Assembly (NCBI RefSeq): GCF_016592575.1
Contig: NZ_AP017470.1
Location: 496,001-560,000, forward strand
DNA: 64,000 nucleotides
Source of the DNA: Thermotomaculum hydrothermale
GTDB taxonomy: Bacteria; Acidobacteriota; Holophagae; Thermotomaculales; Thermotomaculaceae
Direction: 5' to 3'
In this document: positions 1 to 64,000 of the stretch, piece by piece
Numbering within the stretch: position 1 is the stretch's first letter
Layout of the letters: each line of letters starts with the position of its first letter
Made by a program: the position numbers and the translations under genes
The notes under the pieces: generated by a model
What the model was told of the DNA's origin: nothing
Database searches by the model: none
The model's input: only the letters and a program-made list of their open reading frames with translations

Positions 1-2
1 AA

Positions 3-389
3 AAAAAGAAAAATGGAGTTCGGGAAAACACCGGGCTAAAGCAGCCAAGAAAAACTGCAAAAACTTCTTCTACCTCAAAAAGTGCAAAGAAAAAAACAGT
101 AGCTAAAAAATCAACTCAGAAAAACAAAAAGCCAACCATAAAAAGCGGGGTAGAACAGAGGTATATGCTTCAAATAGGTGCTTATAAAAAGTTGAAGGAT
201 GCTAACAGATTGAAGCAAAGGTTTGAAAAAAAAGGCTACTCTGTTTTTATAGTTAAAGAAAGAGGGAGAAAAAGCGTTTTTTACAAGGTGAGAATTGGTA
301 CATTTTACTCTAAAAAAATTGCATACAAGGTTAAAAAAAAGATTGAAAGAGAGGATAGAATAAAGGCATGGGTCGTTCCGATAAAATGA
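3..389 (+). CDS. SPOR-domain protein, C-terminal part (5' end outside window)
   Basis: The reading frame is open from the first bases of the window, so only the C-terminal 128 residues are seen. They consist of a Lys/Ser/Thr-rich linker of about 50 residues followed by a compact domain starting near YMLQIGAYKKLKDANRL and ending in WVVPIK. The pattern LQIGAYKKLKDAN...VRIGTFYSKKIA is the usual SPOR domain, which binds denuded glycan strands of septal peptidoglycan, so the protein probably acts in the periplasm near the division site. Known SPOR proteins usually carry an N-terminal membrane anchor; that part is not visible. The TGA stop overlaps the probable lipA start (ATGA), so this gene heads the lipA-psd transcription unit. 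The domain call is fairly sure; the specific role is inferred. Confidence 0.75.
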   Translation, partial: KKKNGVRENTGLKQPRKTAKTSSTSKSAKKKTVAKKSTQKNKKPTIKSGVEQRYMLQIGAYKKLKDANRLKQRFEKKGYSVFIVKERGRKSVFYKVRIGTFYSKKIAYKVKKKIEREDRIKAWVVPIK

Positions 390-1237
390 AGCTTCCCTCA
401 TGGATATCAAAGGAAAAAGTTGTCTTAAGGGATTTGCATAAGATTAAATCAGCGTTGAGGGAGAAGTCTCTTCACACTGTTTGTGAAGAAGCAATGTGTC
501 CAAACAGGGGAGAGTGCTTTAAAAAGGGTACGGCAACCTTTTTACTGCTGGGAAATATTTGCACAAGAAACTGCAGGTTTTGTTCTGTTCCCAAAGGCAA
601 ACCTTTACCTGTTGACGAAAAAGAGCCTGAAAATATAGCAAAATTTGTTTTTGAAAACAAAATTAAATACGCTGTATTAACAATGGTTAATAGAGATGAT
701 TTGCCTGACGGGGGGGCATATCACATAAAAAAAACAGTGGAAGAGATTAAAAAACTAAATCCTTCTGTTAAAGTTGAGGTTCTTGTTGGAGATTTCAAGG
801 GAAATTTAAGGGATATTGACACTGTTTTAGAGGCTAATATTGATGTTTTTAACCACAATATTGAAATGGTTAAAAGGCTTTTCCCGAAAATCAGGCCTAA
901 GGCAGATTACAAAACTTCCCTGAAAATATTAAACTATGTTTTTAAAAATTACTCAATTCCAGTAAAGTCCGGCTTTATGGTTGGATTGGGGGAAAGCAAA
1001 GAAGAGATTATTGATTTGATGAAAGATTTAAAAGCAAACGGGGTTTCTATTTTAACGATAGGCCAGTATTTAAGGCCTTCAATGAAAAATGCTGAGGTAA
1101 AAAAATACTATACCCCTGAGGAGTTTAAAGAGTTTGAAGAAATTGGTTTAAATTTAGGTTTTGACTTTGTCTTCTCTTCCCCGTTTGTGAGAAGTTCCTA
1201 TATGGCAGAAAAGGTGTTTGAGGGATTGAAAAAATGA
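386..1237 (+). CDS. lipA: lipoyl synthase LipA
   Basis: Radical-SAM enzyme that inserts two sulfurs into protein-bound octanoyl groups to make lipoyl cofactor. Both cysteine sets are visible: the auxiliary cluster set in CEEAMCPNRGEC (C-x4-C-x5-C) and the radical-SAM set CTRNCRFC (C-x3-C-x2-C). The C-terminal RSSYMAEKVF supplies the conserved RSSY serine motif that ligates the auxiliary cluster. The 283-residue product is of normal family length. I place the start at the ATG overlapping the upstream TGA (ATGA); an in-frame ATG 18 bases earlier is possible but lies inside the SPOR gene. The stop overlaps psd. No lipB is visible in the window. Confidence 0.95.
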   Translation: MKLPSWISKEKVVLRDLHKIKSALREKSLHTVCEEAMCPNRGECFKKGTATFLLLGNICTRNCRFCSVPKGKPLPVDEKEPENIAKFVFENKIKYAVLTMVNRDDLPDGGAYHIKKTVEEIKKLNPSVKVEVLVGDFKGNLRDIDTVLEANIDVFNHNIEMVKRLFPKIRPKADYKTSLKILNYVFKNYSIPVKSGFMVGLGESKEEIIDLMKDLKANGVSILTIGQYLRPSMKNAEVKKYYTPEEFKEFEEIGLNLGFDFVFSSPFVRSSYMAEKVFEGLKK

Positions 1238-2073
1238 AAATTGTAAAAAAAGTCTTTTTAAAGGCTTTGTCCCATCCCTTTTACTCAAGGCTTTTCGGCA
1301 GATTTACAAGGGTAAAAAAACCGAAATTTTTTGCAAAAAGGGTAATTAAATACTATATTTCTATCTTTGACATTGATTTGCAGGATGTGAAAAAGCCTCT
1401 AAATGAATTTGAATGCCTTTCCGATTTTTTCATAAGGGAGTTGAAAGAGGGAACAAGGGAGATTGATTTTAATCCTGATATTATTGTATCCCCAACAGAC
1501 AGCCTTCTCCTTGAGGTTTCAAAGATTTCTGAAAATGGAAAGGTTTTTCAAATAAAGGGAAGCGAATACTCAATGGAAAGCCTTGTAAAGGGTTTTGTTG
1601 ATATTGAAAAGTATAAAAACGGGGATTACTTCCAGCTTTACCTTTCACCAAGGGATTACCACCGAATACACTTCCCGTTTGATTGCAAGGTTAAAAAGGT
1701 TTTCTATATTCCGGGAAAACTTTTGCCTGTAAACCTCTTTTCCCTTGAGAATTTTAAAGAGGTGTTCAACCAAAATGAAAGGGTTTTACTAATCCTTGAA
1801 AAAGAGGGAGTTGAGGTTTTGTGCGTTCTGGTTGGCGCATACAATGTTGGAAGAATTGTTTTAAGTTTTACCGATTTTATTACAAATGATAGATTTCCCA
1901 GAAAGCCTGCCCCAATTAACATTGAAGGTTTAACTGCAAAAAAAGGGGAAGAGTTGGGAATGTTTATGATGGGCTCAACAGTGCTTTTGTTTTTCCCTGA
2001 AAAAACGGTTTATCCCCTTAAAAAAAGCGGTGATTATGTAAAAGTGGGTATGCCAATAGCAAAATGGCTTTAG
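1234..2073 (+). CDS. psd: phosphatidylserine decarboxylase proenzyme
   Basis: Membrane-associated pyruvoyl enzyme making phosphatidylethanolamine from phosphatidylserine. Visible family marks: IVSPTDS (early Asp of the processing triad), DYHRIHFPFDCKV (His region), and the C-terminal self-cleavage site in MFMMGSTVLLFFPE, where GST corresponds to the usual LGST and the Ser becomes the pyruvoyl group. The residue before GST is Met rather than the common Leu or Gly. Length 279 aa is typical of the proteobacterial-type enzyme. It starts within the lipA stop (ATGA) and its end overlaps the next gene by 10 bases, so translational coupling is likely. Confidence 0.93.
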   Translation: MKIVKKVFLKALSHPFYSRLFGRFTRVKKPKFFAKRVIKYYISIFDIDLQDVKKPLNEFECLSDFFIRELKEGTREIDFNPDIIVSPTDSLLLEVSKISENGKVFQIKGSEYSMESLVKGFVDIEKYKNGDYFQLYLSPRDYHRIHFPFDCKVKKVFYIPGKLLPVNLFSLENFKEVFNQNERVLLILEKEGVEVLCVLVGAYNVGRIVLSFTDFITNDRFPRKPAPINIEGLTAKKGEELGMFMMGSTVLLFFPEKTVYPLKKSGDYVKVGMPIAKWL

Positions 2074-3128
2074 ATTTTTCAAACATCCACAGTTTAAACC
2101 AATTTAAAAAAAATAATGAGAAAAAAGAAAGCAGGGATTTCCCCTTTGAAAGGGAAAATGTGTTTGATATTGATTTGCCTTCAGAAACTTCAATCTATCC
2201 ATTTTTTAGAGAGGATTTTGCTCTTCAAGATGCCATGTTTTTTGATACAGAAACAACAGGCCTTTCCCACGGTGCAGGCAATATGGTTTTTCTTGCAGGG
2301 ATAGGGTATGTTGACAGGGGAAAACTTGTAATCAAGCAGTTTTTTGTGTCAAATCCTTCCATAGAGTTTAAGTTAATAGAAACCTTGCTTGAACTTTTTG
2401 CCAATAGAAACATTGTTATTTCCTACAACGGCAAGTGCTTTGACATACCTGTAATAAAAACAAGGTGTGTGATGAATGGAATAAACGAGCCTGATGTTGA
2501 ACAGATTGATTTGTACCACATTTCAAGGTTTGTATGGAAAGATAAACTAAGAAGCTTCAGGCTTGTTGACATTGAAAGAGAAATTTTAAAATTTGAAAGG
2601 AAAGATGATTTACCAGGCTCAATGGCTCCCTTTGCTTACAGAGAGTTTTTGTTGAGGGGTAAAACAGAACTCCTTGAAAGGGTTTTTAAGCACAATTTAA
2701 GAGATGTATATTCTTTATTTGAGATTTTTAAAATAATTTGCAATAAAAACAATATAGATGTGCTGTTTGCAAAGGCAAGGAAGTTTTTTGCTTTAAAGGA
2801 ATTTGATGAGAGTTTAGATATATTGAGGCATATTCTCTCTCTTGAAATTGATGACATAAACAAAAAGAAGGTTTACTCGCTTGCCGCAAAGTGTTTAAAG
2901 AAGAAGGGTGAGTTTGAAAAGGCTAAAAAACTGTGGCTAAAAATCAGGGATGTTGAGTCTCACATTGAGTTGGCAAAGTTTTACGAACACAAGCAGAGAG
3001 ACTATAATAAGGCATTAAAACACACAGAAATGGCGTTAAGCAAAACTAAAGAAAAAACCCCCCTTTTTAAAGAACTTTTAATCAGAAAGAAAAGGCTTAT
3101 TTCAAAATCAGGCTATTTTGATTTATGA
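2064..3128 (+). CDS. YprB-type RNase H-like 3'-5' exonuclease domain protein with TPR-like tail
   Basis: The N-terminal two thirds resembles the YprB/RNase_H_2 family of DEDD exonuclease folds: FFDTETTGLSHGAGNMVFL carries the first metal-binding Asp/Glu (DTETTG), VISYNGKCFDIPVIKTR carries the second Asp, and a later HNLRDVYSLFEIF segment carries the final acidic residue. Residues from about 235 to the end are helical with alternating Lys/Glu and an A-x-K-x-L-x pattern typical of tetratricopeptide-like repeats (FDESLDILRHIL, FEKAKKLWLKI, YNKALKHTEMAL). The likely role is nucleic-acid cleavage or repair, but substrates of the family are poorly known. It overlaps psd by 10 bases and is the last gene of this run; the next gene converges on it. 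Confidence 0.75.
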   Translation: MALDFSNIHSLNQFKKNNEKKESRDFPFERENVFDIDLPSETSIYPFFREDFALQDAMFFDTETTGLSHGAGNMVFLAGIGYVDRGKLVIKQFFVSNPSIEFKLIETLLELFANRNIVISYNGKCFDIPVIKTRCVMNGINEPDVEQIDLYHISRFVWKDKLRSFRLVDIEREILKFERKDDLPGSMAPFAYREFLLRGKTELLERVFKHNLRDVYSLFEIFKIICNKNNIDVLFAKARKFFALKEFDESLDILRHILSLEIDDINKKKVYSLAAKCLKKKGEFEKAKKLWLKIRDVESHIELAKFYEHKQRDYNKALKHTEMALSKTKEKTPLFKELLIRKKRLISKSGYFDL

Positions 3129-3309
3129 TTTTACTCAACAGGTGTTGCCGGGGTAAAAACAAGTTTTTCCTGATTCTCCCCTGAAATATTAAGCCCGCAT
3201 AAACTTTCAGAATTTGCTGTTGCAATTATTAAATCAAAATATAATTGTTACATCTACGCAACACAAACTAAGATTTTTTAAGAAAAATTGCAGGTTTACG
3301 AGTTTATTG

Positions 3310-6300
3310 TTATTTACAAAATTTCCATTTGAATTTTATGTATGCTTTAAAGCCTGTTCCCCCTGTTTCAAGAACATAGAGTTTTACATAGTTTCCCTCA
3401 AGTGTTCTAACGCAGTATGTGTGCCCTTTAATTGCAGGGGTATTTTCATAGTAATCACTGTAACCAGTTTTCGGGCATTGTTTTACACTTTCAATGGGAA
3501 CTCTTCCCATATCAATAATGAATCCAACATTAAAGTATGGTTTGTCATAGCCTTCTTCTTTTGCGTTTGGGTTTACATAGCCTGCCGCAATATCCTTTTC
3601 CCTGTTTGAATAGGTGTTTGTTTCAAAGTCAAGGGAGTATCCCCCTCCTTTAATCTGCCCGTGGCTAATTAAAGCAATTTTGTAACCTGTGTCTTTTATT
3701 TGTTTTTTTGCAAAAGAATTTAAGAATGAGTCTCCCTCAATTTTGTCAATTAAAGTGTAAGTTGATGTTTGAGTAACTGTGAGGTGTTTTGTAATATAAA
3801 CATAAGCAGTGCCGCTTTTGTTGATGTCTCCATTAGTTCTCCATTTTACTTTTACCTTTGCTGTCCACATACGAAAATCTGGGTCTTTTTCATAGGTTTT
3901 CATATTTTCAAGGGTTGTTTGTTCAAATATCAGGTTGTGCTTAAATTTTTTCCTATTTTCGTTTGCATTTTTGATTAATTCATTTCTATATGTAAAACCT
4001 GAGAAAAATTTATTTATATCCTTATTGTTATTGTAATAGTCCAAAAAGGTATTCAGGTATTTATCAATTTCGTTTGAGTTGGAATTTACAAAGTTTATTG
4101 TCACAAACAAAGGCTCTTCCACTTCTTTTCTGTTGCTTTCAATGTGAAAGATTACAGTATATGAATTTTCTATTGAAGGTTTTTCTAAGTAACAGACAAA
4201 TTCATTGTCTGGTAATAGTTTGCACTTTGCAATTCCCTTTGGATATCTTAAGGTTATCTCTTTGGGATAACAACTTTTGTTTTTGCCAAAAACCTTGTAC
4301 TTCCCTCTTACCTCAATTCTATTTCCCTTCAAGTCTGAGGGGATAAGGTAAATGTACTTAGAGACTTTTTTGCCATTAACAAAAACCTCTTCAATCTCTG
4401 GGAATTTACAATAAACACTGTAATTTGCATTTAAATAATCGTTGAGTTTACTCCTGTATGTTTCAATATCAAAAGATGGTTTAAATGGTAAAATTTCAGC
4501 CTCGTTCAAAGCATCTGAATACATTTTTAGATTATCCTGGTTTATTCCCATATTTAATACATTGATTATTCTATTTTCAATTTTAGATAGTTTTTTAAAC
4601 TGGGTTTCACAATTGTTTATAATTTCATTTAAATAGTTGCACTTCTTGTCACTTACATTAATTTCAATAATTTCTCTTGCGCCGCTGTCAAACTTTTCAT
4701 ACCTCTTCAAAATATCTTCATCCCAGGCTTCAATTTTACTGGCAATTCCTCTAACAAGTGAAATGTATCTTTTTAATGAATGGTAATCGTCTTCTAAAGC
4801 CTTTACATAAGAATGGCAATTTGAGGCTTCACTCTTTAATCTATCCAATTGTTGTCTGTAAACAGAAAGGGGTAAGTAAGTGTTTGTATTTCTCTTTTTC
4901 TTAACTTCCGATATTACTTCTTCAGGGGTGTGAAAATTACTATTCAGGGATTTTATGTTTTCATTGTAAGAGATAACTAAATTAGTTAAAATTCCCTCTA
5001 ATTCCCCTGCTTTGTTCTCAAGGTTGAAGAGTTTATCTCCCTTTTCCTTGCTTATCTTTTGAATTAGGGAATTTAAATCAACAGCAAGCAAACCAGAGAT
5101 TTCCTTGTTCAACAGTTTTTGATTTTCTAAATACAGTTTATAATCCTGAAGTTGCTGGTAAATATTACTTAATAAAAAGAGTTCTGATTCCATTTCTGAA
5201 ATCTCATCCATTCCCTTTAAATAGTGTTCTTCAACATTGAGGTCGCAGGGGTCTTTATACTCTAGTTCTGTATAGTATGGTTTAAAAAAATCTGGAGGGA
5301 AAACCTTCCATTTTGCAGGGTATCCCTCAAGGAGATAGCCAATTTCAGAGTATTTATCCTCAAGTTTTTTAGTTAACTTGTGCATTTTTATATAGTATTC
5401 ACCGGCATAATCATTCAAAATATTTACTTCTCTTTCTAAAAGTTTAATCTTGTCTTCAATACATTTTAATTCGCTTGTGGAAGTTTTTATCTTTTCATTT
5501 AATGTGTTAAGTGTTAAATAGGTTGGAAGGCTAAACCTGTAACCTGTAACATTTAAATTATTAAAAAATTGAGTCTTTTCTTCTTCGTAAATTTTATTTA
5601 TTTTATTCCCGTTTAATTTGTTTAGTTTGATTTTGGCCTGGTATATTTTCTGAATAAGGTCATCATTTATACATATTTCTCTTTTTATGTTGTCTATTGT
5701 TTTTAAAGCCTCTTTTCTCTTAGAGATAAACCTTGAGTCATACTGTTTAAAGGTTTTATTGAACTCTTGCCATTTTTTCCACTGATTTTTGTCTTCTGAT
5801 TCTGAAAGGGTATATTTTGAGGCCTCATTATATACTTTTTCCCTTAAATTAAGGAATCTCTCAAAGGTAATTTCCCCTGATGTGAAACTGTCAATTAAAT
5901 TTGAATAATAGTTTAACAGTGGAGAAAAATCAAAATTGTTAATGTCTTTATGAAAGGTGTTATAGAGTTGTTTAGAAATCTCTGTCAGTCTATCTTCAAG
6001 TGAAATAGGGGTATCTGAAACTATTTCGGTAAACTCTGTTTTATCAAAGTTATAAATATTTTCTTTTATTTGTTTAACATCTTCATTTGTTATATTTTCA
6101 TTAGTATTGTTATTTTGATTATTCCCACTCTCCTTTAATTTTTCCAGAACCTTTTTTTTAAATCCTTCGTTTAAAATGAAGAGTCTAACATTTTGTGGAT
6201 TTACTTCAAAGTTTGCTTTCTTTAATTTAATGCAAGCATCCTTTATATCCCCACTTTTGAGATTTCCAAGAAAGTTTACAATTGAAACATACTGTTTAAG

Positions 6301-7113
6301 TGAAATCCTGTCATCCTTTTTCAGAGAAAGGTTTATGTCAGCCACTCTTCCAACAAGAATTCTGAATGTTTGGTCATTATCAAATCTCTTTAAATTTTCA
6401 GCATTAATGGGAAGGCCTGCAAGTTCAAGAAACCTTGCAACTCTTTTGTAATGGATTTTTAGATTTGTTAAATGCCTTTGATATTCATTTAAAGCCATTT
6501 TTGCAGCCATTTCTGCCTGTTTTTTTAGAAAATAATACTTTTTGAATTTTGTGTGAATTTCAAATGTTTTATTCCATGCTTCCTTTGTAAATGCGTCTAA
6601 TGCACTTTTTCTTTCAGTTGGAAGTTTTATTGCTAATATAGTATTTTCATGAAAATTAATCCAGTCTAACATCTGATTTTTTACCTCATTCCAGGGGGGA
6701 ACCTTGCCGGATTTTTCCCACATTTCAACCTGTGGTTTTAAAAATTCATTGGTAAATTTTTGCATATTGAATCTGTCACTCCACTGTTGAACAGAGGTAA
6801 ATGAAAATTTAGCAAAATTCCATGCCACTCCAATCAGACCACCTGCTTCAGAGCCAACAAGAATGTTTACAAACTGCTGTGCAAGTTCTTCAGATGCAAC
6901 CATTTTTGCCTGTTTAAATTCCCCATTGGCAATGTGGTCTAAAACCTGAAACACACTTTCAACTGGTACATCTTTGCCTAATTTCTTTTCTAATTCAGAG
7001 TGAAGTTGATTTTTTACTTCATCTTCGGCAATTTTGTTTACCAGTTTACTGTCGTAAGAGAAGGAATTAAATTGAAAAATTAACAAAAGGAGTATTAAAA
7101 CAATCCTTTTCAT
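3310..7113 (-). CDS. large secreted coiled-coil protein of unknown function
   Basis: The 1267-residue product begins with a clear signal peptide (MKRIVLILLLLIFQFNSFSYD). The next 900 or so residues are strongly helical and Lys/Glu/Asn/Leu-rich, with several coiled-coil-like stretches and an Asn-rich linker near residue 335 (ESGNNQNNNTNENITNED). The last 300 residues look beta-rich with spaced aromatic and Cys residues, ending KAYIKFKWKFCK. I recognise no catalytic motif or known family. It follows the 291-aa exported protein by 44 bases on the same strand, so the two probably form an operon transcribed from the 8.0-8.5 kb region. A large periplasmic or surface structural protein is a guess from composition only. 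Confidence 0.8.
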   Translation of the reverse strand: MKRIVLILLLLIFQFNSFSYDSKLVNKIAEDEVKNQLHSELEKKLGKDVPVESVFQVLDHIANGEFKQAKMVASEELAQQFVNILVGSEAGGLIGVAWNFAKFSFTSVQQWSDRFNMQKFTNEFLKPQVEMWEKSGKVPPWNEVKNQMLDWINFHENTILAIKLPTERKSALDAFTKEAWNKTFEIHTKFKKYYFLKKQAEMAAKMALNEYQRHLTNLKIHYKRVARFLELAGLPINAENLKRFDNDQTFRILVGRVADINLSLKKDDRISLKQYVSIVNFLGNLKSGDIKDACIKLKKANFEVNPQNVRLFILNEGFKKKVLEKLKESGNNQNNNTNENITNEDVKQIKENIYNFDKTEFTEIVSDTPISLEDRLTEISKQLYNTFHKDINNFDFSPLLNYYSNLIDSFTSGEITFERFLNLREKVYNEASKYTLSESEDKNQWKKWQEFNKTFKQYDSRFISKRKEALKTIDNIKREICINDDLIQKIYQAKIKLNKLNGNKINKIYEEEKTQFFNNLNVTGYRFSLPTYLTLNTLNEKIKTSTSELKCIEDKIKLLEREVNILNDYAGEYYIKMHKLTKKLEDKYSEIGYLLEGYPAKWKVFPPDFFKPYYTELEYKDPCDLNVEEHYLKGMDEISEMESELFLLSNIYQQLQDYKLYLENQKLLNKEISGLLAVDLNSLIQKISKEKGDKLFNLENKAGELEGILTNLVISYNENIKSLNSNFHTPEEVISEVKKKRNTNTYLPLSVYRQQLDRLKSEASNCHSYVKALEDDYHSLKRYISLVRGIASKIEAWDEDILKRYEKFDSGAREIIEINVSDKKCNYLNEIINNCETQFKKLSKIENRIINVLNMGINQDNLKMYSDALNEAEILPFKPSFDIETYRSKLNDYLNANYSVYCKFPEIEEVFVNGKKVSKYIYLIPSDLKGNRIEVRGKYKVFGKNKSCYPKEITLRYPKGIAKCKLLPDNEFVCYLEKPSIENSYTVIFHIESNRKEVEEPLFVTINFVNSNSNEIDKYLNTFLDYYNNNKDINKFFSGFTYRNELIKNANENRKKFKHNLIFEQTTLENMKTYEKDPDFRMWTAKVKVKWRTNGDINKSGTAYVYITKHLTVTQTSTYTLIDKIEGDSFLNSFAKKQIKDTGYKIALISHGQIKGGGYSLDFETNTYSNREKDIAAGYVNPNAKEEGYDKPYFNVGFIIDMGRVPIESVKQCPKTGYSDYYENTPAIKGHTYCVRTLEGNYVKLYVLETGGTGFKAYIKFKWKFCK

Positions 7114-7157
7114 AATCAGCCACCTTTTGATTATTTTTTTTATTCTTAAAATATTTT

Positions 7158-8033
7158 TTACTCAAATTTTAGAAATACTCCAAAAACCTGATATTCCCCA
7201 TTATTGTTAATAAACTCAAAATTAAATCCAAGGTGCACTGGGGTGGTTGGATAGTATCCTTTAAAACTTATAATTCCATGCTCTTCCTTTTCTTTGCTTG
7301 TTATAACAGGTTTCATATTCTTAATATCCTGCCAGTTAATTTTAGCCTGTTTAAAAACCTTGAAAGCCTCCTGCATTCTAACAATGGAAACGGTTTGTTT
7401 GAACTGTGGAGAGGTTGAATTATAAAAATCTGTGTAATCATCACTTAAAATAGCCTTTACCAACTTTACCATATTGGTATGAACCAGATACTCTTCATTT
7501 AAAGATGAATTATTTACCTGTGTTGTGTTTATTTCAGTATTAGAAAAATTATTTTGATTGGTATTGTTCTGGTTAGAATTATTTGGGTTGGTGGTATTAA
7601 TTGGATTGCTTTCCTGAGTTTCACTTAATCCAGTTTGAGGTAAGTGAATGTGGTCTATTTTCCAGTCACCATTTTCTTTAATCAGGTCAACTTTTATCTT
7701 CAAAAAAGAACCATCGTAAAAATTTACCTTTCCCTCCAATTTTCCTGTGCCGTCTGCATTTGCCTCTTTGGTATAAAAGGTGCAATCTGTATAGTATTTA
7801 AATCTGTCGTAAGGAAAGGCTTTTTTTACCTCATCAATGGTTGTTATTCTTTTAAAATTTTCAGATAAATACTTTTCCGCTTCCTGATAATTGTTGTTTT
7901 TTATTGAGGTGAAAAAATTGTCTGCAGTGCTTGTTAAAGGAGAACTAAAATAAGATACTGCCACAAAAATTCCAACAACAAATACCACAAAGAATACAAA
8001 CAATGCTCCTATAATTGCAAAAAAGGTTTTCAT
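7158..8033 (-). CDS. exported protein with two NTF2/DUF4878-like modules
   Basis: An N-terminal hydrophobic segment (about residues 5-28, ending VAVSYFSSP) is a signal anchor or signal peptide. The next module, with TADNFFTSIKNNNYQEAEKYLSE followed by a KIDHIHLP-type ending, looks like the small cone-shaped NTF2-like fold often annotated DUF4878. An Asn/Thr/Gln-rich linker (residues about 140-175) leads to a second module with a similar layout (MVKLVKAILSDDYTDFYN ... GEYQVFGVFLKFE). This suggests an internal duplication. It is the first gene of a two-gene minus-strand unit with the 1267-aa secreted protein. Function unknown; binding of a ligand or of the neighbouring protein in the periplasm would fit. 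Confidence 0.7.
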   Translation of the reverse strand: MKTFFAIIGALFVFFVVFVVGIFVAVSYFSSPLTSTADNFFTSIKNNNYQEAEKYLSENFKRITTIDEVKKAFPYDRFKYYTDCTFYTKEANADGTGKLEGKVNFYDGSFLKIKVDLIKENGDWKIDHIHLPQTGLSETQESNPINTTNPNNSNQNNTNQNNFSNTEINTTQVNNSSLNEEYLVHTNMVKLVKAILSDDYTDFYNSTSPQFKQTVSIVRMQEAFKVFKQAKINWQDIKNMKPVITSKEKEEHGIISFKGYYPTTPVHLGFNFEFINNNGEYQVFGVFLKFE

Positions 8034-8178
8034 TTTTACCCCCTGATTTTCTATAGTTTTTTAAATATTTTTAATTTGAGAATACAATAGTTTGAAATCA
8101 ATGAATTGTTTAAAAATCTGGTATAATTTCCCATAACTTTCACACTCTAATGTGCTTGTTTTTTTATTCTAACTCAAA

Positions 8179-8216
8179 AAAATGGTATTTACAAAATTAA
8201 TTATGAATACCATTTT
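8179..8216. repeat. perfect 11-bp inverted repeat in the divergent promoter region
   Basis: AAAATGGTATT at 8179-8189 is the exact reverse complement of AATACCATTTT at 8206-8216, separated by 16 bases. There is no T-run immediately after it on either strand that would make a good terminator. It could be an operator for a dimeric regulator of the two divergent units or an RNA hairpin. Chance is not negligible in such AT-rich DNA, but the GG/CC core makes it better than most. Confidence 0.45.
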
Positions 8217-8446
8217 AACTTGTTGACCTAAAAAATTATGTTTTTTTATAAAAAAAGATATTTTTTATGGTTTTTTATCTGTCACCAACTTGTTGTTAAA
8301 AAAAATTTCAGGTGAAACTATATTAAGTTAATTTATATTTATCCTTTTTCACTGTTTGTTAATTAATTGATTTCTCTTTACTTATTATCTTTTTAAATGT
8401 TTTTTTGAAATTTTTATTTAAATGTTTAATAATGTTTCTAACAATA

Positions 8447-8518
8447 GTGCAATTTATTTGAAATTTAATTTTGTTTGTTAAGAGATTAACGGTAATTTTT
8501 TGTTTCAAATAGTTGCAC
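8447..8518 (+). repeat. imperfect inverted repeat flanking a small hairpin, just upstream of the beta-helix gene
   Basis: GTGCAATTTATTTGAAA (8447-8463) pairs with TTTCAAATAGTTGCAC (8503-8518) with one small internal mismatch; the loop contains GTTAAGAGATTAAC, itself a small hairpin. The outer arm ends about 20 bases before the ribosome binding site of the gene at 8548. It may be a structured 5' leader or an operator. It matches no riboswitch class that I recognise. Confidence 0.35.
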
Positions 8519-8547
8519 AATGAAATTTACATTATTGGAGGCTTTTT

Positions 8548-10194
8548 ATGAAAAAATACTTCTTTGTATTTGCCTTTCTTTTCTTTTTTGTAATGTTTGC
8601 CTTTCCAAAAGATATATATGTTAGGGTAGGCTCTTCTGGAAACGGAACAAAAGACGCACCGTATGGAAAACTCTGGAAGGCTATTTCAAAGGCAGTGAGA
8701 GGAGATGTAATCCATGTTGCGGCAGGAACTTATTATGGAAAAGGTGGTTCAGGAAACTTTACAATTGGTGTGCCAAATTTAACCCTGGTTGGTGGGTATA
8801 ATGTAAACTTTACTGAGAGAAATCCCTTCAAATACTTCACTATTTTAGAAAGGGCAAAGGATTATAGAGGTGGTTTTGTCGGCCTTGGTGAGGGAATTAT
8901 TGAAGGAAGTGAGAAGAAAGACCACAGTGGTCTTATAGTTGACGGTTTTGTGTTGAATAGTGAAACCAGAAACGCTTATGCCCCGGATAAAAGTAAAATT
9001 ATTCCTAAAAAATCATGGAAAGGTGCATTGTTTAAAGCGTACAGCAGAAACATTACCATTAAGAATTGTATCTTATTAAATCCTTATGGAAATGGAATAT
9101 ATGTAAAGTGGCAGGGTGATAAAAATGAGGTATCAAACAACTTTATAATCAACACCTTTTATGCGGCCATAAGTACAAGAAGTGCCCAGCCAAACTCTAA
9201 AATTTTGATTAAAAACAACAATATTGTTTTTGGCTGGTTTCAGCCTGGAAAAGGCGGTTCTTACGGTCTTTTTATTGGTAAAAATGGAAAGGTTGTTGTG
9301 AATAGCAATATCTTTGCCTTTTTTCAGACAGAGGGCGGAGAGGCAGGCTATGCTGTAAGCAACAATTTTGGAAATGACTTTACTGAATTAAAAAACAATA
9401 TTTTTTATCAGTGTCAGGGAGGTTTTTATACCTATCTTGATGAGGATGGAAAGAATTTAGTGGTATGGAAGAAAGAAGACTTTGATGATTTAAACAGTGA
9501 TCCTGAAAGTTATATGCTTGAAGAGGCAGGCGGTAATAAAATCCTTAACCCTGGCTTTAAGCCTGATAAGTGGTATTTTGAAAAATTCTCAAATTTTGTT
9601 GCATCAAAGCCCGGTAAATTAAATATGGATGAGATGAATCAAATAAGAAGTATTCTTGGTCTTCCACTTGAGGCATCAAAAGGCAGTGCAAGGAAAAATT
9701 GGGGTATGCCTTATCCACTGAGTAAGGTAATTCCCAACCTTGTTTCAAATAAGGGAGCAGGTGTTGTCGTAAATAAAAAGTTTGAAGAGTATTCCTCAAA
9801 ATCAACTGGTGGTGAAAATCTAAAGTATACAAAGGTGGATTTCGAAGATTTCAGTATTTCGAAGAGGGGTAAAACATTTAACGGAGAAGCGGTTGAGTTT
9901 TTTGCCGGTATTGGAAGCAATGGCTATGATTACTTTTTAAAGGATGCTTCAAGGTCAGATTATGTTTGTGTAAAATTTATTAAACCTGGAGAATCCTCTT
10001 TTACAAGAAAGTATGTTTTTGGGTATATCCTGAAAGGGTCAAAGGCTTATAAGAAATTTTTAAAGTATTCAAAGAGAAAAGATAGATACAATAAAGCTGG
10101 TGGAATAAAGGTTAAAGGGAAGGCATATTATATCGGCAAGCCGTCTTACCTCTATCCGGTTGGTATAATAATTTACGACTTAAACAGGCATTAA
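8548..10194 (+). CDS. secreted right-handed beta-helix protein (DUF1565-like)
   Basis: A signal peptide (MKKYFFVFAFLFFFVMFAFP) precedes a segment of the DUF1565/pectate-lyase-like type: IYVRVGSSGNGTKDAPYGK, then AISKAVRGDVIHVAAGTYYG, the usual opening of parallel beta-helix surface proteins. Short repeating coils with Asn ladders follow (NITIKNCILLNPYGNGIYV, ILIKNNNIVFGW, VVVNSNIFAFF, ELKNNIFYQC). The last 150 residues are Lys-rich and different. Known members are extracellular polysaccharide lyases, hydrolases or non-enzymatic surface proteins; no catalytic residues can be assigned here. GGAGG sits 7 bases before the ATG, and a strong terminator follows 8 bases after the stop, so it is a single-gene unit. 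Confidence 0.75.
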   Translation: MKKYFFVFAFLFFFVMFAFPKDIYVRVGSSGNGTKDAPYGKLWKAISKAVRGDVIHVAAGTYYGKGGSGNFTIGVPNLTLVGGYNVNFTERNPFKYFTILERAKDYRGGFVGLGEGIIEGSEKKDHSGLIVDGFVLNSETRNAYAPDKSKIIPKKSWKGALFKAYSRNITIKNCILLNPYGNGIYVKWQGDKNEVSNNFIINTFYAAISTRSAQPNSKILIKNNNIVFGWFQPGKGGSYGLFIGKNGKVVVNSNIFAFFQTEGGEAGYAVSNNFGNDFTELKNNIFYQCQGGFYTYLDEDGKNLVVWKKEDFDDLNSDPESYMLEEAGGNKILNPGFKPDKWYFEKFSNFVASKPGKLNMDEMNQIRSILGLPLEASKGSARKNWGMPYPLSKVIPNLVSNKGAGVVVNKKFEEYSSKSTGGENLKYTKVDFEDFSISKRGKTFNGEAVEFFAGIGSNGYDYFLKDASRSDYVCVKFIKPGESSFTRKYVFGYILKGSKAYKKFLKYSKRKDRYNKAGGIKVKGKAYYIGKPSYLYPVGIIIYDLNRH

Positions 10195-10202
10195 TTATTT
10201 AG

Positions 10203-10223
10203 AGGGGGATTTAATCCCCCTTT
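10203..10223 (+). terminator. rho-independent terminator after the beta-helix gene
   Basis: AGGGGGAT pairs with ATCCCCCT around a 3-base loop, followed by TT, then CCTTCG and a further T6 run. It lies 8 bases downstream of the stop of the gene at 8548-10194. Confidence 0.75.
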
Positions 10224-10464
10224 CCTTCGTTTTTTCCCCATATCTTTACTTATCTTTTGTGATAAAAATTAAATTGTTTTCAAAGATCAACAGTAAAGCT
10301 TTAAAAATTTTAACTAAAACAGAAAATAAACTTTGCAAATTTTTATTCCTTCAAAAATAGAATTTGATATAGAAATCTAACCTTATGTGTGCTATTTCAC
10401 ACTTAAAAGTTTGATATTTTATAAAAAATTAATTAAATTGATAGAAAGTATAGTGGGAGAATAC

Positions 10465-11622
10465 ATGAATAACTTTGCTACAGTTGATAGTGCGTTATCT
10501 GCCTGGTCTATATTTATTCAATTAATGATAAATATTCCTCTGTTTTTAATGTTTTTAATTTCCTGGTTTACTGCAAAGAGAAAGGTTTTTGTTACATGGT
10601 CAATTGCATGGGCAATAAATTTAATTGCTTTGGTTATGGTTTTATTAGCTGCTAATTGGGAGATGTCTTCTTACTACGAAACAAGAGTTTTTTTCTATTC
10701 AATGTATGCATCAGCAAAGATAATATTTGCTGTACTTTTGTATTTGTCTGCTATACAGTTTTCAAGAAGGAATGAAGCAATAAATATTCCTATCATTTTT
10801 CTTTTTTCATTGGCACTCCTGTTCTTTATGTTTTTTTTAGCGATTGATTTCCACCCGGTTATAATTCAATTTATAGTGTATGGATTAGTTTGCCTGTTAT
10901 TTTATTCAAGTGTATATGTTTGTGTTAAAACAAGTTTAATTGAGTGTAAAGTTGTTGCATTTGGGTTTTTTGTCCAGGGGACAATGTTTTTGCATCATTT
11001 TATTATTTTAACTTTATGGTTTACTAAAGAAAGAGTTCCTGTCTATATGAGCAGAATTTCATTTTTTGACACAATTAGTGAATTTGTTCTTGCATTGACC
11101 TTTTTTTTAGGGGTTATTATACGGGTAATTAATGAGTATAGAGAAATGAATATTAAGCTTGAGCAAAACCAGGAAAATTTGAGAACTCTTGTAGACATTG
11201 ATCCTTTAACTGGATTAAAAAACCGAAGGGTTTTGAGGAGTTTTTTTAACTCAATTAAGGGGCAAAGTGGTTGTATTGCTTTTATTGATGTCAACAAATT
11301 TAAACAGATAAACGATAATTGGGGACATACGGTGGGAGATAAGTGCCTTACTGCAATTGCTATAAAAATGAAAGAAGTTTTTAGATTTGAAGATGGATTA
11401 TTCAGGCTTGGGGGAGATGAATTTCTTATTGTCTGTCCTGAAATTTCAAAAATGGAAATGATTAATAGATTAGATAAATTTAAAAAAGAGATAAAGCATT
11501 TTGTCAAAGGTGTGAGCTTAACTGTCGCTGTTGGAGTAGATACATTTGAAAAAGACTCTCATTTAGATCAAGTGTTAAAGAGAGCAGATAAAGAAATGTA
11601 CAAAAACAAGAAATCAGTTTGA
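10465..11622 (+). CDS. membrane-bound diguanylate cyclase (GGDEF)
   Basis: About seven hydrophobic segments fill residues 15-220, a membrane sensor of no class I can name. A GGDEF domain follows, with DIDPLTGLKNRRVL at its start, FIDVNKFKQINDNWGHTVGD at the metal and substrate region, and the signature GGDEF intact (RLGGDEFLIVCP). The allosteric inhibition site RxxD is also intact five residues upstream (RFED-GLFRL-GGDEF). It should make cyclic di-GMP from GTP. I choose the ATG at 10465 because GGGAGA lies just upstream; an upstream in-frame start at 10387 has no ribosome binding site. It has a long AT-rich leader and no obvious operon partner. Confidence 0.9.
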   Translation: MNNFATVDSALSAWSIFIQLMINIPLFLMFLISWFTAKRKVFVTWSIAWAINLIALVMVLLAANWEMSSYYETRVFFYSMYASAKIIFAVLLYLSAIQFSRRNEAINIPIIFLFSLALLFFMFFLAIDFHPVIIQFIVYGLVCLLFYSSVYVCVKTSLIECKVVAFGFFVQGTMFLHHFIILTLWFTKERVPVYMSRISFFDTISEFVLALTFFLGVIIRVINEYREMNIKLEQNQENLRTLVDIDPLTGLKNRRVLRSFFNSIKGQSGCIAFIDVNKFKQINDNWGHTVGDKCLTAIAIKMKEVFRFEDGLFRLGGDEFLIVCPEISKMEMINRLDKFKKEIKHFVKGVSLTVAVGVDTFEKDSHLDQVLKRADKEMYKNKKSV

Positions 11623-11730
11623 GGGTTATTTATCTATTTTAATACCCGGCAAAATTTAAACAATAATTGAAAATTTTATGTATAATTAAATTACTTAAGG
11701 TTTTTTGATTATTATAAGAGAGAGGTTATT

Positions 11731-12663
11731 ATGATGTACTTCAGGATTTTTGGTTATCTTATTCTTTTAAGTTTTCTCTATTTTTTCAGGCAGGATTGGG
11801 TATTGTTATTAACAATTGTAGTTTTAATTGCTTTGTTTGATTTTATTGTTTCAAATCTCAAAGCAGGTGCGGTGTTTTTTACAATTCTATCTTTTCTTGT
11901 GTTTTCAATTATTTTACTGGTGTTAAAATCATTTGGTTTAATTCCCCAGGATTTTATCCCTTTTGTTTTAACAGCTGTTGTTTTTCTATCCTTTATTACA
12001 GGATTCAGGCTTGGGAATTCTGAGAGGTTTCTGTTTTTTGATGCGGATTTACCTGAATACAGAGGTTGTGTAAGGATATTGGATGCTTCTGCTTTAATGG
12101 ATGGAAGGATTTATCAGGTAATTGAAACAGGTTTTCTTGATGGGACTGTAATGGTGCCGAGGTTTGTTATTCATCAGATAGAGAAGATTTATAAAACAGG
12201 TTCAGATTTAAAAAAACAGAGGGCAAAAATGGCTTTAGAGCTTGTAGATAGATTAAAAAATTTTAAAAACATTAAATTTGTGCTGTGTGAATTAGACCTT
12301 GCAAAGGAAAGAGACATTGACCACAAATTAATTGCCCTTGCGAAGAAATTTAAAGCAAAGGTTGTTACAAATGACTACAGTTTGAATAGGATTGCCAGTA
12401 TTAATGATATTTCTGTTTTAAATATAAATGATCTGGCAAACGCATTGAAACCAATGGCTTTGCCAGGTGAAATAATTAGAATCACGCCAATAAAAAAGGG
12501 TAAGGAAGAGGGGCAGGCTGTTGGTTATCTTGTTGATGGAACAATGGTTGTTGTCAATGATGGTGAAGACAGTATCGGACACGAGGTTGATGTTTTTATA
12601 ACAAATGTTTTGCAAAGCTCAGCAGGAAAGATAATTTTCGGAAACAAAAAAACATTGCAATGA
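11731..12663 (+). CDS. PIN and TRAM domain membrane protein (YacL family)
   Basis: Four hydrophobic segments in residues 1-95 are followed by a PIN-type ribonuclease domain: ILDASALMDGRIYQVIETGF carries the first catalytic Asp, then MVPRFVIHQIEKI, DHKLIALAKKF and VVTNDYSLNRIA carry the later acidic residues. The last 60 residues (PGEIIRITPIKKGKEEGQAVGYLVDGTM split over two strands) match a TRAM beta-barrel, a nucleic-acid-binding module. This order is that of Bacillus YacL and relatives. Role: putative membrane-tethered RNase, physiological targets unknown. The first two codons are both ATG; GAGAGAGG upstream suits either. Its stop overlaps the next start (ATGA). Confidence 0.88.
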   Translation: MMYFRIFGYLILLSFLYFFRQDWVLLLTIVVLIALFDFIVSNLKAGAVFFTILSFLVFSIILLVLKSFGLIPQDFIPFVLTAVVFLSFITGFRLGNSERFLFFDADLPEYRGCVRILDASALMDGRIYQVIETGFLDGTVMVPRFVIHQIEKIYKTGSDLKKQRAKMALELVDRLKNFKNIKFVLCELDLAKERDIDHKLIALAKKFKAKVVTNDYSLNRIASINDISVLNINDLANALKPMALPGEIIRITPIKKGKEEGQAVGYLVDGTMVVVNDGEDSIGHEVDVFITNVLQSSAGKIIFGNKKTLQ

Positions 12664-13922
12664 AGAAAATAACAATAATTGTTTTTCTTTTATTTTCTCT
12701 GAATCTTTTAGCAGAGGGATATTGCGTTTTTCCTTTTGAAAATAGAGGAGATGCAGGTTTAAACTATCTGAAGTACGGTTTTGAAATTTATATTGAGTCA
12801 TTACTAAATAGTGATATTTGCAAGAGAATATCTGCTGTGGAAGAGATGGATATTCCTCTAACCCAGAATTTAACCCTTGCAACAAAGATTAAAGTTGCTG
12901 AGAAGATGTCTGCAGATTTTCTAATAACAGGTTTTTTTCAAAATGATGAAAATACTGTAAATTTAACCCTTAAAATTTTTAAATTAGACGGAGCAAAAAG
13001 CGAATATGTTTTTAAGGGAAGCCTTGATGAAATATTTAACAATAGTCTAAAAACTTTTTTGATGAAGTTTGAGGGTGCCAGGTGGCCTTACAGGGATAGA
13101 ATTGATGTCACCATTTTTGAGAAGTATGTTAAGGCTGTCTCTTTACTTTGTATTGACAAAAATTCCTATCTGGCAGAAAGTTATCTTAACTATTTGGTGC
13201 AAGATGAATTCTATTTGAGAACTTTGTTTTATAAGCTTTATAATCTTGGGGAATTTGATATTGCTAAAAAGTACTTTGAAAAGATAGAAAATAAAACTCC
13301 GACAGATTACCTATACGGCGGTCTGGTTGCAGTTAATTTGGATAATTATAATCTTGCAATTGAACTTTTTAAAAAGGGAAACAGGCTAAAGCCTGATGAT
13401 ATTTTTCTAAACAATATTGCAGGGTGTTATCTATTAAAAGGGGAATATTCGGTTGCTGAAAAAGTATTCCCTGAAGCCAATAAATCCTGTAATTATTTGC
13501 TAAACAGGGCTATTATCTTCATAGAAAATAAAGATTATTTAACCGCAAAACATCTGTTGAAAGATTTTTGCTTTAAATATGGCCTTACAGAAAGAAGTAT
13601 GGATATTTTGTCTGTGTTGTTAAAAAAGGCCAAGGTAGAGGTTTCTATCTTCAAAATGTCTAATGAAGAAGGTGATATTGCATCTTCCTTTGAGTTTCTT
13701 GATAAAGATAACTGTGATTTTAAGGATATTAGAGGGGTAATCGAGGATTATAAGTTAAAAGCAAAAGAGTTTTTAAATTCTGGTAATAAAAAAAGGGCAG
13801 AGGAGTTTTTTAAAAAAGTGATACTTTTAAATCCATTTGAAAAAGATGTTCTAACTATTCTTTGCAATGATTATAATGATATAGATGCGTGTAAACTTCT
13901 TAATTTTTCGGAGGAAAATTAA
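12660..13922 (+). CDS. exported tetratricopeptide-repeat protein
   Basis: A signal peptide (MKKITIIVFLLFSLNLLAEG) is followed by a segment of about 110 residues resembling the CsgG/TolB-like opening found before TPR tails (YCVFPFENRGDAGLNYLKYG, then KMSADFLITGFFQ). From about residue 150 onward helical TPR-like pairs recur (DEFYLRTLFYKLYNLGEFD, DNYNLAIELFKKGNRLKPDD, FFKKVILLNPFEKDVLTILC). Probably a periplasmic scaffold or assembly factor; no enzymatic motif is seen. It is coupled to the PIN-TRAM gene upstream by ATGA overlap and lies 2 bases from trmL, with GGAGG for trmL inside its last codons. Confidence 0.75.
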   Translation: MKKITIIVFLLFSLNLLAEGYCVFPFENRGDAGLNYLKYGFEIYIESLLNSDICKRISAVEEMDIPLTQNLTLATKIKVAEKMSADFLITGFFQNDENTVNLTLKIFKLDGAKSEYVFKGSLDEIFNNSLKTFLMKFEGARWPYRDRIDVTIFEKYVKAVSLLCIDKNSYLAESYLNYLVQDEFYLRTLFYKLYNLGEFDIAKKYFEKIENKTPTDYLYGGLVAVNLDNYNLAIELFKKGNRLKPDDIFLNNIAGCYLLKGEYSVAEKVFPEANKSCNYLLNRAIIFIENKDYLTAKHLLKDFCFKYGLTERSMDILSVLLKKAKVEVSIFKMSNEEGDIASSFEFLDKDNCDFKDIRGVIEDYKLKAKEFLNSGNKKRAEEFFKKVILLNPFEKDVLTILCNDYNDIDACKLLNFSEEN

Positions 13923-13924
13923 AA

Positions 13925-14380
13925 ATGTTTAATATAGTTTTGTATGAGCCTGAAATCCCACAGAATACAGGAAATATAGGAAGGCTTTGTGTCGGTTTAA
14001 ATGCTGTTTTGCACTTAATAGAGCCTCTTGGTTTTTCCCTTGAAGACAAGTATATGAAAAGGGCAGGGCTTGATTACTGGAAGTATCTTGATTTAAAGAT
14101 ATATAAGAACTTTGATGAATTTCTTAAAAAAAATAACCCTGAAAGGATTTTTTATTTTTCAAAAAAGGTTGAAAAGCCTTACTGGGAAGGAAGGTTTGAA
14201 AAGGGAGATTTTTTAGTTTTTGGAAAAGAGACAATGGGGTTGCCTGAAAAAATTGTGTTCAACCCTGAGAATAAGGTTTATAAAATCCCGATGGTTGGCA
14301 AAACAAGGAGTTTAAACCTTTCAAATTCGGTTGCTATTGTTGCTTATGAAGCTTTCAGGCAGGTTAGTTTAAGGGGATAA
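13925..14380 (+). CDS. trmL: tRNA (cytidine/uridine-2'-O-)-methyltransferase TrmL
   Basis: Small SPOUT-class methyltransferase of 151 aa, the usual TrmL size, which methylates the 2'-O of the wobble nucleotide 34 in tRNA-Leu isoacceptors. The N-terminus MFNIVLYEPEIPQNTGNIGR is the family hallmark (EPEIPQNTGNI), followed by HLIEPLGFSLEDKYMKRAGL, LVFGKETMGLPE and the knot-forming MVGKTRSLNLSNSVAIVAYE that binds S-adenosylmethionine. It follows the TPR gene by two bases and is the last gene of that unit. High confidence in the family; the E. coli substrate specificity is assumed. Confidence 0.93.
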   Translation: MFNIVLYEPEIPQNTGNIGRLCVGLNAVLHLIEPLGFSLEDKYMKRAGLDYWKYLDLKIYKNFDEFLKKNNPERIFYFSKKVEKPYWEGRFEKGDFLVFGKETMGLPEKIVFNPENKVYKIPMVGKTRSLNLSNSVAIVAYEAFRQVSLRG

Positions 14381-14394
14381 TAAAAAATTAAACA

Positions 14395-14422
14395 TTGTAA
14401 TTAAGTGAATAATTTGTATGGT
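14395..14422 (+). promoter_or_regulatory. possible sigma70-type promoter of pgi
   Basis: TTGTAA at 14395-14400, a 16-base spacer, then TATGGT at 14417-14422, about 60 bases before the pgi start. Both boxes are imperfect and in AT-rich DNA, so this is only a candidate. Confidence 0.35.
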
Positions 14423-14485
14423 AAAATTGATTAACAAAAAGGTATAAATATTCTAATTCATTTTTTTATTTATCAGGGGGTTATT

Positions 14486-15739
14486 ATGAAGATAAAATTA
14501 AATTTAAGAAAACTTGAACATTTTAAAAATGATAAAAATTTTATTGAATTGTTTAACAAAGGGATAGATTTTGCTGAGGAAATAGAAAAGGACAGTTCTA
14601 TAGGTTTTACCGAACTACCTGACACAGACATCTATGTTGAAAAGGCTAAAGCAGTTGCAGAAAAATTACCTGAAGGAATAGATACATTACTTGTTTTAGG
14701 AATTGGTGGCTCTGCTTTAGGGGCTAAAATGGTGAGGGATTGCTTCAAAGAATTTCTGAATAAAGAATTGATAATCCTTGACAATGTTGACCCATTTACA
14801 ATTCATGAGATTGCTAAAAAGATTAATCCAGAAAAAACAGTTATAAATGTAATTTCAAAATCAGGTTCAACTGTTGAACCAATTTCACAATTTAAATTTT
14901 TCTATAACCTTTTTGAGGTTGAATTGGGCAAAGAAGAGACTTTGAAAAGGATTGTTATTACAACAGATCTGGTAAAGGGTAATTTAAGAAAATTGGCAGA
15001 CGAGCTTAATTTATTATCTCTTGAAGTACCTGAAAATGTAGGTGGCCGATTTTCCGTTTTAACTCCTGTGGGAATTTTTCCCCTTGAATTCTGTGGGATA
15101 GACACAAAATTGCTGTTAAAAGGGGCGCAAAATTTAAAGAAAAACGGTAAAGAGATTGCTGTAACAGGTGCAGTACTGGATTACCTTTTTTACAACAAAG
15201 GGAAAAATATTAAAGTTTTATTTATATACTCAGATAGACTTTATAGATTTGGTGAATGGTATCTTCAATTATTTGCAGAATCATTGGGAAAGAGGGTTGA
15301 TAGAGATGGAAACAAGGTAAAGATAGGCGCAACAGGGGTGCTTGCAAAGGGGGTCACAGACCAGCATTCTCAGGTTCAACTATACAAAGAGGGACCAGAC
15401 GACAAGTTTTTTGCTTTTTTCAAAGTTAACAAAAAAGTGGATGTTCTCATCCCTGAATCCTTTGGTGAATTTGAAGGGTTTTCTTATTTAAACGGAAAAA
15501 CTTTTTCTCAATTGATGGATGCAGAATGTGAAGGGACTATGCAGGCTTTAGAAAATGAAGAAAAACCACTTATTCTTTACGAAATTGAAGAAATTGATTT
15601 AGAGGCAATGGGGAAGTTGATTTATCTTTTTGAATTGCAAACTGCAGTTTGTGGTTATTTCTATAATATAAATCCATTTGACCAGCCTGGTGTTGAAGAG
15701 GGGAAAATTATAGCTAAAAAACTTTTAGGTTACAATTAA
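14486..15739 (+). CDS. pgi: glucose-6-phosphate isomerase
   Basis: Interconverts glucose-6-phosphate and fructose-6-phosphate in glycolysis and gluconeogenesis. Visible family segments: LVLGIGGSALGAKMVRDCF, VINVISKSGSTVEPISQF (the phosphate-binding SKSGST), ENVGGRFSVLTPVG (matching the PGI signature) and GVTDQHSQVQLYKEGPDDK near the C-terminal third. At 417 aa it is the short bacterial form, as in Thermotoga-like and Gram-positive lineages, rather than the 550-aa form. A GGGGGT ribosome binding site precedes the ATG. It is separated from trmL by about 100 bases with a candidate promoter, so it probably starts its own unit. Confidence 0.95.
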   Translation: MKIKLNLRKLEHFKNDKNFIELFNKGIDFAEEIEKDSSIGFTELPDTDIYVEKAKAVAEKLPEGIDTLLVLGIGGSALGAKMVRDCFKEFLNKELIILDNVDPFTIHEIAKKINPEKTVINVISKSGSTVEPISQFKFFYNLFEVELGKEETLKRIVITTDLVKGNLRKLADELNLLSLEVPENVGGRFSVLTPVGIFPLEFCGIDTKLLLKGAQNLKKNGKEIAVTGAVLDYLFYNKGKNIKVLFIYSDRLYRFGEWYLQLFAESLGKRVDRDGNKVKIGATGVLAKGVTDQHSQVQLYKEGPDDKFFAFFKVNKKVDVLIPESFGEFEGFSYLNGKTFSQLMDAECEGTMQALENEEKPLILYEIEEIDLEAMGKLIYLFELQTAVCGYFYNINPFDQPGVEEGKIIAKKLLGYN

Positions 15740-15757
15740 TTGTTAATTTATACCGTT

Positions 15758-15763
15758 TATAAT
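15758..15763 (+). promoter_or_regulatory. possible -10 box very close to the ruvB start
   Basis: TATAAT lies 12 bases upstream of the ruvB ATG and no Shine-Dalgarno sequence is present between them. If used, transcription would start about six bases before the ATG and ruvB mRNA would be nearly leaderless. There is no good -35 hexamer at the right distance, so the call is tentative. Confidence 0.3.
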
Positions 15764-15775
15764 AAACTATAGAGT

Positions 15776-16783
15776 ATGGATATAATAAGAAACCTTGCAA
15801 AAACAAAAGATGAAAACGGCTTTGAAAAAAGTGTTAGACCAAAAACCCTTGATGAATATATTGGACAGGAAAAGATAAAAGAAAATTTAAAAATATTTAT
15901 TGAGGCGGCAAAAAACAGAGATGAGGCTTTAGACCACTGTCTTTTTTATGGCCCACCTGGAATAGGTAAAACCACTCTTGCATCAATTATTGCAAACGAA
16001 TTGGGAGTAAACATTAAGGTTACTTCTGGCCCTGTAATTGAGAAGGCGGGGGATTTAGCAGCTATTTTAACCAAGCTTCAGCCGAAAGATGTTTTATTTA
16101 TAGATGAAATTCACAGGCTTTCTTCAAATATTGAGGAGATTTTATACCCTGCAATGGAAGATTTTCAGTTAGACCTTGTGACCGGAAGCGGGCCAGGTGC
16201 AAGAAGTTACAGGTTTAAACTAAATCCTTTTACTTTAATAGGAGCAACAACCAGGGCAGGGCTTTTGACAGCCCCTTTAAGGGACAGGTTTGGTATTATT
16301 CATAGATTAAACTATTACACAGTGGAAGAGCTTGTAAAGATTGTTAAAAGAACTGCCCGTATCCTTGGAGTTAAAATAGAAGACGGTGGGGCTTTAGAGA
16401 TAGCAAAAAGGTCAAGGGGGACACCAAGGATTGCCAACAGGTTATTGAGAAGAGTAAGAGACTTTGCTGAGGTTAAGGGAGAAGGAATTGTTGATTTTAA
16501 GATTGCTGAGTACGCGTTAGACCAGCTTGAAATTGACAAAAAAGGGCTTGATGAAATTGACAGGAAAATCTTAAAAACAATTATTGAAAATTACGGCGGC
16601 GGGCCTGTTGGTTTAAACACACTCTCTGCATCAATATCTGAAGACAAGGTAACAATTGAAGAGTTGTATGAACCTTATCTCCTTCAAATTGGTTTTATTG
16701 AAAGAACAGCAAGAGGAAGGGTTGCAACAGAGCTTGCCTATAATTACTTCGGGCTTGAGTACAATAGGGAGTTTTTATTTTAA
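15776..16783 (+). CDS. ruvB: Holliday junction branch migration ATPase RuvB
   Basis: AAA+ motor that with RuvA drives branch migration of Holliday junctions. Features seen: N-terminal [18 protein letters not shown], Walker [10 protein letters not shown], Walker [12 protein letters not shown], sensor 1 [19 protein letters not shown] including the Arg finger region, [18 protein letters not shown], and the C-terminal winged helix ending [14 protein letters not shown]. Length 335 aa is standard. No ruvA or ruvC is adjacent; instead an Opp-type ATPase gene begins inside its stop codon (TAATG), so the two are translationally coupled. Confidence 0.96.
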
Positions 16784-17727
16784 TGTGTCTGTTAAAAGTA
16801 TCCAATTTAAAGGTTGTTTATCCTCAAACCATTGCTGTAAGAGATGTCTCATTCTCATTGAAAAAAGGGGAAAAGTTAGGCCTGGTGGGGGAGTCCGGTT
16901 GCGGGAAATCGGTTTTATCCCTTTCTCTGCTCAACATAATTTTAGGGAATGGGAAAGTTGTTAATGGAAAAATAGAGTTTAAAGGGAATAATATCTTTCA
17001 TCTCTCAAAAGAAAGGTTGAGGCAATTACGGGGGAGGGGATTAGGTTATGTTTTTCAGGAGCCTCAAAGCGCATTTGACCCTGTTTTTACGGTTGGAAAT
17101 CAGGTTGCAGAAACCCTTATCTCACACGGAATAGTTAAATCTAAAAAAGAGGCAAAGCAGCTTGCAGTAAAATACTTTGATTTAGTGAAAATAGAAAACC
17201 CTGAATTTGTTTACAATTCTTATCCCTTTCAATTAAGCGGAGGGATGGCTCAGAGAATTTATATTGCTTTGATTTTGATGTTGAACCCAGAGATAGTTAT
17301 TGCTGATGAGCCAACAACAGCACTGGATGTTATAACTCAAAAAGAGATTCTAAAATTGATAAAAAATATAGTGGAAGAAAATAATTTATCTCTTATTTTT
17401 ATTACCCACAACCTTTTACTTTTAAAAAATTTAGTTGACAGGATTATTGTAATGTATGCTGGAACAATAATGGAAGATGGTGATTTTAACAGTGTGTTTA
17501 ACAATCCCCTGCACCCATACACAGAAGGCTTGTTGAAAAGTATAACAATTAATAAAGGAAAAAAACAGTACCTTGACACAATCCCGGGCAATGTCCCTCA
17601 CAGGGTAGTGGAAGAAGACAAATGTCCCTTTGCAGACAGATGCTTGAAAAAAGTGGGTATATGCACAAAAAGATACCCTGAGTTGAAAGAAATTGAAGGC
17701 AGGAAGGTAAGATGCCACCTGTATTAG
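16783..17727 (+). CDS. oligopeptide/dipeptide ABC transporter ATP-binding protein, OppD/DppD type
   Basis: Cytoplasmic ATPase of an Opp/Dpp-type importer. Walker A GESGCGKSVLSL, Q-loop YVFQEPQSAFDP, signature QLSGGMAQRIYIALIL, Walker B VIADEPTTALD and the H-loop THNL are all present. The C-terminal extension with spaced cysteines (CPFADRCLKKVGICTKRYPE) is the OppD/OppF C-terminal domain, some members of which carry an Fe-S cluster. Its ATG overlaps the ruvB stop, and it overlaps the following ATPase gene by 16 bases. No permease or binding-protein gene is in the window, so substrate cannot be assigned. Confidence 0.9.
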   Translation: MCLLKVSNLKVVYPQTIAVRDVSFSLKKGEKLGLVGESGCGKSVLSLSLLNIILGNGKVVNGKIEFKGNNIFHLSKERLRQLRGRGLGYVFQEPQSAFDPVFTVGNQVAETLISHGIVKSKKEAKQLAVKYFDLVKIENPEFVYNSYPFQLSGGMAQRIYIALILMLNPEIVIADEPTTALDVITQKEILKLIKNIVEENNLSLIFITHNLLLLKNLVDRIIVMYAGTIMEDGDFNSVFNNPLHPYTEGLLKSITINKGKKQYLDTIPGNVPHRVVEEDKCPFADRCLKKVGICTKRYPELKEIEGRKVRCHLY

Positions 17728-18497
17728 AGTTGAAAAATGTTACAAAAATTTTTCAATTAAAAAAGGGATTGTTTACTAAGAAAAAATTATATGCGGTGAA
17801 TAATGTCTCTTTTGAGATTCAAAAAGGGGAGTTTTTTTCACTGGTTGGGGAATCAGGCTCAGGTAAGACAACAATAAGCAAACTTATACTGAGGCTTTTA
17901 AAACCTGATGAAGGGGAAATTCTCTTTTTGGGGAAGAATATTTTTAAAATGAAGGGTGAAGAATTAAAGGACTACAGAAAAAAGATACAGGTTGTTTTTC
18001 AAAACCCTTACACATCTTTTAACCCTTTAATGAAGGTAAAAGACATAGTAAAAGAACCCCTTGATATTCATAAAATAGGTTCAAAAAAAGAGAGACTTGA
18101 GAGGGTAGAAGAAGTTTTATCCCTGGTTAATATACCTGTTGAGTTTATGGAGAGATACCCAGACCAGCTTTCAGGAGGCCAGAGGCAGAGAATAGGTATA
18201 GCAAGGGCACTTGCTGTAAACCCTGAAATAATTATCGCTGACGAGCCGGTCTCTTCCCTTGATGTATCAATTCAGGCGCAAATAATAAACCTTTTTTTAA
18301 AACTCCATAAAGAATTGGGGATTACTTTCCTCTTTATAGCACACGACCTTAACCTTGTAAGGCATTTAAGTGATAGAATTGCAGTACTTTACAAAGGTGA
18401 GGTTGTTGATTACGGGAAAACAGAAGAGATTTTTACCAACCCCAAAAGCAAGTTTACAAAGGAGTTGATAAATTCTATCCCACCTATTGAATTTTAA
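17712..18497 (+). CDS. ABC transporter ATP-binding protein, OppF/DppF type (short form)
   Basis: Second ATPase of the pair. Walker A GESGSGKTTISKL, Q-loop VVFQNPYTSFNP, signature QLSGGQRQRIGIARAL, Walker B IIADEPVSSLD and H-loop AHDL are intact. At 261 aa it stops soon after the IFTNPKSKFTKELINSIP segment and lacks the cysteine-containing oligopeptide-transporter C-terminal domain present in its partner. It overlaps that partner by 16 bases, with a GGAAGG ribosome binding site inside it. The two probably form a heterodimeric ATPase; permeases must be encoded elsewhere. Confidence 0.88.
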   Translation: MPPVLELKNVTKIFQLKKGLFTKKKLYAVNNVSFEIQKGEFFSLVGESGSGKTTISKLILRLLKPDEGEILFLGKNIFKMKGEELKDYRKKIQVVFQNPYTSFNPLMKVKDIVKEPLDIHKIGSKKERLERVEEVLSLVNIPVEFMERYPDQLSGGQRQRIGIARALAVNPEIIIADEPVSSLDVSIQAQIINLFLKLHKELGITFLFIAHDLNLVRHLSDRIAVLYKGEVVDYGKTEEIFTNPKSKFTKELINSIPPIEF

Positions 18498-18535
18498 TAA
18501 AAAAAGGTTAAAAAAATGAAAAATATTGAAAATTC

Positions 18536-18564
18536 TTGCAATAAAGAGGAATTTTTTGTTAAAT
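18536..18564 (+). promoter_or_regulatory. candidate sigma70-type promoter for the FHA-GGDEF gene
   Basis: TTGCAA (18536-18541), 17-base spacer, TTAAAT (18559-18564), followed 31 bases later by the ATG with AAGGAA as ribosome binding site. Spacing is optimal and both hexamers match four of six consensus positions. Confidence 0.45.
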
Positions 18565-18595
18565 TAAGGTAGATATTAGTTTTTTTAAGGAAGTT

Positions 18596-19522
18596 ATGAG
18601 CGAAAAAGAACATAAGGAATGGAAAACACAAATAATTAAGCCTGGTGATTTAAAGAAAAAAACTCAGGAGAATATTACCCTTATTCCCACCTTAGTGGTG
18701 ATTGCAGGGGATTTGTTCGGGCAAATGATAAATCTTGAAGAGAGAAAGAAGGTGTTTGTAGGTAGGGGTAGTGAATGCGATATTGTAATAAACAATCCAT
18801 CTCTTTCAAGAAAGCATTGTGTTGTGAAAAATGAAAATGGAAAGATAATTATTGAAGATTTAGGAAGCACAAACGGAACTTTTATAAATGGTAACAGGAT
18901 AAAAAAACAGGAACTTGAAAGTGGAGAGAGGGTTTTTTTAGGTGATATATGCGCTTTTAAATTTGCCTATCAGGACGATATTGACCTTGATTTAAACAGG
19001 CTTATACTTGAAAAGGCAATAAAGGATAGATTAACCAATGTTTATAATAGAACCTATTTTGATGAGTTGTTGAGGAAAGAGTTTGTGTTTCATAAAAGGG
19101 CGAATTTACCTCTTTCTTTGGTTTTTGTTGACCTTGATGATTTTAAAAAGATAAACGATACATTCGGGCATATGTGTGGAGATGAGATTTTAAAAAAGGT
19201 TGCAATGAGTTTAAAATCAAATGTGAGGGAATCAGATTATGTATGCAGATATGGGGGAGAAGAGTTTGTGATAATTCTTAAAAACACATCCTTTGAAAAG
19301 GCTATGAAAAAAGCAGAAACTTTAAGAAAAAGAATTGAATCGCTTGAATTATTGTGTAATTCAAACAGTGTTGGAGTAACTGCAAGTTTTGGGGTTTCAA
19401 CTTTAGAAGACAACAATTTTAAATCAGAAAAAAGACTTCTTGCTGAGGCTGATTCAGCAATGTACAAGGCCAAAGAGCTTGGTAAAAATATGGTAATAGG
19501 TCAAAAACCTTCTGAAATATAA
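18596..19522 (+). CDS. FHA-GGDEF diguanylate cyclase
   Basis: Cytoplasmic protein of 308 aa. Residues about 30-125 form a forkhead-associated domain (VFVGRGSECDIVINNPSLSR, then H, then LGSTNGTFINGNRI), a phosphothreonine reader. A GGDEF domain follows: LTNVYNRTYFDELL, FVDLDDFKKINDTFGHMCGD and YGGEEFVIIL. The I-site RxxD is intact (RESD-YVCRY-GGEEF), so the enzyme should be active and product-inhibited. FHA domains usually recognise targets of Ser/Thr kinases, and two such kinases lie within 9 kb, so kinase control of cyclic di-GMP synthesis is a reasonable inference. It appears to be transcribed alone. Confidence 0.92.
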   Translation: MSEKEHKEWKTQIIKPGDLKKKTQENITLIPTLVVIAGDLFGQMINLEERKKVFVGRGSECDIVINNPSLSRKHCVVKNENGKIIIEDLGSTNGTFINGNRIKKQELESGERVFLGDICAFKFAYQDDIDLDLNRLILEKAIKDRLTNVYNRTYFDELLRKEFVFHKRANLPLSLVFVDLDDFKKINDTFGHMCGDEILKKVAMSLKSNVRESDYVCRYGGEEFVIILKNTSFEKAMKKAETLRKRIESLELLCNSNSVGVTASFGVSTLEDNNFKSEKRLLAEADSAMYKAKELGKNMVIGQKPSEI

Positions 19523-19611
19523 AATTTCTCAATTTTAATTTATCTAAAAAATAGATTTTTTAATAAAAAACAGTTAAAATCTCTTTGAAAAACTTTTTTG
19601 AAGGGGAAATT

Positions 19612-20889
19612 ATGGGCAAAACTGTTATTGAGAAGATTTTTGAAAAACACACAAAAGACGATGTCAAGGTAGGTAACATTATCTGGCTTGAAATTGATAC
19701 AAGAACTGCAAGGGATTTTGGTGGCCCAAATGTTGTAAAAAGGTTGTATGAAAACTATGGAGAAGATGTTCAGGTGGATGACCCCAAAAAAACATTTTTC
19801 ACCTTTGACACAGTTGCTCCTGCAAAAACAATTCCCTATGCAAACAATCAACATTTTTGCAGGCAGTTTGCCAGAAAAAGGGGGATAAAAGTTTTTGATG
19901 TTGATTCTGGTATTGGTTCTCATATTGCAATAGAGAAAGGTTTATGCTGGCCAGGTTCAACATTTGTGGGAACAGATTCCCATTTAAACATACTGGGCTG
20001 TGTTGGTGCTTTTGGCCAGGGAATGGGGGATGCGGATATTGCCTTTGCCTTTAAAACAGGGAAAACATGGTTTGAAGTACCGCCAACAATAAAAATTGTA
20101 TTTAAAGGCAAGCCATATAATTTCCCTGTAACTGCGAAGGATTTAACCTTATTTACATTAAGGCATTTAGGCTCTAAAGGCGCTTTGGGAAGGGCTATTG
20201 AATTTTATGGAGAGGTTATTGATAATATGAATCTTTACGAAAGAATTACCCTATCATCAATGGTTACTGAAATGGGAGGTATAATTGGTTTTATAACCCC
20301 CAATGAAGAGATACTTGAGCATTTTAGAAAGGTTAAAAACAACCCCGATATTCAACCTGTAATTGCAGATGACGATGCTGAATATGAAAAAGTAATTGAG
20401 ATTGACATCTCAAACCTAAAACCGCAAATTGCATGTCCTCCAAAACCTGACAATGTTAAAGATGTGGAAGAGGTGGAAGGGATACCGGTTGATTCTGTTT
20501 TTATAGGTTCATGTACAAATGGAAGGTATGAGGATATAGAGCTTGCTGCAAGAATCTTTAAAAACTTTAAAGTAAAAGAAGGAGTTATGGTTAAGGTGGT
20601 TCCTTCAACAAGGGAAGTTTTTGGAAAATTGTTGAGGGACGGTATTTTAGATATTCTGTATGATGCGGGGGTAATTGTTTCAAATCCTGGATGTGGAGGT
20701 TGTGCTTCAGGGCAAATAGGAATGACAGGCAAAGGAGAGGTTCAAATATCCACCTCTAATAGAAATTTTAGAGGAAAGCAGGGAGACGGTGATACTTATC
20801 TTGCAAGCCCTGTTGTGGCGGCGGTCTCAGCCGTTACCGGAAAGATAACAGATCCTGTTAAGTTTCTTAAAGAGAAGGGGGTAATATGA
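19612..20889 (+). CDS. aconitase-family dehydratase, large subunit (LeuC/homoaconitase/DmdA type)
   Basis: [4Fe-4S] hydro-lyase of the isopropylmalate isomerase / homoaconitase / dimethylmalate dehydratase group. Cluster cysteines lie in GSCTNGRYEDIELAARIF and NPGCGGCASGQIGMTG; substrate-region motifs are GTDSHLNILGCVGAFGQGMGD and STSNRNFRGKQGDGDTYLASP. Several positions differ from classical LeuC (DTVAP where DHxxP is usual, GIGSHIAIEKG for GICHQVLPE, GCGGC for GCGPC), so the substrate is uncertain. I choose the ATG at 19612, preceded by AAGGGGAAA, giving 425 aa; an upstream in-frame TTG is less likely. The small subunit follows with a 4-base overlap. No leuA, leuB or homocitrate synthase is nearby. 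Confidence 0.88.
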   Translation: MGKTVIEKIFEKHTKDDVKVGNIIWLEIDTRTARDFGGPNVVKRLYENYGEDVQVDDPKKTFFTFDTVAPAKTIPYANNQHFCRQFARKRGIKVFDVDSGIGSHIAIEKGLCWPGSTFVGTDSHLNILGCVGAFGQGMGDADIAFAFKTGKTWFEVPPTIKIVFKGKPYNFPVTAKDLTLFTLRHLGSKGALGRAIEFYGEVIDNMNLYERITLSSMVTEMGGIIGFITPNEEILEHFRKVKNNPDIQPVIADDDAEYEKVIEIDISNLKPQIACPPKPDNVKDVEEVEGIPVDSVFIGSCTNGRYEDIELAARIFKNFKVKEGVMVKVVPSTREVFGKLLRDGILDILYDAGVIVSNPGCGGCASGQIGMTGKGEVQISTSNRNFRGKQGDGDTYLASPVVAAVSAVTGKITDPVKFLKEKGVI

Positions 20890-21407
20890 AGATAAGAGGA
20901 AGGGTTTGGGTTTTAAAGGATAAGGATGGAAAACTAATAAGCGATATAGATACCGACATGATTTTTCATAATAGGTACCTTGCAATTACAGATATAAATG
21001 AAATGGGGCAGTATGCCCTTGATAACCTTGAAGGCTGGGAGGATTTCTCTAGAAAGGCAAAAAAGGGAGACATTATTATAGCAGGAGAAAATTTTGGTTC
21101 AGGGTCTTCCAGGCAGCAAGCTGTTGATTGTTTTAAGGCTTTAGGCATTGCTTTAATAGTTGCTAAGTCATTTGGGGCTATTTATAAAAGAAATGCAATA
21201 AACTCTGCGTTACCTATAATTGAGGCGAAAAACATTGAAGAGATAGATGTAGTTGATGGTGACGAAATTGAGGTTGATACTGAAACAGGCTTAATTACAA
21301 ACTTAAAAAACGGGAAAAAAACTTATGCAAAGCCTTTTTCCAGTGTCCAAAGAGATATTCTTGAAGCGGGAGGGCTTTTTGAATTTGCAAAAAAATTGGA
21401 AGTTTGA
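20886..21407 (+). CDS. aconitase-family dehydratase, small (swivel) subunit, LeuD type
   Basis: 173-aa swivel domain that closes over the active site of the large subunit. The family marks are clear: DTDMIFHNRYLAITD near the N-terminus, IIAGENFGSGSSRQQAVDCF with the substrate-binding Ser-Ser-Arg, and IALIVAKSFGAIYKRNAINSALP. The start ATG overlaps the large-subunit stop (ATGA) and has GAAGGGGG upstream, so the subunits are made together. The length is that of thermophile/archaeal-type two-subunit enzymes. Substrate as uncertain as for the large subunit. Confidence 0.9.
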   Translation: MKIRGRVWVLKDKDGKLISDIDTDMIFHNRYLAITDINEMGQYALDNLEGWEDFSRKAKKGDIIIAGENFGSGSSRQQAVDCFKALGIALIVAKSFGAIYKRNAINSALPIIEAKNIEEIDVVDGDEIEVDTETGLITNLKNGKKTYAKPFSSVQRDILEAGGLFEFAKKLEV

Positions 21408-21432
21408 ATTTTATTGTAAAAATTCTTTTAGT

Positions 21433-21460
21433 TTGTGCCAAAATTATGCTATAGTATAAA
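21433..21460 (+). promoter_or_regulatory. candidate promoter of the receiver-kinase unit
   Basis: TTGTGC (21433-21438), 16-base spacer, TATAAA (21455-21460), 22 bases before the ATG at 21483, which itself has GAGGTAA as ribosome binding site. The -10 lies next to a second TATA-like hexamer (TATAGT, 21450-21455), so the exact start is open. Confidence 0.4.
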
Positions 21461-21482
21461 AAAAATAGTTAGAGGTAACTGT

Positions 21483-22271
21483 ATGGAAAAGAAGATTTTG
21501 ATTGTCAACTATCAGCCTCGTAAATTGGAGAAATGGCAGTCCCTTTTAAAAGATATTGAAGGCAAGGTTTTTGCTGCTGCAAATGGTGAAGATGCCTTGA
21601 AGATTTTTCAAGAAAACCAGCCTGATATCATTGTCATAGATCCTATGCTTCCTAAAAAATCAGGTTTTGATGTTATTAAAGAGATTAAGGATAAAAAACC
21701 TGATACAAAGATCGTTGTTGTTGCTTCGGTGCATAAGGGTGTAAAGTATCAAACCCTTGCCAAAAACACCTATCATGTAGATGAATTTCTGGAAGAACCT
21801 ATTGATGACGAAACTTTAAAAGAAAAAGTTACTAAAATTGTGGGATTCTCTGTGGATTCTAAGATCCTTGAAGAGTTGATCGATTCCAGCAAAGAACATG
21901 AGAGGTTAAATTTAAAAGAAACGGTTAAGTCTAAAAAGAAAAAGGCTTCAACAAAGAGAAGATTTGAAGAAATAATTGAAGAAACTCTTTCTGGCAAAGT
22001 AATCGAAGATTTACCGAAGAAAAAAGTAAAGAAGCCTAAAGGTGGAGAAGAAGAAAAAGTATTTACCTCAGAAGAATTATTCAGTGATGTTATAAGCGAA
22101 GTAGAAGAATCTTTTATTGATCAAACTCTGGATAGTCTTGTTGACGATAAAAAAGAAGCAAAGCCGAAAAAGGATATTGACAGTGTGGAAGAAGAAATTG
22201 AGGAGAAACTTGAAAAAACCCTTTCAGGTCTTAAAGTAGATAAAAAGAAAAAACCAAAAAAGCAGTTATAG
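21483..22271 (+). CDS. degenerate receiver (REC) domain with Lys/Glu-rich tail; probable N-terminal part of a receiver-kinase polyprotein
   Basis: Residues 1-120 are a receiver domain: KKILIVNYQPRKLEKWQ, then DIIVIDPMLPKKSGFDVIKE with the phospho-acceptor Asp at residue 53. The acidic pair that binds magnesium is replaced (Asn9-Tyr10 instead of Asp-Asp) and the conserved Lys before Pro106 is Glu105, so classical phosphorylation is doubtful. Residues 125-262 are a highly charged Lys/Glu/Ser tail. The tail runs into A AAA AAG, and the next frame (-1) continues the same type of tail into a kinase without a start codon of its own. The ATG at 21483 is chosen for its GAGGTAA site; an in-frame start 48 bases upstream lacks one. 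Confidence 0.8.
   Translation: MEKKILIVNYQPRKLEKWQSLLKDIEGKVFAAANGEDALKIFQENQPDIIVIDPMLPKKSGFDVIKEIKDKKPDTKIVVVASVHKGVKYQTLAKNTYHVDEFLEEPIDDETLKEKVTKIVGFSVDSKILEELIDSSKEHERLNLKETVKSKKKKASTKRRFEEIIEETLSGKVIEDLPKKKVKKPKGGEEEKVFTSEELFSDVISEVEESFIDQTLDSLVDDKKEAKPKKDIDSVEEEIEEKLEKTLSGLKVDKKKKPKKQL
22256..22262 (+). promoter_or_regulatory. A AAA AAG slippery heptamer at the REC/kinase junction
   Basis: Zero-frame codons are CCA AAA AAG CAG TTA TAG, so the heptamer A AAA AAG sits in the phase needed for -1 slippage by tRNA-Lys, as in E. coli dnaX. After a -1 slip, reading continues GCA GTT ATA GAG into the kinase frame, which has no in-frame stop from 22244 onward. The zero-frame stop is 7 bases past the heptamer. 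I see no strong downstream hairpin and no upstream Shine-Dalgarno-like stimulator. A one-base indel in the A6 run is the main alternative. Confidence 0.55.
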
Positions 22272-24559
22272 AGTCAAAATCTGTTAAAAAAGAAGAAAAG
22301 AAGGAAGAAAAAGTAGAAGAGGAAAAAGCTGAGCAAATTGAAAAAGAGGATAAAAAGAAAGAAAAAGGTATTGAATATGGAAATTACCTGCTTCTTGAGA
22401 AGGTTGCAACTGGTGGTATGGCTGAACTGTTCAAGGCAAAAAGAAGGGGAGTTCAGGGATTTCAAAAAATAGTTGCAATTAAGAGAATTCTTCCTCATCT
22501 TGTTGAAAATGAAGATTTTGTGACAATGTTTATTGATGAGGCAAAGCTTGCCGCTCAATTAAACCATCCGAACATTGCTCAGATTTATGATTTAGGAAAA
22601 ATTGAAGACACCTTTTACATAGCAATGGAGTATGTTGAAGGGCATGATTTAAGAAAAATTCTTAAAAAATGTAAGGAGAAAGGATGCCAGATACCGGAGC
22701 CAATAGTCCTATTTGTGGCATCAAAGATTCTAAGTGCTCTTGATTATGCTCACAGGAAAAAAGGCCTTGATAATAAAGACCTTCATATTGTTCACAGAGA
22801 TATAAGCCCTCAGAATATAATTCTATCCCTTGAGGGAGATGTTAAACTTGTTGACTTTGGAATTGCTAAAGCAGCAACAAAGGCGAGCCAAACTCAGGCA
22901 GGAGCTTTAAAGGGCAAACTGCTCTATATGAGCCCAGAACAGGCCTGGGGAGAGAAAGTTGATAAAAGGTCTGATTTATTTTCCTTAGGTTCTGTAATGT
23001 ACGAGGCTTTAACAGGTAAGAAATGTTTTCTCGCTGATAGTGAGATAAATATACTGGAAAAGGTAAGAAATGTAGATTATATCCCGATAAGGGAAATTAA
23101 TCCCAACATCTCTGAGAAGACAGCAAAAATTATTGAAAAGGCATTAACAAAGGATGCAGATAAGAGATACCAAAGTGCAAAAGAAATGGAGCAGGATATT
23201 CTTGATGTGTTGAATTCATTGCCATATACCGTGAACGAAAGGGCGGTGGCAGAGTTTGTTAATGCACTATACAAAGAAGATATGAAGAAGCTTAAAGAAT
23301 TATCTGAAAAATTGGTTGTTGAGCCGATAGAGAAAAAGGAAAAACCAGAAAAAGTAGAAGAAAAAGAAGATAAAGCCAGAGAAGAAATGGAATCTGAAGA
23401 TTTTTCTATTTCTGAAGAAGATATAGAGTCTGAAGATTTCGAGGAAATTCCTGACAGGAGGGCAAACACCGGCACTGTTGTTGTTCCAAATCCAGAAGAT
23501 TTAGAAAAGTATGAGAAAGATGAATTGGAAAGGTTAGAGAAAGAAGAAAAAAGTAATAAAACAGTGCTTTTTATTGGTGCAATTGCAGCAATTGTTATAA
23601 TCGCAATTATTGGTTATTTTATTTCCTCAAATAAGAAAACAGAAAAACCTGTAGAAAAGGCAAAAGTTGCACAAAAAGTAGAGCCTGAAAATCAGCCTGC
23701 AGAATCTCAGCAAGAGGGAGATAATTTAACCAATAATGACATGACAGCACAAACTCAACAGTCAGAGATGAAACCAGCACCAGACAAGCAAACACAGGTA
23801 ATGACTGATATAGAAAAGAAAAAGCAACAGATGATTGAGGAGTTAACCAAAAAGAAGATAGAAGAACAAAAAAAGAAATTAGAAGCGCAATTGGCAGCCC
23901 AGAAAAAGTTGATTGAAGAAAAGAAGAGAAAGCTTGCAGAAGAAAAGAAAAAGGCGTCAAAAGTAACAGCCCCTAAACAGAAAACAAAAAAAGAAATAGT
24001 TAAAAATACACCTGTTAAGCCTGCTTCAACAAGCTCTCAACAAAATAAGGCTGTAAACAATCCTCCCGTTAATGAAAACACAAAGATTCAGTCTTCAGAC
24101 AAACAGGAAGTTCAGAAGAAAGAAATTACTCAACCTGAAAAAACCACAATTGAAACTAATACGCAATCTCAGGATGTAAATGCTAAAACTACTGAACAAC
24201 CTGCAAAAGAGGCCAAAACAGAAGTGCAGCCTCAACCGGAAACAATTGCACAACCACAGGTTAAGGAAGGGGATCTGGTACCTTTAACAGATGATGTTGT
24301 CAAACCTGTTCCTATTAAAAAGGTAAAGCCAAGATATACCCTTGCAGCAAGGAAAAGAAAAGTGCATGGTACTATTATTGCTCAGGCGCTTATAGATGAA
24401 AATGGAGATGTGGTTGATGTTAGAATTTTAAGAAAAATGAAACATCCTTTTGGTCTTGACAAAGAGGTAATGAAGGCTCTTAAAAAGTGGAAGTTTGAAC
24501 CTGCTACTAAAAATGGGGTAAAAGTAAAAGTTTATGATACATTTTTATTTAAATTTTAA
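22262..24559 (+). CDS. Ser/Thr protein kinase - TM - TonB C-terminal domain protein (downstream part of the receiver-kinase fusion)
   Basis: The frame is open from 22244 and continues the charged linker, then the kinase domain: YLLLEKVATGGMAELFKAKR (Gly loop), FQKIVAIKRI (catalytic Lys), IVHRDISPQNIIL (HRD loop), VDFGIAKA, LYMSPEQAWG. A transmembrane helix (TVLFIGAIAAIVIIAIIGYF) lies near the middle, then a long Gln/Lys/Glu/Ala helical stretch like the TolA/TonB periplasmic spacer, and a TonB C-terminal fold (KPRYTLAARKRKVHGTIIAQ ... VMKALKKWKFEPATKNG). The first ATG in frame (22418) is inside the Gly loop and would delete strand beta1, so the kinase must be entered from upstream. With a -1 shift the whole product would be about 1025 aa. 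No exbB or exbD is near. Confidence 0.82.
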   Translation, partial: AVIESKSVKKEEKKEEKVEEEKAEQIEKEDKKKEKGIEYGNYLLLEKVATGGMAELFKAKRRGVQGFQKIVAIKRILPHLVENEDFVTMFIDEAKLAAQLNHPNIAQIYDLGKIEDTFYIAMEYVEGHDLRKILKKCKEKGCQIPEPIVLFVASKILSALDYAHRKKGLDNKDLHIVHRDISPQNIILSLEGDVKLVDFGIAKAATKASQTQAGALKGKLLYMSPEQAWGEKVDKRSDLFSLGSVMYEALTGKKCFLADSEINILEKVRNVDYIPIREINPNISEKTAKIIEKALTKDADKRYQSAKEMEQDILDVLNSLPYTVNERAVAEFVNALYKEDMKKLKELSEKLVVEPIEKKEKPEKVEEKEDKAREEMESEDFSISEEDIESEDFEEIPDRRANTGTVVVPNPEDLEKYEKDELERLEKEEKSNKTVLFIGAIAAIVIIAIIGYFISSNKKTEKPVEKAKVAQKVEPENQPAESQQEGDNLTNNDMTAQTQQSEMKPAPDKQTQVMTDIEKKKQQMIEELTKKKIEEQKKKLEAQLAAQKKLIEEKKRKLAEEKKKASKVTAPKQKTKKEIVKNTPVKPASTSSQQNKAVNNPPVNENTKIQSSDKQEVQKKEITQPEKTTIETNTQSQDVNAKTTEQPAKEAKTEVQPQPETIAQPQVKEGDLVPLTDDVVKPVPIKKVKPRYTLAARKRKVHGTIIAQALIDENGDVVDVRILRKMKHPFGLDKEVMKALKKWKFEPATKNGVKVKVYDTFLFKF

Positions 24560-24571
24560 CGGGAGGTATTC

Positions 24572-24811
24572 ATGGGTGTATTAAATGATGAACAAAAAAA
24601 GTTTTACGAAGAAACTTTAAAACACGTAAAAAATGAAATTGCTGACATTGATAATCAGATTGAAGAAGAGTTAGCAAGAGTAAAACAGAAATTAGCAGAA
24701 TTACAAAAAGCCAAAAAAGCAGCTTTGCAGGTTTATGCTGGAGCTTGTGCAAGGCTTGGAATAGAAAACGATTTAGCTGGTGAAGAAGAATCAGAAGAGT
24801 TTGAAGGCTAA
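24572..24811 (+). CDS. small coiled-coil protein of unknown function
   Basis: 79 aa, preceded by a strong GGGAGG site and 12 bases after the kinase-TonB stop, so probably co-transcribed with it. Residues 5-55 form a heptad-like helix (KHVKNEIADIDNQIEEELAR, then VKQKLAELQKAKKAALQVYAG), ending in an acidic tail (GEEESEEFEG). No family recognised. The strong ribosome binding site argues for a real gene. A partner or regulator of the kinase is conceivable but there is no direct evidence. Confidence 0.7.
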   Translation: MGVLNDEQKKFYEETLKHVKNEIADIDNQIEEELARVKQKLAELQKAKKAALQVYAGACARLGIENDLAGEEESEEFEG

Positions 24812-24827
24812 AGTTTATAGTTAGCCG

Positions 24828-25604
24828 ATGAGTATTTACAATTATCCTGAATATTACGATATAGCCTTTGGCTATAGAGATTTAGATCTGGAATGCGATT
24901 TTATTGAAAAGCAAATAGCGGTGCATTCCAGATCTGATAATTTTTCTCTCCTTGATATAGCCTGTGGGACAGGCTCCCACCTTATTGAGATGGGGAAAAG
25001 AGGGTTTGATGTCAGTGGATTTGATATTTCCCCTAAAATGATTGAATATGCAAAGAAGAAAGCTGAACAAAACGGAATTGATGCGTATCTATGGGTTGAC
25101 AATATGGTGTCTTTTAGTGTTGAGAGGACATTTGGTTGTGCAATAAACCTTCTTACGGGATTTAATTACCTTTTAAGAAATGAGGATGTTGAAGAGCATT
25201 TAAAGAGAGTGGCAAGGGTACTGGATACAGGTGGTCTTTATATAATAGAAATGAATCATCCCAGGGAATTTGTTACAAACGAGCCTTCCACAACCAATAG
25301 CTGGGTTGAGATAAAGGGAGATGTTGAGGTTGAGGTTGACTGGGATAATGAAAGAAGTTCCGTTGATCTGTTAACCCATATTGTTACCACAAAGCCTATT
25401 GTTAAGGTAAAAGATAAAGACAGGGAATTTATCATTAACATGGAAGAAAAATTTAGAATATATTTGTATCAGGAGATACTCCATTACATTGATTGTTCTG
25501 GAAGCTTTGAGTTAGTTAACTCTTTTGGTTCTTTCAGGTTTGATAAACCACTTGATAATTCTAAAGATTCCTGGAGGATGATACTTGTTTTAAGAAAAAA
25601 ATGA
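24828..25604 (+). CDS. class I SAM-dependent methyltransferase
   Basis: 258 aa. The SAM-binding motif I is LLDIACGTGSHLIEMGKRGF, followed by VSGFDISPKMIEYAKKKAEQ (motif post-I with the ribose-binding Asp) and GCAINLLTGFNYLLRNEDV (motif II-III region). The N-terminal YPEYYDIAFGYRD and the C-terminal beta-rich half are like the small-molecule methyltransferases of the UbiE/TehB-like group; the substrate cannot be read from sequence. No good Shine-Dalgarno site precedes the ATG, and the gene starts 16 bases after the small coiled-coil gene, so it may depend on coupling. The stop overlaps the next start. Confidence 0.85.
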   Translation: MSIYNYPEYYDIAFGYRDLDLECDFIEKQIAVHSRSDNFSLLDIACGTGSHLIEMGKRGFDVSGFDISPKMIEYAKKKAEQNGIDAYLWVDNMVSFSVERTFGCAINLLTGFNYLLRNEDVEEHLKRVARVLDTGGLYIIEMNHPREFVTNEPSTTNSWVEIKGDVEVEVDWDNERSSVDLLTHIVTTKPIVKVKDKDREFIINMEEKFRIYLYQEILHYIDCSGSFELVNSFGSFRFDKPLDNSKDSWRMILVLRKK

Positions 25605-26050
25605 AAAAAATAAGTGATGAAGAATGGGAAAAAATATTCGGGCTGAACAAAAAGGAAAGAGAAGAGAAAGAATATCAAGAGTTTATCAAACATATAGAAA
25701 ATCTTTCTATTGAGCATGTAGAAAAACAAGAAGTTGTTGATTTAATTCCTCAAAAAATTAAAATTCCTAAAAAATCAACTTTAAATATTGACGATGAAAT
25801 TGACTTGCACGGTTTAAAAAAAGATGAAGCAGCTTTAAGATTGTTAGATTTTTTAAATGAAGCTAAATCACAAAAATTAAGGATTGTTCTTGTTATTACC
25901 GGAAAAGGCAAGCATTCAGAAAGAGGCCCCTCTCTAAAACCATTTGTTGAAAAATGGCTAAAAACAAAAGGAAAGGCATTTGTAAAAAGTTTTGGTTCAG
26001 CTCCAAAAGCTCACGGGGGAGATGGCGCTTTTATCCTTTTTTTAAAATAA
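25601..26050 (+). CDS. Smr-domain protein
   Basis: 149 aa. The C-terminal 85 residues are an Smr domain: EIDLHGLKKDEAALRLLDFL with the DLHG motif, then IVLVITGKGKHSERGPSLKP with the GKG motif, and ending SFGSAPKAHGGDGAFILFLK. Smr domains are nicking or endoribonucleolytic modules found alone or at the end of MutS2. The N-terminal 65 residues are Lys/Glu-rich and helical. It starts inside the stop of the methyltransferase gene (ATGA) and converges on the gph-like gene with only 4 bases between the stops. Confidence 0.88.
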   Translation: MKKISDEEWEKIFGLNKKEREEKEYQEFIKHIENLSIEHVEKQEVVDLIPQKIKIPKKSTLNIDDEIDLHGLKKDEAALRLLDFLNEAKSQKLRIVLVITGKGKHSERGPSLKPFVEKWLKTKGKAFVKSFGSAPKAHGGDGAFILFLK

Positions 26051-26054
26051 ATTG

Positions 26055-26714
26055 TTATTCTTTATTTAAAATTAGGTTACATATTTTTTCTGGATTGTGG
26101 GCAACAAAATCTGCTGTGCATTTTTTTAAATGTTTAACTCCATTAAACCCGTAGGTAACAGCAATTGTTTTTATCCCGGCTTTTTGACCGCTTAAAATAT
26201 CATTGCAGCTATCACCAATCATAAAACTTGATTCTTTATCACCATTGAATTTTTTTAGAATTTTTAGAATAGGTAATGGAGAAGGCTTTTTTTCGGGAAA
26301 ACTATCTCCCCCATAAATAAAGTCAAATAATTCTTTTTGTCCTAATTGTTCAACTACGAGTTTTGATAATCTTTCTGTTTTATTTGAAAGAATACCAACG
26401 ACAAAGTTTGCATCTTTTAGTTTTTTTATACATTCTATTGTTCCCTCATAAAACCTTGTATTATCGGTTAGATGAATGAAATACTTCTTTTTAAAATTAG
26501 AAATAGCATCCTCAATGTCAACTTTAGAATCTTGAAAAAGCCTTTCTACAAATAAAACAAGGCCGTCTCCTACAAATGATGAAATTGTATCTTTGGATAG
26601 GGGGGGTAATTTATAAAGTTTTCTGGTTTCATTTGCAGATAAAACAAGGTCATCTAACGAATCAACCAGTGTGCCGTCTAAATCAAATATTGCTAATTTA
26701 TTCAATTCTTTCAA
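26055..26714 (-). CDS. HAD-family phosphatase, phosphoglycolate phosphatase-like
   Basis: 219 aa. HAD motif I LAIFDLDGTLVDSLDDLV (nucleophile and acid Asp), motif II GILSNKTERL, Lys near EKKPSPLPIL and motif IV FMIGDSCNDILSGQKAG are all present, with a C1-type helical cap between motifs I and II. This is the Gph/PpaX group: hydrolysis of phosphoglycolate or a similar small phosphate ester. The start codon appears to be TTG with AAGGA six bases upstream. It lies inside the end of the upstream kinase gene (17-base overlap), so the two are coupled. Confidence 0.88.
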   Translation of the reverse strand: MKELNKLAIFDLDGTLVDSLDDLVLSANETRKLYKLPPLSKDTISSFVGDGLVLFVERLFQDSKVDIEDAISNFKKKYFIHLTDNTRFYEGTIECIKKLKDANFVVGILSNKTERLSKLVVEQLGQKELFDFIYGGDSFPEKKPSPLPILKILKKFNGDKESSFMIGDSCNDILSGQKAGIKTIAVTYGFNGVKHLKKCTADFVAHNPEKICNLILNKE

Positions 26715-27957
26715 GAAATTCCTTAATCTTTTTTATACAAAGAGATTTTATCACCTTTGCATCATGATTTGTAGGGTCAATTTTTAAAATACTCTCACAT
26801 ATCTCACATGCTTTTATTAAATGTCCCTTATCATGTTCTTCATTTGCTTCAAAAAGCTTTTCTTTAATCCATTTAGCTTTCAGTTTTTCCTGCTCTTTTT
26901 TTAGTTCTAAAAACCTTTTCGCTTTTTCAATAATTTTTTCTGCTTCCTGATTTGCATTATCAAGTTCAAGGACTTTTTTTGCTTCATAAATTGCATCTTC
27001 CAGTTTGTCTTCTTTTAAATTTTGTTTTGCTTTCTCTATATGTTCATCTATTTTGTTCCTCATTTCTTTAAGTTTTTTAATCTGCTCTTTGACATTTAAA
27101 ATTTGTGAGGTAATTGTGTGGTCAATAAAACTCTTTGTTTTTTGTTTTTTCTGTTTTTGCTTTGTAATTATATTCTCTATGGCTTCCCTTAGCTGTTCAG
27201 CACTTGAATACCTTTCAGCAGGATTTTTTGCCAGGCATTTAAAAATGATTTCATTAATATCTTTTGGTGCTCTTGGAATATAATCGGGAGTTTTGTTTAC
27301 AATTTTGCTCATTACTTCAGTCACACTTGTTGCATGAAATGGTTTGTGATAGGAAAACATTTCGTACATAATAGCGCCTATTGAAAATATATCTGACCTC
27401 TCATCAATCTCTATTCCTCTTAATTGTTCTGGTGCCATGTATGAAATTGTTCCTAATATCATACCCTTTTGAGTCATGTGTGAGCTGGCAAGTTTAGCAA
27501 CCCCAAAATCAAGTATCTTAACAACTCCGTCTTCCCTAAGAAAAATGTTGGCTGGTTTTAAATCCCTGTGAATAACTCCCTTAGAGTGGGCATAGGCTAT
27601 TCCGCTTGCAATCTGCCTTGCAATTTCAAGTTTTGACAGGTTTGATAGGGGTTTCTTGTTGTCTATAATGCTTTTCAAACTTTCACCTTCAAGGTATTCC
27701 ATAACAATGTAACAGAAATTTTCAAACTCTTTTAATTCATAAACCTGGACAATGTTGGTGTGATTGAGATTTGCTAAAATCTTTGCTTCTCTATAAAACC
27801 TTTCCTTTATCTCCGGGTTGTTTGCAAGTTGAAGGTTTAAAGTTTTTAGTGCAACATACCTGTTTAATACAGTATCTATGCACTTGTAAACCACCCCCAT
27901 TGAGCCCTGACCTATAACATCTACAATTTCGTACTTGTTTATTTTCCTTACCTTCAT
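26698..27957 (-). CDS. Ser/Thr protein kinase with C-terminal helical/TPR-like region
   Basis: Cytoplasmic PknB-type kinase of 419 aa. Residues 9-270: VIGQGSMGVVYKCID (Gly loop), YVALKTLNL (catalytic Lys), VIHRDLKPANIFL, ILDFGVAKLAS, GTISYMAPEQLRG. Residues 290-419 are charged helices with TPR character (LEDAIYEAKKVLELDNANQE, HLIKACEICESILKIDPTN). No transmembrane segment is seen, unlike the kinase at 22262. The 3' end overlaps the phosphatase gene. Its divergent neighbour is metG; the 134-base gap between them must hold both promoters. Confidence 0.92.
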   Translation of the reverse strand: MKVRKINKYEIVDVIGQGSMGVVYKCIDTVLNRYVALKTLNLQLANNPEIKERFYREAKILANLNHTNIVQVYELKEFENFCYIVMEYLEGESLKSIIDNKKPLSNLSKLEIARQIASGIAYAHSKGVIHRDLKPANIFLREDGVVKILDFGVAKLASSHMTQKGMILGTISYMAPEQLRGIEIDERSDIFSIGAIMYEMFSYHKPFHATSVTEVMSKIVNKTPDYIPRAPKDINEIIFKCLAKNPAERYSSAEQLREAIENIITKQKQKKQKTKSFIDHTITSQILNVKEQIKKLKEMRNKIDEHIEKAKQNLKEDKLEDAIYEAKKVLELDNANQEAEKIIEKAKRFLELKKEQEKLKAKWIKEKLFEANEEHDKGHLIKACEICESILKIDPTNHDAKVIKSLCIKKIKEFLERIE

Positions 27958-28091
27958 GATAATATATTTTACTTTTCATTGCTTTTTATTACAAATTAAA
28001 TTTAAAACTTTGTGATATAAGTATTAAAATTTGTTGAAAGTAAAGTTTTTATAAATTAGAATTCATATGAAAGAAAAATAAAGGAGAGGGT

Positions 28092-30014
28092 ATGGAAACA
28101 AAAAAGTTTTATGTGACAACGCCGATATATTATGTAAATGACCTTCCACATATAGGGCATGTTTATACTACAGTTGTGGCTGATGTTGTGGCAAGGTATA
28201 AAAAGTTAATGGGGTATGATGTTTATTTTTTAACAGGTACAGACGAACATGGCCTCAAAGTTGAAAAAGCAGCAAAAGAAAAGGGTATGACCCCTATTGA
28301 ACTTGCCGATTCCGTTGTTGAAAATTACAAGAAATTATGGCCTAAATTATACATTAAAAACAATGATTTTATAAGGACGACACAGGAGAGGCACATAAAG
28401 GGAGCAATAGCCCTTTTTGAAAAAATGAAGGGAAACGGGGATATATACCTTGATAAATACAAAGGTAAATACTGTGTATCCTGCGAAGCTGTTTTAACCG
28501 AATTTCAGGCAAAAAACAACAAATGTCCCGATTGCGGAAGGCCTGTGGAAGATGTTGAGGAAGAATCCTACTTTTTTAAACTTTCAAAATATCAAAAAAA
28601 ACTACTTGAATTTTATGAAGAAAATCCTGATTTTATTCAGCCGGAAAATAGAAGAAATGAAGTGATTTCATTTGTAAAGAGTGGATTAAAGGATTTATCA
28701 ATTTCAAGGACAAGCTTTAAGTGGGGAATTCCAATTCCAGGAGACGAAAAGCATGTAATGTATGTCTGGCTTGACGCATTGTCAAACTATATTACCGCAT
28801 TAGGCTATCCAGAAGAAACTGAATTGTATAAAAAATTCTGGCCTGCTGATTTACACCTTGTTGGAAAGGATATATTAAGGTTTCACGCAGTTTACTGGCC
28901 TGCCTTTTTAATGTCAGCAGGGCTTCCATTACCGAAAACTGTTTTTGCCCACGGTTGGTGGTTGAAGGATTCTGGTAAGATGTCTAAATCTGTAGGTAAC
29001 ATAGTCAGGCCTCAATACCTTTTAGACCAGTTTGGGGCAGATGCACTAAGGTACTTTTTGTTGAGGGAAATGGTTTTTGGAAATGATTGCAACTTTTCTG
29101 ATGAGGCATTTTTGAGCAGACTTAATTCAGACCTTGCAAATGATTTGGGAAACCTTGTTTCAAGAACACTTTCAATGATTTCCAAATATAGAGGTGGAAT
29201 AATCCCTGAACCTGATAGAGAATTAGAAGAGTACAAAGAAATTGAATCACTAACTAAAACCTGCGGTGTGAACTGGGAAAGCTACTTTGACACATACCAG
29301 TTTCATAAAGCATTGGCAGAAGTATGGATTTTCCTGAATAAATTGAACAAATTTATTGTTACTGTTGAGCCCTGGAAGCTTGTAAAAGATGAGGCGGCGA
29401 AAACAAAGCTTGATACCGTATTGTATTTGCTTGCGGAATCTTTAAGGCTTGTTGCACTTTATGTTTCCCCTGTTATGCCTAAGAAAGCACAGGAGATATG
29501 GGATAGGCTTGGCTTTGAAAGAAATATAGAGGAAAGCCCTCTTTCCTTCCTTAAATTTGGGGTGCTTGAAAGTGGGACAAAGGTTAAGGCAATAAAAGAA
29601 CACCTTTTCCCGAGGATTGATATTGAGGAATACTTTAAGGATACAAAAGAAGAAGCTAAAAAGGAGGAGAAAAAAGTGGAAAATGATAACAGAATTTCAA
29701 TTGAGGATTTTGCAAAGGTTCAATTAAAGGTTGCAAAAATAATTGAGGCTGAAAAGATTGAAAAATCAAACAAACTTGTAAAGCTTCAGATAGATTTAGG
29801 AGATGAAAAAAGGCAGATTGTTGCAGGTATAGGCAAAAAATACAAACCTGAGGATTTAGTTGGCAGAATGATTGTTGTTGTTGCAAACCTTAAACCTGCA
29901 AAGTTGATGGGAGTTGAGTCAAACGGGATGCTTCTTGCTGCATCAGGAGAGGATGGGGAGCCTTTTCTTTTAGCCCCGGAAGAGGGAGCAAAACCTGGTT
30001 ACAGGGTAAAATAA
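28092..30014 (+). CDS. metG: methionyl-tRNA synthetase
   Basis: Class I synthetase charging tRNA-Met. N-terminal ITPIYYVNDLPHIGHVY-like start (TTPIYYVNDLPHIGHVYTTV) contains the HIGH motif; a zinc knuckle is seen in CVSCEAVLTEFQAKNNKCPDC; KDSGKMSKSVGN is the KMSKS loop. The C-terminal 110 residues (ISIEDFAKVQLKVAKIIEAE ... MLLAASGEDGEPFLLAPEEG) are the fused EMAP/Trbp111 tRNA-binding domain, so no separate dimerisation protein is needed. Length 640 aa is usual for this form. GGAGAGGG precedes the ATG. It leads a run in which arcC follows 11 bases after its stop. Confidence 0.97.
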   Translation: METKKFYVTTPIYYVNDLPHIGHVYTTVVADVVARYKKLMGYDVYFLTGTDEHGLKVEKAAKEKGMTPIELADSVVENYKKLWPKLYIKNNDFIRTTQERHIKGAIALFEKMKGNGDIYLDKYKGKYCVSCEAVLTEFQAKNNKCPDCGRPVEDVEEESYFFKLSKYQKKLLEFYEENPDFIQPENRRNEVISFVKSGLKDLSISRTSFKWGIPIPGDEKHVMYVWLDALSNYITALGYPEETELYKKFWPADLHLVGKDILRFHAVYWPAFLMSAGLPLPKTVFAHGWWLKDSGKMSKSVGNIVRPQYLLDQFGADALRYFLLREMVFGNDCNFSDEAFLSRLNSDLANDLGNLVSRTLSMISKYRGGIIPEPDRELEEYKEIESLTKTCGVNWESYFDTYQFHKALAEVWIFLNKLNKFIVTVEPWKLVKDEAAKTKLDTVLYLLAESLRLVALYVSPVMPKKAQEIWDRLGFERNIEESPLSFLKFGVLESGTKVKAIKEHLFPRIDIEEYFKDTKEEAKKEEKKVENDNRISIEDFAKVQLKVAKIIEAEKIEKSNKLVKLQIDLGDEKRQIVAGIGKKYKPEDLVGRMIVVVANLKPAKLMGVESNGMLLAASGEDGEPFLLAPEEGAKPGYRVK

Positions 30015-30025
30015 GAGGTTAAATA

Positions 30026-30970
30026 ATGAAAAAAACAGCGGTAATTGCTTTTGGTGGAAATGCTCTAATTCAAGCAGGGCAGAAAGGAACCCAGGCTGAG
30101 CAGCTTGAAAATGCAAAAAAAGCAGCAGAGATGATGTTTCATGTAATAAAAAGCGGATATAAGCTTTTAATTGTCCACGGAAATGGTCCTCAGGTGGGCA
30201 ATATTCTTATTCAGCAGGAGAGGGCAATAAGTGAAATACCCCCTTACACCCTTGATATTTGCGGAGCAATGACTGAGGGGAGCATGGGGTACATGATTGA
30301 AAGAACCCTAATAAACAGGCTTGTTGCTGCTAAAGAAGAGCCAAAGGTTGCAACTGTTATTACTGAAGTTGTTGTTGACGATAAAGACCCTGCTTTTAAA
30401 AATCCTACAAAACCTGTTGGCCCTTTTTACCCTGAATTCAGGGCTGAGGAGTTAATGAGAACAAAAAAATGGCATATGAAAGAGGATGCAGGAAGAGGAT
30501 GGAGAAAGGTTGTGCCTTCCCCAAAACCACTTGAGGTTGTTCAGTTGGACGCAATTAAGGTTTTGCTTGATTCAGGCTATACAGTAATTGCCGGTGGTGG
30601 AGGCGGTATCCCTGTAAAAAAAGATTTATCTGGTTATCTTTTAGGTGTTGAAGCTGTAATTGATAAAGACTATACATCAAGTTTACTTGCAAGGAGTTTA
30701 AAAGCTGATTTATTCATAATCCTTACAGGGGTGGACAAGGTTTACAAAGACTTTGGTAAACCTACTCAAAAAGAACTGGATAGAATAACTGTGAAAGAGG
30801 CTGAAAAGATGCTTGCAGAGGAGCAGTTTCCCCCGGGAAGTATGAAGCCTAAAATTGAAGCAGCCATTGAATATATTAAACACGGTGGGAAGGAAGTTTT
30901 AATCACCTCAGCTGAAGCAATAGAAAAAACAGACGATATTTCAAAAGTCGGGACAAGGATTGTGCCGTGA
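30026..30970 (+). CDS. arcC: carbamate kinase
   Basis: Amino-acid-kinase-fold enzyme interconverting carbamoyl phosphate + ADP and carbamate + ATP. Marks: VIAFGGNALIQAGQKGTQ at the N-terminus, LIVHGNGPQVGNILIQQE, KPVGPFYPEF, RGWRKVVPSPKPLEVVQ, VIAGGGGGIPV and EQFPPGSMKPKIEAAIEYI near the C-terminus. At 314 aa it has the normal length. In arginine deiminase operons it works with ornithine carbamoyltransferase, but no arcA is present here and the adjacent OTC-like gene lacks key catalytic motifs, so its supply or use of carbamoyl phosphate is open. It overlaps the OTC-like gene by 4 bases. Confidence 0.94.
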   Translation: MKKTAVIAFGGNALIQAGQKGTQAEQLENAKKAAEMMFHVIKSGYKLLIVHGNGPQVGNILIQQERAISEIPPYTLDICGAMTEGSMGYMIERTLINRLVAAKEEPKVATVITEVVVDDKDPAFKNPTKPVGPFYPEFRAEELMRTKKWHMKEDAGRGWRKVVPSPKPLEVVQLDAIKVLLDSGYTVIAGGGGGIPVKKDLSGYLLGVEAVIDKDYTSSLLARSLKADLFIILTGVDKVYKDFGKPTQKELDRITVKEAEKMLAEEQFPPGSMKPKIEAAIEYIKHGGKEVLITSAEAIEKTDDISKVGTRIVP

Positions 30971-31884
30971 AGCATCTTTTAACCCTTAAAGATGTTAAAA
31001 GAGAAGAAATCTTTGATATTTACAATACTGCTGATAAATTAGTTGAAAATTCAGGTGAGTACGCAGATTTTTTAAAAAACAAAGTTATTGGCTTATACTT
31101 TCAAAAGGTTTCAACAAGAAGCCGCTTTGCTTTTGAAAGCGGAATCTATAGGTTAGGTGGAAATGCTATCTATTTTAAAACATCTGAATTGCAGCTTTCC
31201 CGTGGCGAATCTATTTTCCATACAGCAAAGGCTTTATCCTGTTATCTTGATGCACTTGTAATAAGGGCATTATCCCATCAGGATGTTGAGGATTTTGCAA
31301 ATTTTGGTTCAATCCCTGTTATCAACAGTATGAGTGGAATGTATATTCCAATTGTAGCCTTAAATATAGGATACACAGTTAGAAAATTAAAAGGAGAGCT
31401 GGATAATTTAAACTTTGTTTATGTTGGAGATGGATATAATACCTGCCACTCATTAATGCTTTTTTGCTCATTAATTGGGATTAATCTTACTGTTATCACA
31501 CCAAAGGATTATGAGCCAAACCCTGAAGTTGTAGAAAACTGCAAGGAATTTTGTAAAAAATCAGGGGCAAATTTAAAGGTAACAAACGATTTGAATGCTG
31601 TTGAGGGGGCAGATGTTATTGTGACAGATGTCTGGGTTTCAATAGGAATGGAAGATGAAAAGGAAAAGAGGCGTAAAGATTTTAAAGGTTATACAGTAAA
31701 CTCTGAGTTAGTAAAAAAGACAGGGAAAGAGGATGTTTTAATTTTTCATCCTATGCCTTTGCGAATAGGGGAAGAAATTTGTTCAGATGTTAGAGATAGA
31801 CTTGTTATTAACGAATATACAAAGAATTTAATGTATGTTTCCCAGTCTATTCTGGTAAACATTTTTTCAAAGGAGGAGGAGTAA
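30967..31884 (+). CDS. ornithine carbamoyltransferase-like protein with altered active site
   Basis: The whole length aligns by eye with the OTC family: KVSTRSRFAFESGIYRLGGN (STRTR phosphate loop kept as STRSR), SRGESIFHTAKALSCYLDAL, FVYVGDGYNTCHSLMLFCS, DVWVSIGMEDEKEKRRKDF. Three catalytic sites differ. The HPCQ carbamoyl-phosphate motif reads YIPIVAL; the HCLPAHRG loop with the catalytic Cys reads HPMPLRIG; and the C-terminal Arg of ENR is replaced (EYTKNLM). Normal carbamoyl transfer to ornithine is therefore unlikely. It could be a carbamoyltransferase with another mechanism, a binding protein, or a regulatory subunit. Start and stop both overlap neighbouring genes by 1-4 bases, so it is co-made with carbamate kinase and the cDPGS-like protein. 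Confidence 0.85.
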   Translation: MKHLLTLKDVKREEIFDIYNTADKLVENSGEYADFLKNKVIGLYFQKVSTRSRFAFESGIYRLGGNAIYFKTSELQLSRGESIFHTAKALSCYLDALVIRALSHQDVEDFANFGSIPVINSMSGMYIPIVALNIGYTVRKLKGELDNLNFVYVGDGYNTCHSLMLFCSLIGINLTVITPKDYEPNPEVVENCKEFCKKSGANLKVTNDLNAVEGADVIVTDVWVSIGMEDEKEKRRKDFKGYTVNSELVKKTGKEDVLIFHPMPLRIGEEICSDVRDRLVINEYTKNLMYVSQSILVNIFSKEEE

Positions 31885-32351
31885 TGAAAAAGACCAATGT
31901 TATTATTATGGGCGCTGCGGGAAGGGATTTTCACAACTTTAACTGCTTTTTTAGGGATAATGAAGAATATAATGTTGTAGCTTTTACAGCAACCCAGATT
32001 CCTGATATTGAGGGCAGGGTTTATCCGGCGTCATTGGCAGGTAAACTTTACCCTGATGGAATTCCAATATATGCTGAAGAAGAGTTACCTAAGCTTATAA
32101 AAAAATACAATGTTGAACTTGTTGTTTTTTCATACTCAGATGTTCCTTACCAGTATGTAATGCACAGAAGCGCTATTGCAAATGCAGCAGGGGCAGATTT
32201 CATGGTAATGGGCGGACACAGGACAATGCTTAAATCCAGCAAGCCTGTTGTTGCTGTTTGCGCTGTTAGAACAGGTTGCGGAAAGAGTCAGACAACAAGA
32301 AGGGTATGCGACATATTACAGAAGATGGGTAAAAAAGGTTGTTGCTATTAG
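31884..32351 (+). CDS. cyclic 2,3-diphosphoglycerate synthetase-like NTPase, N-terminal fragment (frameshifted gene)
   Basis: The first 150 residues of a protein like archaeal cyclic 2,3-diphosphoglycerate synthetase, usually one chain of about 440-450 aa. They contain VIIMGAAGRDFHNFNCFFRD (nucleotide-binding start), VVAFTATQIPDIEGRVYPAS and VVAVCAVRTGCGKSQTTRR, where GCGKSQTT is a P-loop. The frame breaks after ILQKMGKK and stops 5 codons later. The homologous continuation VVAIRHPMPYGDLEA is found in the +1 frame. Removing one A from the A6 run at 32331-32336 restores a continuous gene of about 438 codons. Either a sequence error, a real mutation, or an unusual recoding event. Confidence 0.8.
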   Translation: MKKTNVIIMGAAGRDFHNFNCFFRDNEEYNVVAFTATQIPDIEGRVYPASLAGKLYPDGIPIYAEEELPKLIKKYNVELVVFSYSDVPYQYVMHRSAIANAAGADFMVMGGHRTMLKSSKPVVAVCAVRTGCGKSQTTRRVCDILQKMGKKGCCY

Positions 32352-33201
32352 ACACCCGATGCCTTACGGAGATTTGGAAGCACAGAAGGTTCAGAGGTTT
32401 GAAACAATAGAAGATTTGCACAAACACAAATGCACAATTGAAGAAATGGAAGAGTATGAACCACACATAGCAAAGGGAATTGTTGTTTATGCAGGAGTTG
32501 ATTACGAGGCTATTTTAAGGGAAGCTGAAAAAGAGGCTGATGTTATTGTATGGGATGGTGGAAACAACGATATGCCTTTTTACAAACCTGATGTTATGAT
32601 TACAGTTGCAGACCCACACAGGCCAGGACACGAGCTTGAATACTATCCAGGCGAGGCAAATGTTCACCTTGCAGATATTGTTGTAATTAACAAGGTTGAC
32701 ACAGCAGATTACTTTGATATTGACGAAGTTAGGCAGAATATAAGAATGCTGAATCCTGATGCAAGGATTGTTGAGGCAGCGTCTCCAATTTTTGTTGAAG
32801 ACCCATCTGTGATTGAAGGCAAGAGGGTGCTTGTTGTAGAGGATGGCCCAACCTTAACACATGGCGGAATGGAGTACGGTGCAGGGACAGTTGCAGCGGA
32901 AAAATTCGGTGCAGCTGAACTTGTTGATCCAAGACCATGGGCAGTTGGTAAAATTGAAGCAACTTTTGAAAAATACCCTGATATCGGTATTCTTCTCCCT
33001 GCAATGGGATACAGCGAGCAGCAGATTAAAGATTTAGAAGAGACAATTAATGCTTCTGATTGCGATGCAGTTGTAATAGGTACTCCTATTGATTTAAGAA
33101 GGGTAATAAACATTAACAAGCCTTCAACAAGGGTTTACTATGAACTTCAGGAAATAGGAATGCCTACTCTGGAAGAATTGCTTAAAGATAGAATAAAATA
33201 A
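32248..33201 (+). CDS. cyclic 2,3-diphosphoglycerate synthetase-like NTPase, C-terminal fragment (frameshifted gene)
   Basis: Continuation of the gene begun at 31884, in the +1 frame. The frame is open from 32248, but homologous protein begins only at about 32332 with KKVVAIRHPMPYGDLEAQKV; the earlier codons are a shadow of the N-terminal frame. Features: VIVWDGGNNDMPFYKPDVMI, DIVVINKVDTAD (NKxD-like guanine-specificity segment) and VININKPSTRVYYELQEIG near the end, all typical of this family. No convincing ribosome binding site or start codon serves this half by itself. It is followed 14 bases later by the DUF1015 gene with its own GGAGG. Confidence 0.8.
   Translation: MLLFALLEQVAERVRQQEGYATYYRRWVKKVVAIRHPMPYGDLEAQKVQRFETIEDLHKHKCTIEEMEEYEPHIAKGIVVYAGVDYEAILREAEKEADVIVWDGGNNDMPFYKPDVMITVADPHRPGHELEYYPGEANVHLADIVVINKVDTADYFDIDEVRQNIRMLNPDARIVEAASPIFVEDPSVIEGKRVLVVEDGPTLTHGGMEYGAGTVAAEKFGAAELVDPRPWAVGKIEATFEKYPDIGILLPAMGYSEQQIKDLEETINASDCDAVVIGTPIDLRRVININKPSTRVYYELQEIGMPTLEELLKDRIK
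32331..32336 (+). other. A6 run at the frame break of the cDPGS-like gene
   Basis: Zero frame reads GGT AAA AAA GGT TGT TGC and soon stops; the family sequence continues as GTT GTT GCT ATT AGA in the +1 frame. Loss of one A gives GGT AAA AAG GTT GTT GCT. The shift needed (+1) is not the one given by a standard -1 slippery heptamer. Confidence 0.6.
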
Positions 33202-33215
33202 AATCGGAGGCATAG

Positions 33216-34454
33216 ATGGTTAGAATAAAGCCGTTTAGAGGAGTAAGGCCTCAAAAAGAGTATGTGGATAAAATAGCTTCTCCACCTTATGATGTGGTTA
33301 ACACAGAGGAGGCAAGGGAATTAGCTAAGGATAATCCCCTCTCATTTTTGCATGTGGTAAGACCTGAAATAGATTTAGACCCTTCTGTTCACATTTATGA
33401 TGAAAGGGTTTATCAAAAGGCTAAAGAAAACCTTGAAAAGCTTATTAAAGAGGGTTACCTTGTGCAGGATGGGGAAGAATACCTCTATGTTTACAGACAG
33501 CAAATGGGTAATCACATTCAAACCGGGCTTGTTGCCTGTGCGTGGGCTGACGATTACTTTGAAGACAGAATAAAAAAGCACGAATTTACCAGGGAAGACA
33601 AAGAAAAAGACAGGATTAAACATGTTTACACAACTAATGCAAACACAGGGCCTGTTTTCCTTACCTATAAAGCACAGCAGGATGTTGATAGTATTATTGA
33701 AGAAGTGACAAAGGAAGCTCCCGAGTATCACTTTACTTCAGATGACGGTGTAATTCATACTTTCTGGGTGATTAGAGATAAAAAGATTATTGACGAGTTA
33801 AAGTCAAAGTTTGAACAAATTCCACATGTGTACATTGCAGATGGCCATCACCGTTCAGCATCAGGGGCAAAGGTAAGGGAATGGAAAAAGAAAGAAAATC
33901 CAAATCACACAGGTGAAGAGGAATACAATTACTTTTTGGCTGTTTACTTCCCGCACAATCAACTGCAAATTTTGCCTTACAACAGGGCTGTCAAAGACTT
34001 AAATGGATTATCAAAAGAAAATTTTTTGAAAAAAGTTGAAGAGAATTTTAATATTGAAAAAACAGGTGTTAAAAGCCCCTCAAAGGTACATGAAATTTCA
34101 ATGTATTTAGACGGGGAATGGTACACTATAACTCCTAAAAGCCATATTTTAAACGATGACGACCCTGTTAAATCTCTTGATGTTTATATACTTCAGGAGT
34201 ATCTTCTTGCCCCTATTTTAGGAATAGAGAATCCAAGAAAATCTGAAAGGATTACCTTTGTTGGTGGAATTAGAGGAACAGAAGAGCTTGAAAAATTAGT
34301 AAATTCAGGAGATTATGCTGTGGCATTCTCTATGTATCCAACAACTGTTGAGCAGTTAATGAATATTGCGGATGCTGGACAGGTTATGCCACCAAAATCA
34401 ACCTGGTTTGAACCAAAACTGAGAAGTGGTTTAATTGTTCACTTACTTGATTAA
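33216..34454 (+). CDS. DUF1015 family protein
   Basis: 412 aa, full-length. The N-terminus VRIKPFRGVRPQKEYVDKIA followed by SPPYDVVNTEEAREL is the DUF1015 signature opening, and the central VYIADGHHRSASGAKVREW carries the DGHHR motif that resembles the catalytic segment of ParB-like/SerK kinases. In many bacteria DUF1015 genes sit beside serA/serC, suggesting a link with serine or phosphoglycerate metabolism; that is from general knowledge, not from this sequence. Here it closes the arcC - OTC-like - cDPGS-like operon, with a GGAGG site 14 bases after the previous stop and a strong terminator right after its own. Biochemical role not established. Confidence 0.88.
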   Translation: MVRIKPFRGVRPQKEYVDKIASPPYDVVNTEEARELAKDNPLSFLHVVRPEIDLDPSVHIYDERVYQKAKENLEKLIKEGYLVQDGEEYLYVYRQQMGNHIQTGLVACAWADDYFEDRIKKHEFTREDKEKDRIKHVYTTNANTGPVFLTYKAQQDVDSIIEEVTKEAPEYHFTSDDGVIHTFWVIRDKKIIDELKSKFEQIPHVYIADGHHRSASGAKVREWKKKENPNHTGEEEYNYFLAVYFPHNQLQILPYNRAVKDLNGLSKENFLKKVEENFNIEKTGVKSPSKVHEISMYLDGEWYTITPKSHILNDDDPVKSLDVYILQEYLLAPILGIENPRKSERITFVGGIRGTEELEKLVNSGDYAVAFSMYPTTVEQLMNIADAGQVMPPKSTWFEPKLRSGLIVHLLD

Positions 34455-34460
34455 TATTTT

Positions 34461-34489
34461 GCCCCTCATTTTTTGAGGGGCTTTTTTTT
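34461..34489 (+). terminator. rho-independent terminator after the DUF1015 gene
   Basis: GCCCCTCA and TGAGGGGC pair around a short T-rich loop and are followed by T8. It lies 6 bases after the stop and separates the metG-to-DUF1015 unit from the phosphate-transport unit. Confidence 0.88.
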
Positions 34490-34513
34490 GGTTAATATTT
34501 TAAGGAGGGATAA

Positions 34514-35191
34514 ATGAGCGTATCTATTTTTGAGATTTTTAGTAAATCTCCTTTTTCACCTTTAAAGCAACAGATTGAAAAGATTAAGGAATGTGTAACC
34601 AAAGCTGCTGAAATGGTTGATTTGTTGATTGCAGGGGCGGAGTATTCAACCCTTGAAGAGTATGCTAAAGAAGTTTCCAAGCTTGAACACGAAGTTGATA
34701 TTATTAAAAATGAATTGAGAAACGGTATAAGTACCACAGTATTCCTTCCCTTTAACAAGCAAACTATTTTGACTGTGCTGGCAAGCCAGGATTCAATAGC
34801 GGATACAGCTGAGGATTTTGCAGGTCTTTTAACATTGAAAGAGTTAAAAATTCCAGAAGAGTTCAAGCCTTTACTTGCGGAATTTAAGGCCAAGGTTATT
34901 GAGACTTTTGAGCAACTTTACAATATTGTCTGTGAAATGGACGTGGCTTTTGAAAGTGCGTTTGGCGGTCCGGAGGTTAAGCATATTTTTGAGATGATTG
35001 ATAAATTAGGAGAAAAAGAACATGAATGCGATATTGTTCAAAGAAAACTTGCTAAAAAGGTGTTTGAGATAGAGGACAAACTTAAATGTTCCGAAATTTT
35101 CTTGTGGCCTAAAATATTCAACAAATTTGGGGATATAGCAAATTTAAGTGAAAAGGTAGGTAACAGAATAAGAATGATGATAAGTAAATAA
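34514..35191 (+). CDS. DUF47/PhoU-like protein, partner of Pit phosphate transporter
   Basis: 225 aa, all-helical, TIGR00153/DUF47 type. It begins SIFEIFSKSPFSPLKQQIEK and contains KLEHEVDIIKNELRNGI and KLGEKEHECDIVQRKLAKKV, the repeated E-x-x-x-D metal-binding pattern of PhoU-like bundles. Such proteins are encoded next to Pit permeases and are thought to control their activity. Here the pit gene follows 13 bases downstream. AAGGAGGG precedes the ATG, which is the first gene after the terminator at 34461. Confidence 0.9.
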   Translation: MSVSIFEIFSKSPFSPLKQQIEKIKECVTKAAEMVDLLIAGAEYSTLEEYAKEVSKLEHEVDIIKNELRNGISTTVFLPFNKQTILTVLASQDSIADTAEDFAGLLTLKELKIPEEFKPLLAEFKAKVIETFEQLYNIVCEMDVAFESAFGGPEVKHIFEMIDKLGEKEHECDIVQRKLAKKVFEIEDKLKCSEIFLWPKIFNKFGDIANLSEKVGNRIRMMISK

Positions 35192-35204
35192 TACGGGGGA
35201 AGGG

Positions 35205-36452
35205 ATGGATTTTAATACAATTATCTATATCCTTGCAATTATTTTTGGTTTTTATATGGCCTGGAATGTAGGGGCAAACGATGTTGCAAATGCAATGGGT
35301 ACATCTGTTGGCTCAAAGGCTATTACTTTAAAACAGGCTGTACTAATTGCAGCAATATTTGAGTTTTCAGGGGCTTACCTTGTTGGTTCCCATGTTACCC
35401 AAACTATAAGGAAGGGGATGGTTGATATTTCAATTTTTTCCTCTATCCCGTCTCATTTTGTATTAGGTATGCTTGCTGCTTTAATTGCAACTGCTATCTG
35501 GCTTCACCTTGCCACATACTATGGGTTGCCTGTGTCAACCACCCACTCAATTGTCGGTGCTGTAATAGGGTTTGGGCTTGTTGCTGGGGGAACAAGAGCT
35601 GTTAAATGGGCAGGGGTAGGAAAGATTGTATTAAGCTGGATTATTTCCCCTATTGCAGGAGGCATTTTTGCATACATAATCTTTATGTTTGTAAGTAAAA
35701 AAATTCTTCAAAAGGAAAATCCTGTTGAAGAATTAAAGAAAAAAGGGCCTTTTTTGATTGGTATGTTAGGTTTTGTTTTAACGATGAGTGTAATTTATAA
35801 AGGGCTTAAACTTAAGTCAATATCTTTAGATAGGGCGATTGAAATTTCCTTTATTGTATTTTTAATTATTGCAATTATTTCATATATGTTGTTAAGAATG
35901 GCAAAATCTCATACTGAGTATGATTATCCCCAAAAGCTTAATAGAGTGGAAAAGATATTTGCTTTTATGCAGGTGATTACAGCCTGTTATGTTGCATTTG
36001 CCCATGGTTCAAACGATGTTGCCAACGCTGTGGGACCGTTAAGTGCAATAGTGAATGTTTTAAAGGAGGGTGCTGTAAAACAGCATGCAGTTGTTTACGA
36101 TTGGGTTTTAGCTTTAGGTGGAGCAGGAATAGCAATTGGTGTTGCTACTTATGGATATAAGGTTATTGAAACAGTGGGAAAGAAGATTACAGATATATCT
36201 CCTTCAAGGGGGTTTTCAGCTGAATTTTCTGCTGCCACAACTATTTTGATTTGTTCCAAATTAGGTCTTCCTATATCAACCACGCACACCCTTGTTGGAG
36301 CAGTTATAGGTGTTGGATTTGCAAGAGGTATCGCAGGTTTAAATGTGAAAATAATTAGAGATATAGTTTATTCATGGCTGGTAACCTTGCCCTTTACAGG
36401 GATTCTGTCGGCTGTTTTGTATTATATTTTTGTTCATGTCGTAACTCTTTAA
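35205..36452 (+). CDS. PiT-family inorganic phosphate permease
   Basis: 415 aa with about ten transmembrane segments. Both halves carry the inverted-repeat PiT signature: AWNVGANDVANAMGTSVGSK near residue 20 and ACYVAFAHGSNDVANAVGPL near residue 260, plus the paired LPVSTTHSIVGAVIGFGL and LPISTTHTLVGAVIGVGF. It should import phosphate (or metal phosphate) with protons or sodium across the inner membrane. GGGGGAAGGG precedes the ATG, and the DUF47 partner is immediately upstream. Confidence 0.95.
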   Translation: MDFNTIIYILAIIFGFYMAWNVGANDVANAMGTSVGSKAITLKQAVLIAAIFEFSGAYLVGSHVTQTIRKGMVDISIFSSIPSHFVLGMLAALIATAIWLHLATYYGLPVSTTHSIVGAVIGFGLVAGGTRAVKWAGVGKIVLSWIISPIAGGIFAYIIFMFVSKKILQKENPVEELKKKGPFLIGMLGFVLTMSVIYKGLKLKSISLDRAIEISFIVFLIIAIISYMLLRMAKSHTEYDYPQKLNRVEKIFAFMQVITACYVAFAHGSNDVANAVGPLSAIVNVLKEGAVKQHAVVYDWVLALGGAGIAIGVATYGYKVIETVGKKITDISPSRGFSAEFSAATTILICSKLGLPISTTHTLVGAVIGVGFARGIAGLNVKIIRDIVYSWLVTLPFTGILSAVLYYIFVHVVTL

Positions 36453-36486
36453 TAAAATTGAATTTTTTAATTTCTTAGGCTAAAAT

Positions 36487-37251
36487 ATGAGTATGTTTGT
36501 GTTTTTAAAGAAATTGGTTTATAGCATAGTTTTTAATTTTGTTTTAATTTTCCTGACTTTGTTTTTTTTGCTTTTACTATTGCTAATAGTGTTTTTACCC
36601 TCAAAGACAAGAAATAGAATTTTCAATATTATTGCAAAAATCTGGAGCTGGACTTTACTTAAAGTTTCAGGAACCAAGTTAGTGGTTATCGGGAAGGAAA
36701 ATCTTCCTGATGGCCCTCCTTTTATAATTGCTTTTAACCATCTCAGCAATTTTGACATCTATGCAATGGCTCAGGCGATTGACCCTGTTTTTAGAGCGGT
36801 AATGAAAAAGGAAATTATGTATATTCCCTTGTTTGGAGTGGTGTTGTTATTGTACGATTCATTCCCAATCGACAGAAAAAACATTCATAATGCTAAAAAA
36901 ACTTTGAAAAATGTGGCAAGATACTTTAACAGACATCCGTATATTATGGCAATTACAGGTACAAGGATAAGAAACAGGGACTTTTTTAAGGTAAAACTCA
37001 AAAAAGGGCCTGTTGTTACGGCTATTCAGCATAAAATTCCTATTTTGCCTGTAACATTAATAGGGCCTGACCATGTCCAACCAAAGGGAGCAGTTTTAAT
37101 CAACCCTGGAAAAACAATTGAGGTTATAATTCACCCCCCTGTAAAAACTGATAATTACACTCTTGAAGATAGAGATAGAGTTTTAATGAATTTAAGGGAG
37201 ATTATTGGTAAGCCTTTAATAGAAAAGGGGGAGGCAGAGTATGTTGAATAA
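36487..37251 (+). CDS. 1-acyl-sn-glycerol-3-phosphate acyltransferase-like (PlsC family)
   Basis: 254 aa. An N-terminal hydrophobic helix (LVYSIVFNFVLIFLTLFFLL) anchors a PlsC-type domain: FIIAFNHLSNFDIYAMAQ gives the catalytic H-x4-D motif, LYDSFPIDRKN the second block and ITGTRIRNRDFFKVKLKKG the third block, where the usual EGTRS reads TGTRI. It probably acylates lysophosphatidic acid at the inner membrane, but other lysophospholipid substrates are possible. A second ATG lies two codons in. The stop overlaps the next gene by 11 bases. Confidence 0.88.
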   Translation: MSMFVFLKKLVYSIVFNFVLIFLTLFFLLLLLLIVFLPSKTRNRIFNIIAKIWSWTLLKVSGTKLVVIGKENLPDGPPFIIAFNHLSNFDIYAMAQAIDPVFRAVMKKEIMYIPLFGVVLLLYDSFPIDRKNIHNAKKTLKNVARYFNRHPYIMAITGTRIRNRDFFKVKLKKGPVVTAIQHKIPILPVTLIGPDHVQPKGAVLINPGKTIEVIIHPPVKTDNYTLEDRDRVLMNLREIIGKPLIEKGEAEYVE

Positions 37252-37606
37252 AAGAGGGGAAAGTAAAATAGGATGTTTAATTTATCTGGTTATTTTTGCG
37301 TATATTGGTTATCTATTGATTCAGGTTGCACCTGTTTTTTACAACAAAGAAGAGTTGAGAGATCAGCTGGATATTGCCGCAAGGAGCTACTATCAACTTA
37401 AAGACAGGCCTGAGGTTTTGTATAATATGATTTTGAAAAAAGCAAGGGAATTACAAATACCTTTAAGAAGACAGGATATTAGAATTAAAATAAGAAGAGG
37501 AGAGGTAGAAATTTCTGCTGAATACGAAGTTGAAATAGACTTTCTTTTTACAAAAAAGATTTTTGTCATGAGACCTTCAGCGAGTATGCCAATTTATGAC
37601 TTTTAA
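37241..37606 (+). CDS. small membrane-anchored protein (DUF4845-like)
   Basis: 121 aa. After a short charged start, one transmembrane helix (CLIYLVIFAYIGYLLIQVAP) is followed by a domain of about 85 residues with a helix and beta strands (LRDQLDIAARSYYQLKDRPE, IRIKIRRGEVEISAEYEVEI). This resembles the DUF4845 / pilus-assembly-like anchored proteins. Function unknown. It overlaps the acyltransferase gene upstream and the potassium channel gene downstream by 11 bases each, so it is part of a tightly coupled envelope operon. Confidence 0.7.
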   Translation: MLNKRGESKIGCLIYLVIFAYIGYLLIQVAPVFYNKEELRDQLDIAARSYYQLKDRPEVLYNMILKKARELQIPLRRQDIRIKIRRGEVEISAEYEVEIDFLFTKKIFVMRPSASMPIYDF

Positions 37607-38588
37607 AAGAAATTTTTTTTCAGTTCTTTATCTACCTTTAACTGTTCTTTTTATAATCCTGACTGTTGGAACTGTTGGTTATATTCTGCTTGAAAAAGCT
37701 AATTTTTTAGATTCGCTTTATATGACGGTGATAACACTAACAACTGTTGGGTTTAGAGAGGTTATTGAATTAGATACAAAAGGCAAGATATTTACAATTT
37801 TTTTGATATTAATGGGCGTTGGATTGATAGGATATACTATCTCATCTTTTTCCGCTTTTTTTGTTGAAGGCGGTTTAACAGAGTTTATGAAGGGAAGAAA
37901 GATGGAAAAAGCTATAAAAAAATTAAAAAATCACATTATTATCTGTGGCTTTGGTGAGAATGGCTCAAAAATAGCAGAACTTCTGAAAAAAAGTAAGAGA
38001 AATGTTGTCGTTGTGGATTCAAAGTATATTAATGAAATGGATAATTACTATCACATTGTTGGAGATGCGACTGATGATAATATTTTAGAAGCCGCAGGGA
38101 TTAGGGAAGCTTCTGTTTTAGTTGCTGCTCTGCCATCTGATGCTGACAATATTTTTGTTTCAATTACAGCTAAGGCTTTGAATAAAAAAATAAAAGTTAT
38201 TGCAAAGGCAAAGGAAGAAAGTTCTGTAAAAAAGATGAAACTTGTTGGTATTGATGAGGTAGTTTACCTGTTTGATATTTCAGCAAGGAGAATAGCCAAT
38301 CTTATTATTTCTCCCCATTTTGTAAATATGGTTGATATTTTTTCAGAGGGAGATGTTTATCTTGAAATCGCAGAGATAGACATATCAAAAAATTCGCACA
38401 TAATAGGGAAGAGCATATCAGAAATAAACTTAAAAAGAAGGACAGGCTTATTGATTGTTGCAATAAAAAAGCCAGATGGGAAGGTGTATTTTAATCCGGA
38501 TTCAGACTATATTTTTGAAAAACACGATGTTCTTCTTGTAATGGGGACAAGGGAGCAGATAGAGAAAAGCGATGAAATATTTAATTAG
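37596..38588 (+). CDS. two-TM potassium channel with TrkA-type (RCK) regulatory domain
   Basis: 330 aa. Two transmembrane helices flank a pore helix and filter (TVITLTTVGFREVIELD); then an RCK/TrkA-N domain (HIIICGFGENGSKIAELLKK, VVVDSKYI, VGDATDDNILEAAGIREA), and a TrkA-C domain over the last 85 residues. This is the MthK/Kch architecture: a K+ channel gated by a cytoplasmic ligand. The filter reads TVGF-RE where TVGYGD is the classic form; Phe for Tyr occurs in known channels, but the missing Gly-Asp is unusual. Overlaps on both sides (11 and 17 bases) place it inside the 36.5-39.0 kb operon. Confidence 0.88.
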   Translation: MTFKRNFFSVLYLPLTVLFIILTVGTVGYILLEKANFLDSLYMTVITLTTVGFREVIELDTKGKIFTIFLILMGVGLIGYTISSFSAFFVEGGLTEFMKGRKMEKAIKKLKNHIIICGFGENGSKIAELLKKSKRNVVVVDSKYINEMDNYYHIVGDATDDNILEAAGIREASVLVAALPSDADNIFVSITAKALNKKIKVIAKAKEESSVKKMKLVGIDEVVYLFDISARRIANLIISPHFVNMVDIFSEGDVYLEIAEIDISKNSHIIGKSISEINLKRRTGLLIVAIKKPDGKVYFNPDSDYIFEKHDVLLVMGTREQIEKSDEIFN

Positions 38589-39033
38589 AATTTTGTTTGT
38601 TTTTGTATCAATATCTATTCTTTGTTTTTCTAAAAATGATAATTTACCCAGAGTGGAGTTTGCAACTGTGATTTTCCCTAAAGGGTATGTTTTTTCCCTG
38701 GAAATTGCAAAAACCCCTGAACAATGGGTAAGGGGCTTAATGTTCAGGAAAAGCCTTCCTCAAAATAGCGGGATGCTTTTTGTGTACCCTAAAGACGATT
38801 ACTTTGCTATATGGATGAAAAACTGCTTTATACCGCTTGATATAATCTGGCTTGATTCTAAAGGAAGGATTGTTTATTTTGTTGAAAATGCACCTCCATG
38901 TAAACAGGAGCCCTGCCCGGTTTATGAGCCTATTATGAAAGCAAGGTTTGTTATTGAATTGAATGCGGGAACGATTAAGAAACTTAAACTCAAAACAGGG
39001 GATAGGGTTTCAATTATCCTTCCGAAACAATAA
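38572..39033 (+). CDS. exported DUF192 protein
   Basis: 153 aa with a signal peptide (YLIRILFVFVSISILCFS). The rest is a complete DUF192 domain: LEIAKTPEQWVRGLMFRKSL, SGMLFVYPKDDYFAIWMKNC, FIPLDIIWLDSKGRIVYF and VIELNAGTIKKLKLKTGDRV. Structures of this family are small beta-barrels, function unknown. A CKQEPCP pair of cysteines could form a disulfide. It is the last gene of the operon starting near 36487, overlapping the channel gene by 17 bases. Confidence 0.88.
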   Translation: MKYLIRILFVFVSISILCFSKNDNLPRVEFATVIFPKGYVFSLEIAKTPEQWVRGLMFRKSLPQNSGMLFVYPKDDYFAIWMKNCFIPLDIIWLDSKGRIVYFVENAPPCKQEPCPVYEPIMKARFVIELNAGTIKKLKLKTGDRVSIILPKQ

Positions 39034-39210
39034 TTTTTTTCTTCCTTTGTTTCAAATAATTAGAATTTTTTTTTAATATTGGTTAAATTTTCCCTTTAAA
39101 AATTTAATATTTTTTTACATAATTATAGAAATTTAATAGCGGTGAGGGTGAAAAAGATTTAATGACTGGATATTACCAATAAATAAAACAATTATTTTGG
39201 AGGGCATTTG

Positions 39211-42200
39211 ATGAAAACAAGAGTAAGGATTTTTGTGCGCACATTTTTATTAATTTCTATTTTTCTCTTTGCAGGGTTGTCATTCTCCCAAACCTATAGA
39301 ATTCTCTTTGACAACTCTAAAGCTCAAACTGCAGGGAATGCAGACTGGAAGATTGACGATAATGAACCTTATCCTGACCCTGCCAATCCAACTTCTGAAA
39401 GTGATTGGTTGGGAGCAATATCCTCATGGGGATTTGAGTTATGGCAAACTGGAAATTATGAAATAGTGCAGCTTCCTGCCGGTTCAACAATTACCTATGG
39501 AGACTCTTCCAATCCTCTTGATTTATCCAACTTTGATGTTTTTATAAGTGTTGAACCAAATGTTCAATTTACTGATTCTGAAAAAGAGGCAATAATTGCT
39601 TTTGTTGAAAACGGTGGTGGTTTATTTGCTGTTGCAGACCACACTGGTGCAGATAGAAATAATGATGGGATGGATGCCCAGGATGTTTGGGATGATTTAT
39701 TTAATAACAATCCCCGTGGTATTTCCAATATATTTGGTGTGACCTTTAACTCAGATAGTGTGTCTGGAAGTTATACTGATGTTAGAACCAATTTAAGTGA
39801 GCCTGAAGATTATGCACTTTTTAACGGGCCATTTGGCACCGTAACAGGCATTGCTTACCATTCAGGTGCTTCAATGACTGTTGATACAAATGCAAACCCA
39901 AATGCAAGGGCACAGATATGGGCTGATTCATCTCATTCAAACAACAGTGTTGTTGTTGCAACAAGCCGCTTTGGAAATGGAAGGATTGCCTTTGTTGGCG
40001 ACTCTTCACCCTGTGATGACGGCACAGGAGATCCGGGAGATACATTGTATGATGGATGGAATGAATCTGGAGTAACAGACAGAGAAGTATTTTTAAATCT
40101 CACAGTTTGGCTTGCAAGCGGTTCTCAGAATAATTCTGGTATATCAATTGGCACCCCTTCTATGAATCCGTCAAATCCTCAAAACGGAGATACTGTTACA
40201 ATAACTGTTGATGTTACAGATTCAAATGGAACAATAACAGGGGTTGAGTTACAGTGGAAAACATTTGATACAGATACATTTAACAGTGTTTCAATGATAA
40301 ATACTGGTGGAGATACCTATCAGGGTGATATACCTGCTCAATCAAATACAATTGTTCAGTATATGATTGTTGCTACTGATGACAATAATGATACTGCATC
40401 AAAGGGAGTGTATTCATATCAGGTTGGGTACATTCCAATATGCAATTTAAGGAATAATGCAAACGATTCTGACGGTGTAAATAAGTACAACAACCTGAAT
40501 GTAACATTACAGGGTATTGTTACAGTGCCAACAGTCGGTGGTTTTGGTAGTGCAGGAAAAACAGATATCTACATTCAGGATTCATCAGGTTGCGGAATAA
40601 ATGTTTATAACGGGACATCAGACCAGCCTCAGGTAAATATCGGAGATGTTGTTGAGGTTAGCGGAAAACTTACTCAATACAAAGGTAAACTTGAACTTGA
40701 TATTTCATCTGGTTCAATGACTGTTTTAGGTACCGATACACCGCCTGCACCCCAGGTAATTACCTGCTCTCAATTAGGTGAAGATTATGAAGGTAAACTT
40801 GTAAGAATTAATAATGTTCATGTTGTAAGCGGTACCATCCCTGCAAGTGGAAGCTCAGGAAGTTTAACAATTGAAGATTCAACAGGACAGGCAACAATTT
40901 TTGTTGACAAGGATACAGATATTGACGGAATGGATACCCCAACAGGAGATTTTGACGTAATTGGTATTATTAGCCAGTATGATAGCTCTTCCCCATATAC
41001 AAGCGGTTATCAATTAATGCCAAGGTCTCAGGAGGATTTTATAACTTCTGGCGGAACCCCAACTGGAAAAGATCTTTACTTTTCAGAATACATTGAAGGC
41101 TCAAGCTACAACAAAGCCCTTGAAATATTCAATGAAACAGGCTCTGCAGTTGATTTAAGCGAGTATGAAATTCAAATGTATGTAAACGGAAATACCACTC
41201 CTTCTACAACAATTACTCTCTCTGGTACATTGAATGATGGTGATACATTTGCAATCTGCCATTCAAGTGCATCTTCTACATTACAGAATCTCTGTCAGAT
41301 GACATCAGGCTCTCTATCTTTTAATGGAGACGATGCAATAGTTCTTGTTCACAACGGAAATGTTGTTGACTCAATAGGTAGAGTTGGTGAAGACCCGGGG
41401 TCTGCATGGAGCAACAATGGAGTATCAACTGAGAACATGACATTAAGGAGAAAACCGCACATACACCACGGTGACACAGTTATTGATGATGCCTTTGACC
41501 CATCAGTCGAATGGGATGCTTACAATCAGGATGACTTTTCTGATGTAGGTTCACAAACCTGTTTATACACCCTTCATGTTGAGGTTGCATCAGGGAATGG
41601 AACAACCAATCCTTCTGGTGACAATGATTACCAGTATAATACAGCAGTAACGGTTTCTGCAACACCGGATAACGGTTATTCCTTTGATTCATGGACTGGA
41701 TATCTAAATTCAACAGACAATCCAGTTCAGGTTGTTATGAATGAAGATATTTCATTGCAGGCACACTTTGTTGCTAATAGTGGAGGAAATCAGAAAGATT
41801 TATACTTCAGCGAGTATATTGAGGGCTCAAGCAATAATAAAGCTATTGAAATATTTAATGAAACAGGTAATTCAGTTGATTTAAGCGAATATACAATTGA
41901 AATTTATAACAATGGAGCAAATACGCCTAATCACACAATTAATCTTTCTGGAACACTTTTAGATGCAGATACCTATTTTATTGCTTATAATAGTGCATCT
42001 TCAACTCTGACAAATGCAGCAGACCTTGTAACAGGTGAACTTTCCTTCAATGGAGACGATGCAATAGTTCTTCTTCACAATGGCAATGTTGTTGATTCAA
42101 TAGGCAGAGTTGGAGAAGACCCAGGTTCAGCGTGGAGCAGTAATGGAGTATCAACCAAAGATATGACATTAAGGAGAAAGCCACACATCCACCAGGGAGA

Positions 42201-45200
42201 CACAGACCCAACAGATGCCTTTGACCCGTCAGTTGAATGGGATGCATATCCTCAGGATAACTTTGATGATATTAATCAACACTCATGCTTATATTACCTG
42301 ACGGTTGGCGTTGCTTCAGGAAACGGTACAACAAATCCAACAGGTGTTACAGAGCAACAGTATGCAACAGGTGTTCAAATCTCAGCGACCCCTGATGCAG
42401 GCTATGTTTTTGATTACTGGGAAGGGGATATTAGCTCAACAGATAACCCTGTAAGTGTGACAATAAGGAGAGATACAACGGTTAACGCTGTTTTTGTTGC
42501 TGGCTCATCAAGTCAAAAAGACTTATATTTTAGTGAGTATATAGAAGGTTCAAGCAACAATAAGGCAATTGAAATATTTAACGAAACAGGTAATTCAGTT
42601 GACTTAAGTGAATATACAATTGAGATATACAACAATGGTGCAAATTCACCGAACCACACTATTAACCTCTCTGGAACACTTGCAGACGCAGATACTTACT
42701 TCATTGCATATAGTAGTGCATCCTCAACCCTTACAAGTGCAGCTGATATGACCACAGGTGCTCTCTCTTTTAATGGGGATGATACTATAGTTCTTCTTCA
42801 TAATGGCAATGTTGTTGACTCAATAGGGAGGATAGGAGAAGATCCGGGATCTTCATGGAACAATAACGGTGTATCAACTAAAGACATGACATTAAGGAGA
42901 AAATCGCACATACACCAGGGAGACACAGACCCAACAGATGCTTTTGATCCATCGATTGAATGGGATGCATATCCGCAGGATAACTTTGACGATATTGGTC
43001 AGCATACATCCCTGTATACATTAACGGTAAATACCCCAGACGGCAATGGAACAACAACACCCTCCGGTACAAACGATTACCAGTATGGAACAGGTGTGCA
43101 GGTAAGTGCAACCCCTAACAGCGGCTATGCATTCTCAGGCTGGGATGGAGACATAGTAAGCAGTGATAACCCGCTAACTGTTGTAATGGACAATGATTAC
43201 ACAATAAACGCACACTTTACAGAGTTAGGAAACAATGGAAAGAATCTCTACTTCAGTGAATATATTGAAGGTTCAGGAATGAACAAGGCAATAGAAATAT
43301 TCAACGAAACTGGAGCAGACATAGACTTAAGCAATTACATCATAGAGATATACAACAATGGTGCAAACTCTCCTAATCACACAATTAATTTAAGTGGCAC
43401 CTTGGCAGACGGCTCAACCTTTGTAATCTGTGACCCTAATGCAGATGCAGGTTTGGTAAACAATGCCAACATAACAAGTTCAGAACTATCCTTTAACGGG
43501 GATGATGCTGTAGTTTTGAAAGACCATGGAGTGGTAATCGACTCAATAGGAAGAGTTGGAGAAGACCCAGGTTCTTCATGGAACAATAACGGTGTATCAA
43601 CTAAAGACATGACATTAAGGAGAAAATCGCACATACACCAGGGAGACACAGACCCAACAGATGCTTTTGATCCATCGATTGAATGGGATGCATATCCGCA
43701 GGATAACTTTGACGATATTGGTCAGCATACATCCCTGTATACATTAACGGTAAATACCCCAGACGGCAATGGAACAACAACACCCTCCGGTACAAACGAT
43801 TACCAGTATGGAACAGGTGTGCAGGTAAGTGCAACCCCTAACAGCGGCTATGCATTCTCAGGCTGGGATGGAGACATAGTAAGCAGTGATAACCCGCTAA
43901 CTGTTGTAATGGACAATGATTACACAATAAACGCACACTTTGCAGAGTTAGGAAACAATGGAAAGAATCTCTACTTCAGTGAATATATTGAAGGTTCAGG
44001 AATGAACAAGGCAATAGAAATATTCAATGAAACTGGAGCAGACATAGACTTAAGCAATTACATCATAGAGATATACAACAATGGTGCAAACTCTCCTAAT
44101 CACACAATTAATTTAAGTGGCACCTTGGCAGACGGCTCAACCTTTGTAATCTGTGACCCTAATGCAGATGCAGGTTTGGTAAACAATGCCAACATAACAA
44201 GTTCAGAACTATCCTTTAACGGGGATGATGCTATAGTTTTGAAAGACCATGGAGTGGTAATCGATTCAATAGGAAGAGTTGGAGAAGACCCAGGTTCAGC
44301 ATGGAGCAACAATGGGGCATCAACTAAGGACATGACATTAAGGAGAAAGCCGTATATCCACCAGGGAGACACAGACCCAACAGATGCCTTTGACCCATCG
44401 ATTGAATGGGATGCGTATTCTCAAAACAACTTTGACGATATTGGAACTGGTTCTGGTTACTATACTTTAACGGTATCAATTGCATCCGGTCAGGGTACAG
44501 TTAGTCCATCTGGAGCAAATAATTATCTTTATGGCAGTGTTGTTAATGTTTCTGCACAGCCTACAGTGGGATATACATTTACAGGGTGGAGTGGAGATGT
44601 TGTTTCAAACCAGCAGACAATTCAAGTAACTTTAAATAGAAATATTTCTGTTAGTGCTACATTTGAAGCAATTTATCATACTATTGTAGCAACATCCGGT
44701 TCTCACGGGAGGATTTCACCTGAAGGTACAATTCAGGTGATTGAAGGAAGTGACCAGGGATTTTCATTTATCCCTGATGAAGGTTACCATGTGGATACTG
44801 TTACTGTAGATGGTGCATTGGTAAACGCAAAACATTTTTATCTTTTCCGTAATGTAACTTCTGACCACACAATCTCTGTTACATTTGCTGAAAATCACCC
44901 ACCTGTAATTAACAGCTTCTCAGTTCCTTCACATGCAGGCCATGCTCCTTTTGAACTAATGGCAAATGTTGATGCATATGACCCTGATGGAGGCAATATT
45001 GTCAGATATCAGTGGAACATAAGCGGTAAGAAAAGTGAACAAATAATTTCTTCAATGCCAACTTTAAATTATACCTTGCCTATTGCAGGAGATTTTTATC
45101 TCAGCGTAACAGTTTACGACGATGAAGGAGAATCAACAACCTCAGATACCATAGAAATTAATGTATCTAACCCAGCGGCAGTACTTATACCTTTGCCTAC

Positions 45201-46431
45201 CTTGAATGGGTTGACTGCCTATAAAAATGATGTTACTGATGTCACAACAACCATAGTTAATATCTTTAATGAGAGTGTTACCGTAACTTTTGATACATAT
45301 GATACAGAAGGTTCTCTTTTAGAGGAAAAAGAGGTTAATATCCCGCCATACGGAAACTTTGTTGTTACCCCTGGTATTTTTGATGGAGATTTTACAAAAC
45401 TCAAAGCCTATGCTGATAAGTATGTTGTTCTTGTAGTTGAAACAAAAGGCGAAAATTTTGAGACAACAAGCTACCTTTCAACAAACTTAAAAGATACTTT
45501 GTATATCTCTCATATTGCGGAAGAAGTTGATTACTGGAGTACATTTGGTTATATTTCTAACCCTTATTCTTATAATATTGAAGGAACAATTGCAGGACAG
45601 GATTTTGAGCTTGGGAATGCTCAATCAACAATTATTGATTTTGAAAATCTTGCACCATCTGTGACTGATGTTCTGACAAATTGGGGGACTATAAGTGTTC
45701 AAACGGATAACCCATTCTCCTCAACAAATGTTCTTTCTGGGTTTGAAGTTTTTGTAAAAGACGGCAAAGACGGTGGGGCAGTTGAGATGAACAATCTTCC
45801 ATCTAAAGAGCTGTTTCTATCTCATATTCCTGAAGAAACATACCACTTCTGGACAGGATTGGTTCTTGACAATGTGGAAAATAAGGACGCTAATGTTAAT
45901 ATCATGTTTTACGATGCTGAAGGACATTATGAAGGGTTGTATAACTTGACTCTTAAAGCAGGTTCTAAATATAAAACCCTGATTAAAGACATAATCCCTG
46001 ATTCTGCTAATACTGTTTGTTGGGCAAAAATTATTTCGGATAGAAAACTTGTTGGACTTGAACTATTTGGTACCTATGGAGATGCTATTTGTGGGTATTC
46101 TTTGAATGAAAAACCAACTACATGGGGAGTAATTCCAGATATTAAATCTGATAGTACCTACTGGACTGGAATTGGAATGGTTAATGTAAATACTGAGGAA
46201 GCAAATGTTACTTTTAAATTAAGAGATTCACAGGGAAATGTAAAAGCAACAGCAACTATAATAATACCCCCATTGGGCAAATACAAAGCAGTTGTAAACG
46301 ACATGTTTGAAAATACAGAAGTTGAAACTGGAGATACAATTACCTATTCCTCAGATAGACCTGTTATTGGAGTGAAAGTTTCCGGTGATTATAACAATAC
46401 TGTAATGAGTGCATTGTCAACAACAAGATAA
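39211..46431 (+). CDS. giant secreted lamin-tail-domain repeat protein
   Basis: 2406 aa. A signal peptide (to about residue 27, LSFSQ) precedes: a class I amidotransferase-like fold (about 30-305; IIAFVENGGGLFAVADHTGA, GNGRIAFVGDSSPCDDG); an Ig-like region; an OB-fold region (about 410-610); five units of about 241 aa, each a lamin-tail domain (DLYFSEYIEGSSNNKAIEIF) plus an InlB/Listeria-type beta repeat; a further beta repeat; a PKD domain (about 1905-1985); and a C-terminal module of about 417 aa also found on the next protein. Units 3-5 are near-identical in DNA. Lamin-tail plus OB segments recall extracellular nucleases, but no nuclease domain is seen. The start is the ATG with GGAGGG; the TTG just before it is rejected. 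Probably surface-exposed or released. Confidence 0.85.
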   Translation: MKTRVRIFVRTFLLISIFLFAGLSFSQTYRILFDNSKAQTAGNADWKIDDNEPYPDPANPTSESDWLGAISSWGFELWQTGNYEIVQLPAGSTITYGDSSNPLDLSNFDVFISVEPNVQFTDSEKEAIIAFVENGGGLFAVADHTGADRNNDGMDAQDVWDDLFNNNPRGISNIFGVTFNSDSVSGSYTDVRTNLSEPEDYALFNGPFGTVTGIAYHSGASMTVDTNANPNARAQIWADSSHSNNSVVVATSRFGNGRIAFVGDSSPCDDGTGDPGDTLYDGWNESGVTDREVFLNLTVWLASGSQNNSGISIGTPSMNPSNPQNGDTVTITVDVTDSNGTITGVELQWKTFDTDTFNSVSMINTGGDTYQGDIPAQSNTIVQYMIVATDDNNDTASKGVYSYQVGYIPICNLRNNANDSDGVNKYNNLNVTLQGIVTVPTVGGFGSAGKTDIYIQDSSGCGINVYNGTSDQPQVNIGDVVEVSGKLTQYKGKLELDISSGSMTVLGTDTPPAPQVITCSQLGEDYEGKLVRINNVHVVSGTIPASGSSGSLTIEDSTGQATIFVDKDTDIDGMDTPTGDFDVIGIISQYDSSSPYTSGYQLMPRSQEDFITSGGTPTGKDLYFSEYIEGSSYNKALEIFNETGSAVDLSEYEIQMYVNGNTTPSTTITLSGTLNDGDTFAICHSSASSTLQNLCQMTSGSLSFNGDDAIVLVHNGNVVDSIGRVGEDPGSAWSNNGVSTENMTLRRKPHIHHGDTVIDDAFDPSVEWDAYNQDDFSDVGSQTCLYTLHVEVASGNGTTNPSGDNDYQYNTAVTVSATPDNGYSFDSWTGYLNSTDNPVQVVMNEDISLQAHFVANSGGNQKDLYFSEYIEGSSNNKAIEIFNETGNSVDLSEYTIEIYNNGANTPNHTINLSGTLLDADTYFIAYNSASSTLTNAADLVTGELSFNGDDAIVLLHNGNVVDSIGRVGEDPGSAWSSNGVSTKDMTLRRKPHIHQGDTDPTDAFDPSVEWDAYPQDNFDDINQHSCLYYLTVGVASGNGTTNPTGVTEQQYATGVQISATPDAGYVFDYWEGDISSTDNPVSVTIRRDTTVNAVFVAGSSSQKDLYFSEYIEGSSNNKAIEIFNETGNSVDLSEYTIEIYNNGANSPNHTINLSGTLADADTYFIAYSSASSTLTSAADMTTGALSFNGDDTIVLLHNGNVVDSIGRIGEDPGSSWNNNGVSTKDMTLRRKSHIHQGDTDPTDAFDPSIEWDAYPQDNFDDIGQHTSLYTLTVNTPDGNGTTTPSGTNDYQYGTGVQVSATPNSGYAFSGWDGDIVSSDNPLTVVMDNDYTINAHFTELGNNGKNLYFSEYIEGSGMNKAIEIFNETGADIDLSNYIIEIYNNGANSPNHTINLSGTLADGSTFVICDPNADAGLVNNANITSSELSFNGDDAVVLKDHGVVIDSIGRVGEDPGSSWNNNGVSTKDMTLRRKSHIHQGDTDPTDAFDPSIEWDAYPQDNFDDIGQHTSLYTLTVNTPDGNGTTTPSGTNDYQYGTGVQVSATPNSGYAFSGWDGDIVSSDNPLTVVMDNDYTINAHFAELGNNGKNLYFSEYIEGSGMNKAIEIFNETGADIDLSNYIIEIYNNGANSPNHTINLSGTLADGSTFVICDPNADAGLVNNANITSSELSFNGDDAIVLKDHGVVIDSIGRVGEDPGSAWSNNGASTKDMTLRRKPYIHQGDTDPTDAFDPSIEWDAYSQNNFDDIGTGSGYYTLTVSIASGQGTVSPSGANNYLYGSVVNVSAQPTVGYTFTGWSGDVVSNQQTIQVTLNRNISVSATFEAIYHTIVATSGSHGRISPEGTIQVIEGSDQGFSFIPDEGYHVDTVTVDGALVNAKHFYLFRNVTSDHTISVTFAENHPPVINSFSVPSHAGHAPFELMANVDAYDPDGGNIVRYQWNISGKKSEQIISSMPTLNYTLPIAGDFYLSVTVYDDEGESTTSDTIEINVSNPAAVLIPLPTLNGLTAYKNDVTDVTTTIVNIFNESVTVTFDTYDTEGSLLEEKEVNIPPYGNFVVTPGIFDGDFTKLKAYADKYVVLVVETKGENFETTSYLSTNLKDTLYISHIAEEVDYWSTFGYISNPYSYNIEGTIAGQDFELGNAQSTIIDFENLAPSVTDVLTNWGTISVQTDNPFSSTNVLSGFEVFVKDGKDGGAVEMNNLPSKELFLSHIPEETYHFWTGLVLDNVENKDANVNIMFYDAEGHYEGLYNLTLKAGSKYKTLIKDIIPDSANTVCWAKIISDRKLVGLELFGTYGDAICGYSLNEKPTTWGVIPDIKSDSTYWTGIGMVNVNTEEANVTFKLRDSQGNVKATATIIIPPLGKYKAVVNDMFENTEVETGDTITYSSDRPVIGVKVSGDYNNTVMSALSTTR
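42851..44296 (+). repeat. two near-identical 723-bp tandem repeats inside the lamin-tail gene
   Basis: 42851-43573 and 43574-44296 differ at only a handful of bases (for example ACAGAG against GCAGAG near 43220/43943). 723 is a multiple of three and encodes one lamin-tail plus beta-repeat unit of 241 aa. The other units are more diverged, so this is the most recent duplication. Confidence 0.85.
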
Positions 46432-46456
46432 ATTTTCTAAAATTTTTAAATAATTC

Positions 46457-46483
46457 AGGCGGCTAAATAGCCGCCTTTTTTTT
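46457..46483 (+). terminator. rho-independent terminator after the lamin-tail gene
   Basis: AGGCGGCTA pairs with TAGCCGCCT and is followed by T8. The flanks ATAATTCAGGCGGC and GCCGCC-T(n)-GTG are shared with the terminator after the subtilisin gene at 53395. Confidence 0.9.
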
Positions 46484-46563
46484 GTGAATAAAATTTTTTA
46501 GCCAAAAATTTTATTTTTTGTTAAAATAATGAGCATTAAACAAGTAAAAGGGGGGTGTTTATA

Positions 46564-49500
46564 ATGAGGCGTTTTTTTCTACTTTGTCTATTAGTGTTAA
46601 GTACAACCCTGTTTTCACAAACATTGAAATTTAAAAACGGTTCTTTTGACCCATTAAAAAGTGGAGGCAAATTTACCTCTCTAACATCTATCAAATCTAT
46701 TTCTAAAACAGCAGAAAATTTTTTTATTGTTCAGTTTAATGGTCCTATTACAAGGGAAGAAAAAGCTGCTTTGTTAAATAGAGGTTTAAAAATAGTTGAC
46801 TATATCCCTGATTACGCTTATGTGGTGTATTCAACAGCAAAAAATATTAACTCTTTGAAAATAAAAGGGTTAAGGTGGAAAGGATACTACCACCCTTCTT
46901 TTAGAGTATCACCTTTTCTTTTTACTCCTCCTAAAAAAAAGGGAGACTCTCAGAAGGGTTCTTCTATTAAATTAAAGGTTTTGTTTTATCCTGTCTTACC
47001 CTCTAATTTCTGTTATTTTTATTTAAAAGATTTAGGTGCCACTATTGAAAAGTGGAATGAAACAAAATGGCAATACTCGGCAATAATAACAATTGACAAA
47101 AAATATCTTTCATCTTTAAAAGATTTACCTGCTTTAAAATGGGTTGAAAAGTACACCACTCCTGTAGTATTTTCTAAAACACCCTCTGTTGCTTTTAAAG
47201 TGAAAAAGGGTTCTCAAACAAAAAATCAGCAGGCTGCAGATATTATCAACATTAGTCCTCTATGGAGTGCGGGATATACAGGAAACGGGCAAATTGCAGG
47301 AGTGTGCGACACGGGACTTGATAAGGGTAGTTTAACAGACATTCACGCAGATTTTGATGATGATGATAATTCTTCGACAGCAACCACAAGAATAGTAAGC
47401 ACATATGCTTTAGGGAGAACTAACGATTGGTCAGATGATGAGGGACATGGTACTCATGTAACAGGCTCTGTTTTAGGTGATGGAAGCCATTCAAATGGCA
47501 ACTTTAAAGGTATGGCATATGAAGCAAGGCTTGTCTTTCAATCAGTGCTGGATAACCAGGGTGGTCTTGGTGGTATACCTTCTGATTTAAATGATTTGTT
47601 TCAGCCTGCTTATGATGACGGTGCAAGGGTCCATTCAAATTCTTGGGGATTACCTTTATCAAGTGGTGGATATGTTTACGACAGTGAGGCACAGCAGGTT
47701 GACCAGTTTATGTGGAATCATAAGGATTTTTTAATCCTTTTTGCTGCTGGAAACGATGGAACAGACGCAGATTCAAATGGTGTGGTAGACCTTCAATCAG
47801 TTACTGCTCCAGGAACTGCAAAAAACTGTATAACAGTTGGTGCTACTGAAAGTGACATAAATGTTTCAAGTACAACATATGGTCAGGCCTGGAGTAGTGA
47901 TTACCCAGCTGACCCAATAAACAGTGATACAATTGGAGAAAATAGGAACGGAATGGCTGCTTTTTCATCAAGGGGCCCGGCACCTGATGGAAGGATAAAA
48001 CCTGATGTTTGTGCACCAGGCACATTTATAATTTCAGTTCGCTCGCAGGATCCCAATGCCGGAACAGGGTGGGGTGCATACGATGATTGGTACATATATG
48101 AGGGAGGTACCTCAATGGCTACTCCCATTACCTCCGGTGCATCAGTTGTTACCAGGCAATTTTTTGTTGACCATGAAGGGATAACACCATCTGCTGCCTT
48201 AATAAAAGCAACTTTAATGAATGGTGCCTATGATATTTATCCTGGGCAATACGGTACGGGGACAACTCAGGAGATTCCTGAAAAAAGGCCAAACAATGTT
48301 GAAGGCTGGGGAAGAATAGACATAGGAAACACTTTAATGCCTGCTGCTCCAGTTCAGTTTTCCTATATTGACGAACAGACTGGATTAAACACAGGAGAAG
48401 TTGACACTTATTCGTACAATGTAACAGATACTTCAGCTCCTATAAGGGTGACCTTAACATGGACTGATTATCCAGGAGCCACTTCTGCAAGTGTTGAACT
48501 AGTGAACGACCTTGACTTAAAGATAACCTCTCCCTCAGGAACAGTCTTATATCCCAACCATAAAACACAGCCTGACAGGCTTAACAATACTGAAACCATA
48601 GATATTGAAAACCCTGAAAGTGGGGAATATGTAATAAAGGTTATAGCTTACAATGTCCCCCAAGGTCCACAACCTTACGCCCTTGTGGCTCATGGCACAT
48701 CAACTCTGCAGGTTTACCATGATACAACTCCTCCAGTAATATCAAATATCTCATTGTGCGTTTCATCTGATCAATGCATAGTATCATGGGATACTGATGA
48801 GCCATCTGATTCAGTAGTAACTTATGGAACCACAAATCCTCCATCTACTACTGTTAGTGATTCAAGTCTTGTTACTCATCACAGCATAACCATTACAGGC
48901 CTGTCGGCAAACACAACTTATTATTTTAAAGTTTCTTCAACTGATTCTTCATCAAATATGTCCGAATCTGATGTTTACACATTTGCGACCAATAATACCC
49001 CTGCCAATTCAACACCCTTTTCAGATGATATGGAAAGTGGAGTGGGGAACTGGAATACAACACTTGCTCAGGGAAATACAGATTGGGCGTTAAGCTCTTC
49101 ATACACCCATTCAGGGAGCAATTCATGGTTTAGTCCTGATGAGGCTAATATCAAAGACGATTATCTTGATACAGTCCCTATTGATTTAACAAATGCAACT
49201 GCAGCAACTTTAACCTTCTGGCATACCTATCAAATGGAACAGGGTTATGACGGCTGTGTAATTGAAATATCCACAGATGGAGGTTCAAATTTTTCAGACC
49301 TTGGTGGGAATATAACTCAGGGAGGTTACAACGGAACTATTTCAACAAGTTATAATTCCCCTATTGCTGGAAGAAGTGCCTGGACAGGGGGAACTCTTGG
49401 GGCAATGACCCAGGTAATTGTTGATCTTACTCCTTATGTAGGGAACAATGTAATTGTTCGCTTTAGAATTGCGTGCGATAGTTCTCAGAGTTCACAAGGG

Positions 49501-52500
49501 TGGTATATAGATGATGTCCAGGTAACTGCTAATTCCTGTACAACTCAATCACCTACTCCTGTTACAACTACGCACACAATTACTGCTTCTGCTGGTAGTG
49601 GTGGCACAATAAATCCAAGTGGAAACGTAACCGTAAATGATGGGGACGATATAACCTTCACCATAAGTGCAGCCACTGGTTACCACATCAAAGACGTGTT
49701 GGTGGATGGAACAAGTGTAGGAGCGGTATCCAGTTACACCTTTAACAACGTAACATCGGATCACACAATAGAAGCGCAATTCGAGGCAGACACGTTCACC
49801 ATAACAGCATCTGCAGGAACAGGTGGCAGCATAGACCCAAGCGGCAGCGTAAGTGTAAGTTACGGAGGTAGCCAGACGTTCACCATAAGTGCAGCCACTG
49901 GTTACCACATCAAAGACGTGTTGGTGGATGGAACAAGTGTAGGAGCGGTATCCAGTTACACCTTTAACAACGTAACATCGGATCACACAATAGAAGCGCA
50001 ATTCGAGGCAGACACGTTCACCATAACAGCATCTGCAGGAACAGGTGGCAGCATAGACCCAAGCGGCAGCGTAAGTGTAAGTTACGGAGGTAGCCAGACG
50101 TTCACCATAAGTGCAGCCACTGGTTACCACATCAAAGACGTGTTGGTGGATGGAACAAGTGTAGGAGCGGTATCCAGTTACACCTTTAACAACGTAACAT
50201 CGGATCACACAATAGAAGCGCAATTCGAGGCAGACACGTTCACCATAACAGCATCTGCAGGAACAGGTGGCAGCATAGACCCAAGCGGCAGCGTAAGTGT
50301 AAGTTACGGAGGTAGCCAGACGTTCACCATAAGTGCAGCCACTGGTTACCACATCAAAGACGTGTTGGTGGATGGAACAAGTGTAGGAGCGGTATCCAGT
50401 TACACCTTTAACAACGTAACATCGGATCACACAATAGAAGCGCAATTCGAGGCAGACACGTTCACCATAACAGCATCTGCAGGAACAGGTGGCAGCATAG
50501 ACCCAAGCGGCAGCGTAAGTGTAAGTTACGGAGGTAGCCAGACGTTCACCATAAGTGCAGCCACTGGTTACCACATCAAAGACGTGTTGGTGGATGGAAC
50601 AAGTGTAGGAGCGGTATCCAGTTACACCTTTAACAACGTAACATCGGATCACACAATAGAAGCGCAATTCGAGGCAGACACGTTCACCATAACAGCATCT
50701 GCAGGAACAGGTGGCAGCATAGACCCAAGCGGCAGCGTAAGTGTAAGTTACGGAGGTAGCCAGACGTTCACCATAAGTGCAGCCACTGGTTACCACATCA
50801 AAGACGTGTTGGTGGATGGAACAAGTGTAGGAGCGGTATCCAGTTACACCTTTAACAACGTAACATCGGATCACACAATAGAAGCGCAATTCGAGGCAGA
50901 CACGTTCACCATAACAGCATCTGCAGGAACAGGTGGCAGCATAGACCCAAGCGGCAGCGTAAGTGTAAGTTACGGAGGTAGCCAGACGTTCACCATAAGT
51001 GCAGCCACTGGTTACCACATCAAAGACGTGTTGGTGGATGGAACAAGTGTAGGAGCGGTATCCAGTTACACCTTTAACAACGTAACATCGGATCACACAA
51101 TAGAAGCGCAATTCGAGGCAGACACGTTCACCATAACAGCATCTGCAGGAACAGGTGGCAGCATAGACCCAAGCGGCAGCGTAAGTGTAAGTTACGGAGG
51201 TAGCCAGACGTTCACCATAAGTGCAGCCACTGGTTACCACATCAAAGACGTGTTGGTGGATGGAACAAGTGTAGGAGCGGTATCCAGTTACACCTTTAAC
51301 AACGTAACATCGGATCACACAATAGAAGCGCAATTCGAGGCAGACACGTTCACCATAACAGCATCTGCAGGAACAGGTGGCAGCATAGACCCAAGCGGCA
51401 GCGTAAGTGTAAGTTACGGAGGTAGCCAGACGTTCACCATAAGTGCAGCCACTGGTTACCACATCAAAGACGTGTTGGTGGATGGAACAAGTGTAGGAGC
51501 GGTATCCAGTTACACCTTTAACAACGTAACATCGGATCACACAATAGAAGCGCAATTCGAGGCAGACACGTTCACCATAACAGCATCTGCAGGAACAGGT
51601 GGCAGCATAGACCCAAGCGGCAGCGTAAGTGTAAATCCTGGTGATGATATTACTTTTGCAATTACACCTGATAATGGCTATTTTATTGAAGATGTAACAG
51701 TTGATGGACACTCTGTTGGTAGAGTTCAAACCTATACTTTCTATAATGTAAATTCTGACCACACAATTAATGCTGTGTTTACTGATTCACTGCCACCAGT
51801 TATTACAAGTGCAAGAACTCAAAGTGTTACAGGCCAATTACCATTGAGAGTGACCTTCACCTGTGATGCATACGATCCCGATGGTGGACCTATCGTTAGA
51901 TATATCTGGCATATTGATGGGGATGATTTTTCAGACACAGTTGTAACTTTTGATGGATTTTGCAATTATATGTTTGTAAAGCCCGGTACTTACCATATTT
52001 CTGTAACTGTAATTGATGATGAGGGAGAATCGGCTTCGACTGTGCTGAAAGATTTATCTAACAATGACGCAACCATAGTTGTGGTAAGGCCGCATCACTT
52101 TAATCTTGTTATACCATTACCTATAGTAACTACGGGAACATCTACCAAGTCTTCAGAAGGTATTGTAATCCAGAATGCTATAACAGGTATTGTAAACCTT
52201 GCAAAAGAGGAATCTCACATTACTGTTAAGTACTTTGATGCCAATGGAAATAATGTATTAACCACTGATTACACTGTTGCACCAGGTGGGAAATTCTCTT
52301 TTAATCCATACTCTAACGGAGAAACTGACTTTGACCAGGCTATAATTGAAAGCAATAACTACTGTATTGCCTATTCAAAGGTTATGACAGCAACAGGCCA
52401 GATGGCATCCTATTTGTTGCCACAGACAAGTGAAAAATTATTTATCCCGCATGTTGCTGAAGAGACAGATTACTGGGATACCTCTATGTTTATATCATCC

Positions 52501-53373
52501 CTTGATGCAACAGATGTTAAAGTTAAGGTTGAAGACAATGAGAACACATATAGTATCTCTCTCTTTTCACAACTAATAAACCTTGAAGACTTGCTGGGAG
52601 ATGAGGTAAATGAGGCAGCAACCTGGGGTACAGTTGAATCTATTCAGAGCAATCCATTTGGCGGTGTTCAAACATTAGGTGGATTTGAGGTATTCCAGCA
52701 CAATGAAACAGATGGTGCGGCAATAGAACTGCAATCGTCAGGAAGCACCACATTGTTTATCCCCCATATACCTGAGGAAACAGATATTTTCTGGACAGGC
52801 TTTGCTATAGTAAATCCAAACGATGAAGCTGCAAATATTGTTATTGATTTGTACAGCAAAGATGGAGAAAAGGTTTCATCAATCCCAATGACAATTGAGG
52901 CAAAGACAAAACTTAAAGCATTGGCAAGTGATTTATTTGGAGATGCCAATGGTAGTGCAGAATGGGGAATAATCCGTTCAGACAAAGACATAATTGGAAT
53001 GGAAATATATGGTACAGTTGCAAACGGAATATGCGGCTTTGCATTGCCATCCCTTGCAACAACAGAAGGGTACTTACCTGAACTTATAACTGGAGACAAT
53101 TACTGGAACGGGATAGCAATAACCAATCCATCCAATGAAACAGCAACTGTTGATATAAGTCTAATAAGCAAGGATGGTGTTGTAAAAGACACAAAACAGA
53201 TTGAATTACAATCAATGGCAAGGTATAAGTCAGTTGTAAAAGACTTATTTGCAGATGTTGAAATTGAATCAACTGACTATATCTATTACAAATCAACAAC
53301 ATCAGTAATTGCGATATCGGTTAGTGGAGATTTAGATAGAACATTTATGTTCTCCCTCGTTGGAAGAGAGTAA
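46564..53373 (+). CDS. giant secreted subtilisin-family (S8) protease with tandem beta repeats
   Basis: 2269 aa. Signal peptide (RRFFLLCLLVLSTTLFSQ) and a propeptide-like region of about 200 aa, then an S8 catalytic domain: GVCDTGLDKG (Asp about 249), GHGTHVTGS (His about 295), AAGNDGTDA (oxyanion Asn), GGTSMATP (Ser about 517). Next come a jelly-roll P-domain-like segment, a fibronectin type III domain (PPVISNISLCVSSDQCIVSW), an M6/MAM-like segment (DDMESGVGNWNTTLAQGNTD), ten beta repeats of 74 aa, a PKD domain (DAYDPDGGPIVRYIWHIDGD) and the shared C-terminal module (about 426 aa). It should be an extracellular endoprotease. I choose the ATG at 46564 after GGGGGG; an in-frame GTG at 46555 is inside that site. 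Confidence 0.92.
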   Translation: MRRFFLLCLLVLSTTLFSQTLKFKNGSFDPLKSGGKFTSLTSIKSISKTAENFFIVQFNGPITREEKAALLNRGLKIVDYIPDYAYVVYSTAKNINSLKIKGLRWKGYYHPSFRVSPFLFTPPKKKGDSQKGSSIKLKVLFYPVLPSNFCYFYLKDLGATIEKWNETKWQYSAIITIDKKYLSSLKDLPALKWVEKYTTPVVFSKTPSVAFKVKKGSQTKNQQAADIINISPLWSAGYTGNGQIAGVCDTGLDKGSLTDIHADFDDDDNSSTATTRIVSTYALGRTNDWSDDEGHGTHVTGSVLGDGSHSNGNFKGMAYEARLVFQSVLDNQGGLGGIPSDLNDLFQPAYDDGARVHSNSWGLPLSSGGYVYDSEAQQVDQFMWNHKDFLILFAAGNDGTDADSNGVVDLQSVTAPGTAKNCITVGATESDINVSSTTYGQAWSSDYPADPINSDTIGENRNGMAAFSSRGPAPDGRIKPDVCAPGTFIISVRSQDPNAGTGWGAYDDWYIYEGGTSMATPITSGASVVTRQFFVDHEGITPSAALIKATLMNGAYDIYPGQYGTGTTQEIPEKRPNNVEGWGRIDIGNTLMPAAPVQFSYIDEQTGLNTGEVDTYSYNVTDTSAPIRVTLTWTDYPGATSASVELVNDLDLKITSPSGTVLYPNHKTQPDRLNNTETIDIENPESGEYVIKVIAYNVPQGPQPYALVAHGTSTLQVYHDTTPPVISNISLCVSSDQCIVSWDTDEPSDSVVTYGTTNPPSTTVSDSSLVTHHSITITGLSANTTYYFKVSSTDSSSNMSESDVYTFATNNTPANSTPFSDDMESGVGNWNTTLAQGNTDWALSSSYTHSGSNSWFSPDEANIKDDYLDTVPIDLTNATAATLTFWHTYQMEQGYDGCVIEISTDGGSNFSDLGGNITQGGYNGTISTSYNSPIAGRSAWTGGTLGAMTQVIVDLTPYVGNNVIVRFRIACDSSQSSQGWYIDDVQVTANSCTTQSPTPVTTTHTITASAGSGGTINPSGNVTVNDGDDITFTISAATGYHIKDVLVDGTSVGAVSSYTFNNVTSDHTIEAQFEADTFTITASAGTGGSIDPSGSVSVSYGGSQTFTISAATGYHIKDVLVDGTSVGAVSSYTFNNVTSDHTIEAQFEADTFTITASAGTGGSIDPSGSVSVSYGGSQTFTISAATGYHIKDVLVDGTSVGAVSSYTFNNVTSDHTIEAQFEADTFTITASAGTGGSIDPSGSVSVSYGGSQTFTISAATGYHIKDVLVDGTSVGAVSSYTFNNVTSDHTIEAQFEADTFTITASAGTGGSIDPSGSVSVSYGGSQTFTISAATGYHIKDVLVDGTSVGAVSSYTFNNVTSDHTIEAQFEADTFTITASAGTGGSIDPSGSVSVSYGGSQTFTISAATGYHIKDVLVDGTSVGAVSSYTFNNVTSDHTIEAQFEADTFTITASAGTGGSIDPSGSVSVSYGGSQTFTISAATGYHIKDVLVDGTSVGAVSSYTFNNVTSDHTIEAQFEADTFTITASAGTGGSIDPSGSVSVSYGGSQTFTISAATGYHIKDVLVDGTSVGAVSSYTFNNVTSDHTIEAQFEADTFTITASAGTGGSIDPSGSVSVSYGGSQTFTISAATGYHIKDVLVDGTSVGAVSSYTFNNVTSDHTIEAQFEADTFTITASAGTGGSIDPSGSVSVNPGDDITFAITPDNGYFIEDVTVDGHSVGRVQTYTFYNVNSDHTINAVFTDSLPPVITSARTQSVTGQLPLRVTFTCDAYDPDGGPIVRYIWHIDGDDFSDTVVTFDGFCNYMFVKPGTYHISVTVIDDEGESASTVLKDLSNNDATIVVVRPHHFNLVIPLPIVTTGTSTKSSEGIVIQNAITGIVNLAKEESHITVKYFDANGNNVLTTDYTVAPGGKFSFNPYSNGETDFDQAIIESNNYCIAYSKVMTATGQMASYLLPQTSEKLFIPHVAEETDYWDTSMFISSLDATDVKVKVEDNENTYSISLFSQLINLEDLLGDEVNEAATWGTVESIQSNPFGGVQTLGGFEVFQHNETDGAAIELQSSGSTTLFIPHIPEETDIFWTGFAIVNPNDEAANIVIDLYSKDGEKVSSIPMTIEAKTKLKALASDLFGDANGSAEWGIIRSDKDIIGMEIYGTVANGICGFALPSLATTEGYLPELITGDNYWNGIAITNPSNETATVDISLISKDGVVKDTKQIELQSMARYKSVVKDLFADVEIESTDYIYYKSTTSVIAISVSGDLDRTFMFSLVGRE
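49657..51634 (+). repeat. 222-bp tandem repeats (8.9 copies) inside the subtilisin gene
   Basis: GACACGTTCACC recurs at 49789, 50011, 50233, 50455, 50677, 50899, 51121, 51343 and 51565, always 222 bases apart. From 49657 to 51634 I see no differences between copies, including third codon positions. Each copy encodes one 74-aa beta repeat (TITASAGTGGSIDPSGSVSV ... SDHTIEAQFEA). Outer repeats on both sides are clearly diverged in DNA, so the central block was amplified or homogenised recently. Confidence 0.95.
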
Positions 53374-53394
53374 AGTAATTAACTTGCATAATTC

Positions 53395-53424
53395 AGGCGG
53401 CCTGAAAAAGGCCGCCTTTTTTTG
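53395..53424 (+). terminator. rho-independent terminator after the subtilisin gene
   Basis: AGGCGGCC pairs with GGCCGCCT around TGAAAAA, followed by T7. Closely resembles the terminator at 46457. Confidence 0.9.
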
Positions 53425-53450
53425 TGTAAGAGTTTGTTTTAAGTTATAAT
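53422..53450 (+). promoter_or_regulatory. sigma70-type promoter for the carbonic anhydrase-like/ALDH/symporter unit
   Basis: TTGTGT (53422-53427), 17-base spacer, perfect TATAAT (53445-53450), 24 bases before the ATG at 53475. The -35 box overlaps the end of the upstream terminator T-tract. Confidence 0.6.
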
Positions 53451-53474
53451 TAAAAAAAATGATGCGAGGTGAGT

Positions 53475-54002
53475 ATGATTTGCAGGTATAAAGGTTTCAT
53501 TCCTCAAATATCAGATAAAGCATTTGTTGCTCCAACAGCAACAATAATTGGAGATGTTGTTGTTGAAGAGGGTGCGTCTATATGGTTTGGTGCTGTATTA
53601 AGGGGTGATATTGATAAAATAAGGATTGGGAAAAACTCTTCAATTCAGGATAACACCGTTATACATGTTACAGGTGGTAAGTATCCCACTATTGTTGGGG
53701 ACAATGTTATTGTTGGACACGGTTGTATTTTACACGGATGCGAGATTAAAAATAGGGCACTTATTGGTATGGGTGCCATTGTTATGGATGATGTTGTAAT
53801 TGGTGAAAATTCTATTGTGGCGGCAGGCGCTGTTGTAATTCCCCACACAAAGGTCCCCCCTAATTCTGTTGTTGCGGGGATTCCTGCAAGGGTTATTAGG
53901 GAAGTGAAAGATAGTGATTTAAAGGAGATGGAGCGTATTTTAGGGAATTATTCAAGGGTAACAAAAAGTTATTTAAGCAACGATTTTGAAGTAATTGAAT
54001 AG
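53475..54002 (+). CDS. gamma-carbonic anhydrase family protein (YrdA/PaaY-like)
   Basis: 175-aa left-handed beta-helix (hexapeptide repeat) protein. VVVEEGASIWFGAVLRGDID and KIRIGKNSSIQDNTVIHV lead to VIVGHGCILHGCEIKNRALI, where the spaced histidines (HV, GHG, LHG) are the metal ligands of the gamma-carbonic anhydrase fold; IPARVIREV closes the helix. Members of this YrdA/PaaY group bind zinc, and some hydrate CO2 or hydrolyse thioesters. The ATG at 53475 is preceded by GAGGTGAG; an in-frame GTG six bases earlier overlaps that site. The aldehyde dehydrogenase gene follows 9 bases downstream. Confidence 0.92.
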   Translation: MICRYKGFIPQISDKAFVAPTATIIGDVVVEEGASIWFGAVLRGDIDKIRIGKNSSIQDNTVIHVTGGKYPTIVGDNVIVGHGCILHGCEIKNRALIGMGAIVMDDVVIGENSIVAAGAVVIPHTKVPPNSVVAGIPARVIREVKDSDLKEMERILGNYSRVTKSYLSNDFEVIE

Positions 54003-54011
54003 GGAGGGGTT

Positions 54012-55439
54012 ATGGATTATCCAATAATTGTTGCAGGAAGAGAGATTTTTACAGAAAAGAAGCAAACTGTTTTTGATAAATATAGCAGAGAAGCAATTGC
54101 AAGTGTTTCAATTGCAGGAGAAAAAGAGGTTGAAGAGGCGCTTGATAAGGCATATAAAACAAGGAAAACTCTTGCTGAAATCCCTGCTCATAAAAGGGCT
54201 GAGTTTATATTTAAAGCGGTTGACATAATAAAATCAAAAAGAGAATACATAGGCAAACTTATAGCAAGGGAAGCGGGGAAACCGATTAAGTATGCTTTAG
54301 GTGAAGTTGATAGGTGTATTGAAAATTTAACTTATGCAGGGGAAGAGGCTAAAAGGATTCATGGCGAGACCTTCCCCGTTGATGCTTCAAAGGCTGGAGA
54401 AAATAGATACGGTTTTTTTGAGCGCTTCCCTATCGGGGTTGTTGTTGCTATCTCACCGTTTAATTTCCCATTAAACCTTGCAGCGCATAAAGTTGGGCCT
54501 GCAATTGCGGCGGGATGCCCTGTTATTTTAAAGCCTGCCGGGCTTACCCCTTTAAGCGGTATTGAGTTAATAAAGGCTTTTGTTGAAGCAAGTGTGCCTG
54601 AGGGAAGCGTCTCAGTGCTTGCTGGAAGCGGTTCAACTGTTGGTGAAATGCTAATTAGAGACAAAAGGGTGTCAAAAATAAGTTTTACAGGAAGCAGAGA
54701 GGTTGGTGAGCATATCACTAAAACGGCAGGGTTGAAAAAGGTGACAATGGAGTTAGGCTCTAACTCTGCTGTTGTTGTTGATAATGAAATCTATGATATT
54801 GACTATGCGGTAAAAAGGTGTGTGTTAGGTGCATACTATAATCAGGGGCAGGTTTGTATTTCAGTGCAGAGGATTTATGTGCATAAGGATATTTTTAAAG
54901 ATTTTCTTGTTAAATTTGTTGAAGAGACAAGGAAGCAGGTTATAGGCAATCCATTAGACGAAAAAACAGATGTTGGGCCAATGATTTCAGAGGCTGAAGC
55001 AATTAGGGTTGAATCGTGGATTAATGAAGCAAAGGAAAATGGAGCAGAGATTTTAACAGGCGGTAAGAGAGACGGGGTTATTTACCTTCCAACTGTTATA
55101 ACCAATGCAAACGATTCAATGCGGATTGTGAAAGATGAGTTGTTTGCTCCCGCTGTTGTTATTATGCCTGTTGATTCATTTGAAGAGGGGGTTGAAAGGG
55201 CAGATAATTCAGAGTACGGTTTGCAGGCAGGGGTATTTACAAAGAATGTTAACAGAGCAATGTACGCTTTTAAAAATATAAATGTTGGCGGAGTAATGAT
55301 AAACGATATTCCTTCATTCAGGGTTGACCACATGCCTTATGGTGGAAACAAGGGAAGCGGTCTTGGAAGAGAGGGGGCAAGGTTTGCAATTGAGGATATG
55401 ACAGTTTTGAAAGCTGCAATTTTCAACTTTAACGGTTAA
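54012..55439 (+). CDS. NAD(P)-dependent aldehyde dehydrogenase
   Basis: 475 aa, full-length ALDH superfamily. VVAISPFNFPLNLAAHKVGP, VILKPAGLTPLSGIEL, KISFTGSREVGEHI (cofactor loop), MELGSNSAVVV (general-base Glu) and YYNQGQVCISVQRIYV (catalytic Cys) are visible, with MPYGGNKGSGLGREGARFAI near the end. The GSN after the catalytic Glu and the overall pattern are like lactaldehyde/GAPN-type enzymes, but the substrate cannot be read. GGGAGGGG precedes the ATG. It lies between the carbonic-anhydrase-like gene and an amino-acid symporter gene in one operon; amino-acid-derived semialdehydes would fit but this is a guess. Confidence 0.9.
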   Translation: MDYPIIVAGREIFTEKKQTVFDKYSREAIASVSIAGEKEVEEALDKAYKTRKTLAEIPAHKRAEFIFKAVDIIKSKREYIGKLIAREAGKPIKYALGEVDRCIENLTYAGEEAKRIHGETFPVDASKAGENRYGFFERFPIGVVVAISPFNFPLNLAAHKVGPAIAAGCPVILKPAGLTPLSGIELIKAFVEASVPEGSVSVLAGSGSTVGEMLIRDKRVSKISFTGSREVGEHITKTAGLKKVTMELGSNSAVVVDNEIYDIDYAVKRCVLGAYYNQGQVCISVQRIYVHKDIFKDFLVKFVEETRKQVIGNPLDEKTDVGPMISEAEAIRVESWINEAKENGAEILTGGKRDGVIYLPTVITNANDSMRIVKDELFAPAVVIMPVDSFEEGVERADNSEYGLQAGVFTKNVNRAMYAFKNINVGGVMINDIPSFRVDHMPYGGNKGSGLGREGARFAIEDMTVLKAAIFNFNG

Positions 55440-55448
55440 GGAGTGGGT

Positions 55449-56789
55449 ATGGAAGGGTTGTTGGGAAAGATTGATTCGCTTGTATGGGGTTTGCCTTTAA
55501 TTATTCTTCTTTTAGGCACAGGAATTTACCTTACAATTCGCTTAAAGGGGATTCAGTTTACAAAACTTTTGCATTCACTTTACCTTGCCTTTATTAAGAG
55601 GAAAGAAAAAGGTGATGCAGAGGGGGACATAAGCCATTTTGAGGCACTTATGACAGCCCTTTCAGCAACTGTTGGAACAGGAAACATTGCTGGTGTTGCA
55701 ACTGCAATAATTGCAGGAGGGCCTGGTGCATTGTTCTGGATGTGGATTACAGGGTTATTCGGAATGGCAACAAAGTTTTCAGAGGCTGTTCTTGCAGTGC
55801 ATTACAGGGTTACAGATGAAAATGGCCAGATGGCAGGTGGCCCTATGTATTACTTAAGAGATGGGTTAAAATCCCCTTTTCTTGCATTCTTGTTTGCCCT
55901 TTTTACAAGTATTGCTGCTTTTGGAATAGGCAATATGGTTCAATCAAACTCTGTTGCCGATGCTGTTAAATCTTCATTTGGAGTGCCTGTTTACATTACA
56001 GGAATAATCCTTGCCGTTGCCACAGCAATTGTTATTCTTGGTGGGATTAAATCAATTGGAAGGGTAACCTCTTTTCTTGTTCCATTTATGATTGTGGTTT
56101 ATATGGGTGCGGCAATAATTGTAATAATTATGGAGATTGACAAAGTCCCTTATATCTTTAATTTGATAATTAAGTCGGCTTTTTCTGGCCATGCAGCAGT
56201 TGGAGGATTTGCAGGGGCTACTGTTAGAGAAGCCTTAAGGTTTGGTGTTGCAAGGGGGATATTTTCAAACGAATCCGGGTTGGGAAGCTCTCCAATTGCC
56301 GCTGCTGCTGCAAAGACAAAACACCCTGTAACTCAGGCGCTTGTTTCAATGACTCAAACCTTTATTGACACAATTGTTGTTTGCTCAATGACAGGGTTTG
56401 TAATCCTTGTAACAGGTTCCTGGAAGTTGAAAGGGGTAAACGGGGCAAGCTTAACCTCAGTTGCTTTTTCAAACGCTTTAGGCAAGCACGCTGGAAGTTT
56501 TGTTGTTGCCTTAGGCTTAATTCTTTTTGCATACTCAACAATTTTAGGATGGTCTTATTACGGTGAGAAGGCTATTGAATACCTTTTAGGGGTTAAGGCA
56601 ATAAAGCCATACAGGGTTGCCTTTGTTATTCTTGTTTTAATTGGGAGTATATTAAAGATTGATGTTGTGTGGACTTTAGCAGATATTTTTAACGGTTTAA
56701 TGGCAATTCCAAACCTTATAGGACTATTGGGTCTTTCTGGAGTGATTGTTAAAGTTACAAGTGATTATTTTAAAAATAGTGTTGAATAA
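55449..56789 (+). CDS. sodium:alanine/glycine symporter (AGCS family)
   Basis: 446 aa with about ten to eleven transmembrane helices. Family marks: [20 protein letters not shown] at the first conserved block, [36 protein letters not shown], and [20 protein letters not shown]. Members import alanine or glycine with sodium or protons. I choose the ATG at 55449, five bases after AAGGAG; the GTG at 55443 overlaps that site. It is the last gene of the 53.4 kb operon, and the next gene converges on it with 56 bases between stops. Confidence 0.93.
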
Positions 56790-56845
56790 AAGGAAAGAGA
56801 CAATAAAAATAAAGATATTGGTTTTGAATAAAAATTAGCTTTTTG

Positions 56846-57781
56846 TTAGATTTTAATACTTTCAAAGACTTCGTTTAGTAGTTTGATATCTTTAATATTA
56901 AGTTCAATATTGAATTTTTCAATGTTTTCCTTTGCCTGTTTGGGTGTTCTTGCTCCGGCAATTATGCCGTTTATGTTTTTTGTTTTTAAATAGTTAAGAA
57001 TTAATTGCGGGATTGTCAGGTTGTAATTTGCCGATATTTTCTTCAGGGTATTGGCAAGTTGTGAAAATTTTTGTAATTTTTCATTTTTTATAAACCTTCT
57101 TTCGTCTTCTCTGTCAAATTTGTTTTCTAAATACTTTCCTGTAAGCAATCCCCTTTCAAAGGGGGAGTATCCAAAAAATTTAATCTTGTATTTTTTGCAA
57201 TAGGGAATAACCGATTTTTCCGGTTTTGTGAAGAGTGGGTTGTACTTAAATTGCAGGCAGTAAGGTTTAAATTTGTTTGAAATTAGTGAGTGTAAATCTC
57301 CTGTGTTTAAATTGCAAACCCCCCATTTTTTAATAAGTTTTTTCTCTTTTAACAATTCAAGTGTCTCTGCAATTTTAATTAAAGAGGGGTTTTCAGGTTT
57401 AAAGTGCAAGAGGTAAATATCAATGTAATCTGTATTTAACCTTTTTAATGATTTTTCACATTCTTTAAAAATGGTGTCGGGATTTGCATTTTTATATACT
57501 CTAACAGGTTTTCCCCTGTAAGAAGTTTCAAAGAAAAATTCTCCGCCTTCGGTGTTTAAACCGAATTTTGTCATTATTGTGATATTTTGTCTTTTAAAGT
57601 TTTTTAAAGACTCTCCTATTAGTTTTTCACTTCTTCCAAAGCCGTAAATAGGGGCTGTATCTATAAATTTATATTTATCTAAAAAAACTTCTATTGTTTC
57701 AATTGCGTCTTTTTCTTTAACCTTTCCCCAATGCCATTCCCCAATTGTCCAGCTACCCCCAATAAGTACAGTATCATTCAT
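56846..57781 (-). CDS. aldo/keto reductase
   Basis: 311-aa TIM-barrel NADPH-dependent reductase. Catalytic tetrad positions are visible: FIDTAPIYGFGRSEKLIGES (Asp and Tyr), IMTKFGLNTEGG (Lys), and DIYLLHFKPENPSL (His); GYSPFERGLLTGKYLEN and a C-terminal GARTPKQAKENIE segment form the cofactor site. Substrate unknown. AGGTG precedes the ATG. A terminator of the upstream peptidase gene lies just before it, so it is probably transcribed on its own or by readthrough. Confidence 0.9.
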   Translation of the reverse strand: MNDTVLIGGSWTIGEWHWGKVKEKDAIETIEVFLDKYKFIDTAPIYGFGRSEKLIGESLKNFKRQNITIMTKFGLNTEGGEFFFETSYRGKPVRVYKNANPDTIFKECEKSLKRLNTDYIDIYLLHFKPENPSLIKIAETLELLKEKKLIKKWGVCNLNTGDLHSLISNKFKPYCLQFKYNPLFTKPEKSVIPYCKKYKIKFFGYSPFERGLLTGKYLENKFDREDERRFIKNEKLQKFSQLANTLKKISANYNLTIPQLILNYLKTKNINGIIAGARTPKQAKENIEKFNIELNIKDIKLLNEVFESIKI

Positions 57782-57790
57782 TTTTCACCT

Positions 57791-57815
57791 AAAAAAGGGG
57801 GCATTTAGCCCCCTG
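57791..57815 (-). terminator. rho-independent terminator after the S9 peptidase gene
   Basis: On the minus strand, AGGGGGC pairs with GCCCCCT around TAAAT, followed by a T-run. It begins a few bases past the peptidase stop and sits just upstream of the aldo/keto reductase start. Confidence 0.8.
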
Positions 57816-57819
57816 AAAT

Positions 57820-59988
57820 TTAAAGATTATTCAAAAAGTATTCTGTTATCCTTTTAAAAAGGTATTCTCTCGTTTTTCTCCCCCTTATGCTGTGTTTTTT
57901 ACCTGGAAATACCATTAAATCAACCTTTTTGCCGTTTTCAATTGCCTTTTTTAAGAATAATTCAGTGTTTTGAAAGTGCACATTATCGTCTGAAACACCG
58001 TGAAGTATTAAGAGTTTGCCCTGTAATTTTTCAACATAGTTTAAAGGGGAAGACTTCTCATACCCTTCCTTGTTGTTTTGGGGTAAGTCCATATACCTTT
58101 CTGTGTATGCTGTGTCGTAAAGGTGCCAGTCTGAAACAGGGGCAACAGCAACTCCAACCTTGAAAAAAGGAGCAAACTTTGTCATAGCAGTTAATGTCAT
58201 GTATCCACCGTAACTCCAGCCCCATATTCCAACCCTGTTTATATCAATAAACGGAAATTTGTTTACAATGTATTTAACCCCTTCAATCTGGTCTTTTATC
58301 TCTAAATCTCCCATATCTCTGTAAATAGGGGATTCAAATTTATGACCCCTTCCAGCAGAGCCTCTGTTATCCATTTTAAAAACAGCATAGCCTTTTGTGG
58401 TAAAGTATCTAAACCAGTAATAATCCCAGGGGTTAAAAAAGTTTGTGCAAACCTGTGCGTGAGGACCTCCGTAGGTGTAAACAATAAGTGGGATTTTTCC
58501 CCCTTTTTTAATATTTTCAGGGTACATTAAAACCCCGAAAAACCTTATTCCCTCTTTGTTTTTAAATGATACTTCCTCAACCTTGCAGGGTTTTAACCCC
58601 TCAATTTTTTCTATACCTGTTTTTTCAAAAAGTTTCTTTTCCCCTGTTTTTAAGTTAACAAGATACTTTTCAAAGGGAGTGCTTCTGTTTGAATAGGTGT
58701 CTATATAGTATTTGCAGTCAGGGGACATTGAAATTATGTGATAGCCCTTCTTTTTTGTTAAAACCTTTATCCCCTTTGTTTTAAAGTTGTAAACAGCAAA
58801 ATCAACATTGTTTGGGTGGGTTATGTTTGCTGTAAAGTAAAGTTTTTCTCCGTCAAATCCTTTGAATGATTTTATCTCCCACTCCCCCTTTGTTAACTGT
58901 TCAATGCGGTTGTTTTTGAATATAAAAAGGTGTCTGTAAGCTGATGGTGTTTTTTCAGAGGTAAATAGTATTGCGTTTTTTTCTTTCCAGTAATAGTAAT
59001 TTGAATCAAGGTTTATCCAGTCTTTTGATGTTTCTTTAGATAAAAGGGATAACTCGTCTTTTTTGTACAGGTACTTGTACAATATGTTCTGTTTTCTGTT
59101 GATAATGTAAATAAACGGGTTATTACCGTAAAAGTAAACCCTTGCAAGGTAATATTCCTTTTTTAATGGAAATTTGATTTCTTTAGATTCAAACTTTTCT
59201 CCGTTAAAATCAGCAATAAAGAGTTTTACAACAGCGTTTTTTCCGCCTGCAAATGGGTAATTTTGAAGAGTGTATTTGGGTTTTAAAGATGTGTTAATTA
59301 CAATAGGGTACTTATCCATTTTCGTTTCATCAACAAAGGTGTAAAGGAGTTTTTTACCATCGGGGGAAAACCACAAGCCTGAAAATCTATCCAATTCCTC
59401 TGATGCTGCAAATTCAGCCATACCGTAGTATTTATCTTTTGAAGCATCTTTTGTGATTTGAATCGTCTTTTTAGAATTTAGCAGGTAAACATATACATTC
59501 CCTTTTGATACAAATGCAATTTTAGTATCGTTGTTTGAGATTATAGGGAATAAAACAGGTTTGACATTAATTGGGAGTTTTTCAATCTTTCCGCTTTTAA
59601 CTTCAACGGTATAAATATTACCTGAAAGGTTGAATAAAATTCTGTCACCATTGTGAAACCAGTGAAAGAAGATAATCCCGCTATTTCCTATTCTCATCCT
59701 TTCCTTTAGCTGTTTTTCCGCCTCACTTTCCTTTATTTTGAATTTTGATGCATTTATTAATTCTCTCTCTTTTCCTGTTTTTAAATCGTAAATCCATAAA
59801 TCAAGGATAAAGTTGTTGTCTTTGTCGGATAAAAATCCTATGTAATTTGAAGAGGGAGACCATTTGAACGCCATCATCCTTGGTTTTGAGCCTTTTAAAT
59901 GAGAGATTACATTGTCTAACAATTTGTCGGCGTATAGGTTAACTGAAAGTATTGTAAATATTATTAGAAACAAGCTCTTTTTCTTCAT
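57820..59988 (-). CDS. exported S9-family prolyl oligopeptidase / dipeptidyl peptidase
   Basis: 722 aa. Signal peptide (KKKSLFLIIFTILSVNLYA), then a beta-propeller of about 430 residues in the DPP-IV style (FKWSPSSNYIGFLSDKDNNF, FSPDGKKLLYTFVDETKMD), then an alpha/beta hydrolase domain: GIWGWSYGGYMTLTAMTKF (nucleophile Ser), LLILHGVSDDNVHFQNTELF (Asp), and FPGKKHSIRGRKTREYLFK (His). It should cleave peptides in the periplasm. It starts 3 bases after the sppA stop with GAGGAG inside the sppA end, so the two peptidases are co-expressed. Confidence 0.93.
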   Translation of the reverse strand: MKKKSLFLIIFTILSVNLYADKLLDNVISHLKGSKPRMMAFKWSPSSNYIGFLSDKDNNFILDLWIYDLKTGKERELINASKFKIKESEAEKQLKERMRIGNSGIIFFHWFHNGDRILFNLSGNIYTVEVKSGKIEKLPINVKPVLFPIISNNDTKIAFVSKGNVYVYLLNSKKTIQITKDASKDKYYGMAEFAASEELDRFSGLWFSPDGKKLLYTFVDETKMDKYPIVINTSLKPKYTLQNYPFAGGKNAVVKLFIADFNGEKFESKEIKFPLKKEYYLARVYFYGNNPFIYIINRKQNILYKYLYKKDELSLLSKETSKDWINLDSNYYYWKEKNAILFTSEKTPSAYRHLFIFKNNRIEQLTKGEWEIKSFKGFDGEKLYFTANITHPNNVDFAVYNFKTKGIKVLTKKKGYHIISMSPDCKYYIDTYSNRSTPFEKYLVNLKTGEKKLFEKTGIEKIEGLKPCKVEEVSFKNKEGIRFFGVLMYPENIKKGGKIPLIVYTYGGPHAQVCTNFFNPWDYYWFRYFTTKGYAVFKMDNRGSAGRGHKFESPIYRDMGDLEIKDQIEGVKYIVNKFPFIDINRVGIWGWSYGGYMTLTAMTKFAPFFKVGVAVAPVSDWHLYDTAYTERYMDLPQNNKEGYEKSSPLNYVEKLQGKLLILHGVSDDNVHFQNTELFLKKAIENGKKVDLMVFPGKKHSIRGRKTREYLFKRITEYFLNNL

Positions 59989-59991
59989 TTT

Positions 59992-61695
59992 TTACTCCTC
60001 GATAGAAAGGGTTTCTATTAGTGCAGGGTCAATGAGCATAGGCTTTTTACATAATTTAAACAAGGATTTTATTTTTTTGTTTAGTATTGTTTCGATAGAA
60101 GTTTTTGTCCCAAAATCTTCCTGCAAAAGTTCAAATAAGGATTTTTTTGCACTGAATTCTGTGTAATCTATTGATTTTAAATTTGCCCTCTTTTTTGCTT
60201 CAAGCAATGCATCGTGAAGTGTGCCAATTTTGTCAACAAGCTTTATCTGTAATCCCCTTGTGCCTGAGTAAATCCTTCCCTGTGCAATTGATTCAACATA
60301 GTTTAAGTCGAGTTTTCTTGCATCTGCCACCCTTTGTTTAAACACGCCGTAAATATCAAGCATATCTTTTCTTAACAATTCCTCTTCATCTGGAGTTATC
60401 TTTTTAAATGGTGATAGAAAGTCTGAGTATTTTCCTTTTTTTATTTCGTCAAAGTGCACTCCTATTTTTTTACTTAATTCTGTAATTTCTGGGATAAGGC
60501 TTACAACTCCAATTGAGCCGACAATTGAGTTTTTGTCAGCAATTATGTAATCTCCCCCACAGGATATATAGTATCCCCCTGATGCAGCCATATAGCCAAC
60601 TGAAACTATTACAGGTTTTTTCTTTGCAGCCCGCTTTAATTCCCTGTTTATTAACTCAGAAGCCAGCGCTGAGCCACCTGGTGAATTTACCCTGAAAACG
60701 ATTACCTTTACATTATCGTTATCTGCAGCTCTTCTTATTATGTCGCACATTGTATCAGCGGCAATTACATTTTTGTTGTTTCCCAAAAGGGAGGGCTCTT
60801 CTTCACCCATTACAATTTCACCTTCTGCCACAATAAGGGCAATTGGTTTTGTCCCAAAGCCGTCTGATATAGATTTTGCGTATTTGTTTATTTCAATAAC
60901 TGAATCGTATTTGTCTTCAATATTCTGTTTATACTCAAACATATCAACCAGACCTGCTTTTTTTGCCTCTTCTTTTGAGATAGAGAAGTATTTTCCGTCA
61001 TAGAGTTTTTTCTGAAATTCTTCTTTGTTGAATCCCCTTGACTCTGAAATCATTGAACAGATATTATTCCAGAAGGATTCAAAAAGCTCTGTTAATTCCT
61101 GCCTTAAATATTTTGACATTGAGTCCCTTACAAAGGGTTCTCCTGCTCCCTTGTAATTACCTATGTGGATTACGTTGAATTTTATTCCCAATTTTTCTTC
61201 AAGGAGGGTTCTGAAAAATGGTTGTGCACTGTAATATCCCCTTAAAGAAACATAACTTCCAGGGGTTGGATGCATAACCACTTTAGCGCCTTTGGGCACT
61301 AAAAAGTAATTCATACCTATCTGGTCATAGTAAACATAGACTTTTTTCCCGCTTTTTACTATGTTTTCCAGGGCGGTTCGCAATTCTTCAAGTTGAGCAA
61401 TATCCAAGGGCAACTCATTGCCGAACACTAACACTCCATTTACTCTGCTGTCAGCAGGGATTGTGTAAAGAGCTTTGATTATTTTGTGGAAGGGTATAGT
61501 TTTTTTGAATGGAATTAACGGTTCCCTTTCAGGTACTGGATTTTTAAATCTTACTTCTACAAGGGTGTTGTTTGATATTGTAGGTACTCCAGAGTAAAAT
61601 TTTCCAAGTGTTTTTCCAATAAAGTAAACAACCCCTACAAAAAACACAAAAATAATAATAAGGATTAATATTGTTTTTTTCGCTTTTCCTGCCAT
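59992..61695 (-). CDS. sppA: signal peptide peptidase SppA, 67K type
   Basis: 567 aa, the long bacterial form with two tandem ClpP-like halves. An N-terminal membrane helix (TILILIIIFVFFVGVVYFIG) anchors it. The general-base Lys lies in IHIGNYKGAGEPFVRDSMSK of the N-terminal half, and the nucleophile Ser in VGYMAASGGYYISCGGDYII of the C-terminal half, with VNSPGGSALASELINRELKR before it. It degrades cleaved signal peptides in the inner membrane. GGGGGAG precedes the ATG. It is the first gene of a two-gene unit with the S9 peptidase; the divergent neighbour is mreC. Confidence 0.94.
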   Translation of the reverse strand: MAGKAKKTILILIIIFVFFVGVVYFIGKTLGKFYSGVPTISNNTLVEVRFKNPVPEREPLIPFKKTIPFHKIIKALYTIPADSRVNGVLVFGNELPLDIAQLEELRTALENIVKSGKKVYVYYDQIGMNYFLVPKGAKVVMHPTPGSYVSLRGYYSAQPFFRTLLEEKLGIKFNVIHIGNYKGAGEPFVRDSMSKYLRQELTELFESFWNNICSMISESRGFNKEEFQKKLYDGKYFSISKEEAKKAGLVDMFEYKQNIEDKYDSVIEINKYAKSISDGFGTKPIALIVAEGEIVMGEEEPSLLGNNKNVIAADTMCDIIRRAADNDNVKVIVFRVNSPGGSALASELINRELKRAAKKKPVIVSVGYMAASGGYYISCGGDYIIADKNSIVGSIGVVSLIPEITELSKKIGVHFDEIKKGKYSDFLSPFKKITPDEEELLRKDMLDIYGVFKQRVADARKLDLNYVESIAQGRIYSGTRGLQIKLVDKIGTLHDALLEAKKRANLKSIDYTEFSAKKSLFELLQEDFGTKTSIETILNKKIKSLFKLCKKPMLIDPALIETLSIEE

Positions 61696-61808
61696 TTCTC
61701 CCCCTTTTTGTTAGTCATTTTGTTTTTACGACTTTAATTATAAATTGTTAAAGAAGATATTGGAAAATTTATTGTAAAATAAAGGAGAAAAAAATTAAGG
61801 AGATTAAC

Positions 61809-62618
61809 ATTAAACCGAAAACTCTATTTTTAATATTGCTAATTCTGAATTTAATAATAATTTCAATTCAAATTAGAGATGAGAAGGGTACCTATGTTGT
61901 AGAAAAGGCTATAGCCTCAATTACCCTTCCTATTCTTGAATTTGGGAAAAAAACTTCAAGCTTTGTTGTTGATTCATTTTACACCTATATTGCCAATGTA
62001 AACGGGCAAAAAAAATACCATGAATTGATAAATGAAATGAGAAAATTGAAGGCAAAACAGCAACTATGCAGAATGCTTGAAAATGAAAATAAAAAATTAA
62101 AAGGATTACTTTTAATAAAATACACATACAATTTTAAATTTATAGGAACAAAGGTTATAGACAATATGGCTTTTTCAGGGGTTAACATTATTACAATAGA
62201 TAAGGGGAAAAGGTCTGGAGTTAGAGAAAATTCTGCAGTTGTTGATGAAAAAGGAATTGTTGGAAGGGTGTGGAAGTTGTTTCCAAATCAAAGCCAGGTG
62301 CAACTTATTTCAGACAATTCAAGTGGTGTTGGTGTTGTAATCCCAGAAAGAGATGTTGGTGGGGTTTTAACAGGAACGGGAAACCTTTACTATGGGGAAA
62401 TAAAGTATATAAGCAAAGATGTTGAGATTAAAAAGGGAGACCTTGTATTTACTTCTGGCACAGATGGAATTTATCCTTCTAATCTTTTTGTTGGAAAGGT
62501 TGAGGAAGTATCAAAAGACAAGGATTTTTTTCTAAAAATTAAAGTTAGATTTGCAGCAAGTTTGTCTGCTTTGAGAAATCTGGTTGTAATGGTGCAGGAG
62601 AGTAAAGACAATGAGTAA
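61809..62618 (+). CDS. mreC: rod shape-determining protein MreC (apparent ATT start)
   Basis: Bitopic membrane protein that organises the elongasome between MreB, MreD and PBP2. From the ATT at 61809 it reads KPKTLFLILLILNLIIISIQ, a complete transmembrane helix, then a coiled coil (YHELINEMRKLKAKQQ) and the double beta-barrel (NIITIDKGKRSGVRENSAVV, GIVGRVWKLFPNQSQVQLIS, DLVFTSGTDGIYPSNLFVGK). No ATG, GTG or TTG precedes the helix; AAGGAG lies six bases before the ATT, which suits it as the start. The first TTG (61836) falls inside the helix and has no ribosome binding site. 269 aa is a normal length. The stop overlaps mreD. mreB is not adjacent upstream. Confidence 0.88.
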   Translation: MKPKTLFLILLILNLIIISIQIRDEKGTYVVEKAIASITLPILEFGKKTSSFVVDSFYTYIANVNGQKKYHELINEMRKLKAKQQLCRMLENENKKLKGLLLIKYTYNFKFIGTKVIDNMAFSGVNIITIDKGKRSGVRENSAVVDEKGIVGRVWKLFPNQSQVQLISDNSSGVGVVIPERDVGGVLTGTGNLYYGEIKYISKDVEIKKGDLVFTSGTDGIYPSNLFVGKVEEVSKDKDFFLKIKVRFAASLSALRNLVVMVQESKDNE

Positions 62619-63102
62619 TTCATTGATTGATAAAGCAAAAACAATATCCTTTCATGCATTGATAATTTTTGTTATTGTTTTTTTGCAATTTGTTTTTCTA
62701 AATATTATGCCAGGAAGGGCTAATGAAATTGATTTCTTTTTAATAGTGTCAGCTTTTTATATTTTAAGGATTGAGTACAAAATTGCTTTTCCCTTTTTAT
62801 TTATTGCAGTTTTTATTGATGAGATTGTTTTTCCAATTGCAAAGATAATTGGGCTAAAAACCCTTGCTGCTTTGATTTTAGCCTACATTTTGTTTCTGGT
62901 TTTTAAAAAAATGGTTTTAAAAGGCTGGTTGTTGTGTTTAACAATTGCTACATATTCGGTGATGGTTTTTATTTTTACTAAATTGCTTCTTGCTTTTTTA
63001 AATTATTCAGATTTGAGTTTCATTTTATCTGATTATATATGGCTATTTATCAACTCATTTTTAATAACCTGCATTGTAGGGAAAAAGTTTAATGTACGGT
63101 GA
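62611..63102 (+). CDS. mreD: rod shape-determining protein MreD
   Basis: 163 aa, almost entirely hydrophobic with about five transmembrane helices, as expected for MreD. Segments such as LIIFVIVFLQFVFLNIMPGR and FPFLFIAVFIDEIVFPIAKI fit the family, which is poorly conserved, so the call leans on position between mreC and the PBP2 gene. Start overlaps the mreC stop by 8 bases and its stop overlaps the next start by 11 bases. Confidence 0.85.
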   Translation: MSNSLIDKAKTISFHALIIFVIVFLQFVFLNIMPGRANEIDFFLIVSAFYILRIEYKIAFPFLFIAVFIDEIVFPIAKIIGLKTLAALILAYILFLVFKKMVLKGWLLCLTIATYSVMVFIFTKLLLAFLNYSDLSFILSDYIWLFINSFLITCIVGKKFNVR

Positions 63103-64000
63103 AAAGCACCCTTTAATTAAATTTAGAATTCTCTTTTTTTACATCACAGTGATAACTGTGTTTTCCCTATTGTTTGTACGATACTGGTACCTACAGGTTG
63201 TAAAGGGGGAATACTATTACAAAGCATCCAGAGAAAATACTTTAAGGGTTTTACCTTTAATTGCAAAAAGGGGAGAGATTTATGCAATGTCTGGTGAAAA
63301 GATAGCAACATACAAACCTGCCTTTAATATAATGCTTGATAGAAATAGGTTTAACAAAAAGCATATAAAAAAAATTGCTGAATTTTTGAAAATAGATGAA
63401 AAAGAGTTAAGAGAAAGAATTAAAAAATACTCAAATATCCCTCGCTATATATCTGTTGCAATTAAAGAAAATGTTTCTATTGAATTTCTTTCTTATTTTG
63501 AGGCAAGGAAGGCTGATTACCCGGAGTTGTTTGTGGATGTTGAGCCTTTAAGGTTTTACCCTTACAGGGATTTGGTTGCCCATGTTTTAGGATATATTGG
63601 TGAGCCTACAGTTCAAGAGTTAAAAAAAATAGGGGAATATACCTTTATAGGAAAATCTGGAATAGAGAAGGAGTATGACGAGATTTTAAGAGGTAAAAAC
63701 GGAATAAAAAGGCTTATTGTTGATTCAGGAAACAGGCTAAAAGAGGAAAAAATTGTAACAAAACCTGTCGATGGGAAAAAACTCACTCTTTCTTTAATTA
63801 TTCCATTGCAAGAACTAATAAAGACCCAGTTAAGGCAATATAAAGGTTGTGTAATTGTCAATAATGTTAATACAGGTGAGATTTATGCTTTATATTCAAA
63901 CCCATCTTTCGATCCGAATGTCTTTTCTTCAAGGTTTGAAAGAAAAAAATGGAAAAATTTGAAAAAGGCTAAAGGAAACCCTCTATTAAACAGGGCAATA
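63092..64000 (+). CDS. mrdA: penicillin-binding protein 2, N-terminal part (3' end outside window)
   Basis: The frame runs open from the ATG at 63092 to the window end, 303 codons. A transmembrane helix (FFYITVITVFSLLFVRYWYL) is followed by the PBP dimerisation region: LIAKRGEIYAMSGEKIATYK (RGxIxxR/D-like box), PYRDLVAHVLGYIGEPTVQE and IGKSGIEKEYDEILRGKNGI, the usual class B PBP2 segments. The transpeptidase domain starts near the end (GCVIVNNVNTGEIYALYSNP); its SxxK, SxN and KTG motifs lie beyond 64000. It overlaps mreD by 11 bases, giving mreC-mreD-mrdA order. It should be the elongation-specific peptidoglycan transpeptidase. Confidence 0.92.
   Translation, partial: MYGEKHPLIKFRILFFYITVITVFSLLFVRYWYLQVVKGEYYYKASRENTLRVLPLIAKRGEIYAMSGEKIATYKPAFNIMLDRNRFNKKHIKKIAEFLKIDEKELRERIKKYSNIPRYISVAIKENVSIEFLSYFEARKADYPELFVDVEPLRFYPYRDLVAHVLGYIGEPTVQELKKIGEYTFIGKSGIEKEYDEILRGKNGIKRLIVDSGNRLKEEKIVTKPVDGKKLTLSLIIPLQELIKTQLRQYKGCVIVNNVNTGEIYALYSNPSFDPNVFSSRFERKKWKNLKKAKGNPLLNRAI

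Follow-up and report, generated by a model that had tools for sequence, protein, structure and literature searches.

The kinase gene described here encodes a Ser/Thr protein kinase that is physically joined, by way of a single transmembrane helix followed by a long spacer, to a genuine TonB C-terminal domain, as the initial annotation of this DNA had proposed; judged from its sequence relatives, the active kinase belongs to a type of transmembrane Hanks-type kinase that is conserved in a large part of the Acidobacteriota. The gene lies in a 64,000-nucleotide stretch of the Thermotomaculum hydrothermale genome (hereafter the window), the genome being a single contig of 2.3 Mb. Our best reading, to which we give a probability of about 0.45 and thus somewhat less than even odds, is that the protein is an outside-in sensor of the cell envelope in which the kinase would cooperate with a catalytically dead twin encoded elsewhere in the genome. 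The features of the locus are shown in Table 1.

Table 1. Features of the kinase locus, with positions counted from the first nucleotide of the window.
Feature	Position	Strand	Details and basis
First frame, pseudo-receiver and linker	21483..22271	+	ATG at 21483, 262 aa, stop 22269-22271
Degenerate receiver domain	21495..21830	+	acidic pair replaced by N9/Y10, acceptor D53 retained, Ala at the Thr position, Lys replaced by E105
Linker motif TSEELFSDVI (family pattern TSxDLFGDxL)	22065..22094	+	conserved
Linker motif TLSGL	22218..22232	+	conserved
Frame overlap, place of frame break	22244..22271	+	A-rich; one base fewer than genus relatives
Ser/Thr protein kinase domain	22376..23200	+	Pfam; VAIK Lys, HRD, DFG
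Single transmembrane stretch	23561..23623	+	without charged residues or His
K/E/Q/T/P-rich TolA-like spacer, periplasmic (inferred)	23624..24325	+	234 aa
TonB C-terminal domain (TonB_C)	24326..24550	+	Pfam, PDB profile, fold match
cc79, 79-codon coiled-coil gene directly behind kinase	24572..24811	+	conserved locus, alignment, model

Pfam finds all three of the domains that had been read from the letters of the joined protein, namely a receiver (Response_reg, 2e-16, amino acids 5–116), a complete kinase (Pkinase, 1e-42) and TonB_C (7.7e-14). The joined protein has one transmembrane stretch. The TonB_C match, for which a profile search had been proposed as the test, scores 52.3 bits, where the cut-off is 24.6. 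A profile built from 43 tails matched only TonB entries in the PDB (16 of 16 matches, E up to 0.1), and when the tail was modelled with AlphaFold (mean pLDDT 82) its closest folds were solved TonB C-terminal domains, the best match being 6i97, Pseudomonas TonB bound to FoxA. The Hanks-type residues of the kinase (VAIK Lys, HRD Asp and DFG Asp) are all present. The receiver fails the canonical set of acidic pair, phospho-acceptor Asp, Thr/Ser and Lys; the residues N9, Y10, D53 and E105 are as previously claimed, and the Thr position is additionally occupied by Ala. The linker that follows the receiver is Lys/Glu-rich.

In the window as sequenced the kinase gene is not intact. The kinase frame is open from 22244 to a stop codon at 24557–24559, and comparison with same-genus genomes, which read through, places the frame break at one base within the overlap of the two frames. 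The gene is uninterrupted in all four same-genus genomes, with open frames of 1028–1104 codons in three and, in the fourth, over 815 amino acids up to the contig end; the window's order of domains is complete in the first three of these and, in an uninterrupted frame of 995–1015 codons, in three of four other genomes of the family, while the remaining one (G007) gave no close match. Because relatives share this domain order in an unbroken frame, chance is excluded as an explanation for the architecture. The break most likely stems from an error in sequencing or from the recent loss of one base, and we take the kinase gene, with some doubt, to be intact in nature. It is unlikely that the one-base deletion is real and the gene a pseudogene here, so that a soluble receiver would be made and the kinase not translated: although the relatives' genes are intact and the kinase frame has no ATG, GTG or TTG from 22244 to 22418, by which point it is already inside the kinase domain, the kinase and TonB parts are preserved as in the intact relatives (72–75% identity over nearly the whole frame within the genus), and a second single-base break at about 32332, beside an A6 run, in a strongly conserved gene, 93–96% identical to the unbroken frame of a relative, suggests errors in the assembly sequence. 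An automated frame-break scan, in which 69 relative ORFs were examined, flagged one gene and missed the kinase break, probably because the two matches of the kinase gene overlap in low-complexity sequence.

Programmed −1 frameshifting, which would yield a receiver-only product as well as the full protein, is far less probable still and was set aside. The overlap does hold the heptamer A AAA AAG, which we take to be dnaX-like, in the correct frame and shortly ahead of the zero-frame stop, but such heptamers arise freely in Lys-rich DNA, no stimulatory RNA structure beyond chance was found in the folded stretch at the overlap (z = +1.13), and the relatives, being unbroken, need no shift.

The architecture had been described as unusual, but it proves to be common in the phylum. 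One scan of a genome collection placed the nearest relatives of the genome in the Acidobacteriota and gave 338 relatives, the best 80 of which were used as loci; the holders among these best 80 of 338 belong for the most part to the Acidobacteriota, and two belong to candidate division CSSED10-310. Pfam domains were counted in the 67 of the 80 loci in which the gene is complete on its contig (the other 13, truncated by a contig end, were not counted), and Pkinase is present in 67/67, Response_reg in 56/67 and TonB_C in 55/67. The count of combined architectures that had been called for was run with our own profiles on 82 complete proteins from loci pooled from two genome collections: 75 carry the receiver and 58 the TonB domain, with 57 carrying both, and 77 have a transmembrane stretch. 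In these pooled loci, which also underlie the counts of receiver, transmembrane and kinase residues given below, a few organisms may count twice, and the same-genus duplicates L086-L090 were left out; L079 and L105, the latter a weak match on a very long branch, are uncertain loci. A plasmid search gave no matches.

Conservation differs between the parts of the protein. The HRD Asp and alpha-C Glu are present in 96/96 aligned rows, and the VAIK Lys and DFG Asp in 95/96 each, a pattern that suggests a kinase kept for catalysis across the family. None of 83 receivers is canonical in the sense of combining acidic pair, Asp and Lys. The retained acceptor to which the initial annotation drew attention stands for the window protein but not as a family feature, with Asp present in only 19/83 receivers, and we reject Asp53 as a generally important phospho-acceptor. 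Between receiver and kinase most members carry the motifs TSxDLFGDxL and TLSGL, the former present even in forms that have lost the receiver, transmembrane stretch and tail.

The tail is fused to the kinase wherever it is found, and the possibility that in relatives the TonB-like part is encoded by a gene of its own, unconnected with the kinase, is not borne out, though the tail is absent in several lineages. In the Holophagaceae it is missing and the protein ends directly after the transmembrane stretch; in a Vicinamibacteria-like group tail, receiver and transmembrane stretch are all missing; and the tail is also missing in some further lineages. Being dispensable in several lineages (12/67 without a Pfam match), it is therefore not the core of the protein. 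On the kinase tree we count four changes of state for the tail, three for the receiver and one for the transmembrane stretch. Capture of the tail from a neighboring tonB was considered and rejected because the tails group apart from the stand-alone TonBs, albeit in a short and poorly resolved alignment; this separation and the four changes on the tree are consistent with vertical inheritance of the tail.

These losses bear on the main rival to a sensory role, in which the TonB domain does no more than hold the kinase at the envelope, as a passive tether or a clamp on peptidoglycan, and senses nothing. Such a tether could be lost several times while the kinase, cc79 and often the transmembrane stretch remain, as is seen, and the window protein has the long charged spacer that is typical of TolA/TonB-like tethers. 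We nevertheless consider it rather improbable, because a globular TonB domain kept over deep divergence, in the active as well as the dead kinase, exceeds what an anchor would need.

Coupling of TonB to ExbB/ExbD needs polar residues in the transmembrane helix, which in E. coli TonB is N-terminal and carries the coupling residues Ser16 and His20. Among 66 tailed homologues, whose spacers are 111–232 residues long, none (0/66) has a charged residue or His in the transmembrane core, and driving of the tail by the proton gradient via ExbB/ExbD thus appears unlikely. Together with separate ExbB-ExbD-ExbD-TonB genes in the genome, this favors the earlier proposal that the domain is a sensor or tether and not an energy transducer. 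Those genes form an exbB-exbD-exbD-tonB-DUF4388 run elsewhere in this genome (L154). The window itself, all 64 kb of it, gave no match to exbB or exbD, and the nearest of the genome's 3 ExbB and 4 ExbD matches is more than 400 kb from the kinase gene. The earlier statement that no exbB/exbD is nearby is accordingly correct for the window but does not extend to all of the relatives: among the 46 with at least 4.5 kb of upstream sequence, 14 have exbB-exbD-exbD-tonB divergently upstream of the kinase, usually with yebC and ruvC before it and DUF4388 behind.

This gene cluster, the four matches to TonB-dependent receptor plugs in the genome, and the TonB fold of the tail with a receptor-bound TonB as its closest match could all be explained if signaling ran inside-out, with the kinase regulating TonB-type pulling or competing with true TonB for receptors. 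We regard control of TonB transport as improbable, and less likely because of the composition of the transmembrane helix, which in 66/66 cases differs from that of an energised TonB. Moreover, tail-less kinases keep the same exb neighbors (L019, L053 and L078, and also L084, in which the 3' end is cut), so the run is context for the kinase and not proof of a link.

The constant presence of cc79 downstream of the kinase and the existence of the dead twin are two features that go beyond the initial annotation. A ribosome-binding-like GGGAGG is located at 24561–24566, ahead of cc79. The gene directly follows the kinase, in the same orientation, in 78/78 loci with at least 400 bases downstream, with no other match in any of those loci, and is present in 10/12 further loci; its product varies from about 73 to 90 residues. 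A separate search for cc79 in 297 sampled Acidobacteriota genomes, the sample also used for the twin, found it in 112, nearly always as a single copy. Thirty loci from this search were inspected and the kinase or its TonB tail is just upstream in 29, while in the thirtieth the sequence ahead of the gene extends for only 778 bases. The AlphaFold model is one long helix (residues 6–62), which gives no functional information. Searches with cc79 of Pfam and NCBIfam gave no family at cut-off, with weak coiled-coil-like matches below it, and the PDB likewise gave weak coiled-coil-like matches only.

The genome has five TonB_C matches, one of which falls in the twin, a 603-residue protein encoded at 1019388–1021199 (−) of the genome; the twin consists of a kinase-like domain, a transmembrane stretch, a long charged spacer and TonB_C. 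Its HRD motif is replaced by HGF and its DFG by YDL, which makes it a pseudokinase. In a sample of 21 genomes in all, relatives of the twin are present in 7/9 genomes of the window's family (split in two in one genome, and as a tail fragment in another) and in 12/12 other genomes of the class, at 23–31% identity. With a profile of the kinase-like part, a short protein of this type at an unlinked position is found in 74/297 genomes, a lower bound because few candidates were scored per genome. As raw counts that ignore kinship, the twin is found in 69/112 genomes with cc79 and 5/185 without it; 43/112 cc79 genomes have no twin at the threshold used. In each of the 50 twin proteins examined, HRD is lost and a transmembrane stretch and TonB_C tail are present, and Pfam recognizes TonB_C in 29/29; a further copy of 388 residues (L223) is without it. 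The twin was recovered from 15/17 searched genomes that carry the kinase locus, and was not found in the two CSSED10-310 genomes among the 17. Where the active kinase is tail-less, in the Holophagaceae, in the genomes coded f3 and at the Vicinamibacteria-like loci L060 and L071, the twin keeps both its transmembrane stretch and its TonB domain. If the active kinase can lose its tail because the twin brings one, the two should act together; their co-occurrence and parallel architecture point to such cooperation.

In the outside-in reading, for which we infer topology, binding partner, signaling direction and pairing, the kinase domain would face the cytoplasm, since it needs ATP, and one helix would cross the inner membrane. 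A long flexible spacer would carry the TonB domain through the periplasm, where it may bind the periplasmic side of outer-membrane receptors (at their TonB boxes) or peptidoglycan, and the state of the receptors or the wall would be reported inwards through changed pairing of the kinase. The degenerate receiver and the linker motifs may provide docking surfaces, and cc79 a constant cytosolic partner. The pseudokinase, which has a transmembrane stretch, a spacer and a TonB domain of its own, is probably the second subunit of an active-kinase/pseudokinase receptor pair. A more specific form of the outside-in reading, which we put forward tentatively and hold to be clearly less probable than the general one, is a two-subunit, envelope-spanning kinase receptor of the Acidobacteriota that pairs the active receiver-kinase-TonB_C protein with the pseudokinase-TonB_C protein. 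It would resemble in its logic the receptor kinase/pseudokinase pairs of animals; the TonB domains would read the state of outer-membrane receptors, and the small constant coiled-coil protein would act as signal relay or as assembly factor of the complex.

Ser/Thr kinases with a transmembrane helix are well known, as are TonB domains. In the open-licence papers that were searched, which give weak evidence of absence, we found no kinase-TonB_C protein described, and likewise no account of the fusion and its spread in the phylum, of the small gene constantly found behind it, or of its pseudokinase counterpart. How the state of the outer membrane reaches a cytoplasmic kinase is poorly known, and this family offers a physical candidate, a system of three defined components spread over a large and little-studied phylum. 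It is further an instance of a TonB domain in a protein other than TonB, and of a bacterial pseudokinase that matches an active kinase in nearly every domain.

Several known systems share parts of this design. The PknB/Stk1 PASTA kinases likewise have a cytoplasmic kinase, one transmembrane helix and an extracytoplasmic part, and PknB_PASTA (NF033483) is the best NCBIfam kinase score of the window protein (279.8 bits against a cut-off of 450); the window protein, however, has no matched PASTA repeats, carries TonB_C instead and has an added N-terminal pseudo-receiver. Transducers of the TonB/TolA type are alike in the C-terminal fold and the long charged periplasmic spacer, but here the transmembrane helix is internal and without His or charge, a kinase lies ahead of it and exbB/exbD are not adjacent. 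Proteins of the AgmX/PglI type (NF033768) also join other domains to a TonB-like tail, although at 29.8 bits against a cut-off of 40 the window protein is not a member. BlaR1-like M56 peptidases exist with a TonB_C tail in place of the periplasmic sensor domain, and while these have a metallopeptidase where our protein has a kinase, TonB_C in the place of a sensor domain is common to both.

The pseudokinase twin of the receiver-kinase-TonB_C protein lies outside the window at the locus L152, where its gene is directly upstream of one whose product resembles ATP synthase subunit b; this neighbour adjoins the twin in 7 of 7 loci from the window's family. Elsewhere in the same genome, at L154, there is an exb-tonB run; of the 46 relatives with at least 4.5 kb of upstream sequence, 14 have genes in this order close to their kinase gene.

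Coordinates of features in the T. hydrothermale genome
Feature	Position	Genome position	Strand
Pseudokinase-TM-spacer-TonB_C protein	L152:889-2700	1019388-1021199	-
exbB-exbD-exbD-tonB-DUF4388 run	L154:19-3251		-
FHA-like + GGDEF-like protein	window 18596-19522		
Second Ser/Thr kinase-like protein	window 26698-27957		-
Single-base frame break	window 32330-32340		

Close to the kinase gene there is a protein with, judged from its translation, FHA-like and GGDEF-like parts, and about 2.1 kb downstream is another Ser/Thr kinase-like gene; three same-genus genomes (G001, G002 and G004) have kinase matches at the corresponding place on the same contig.

A second frame break, of a single base, adjoins an A6 run. 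The gene that it interrupts has a relative of 438 aa at 93-96% identity, which resembles a cyclic 2,3-diphosphoglycerate synthetase and whose frame is intact; this suggests that the assembly contains sequence errors.
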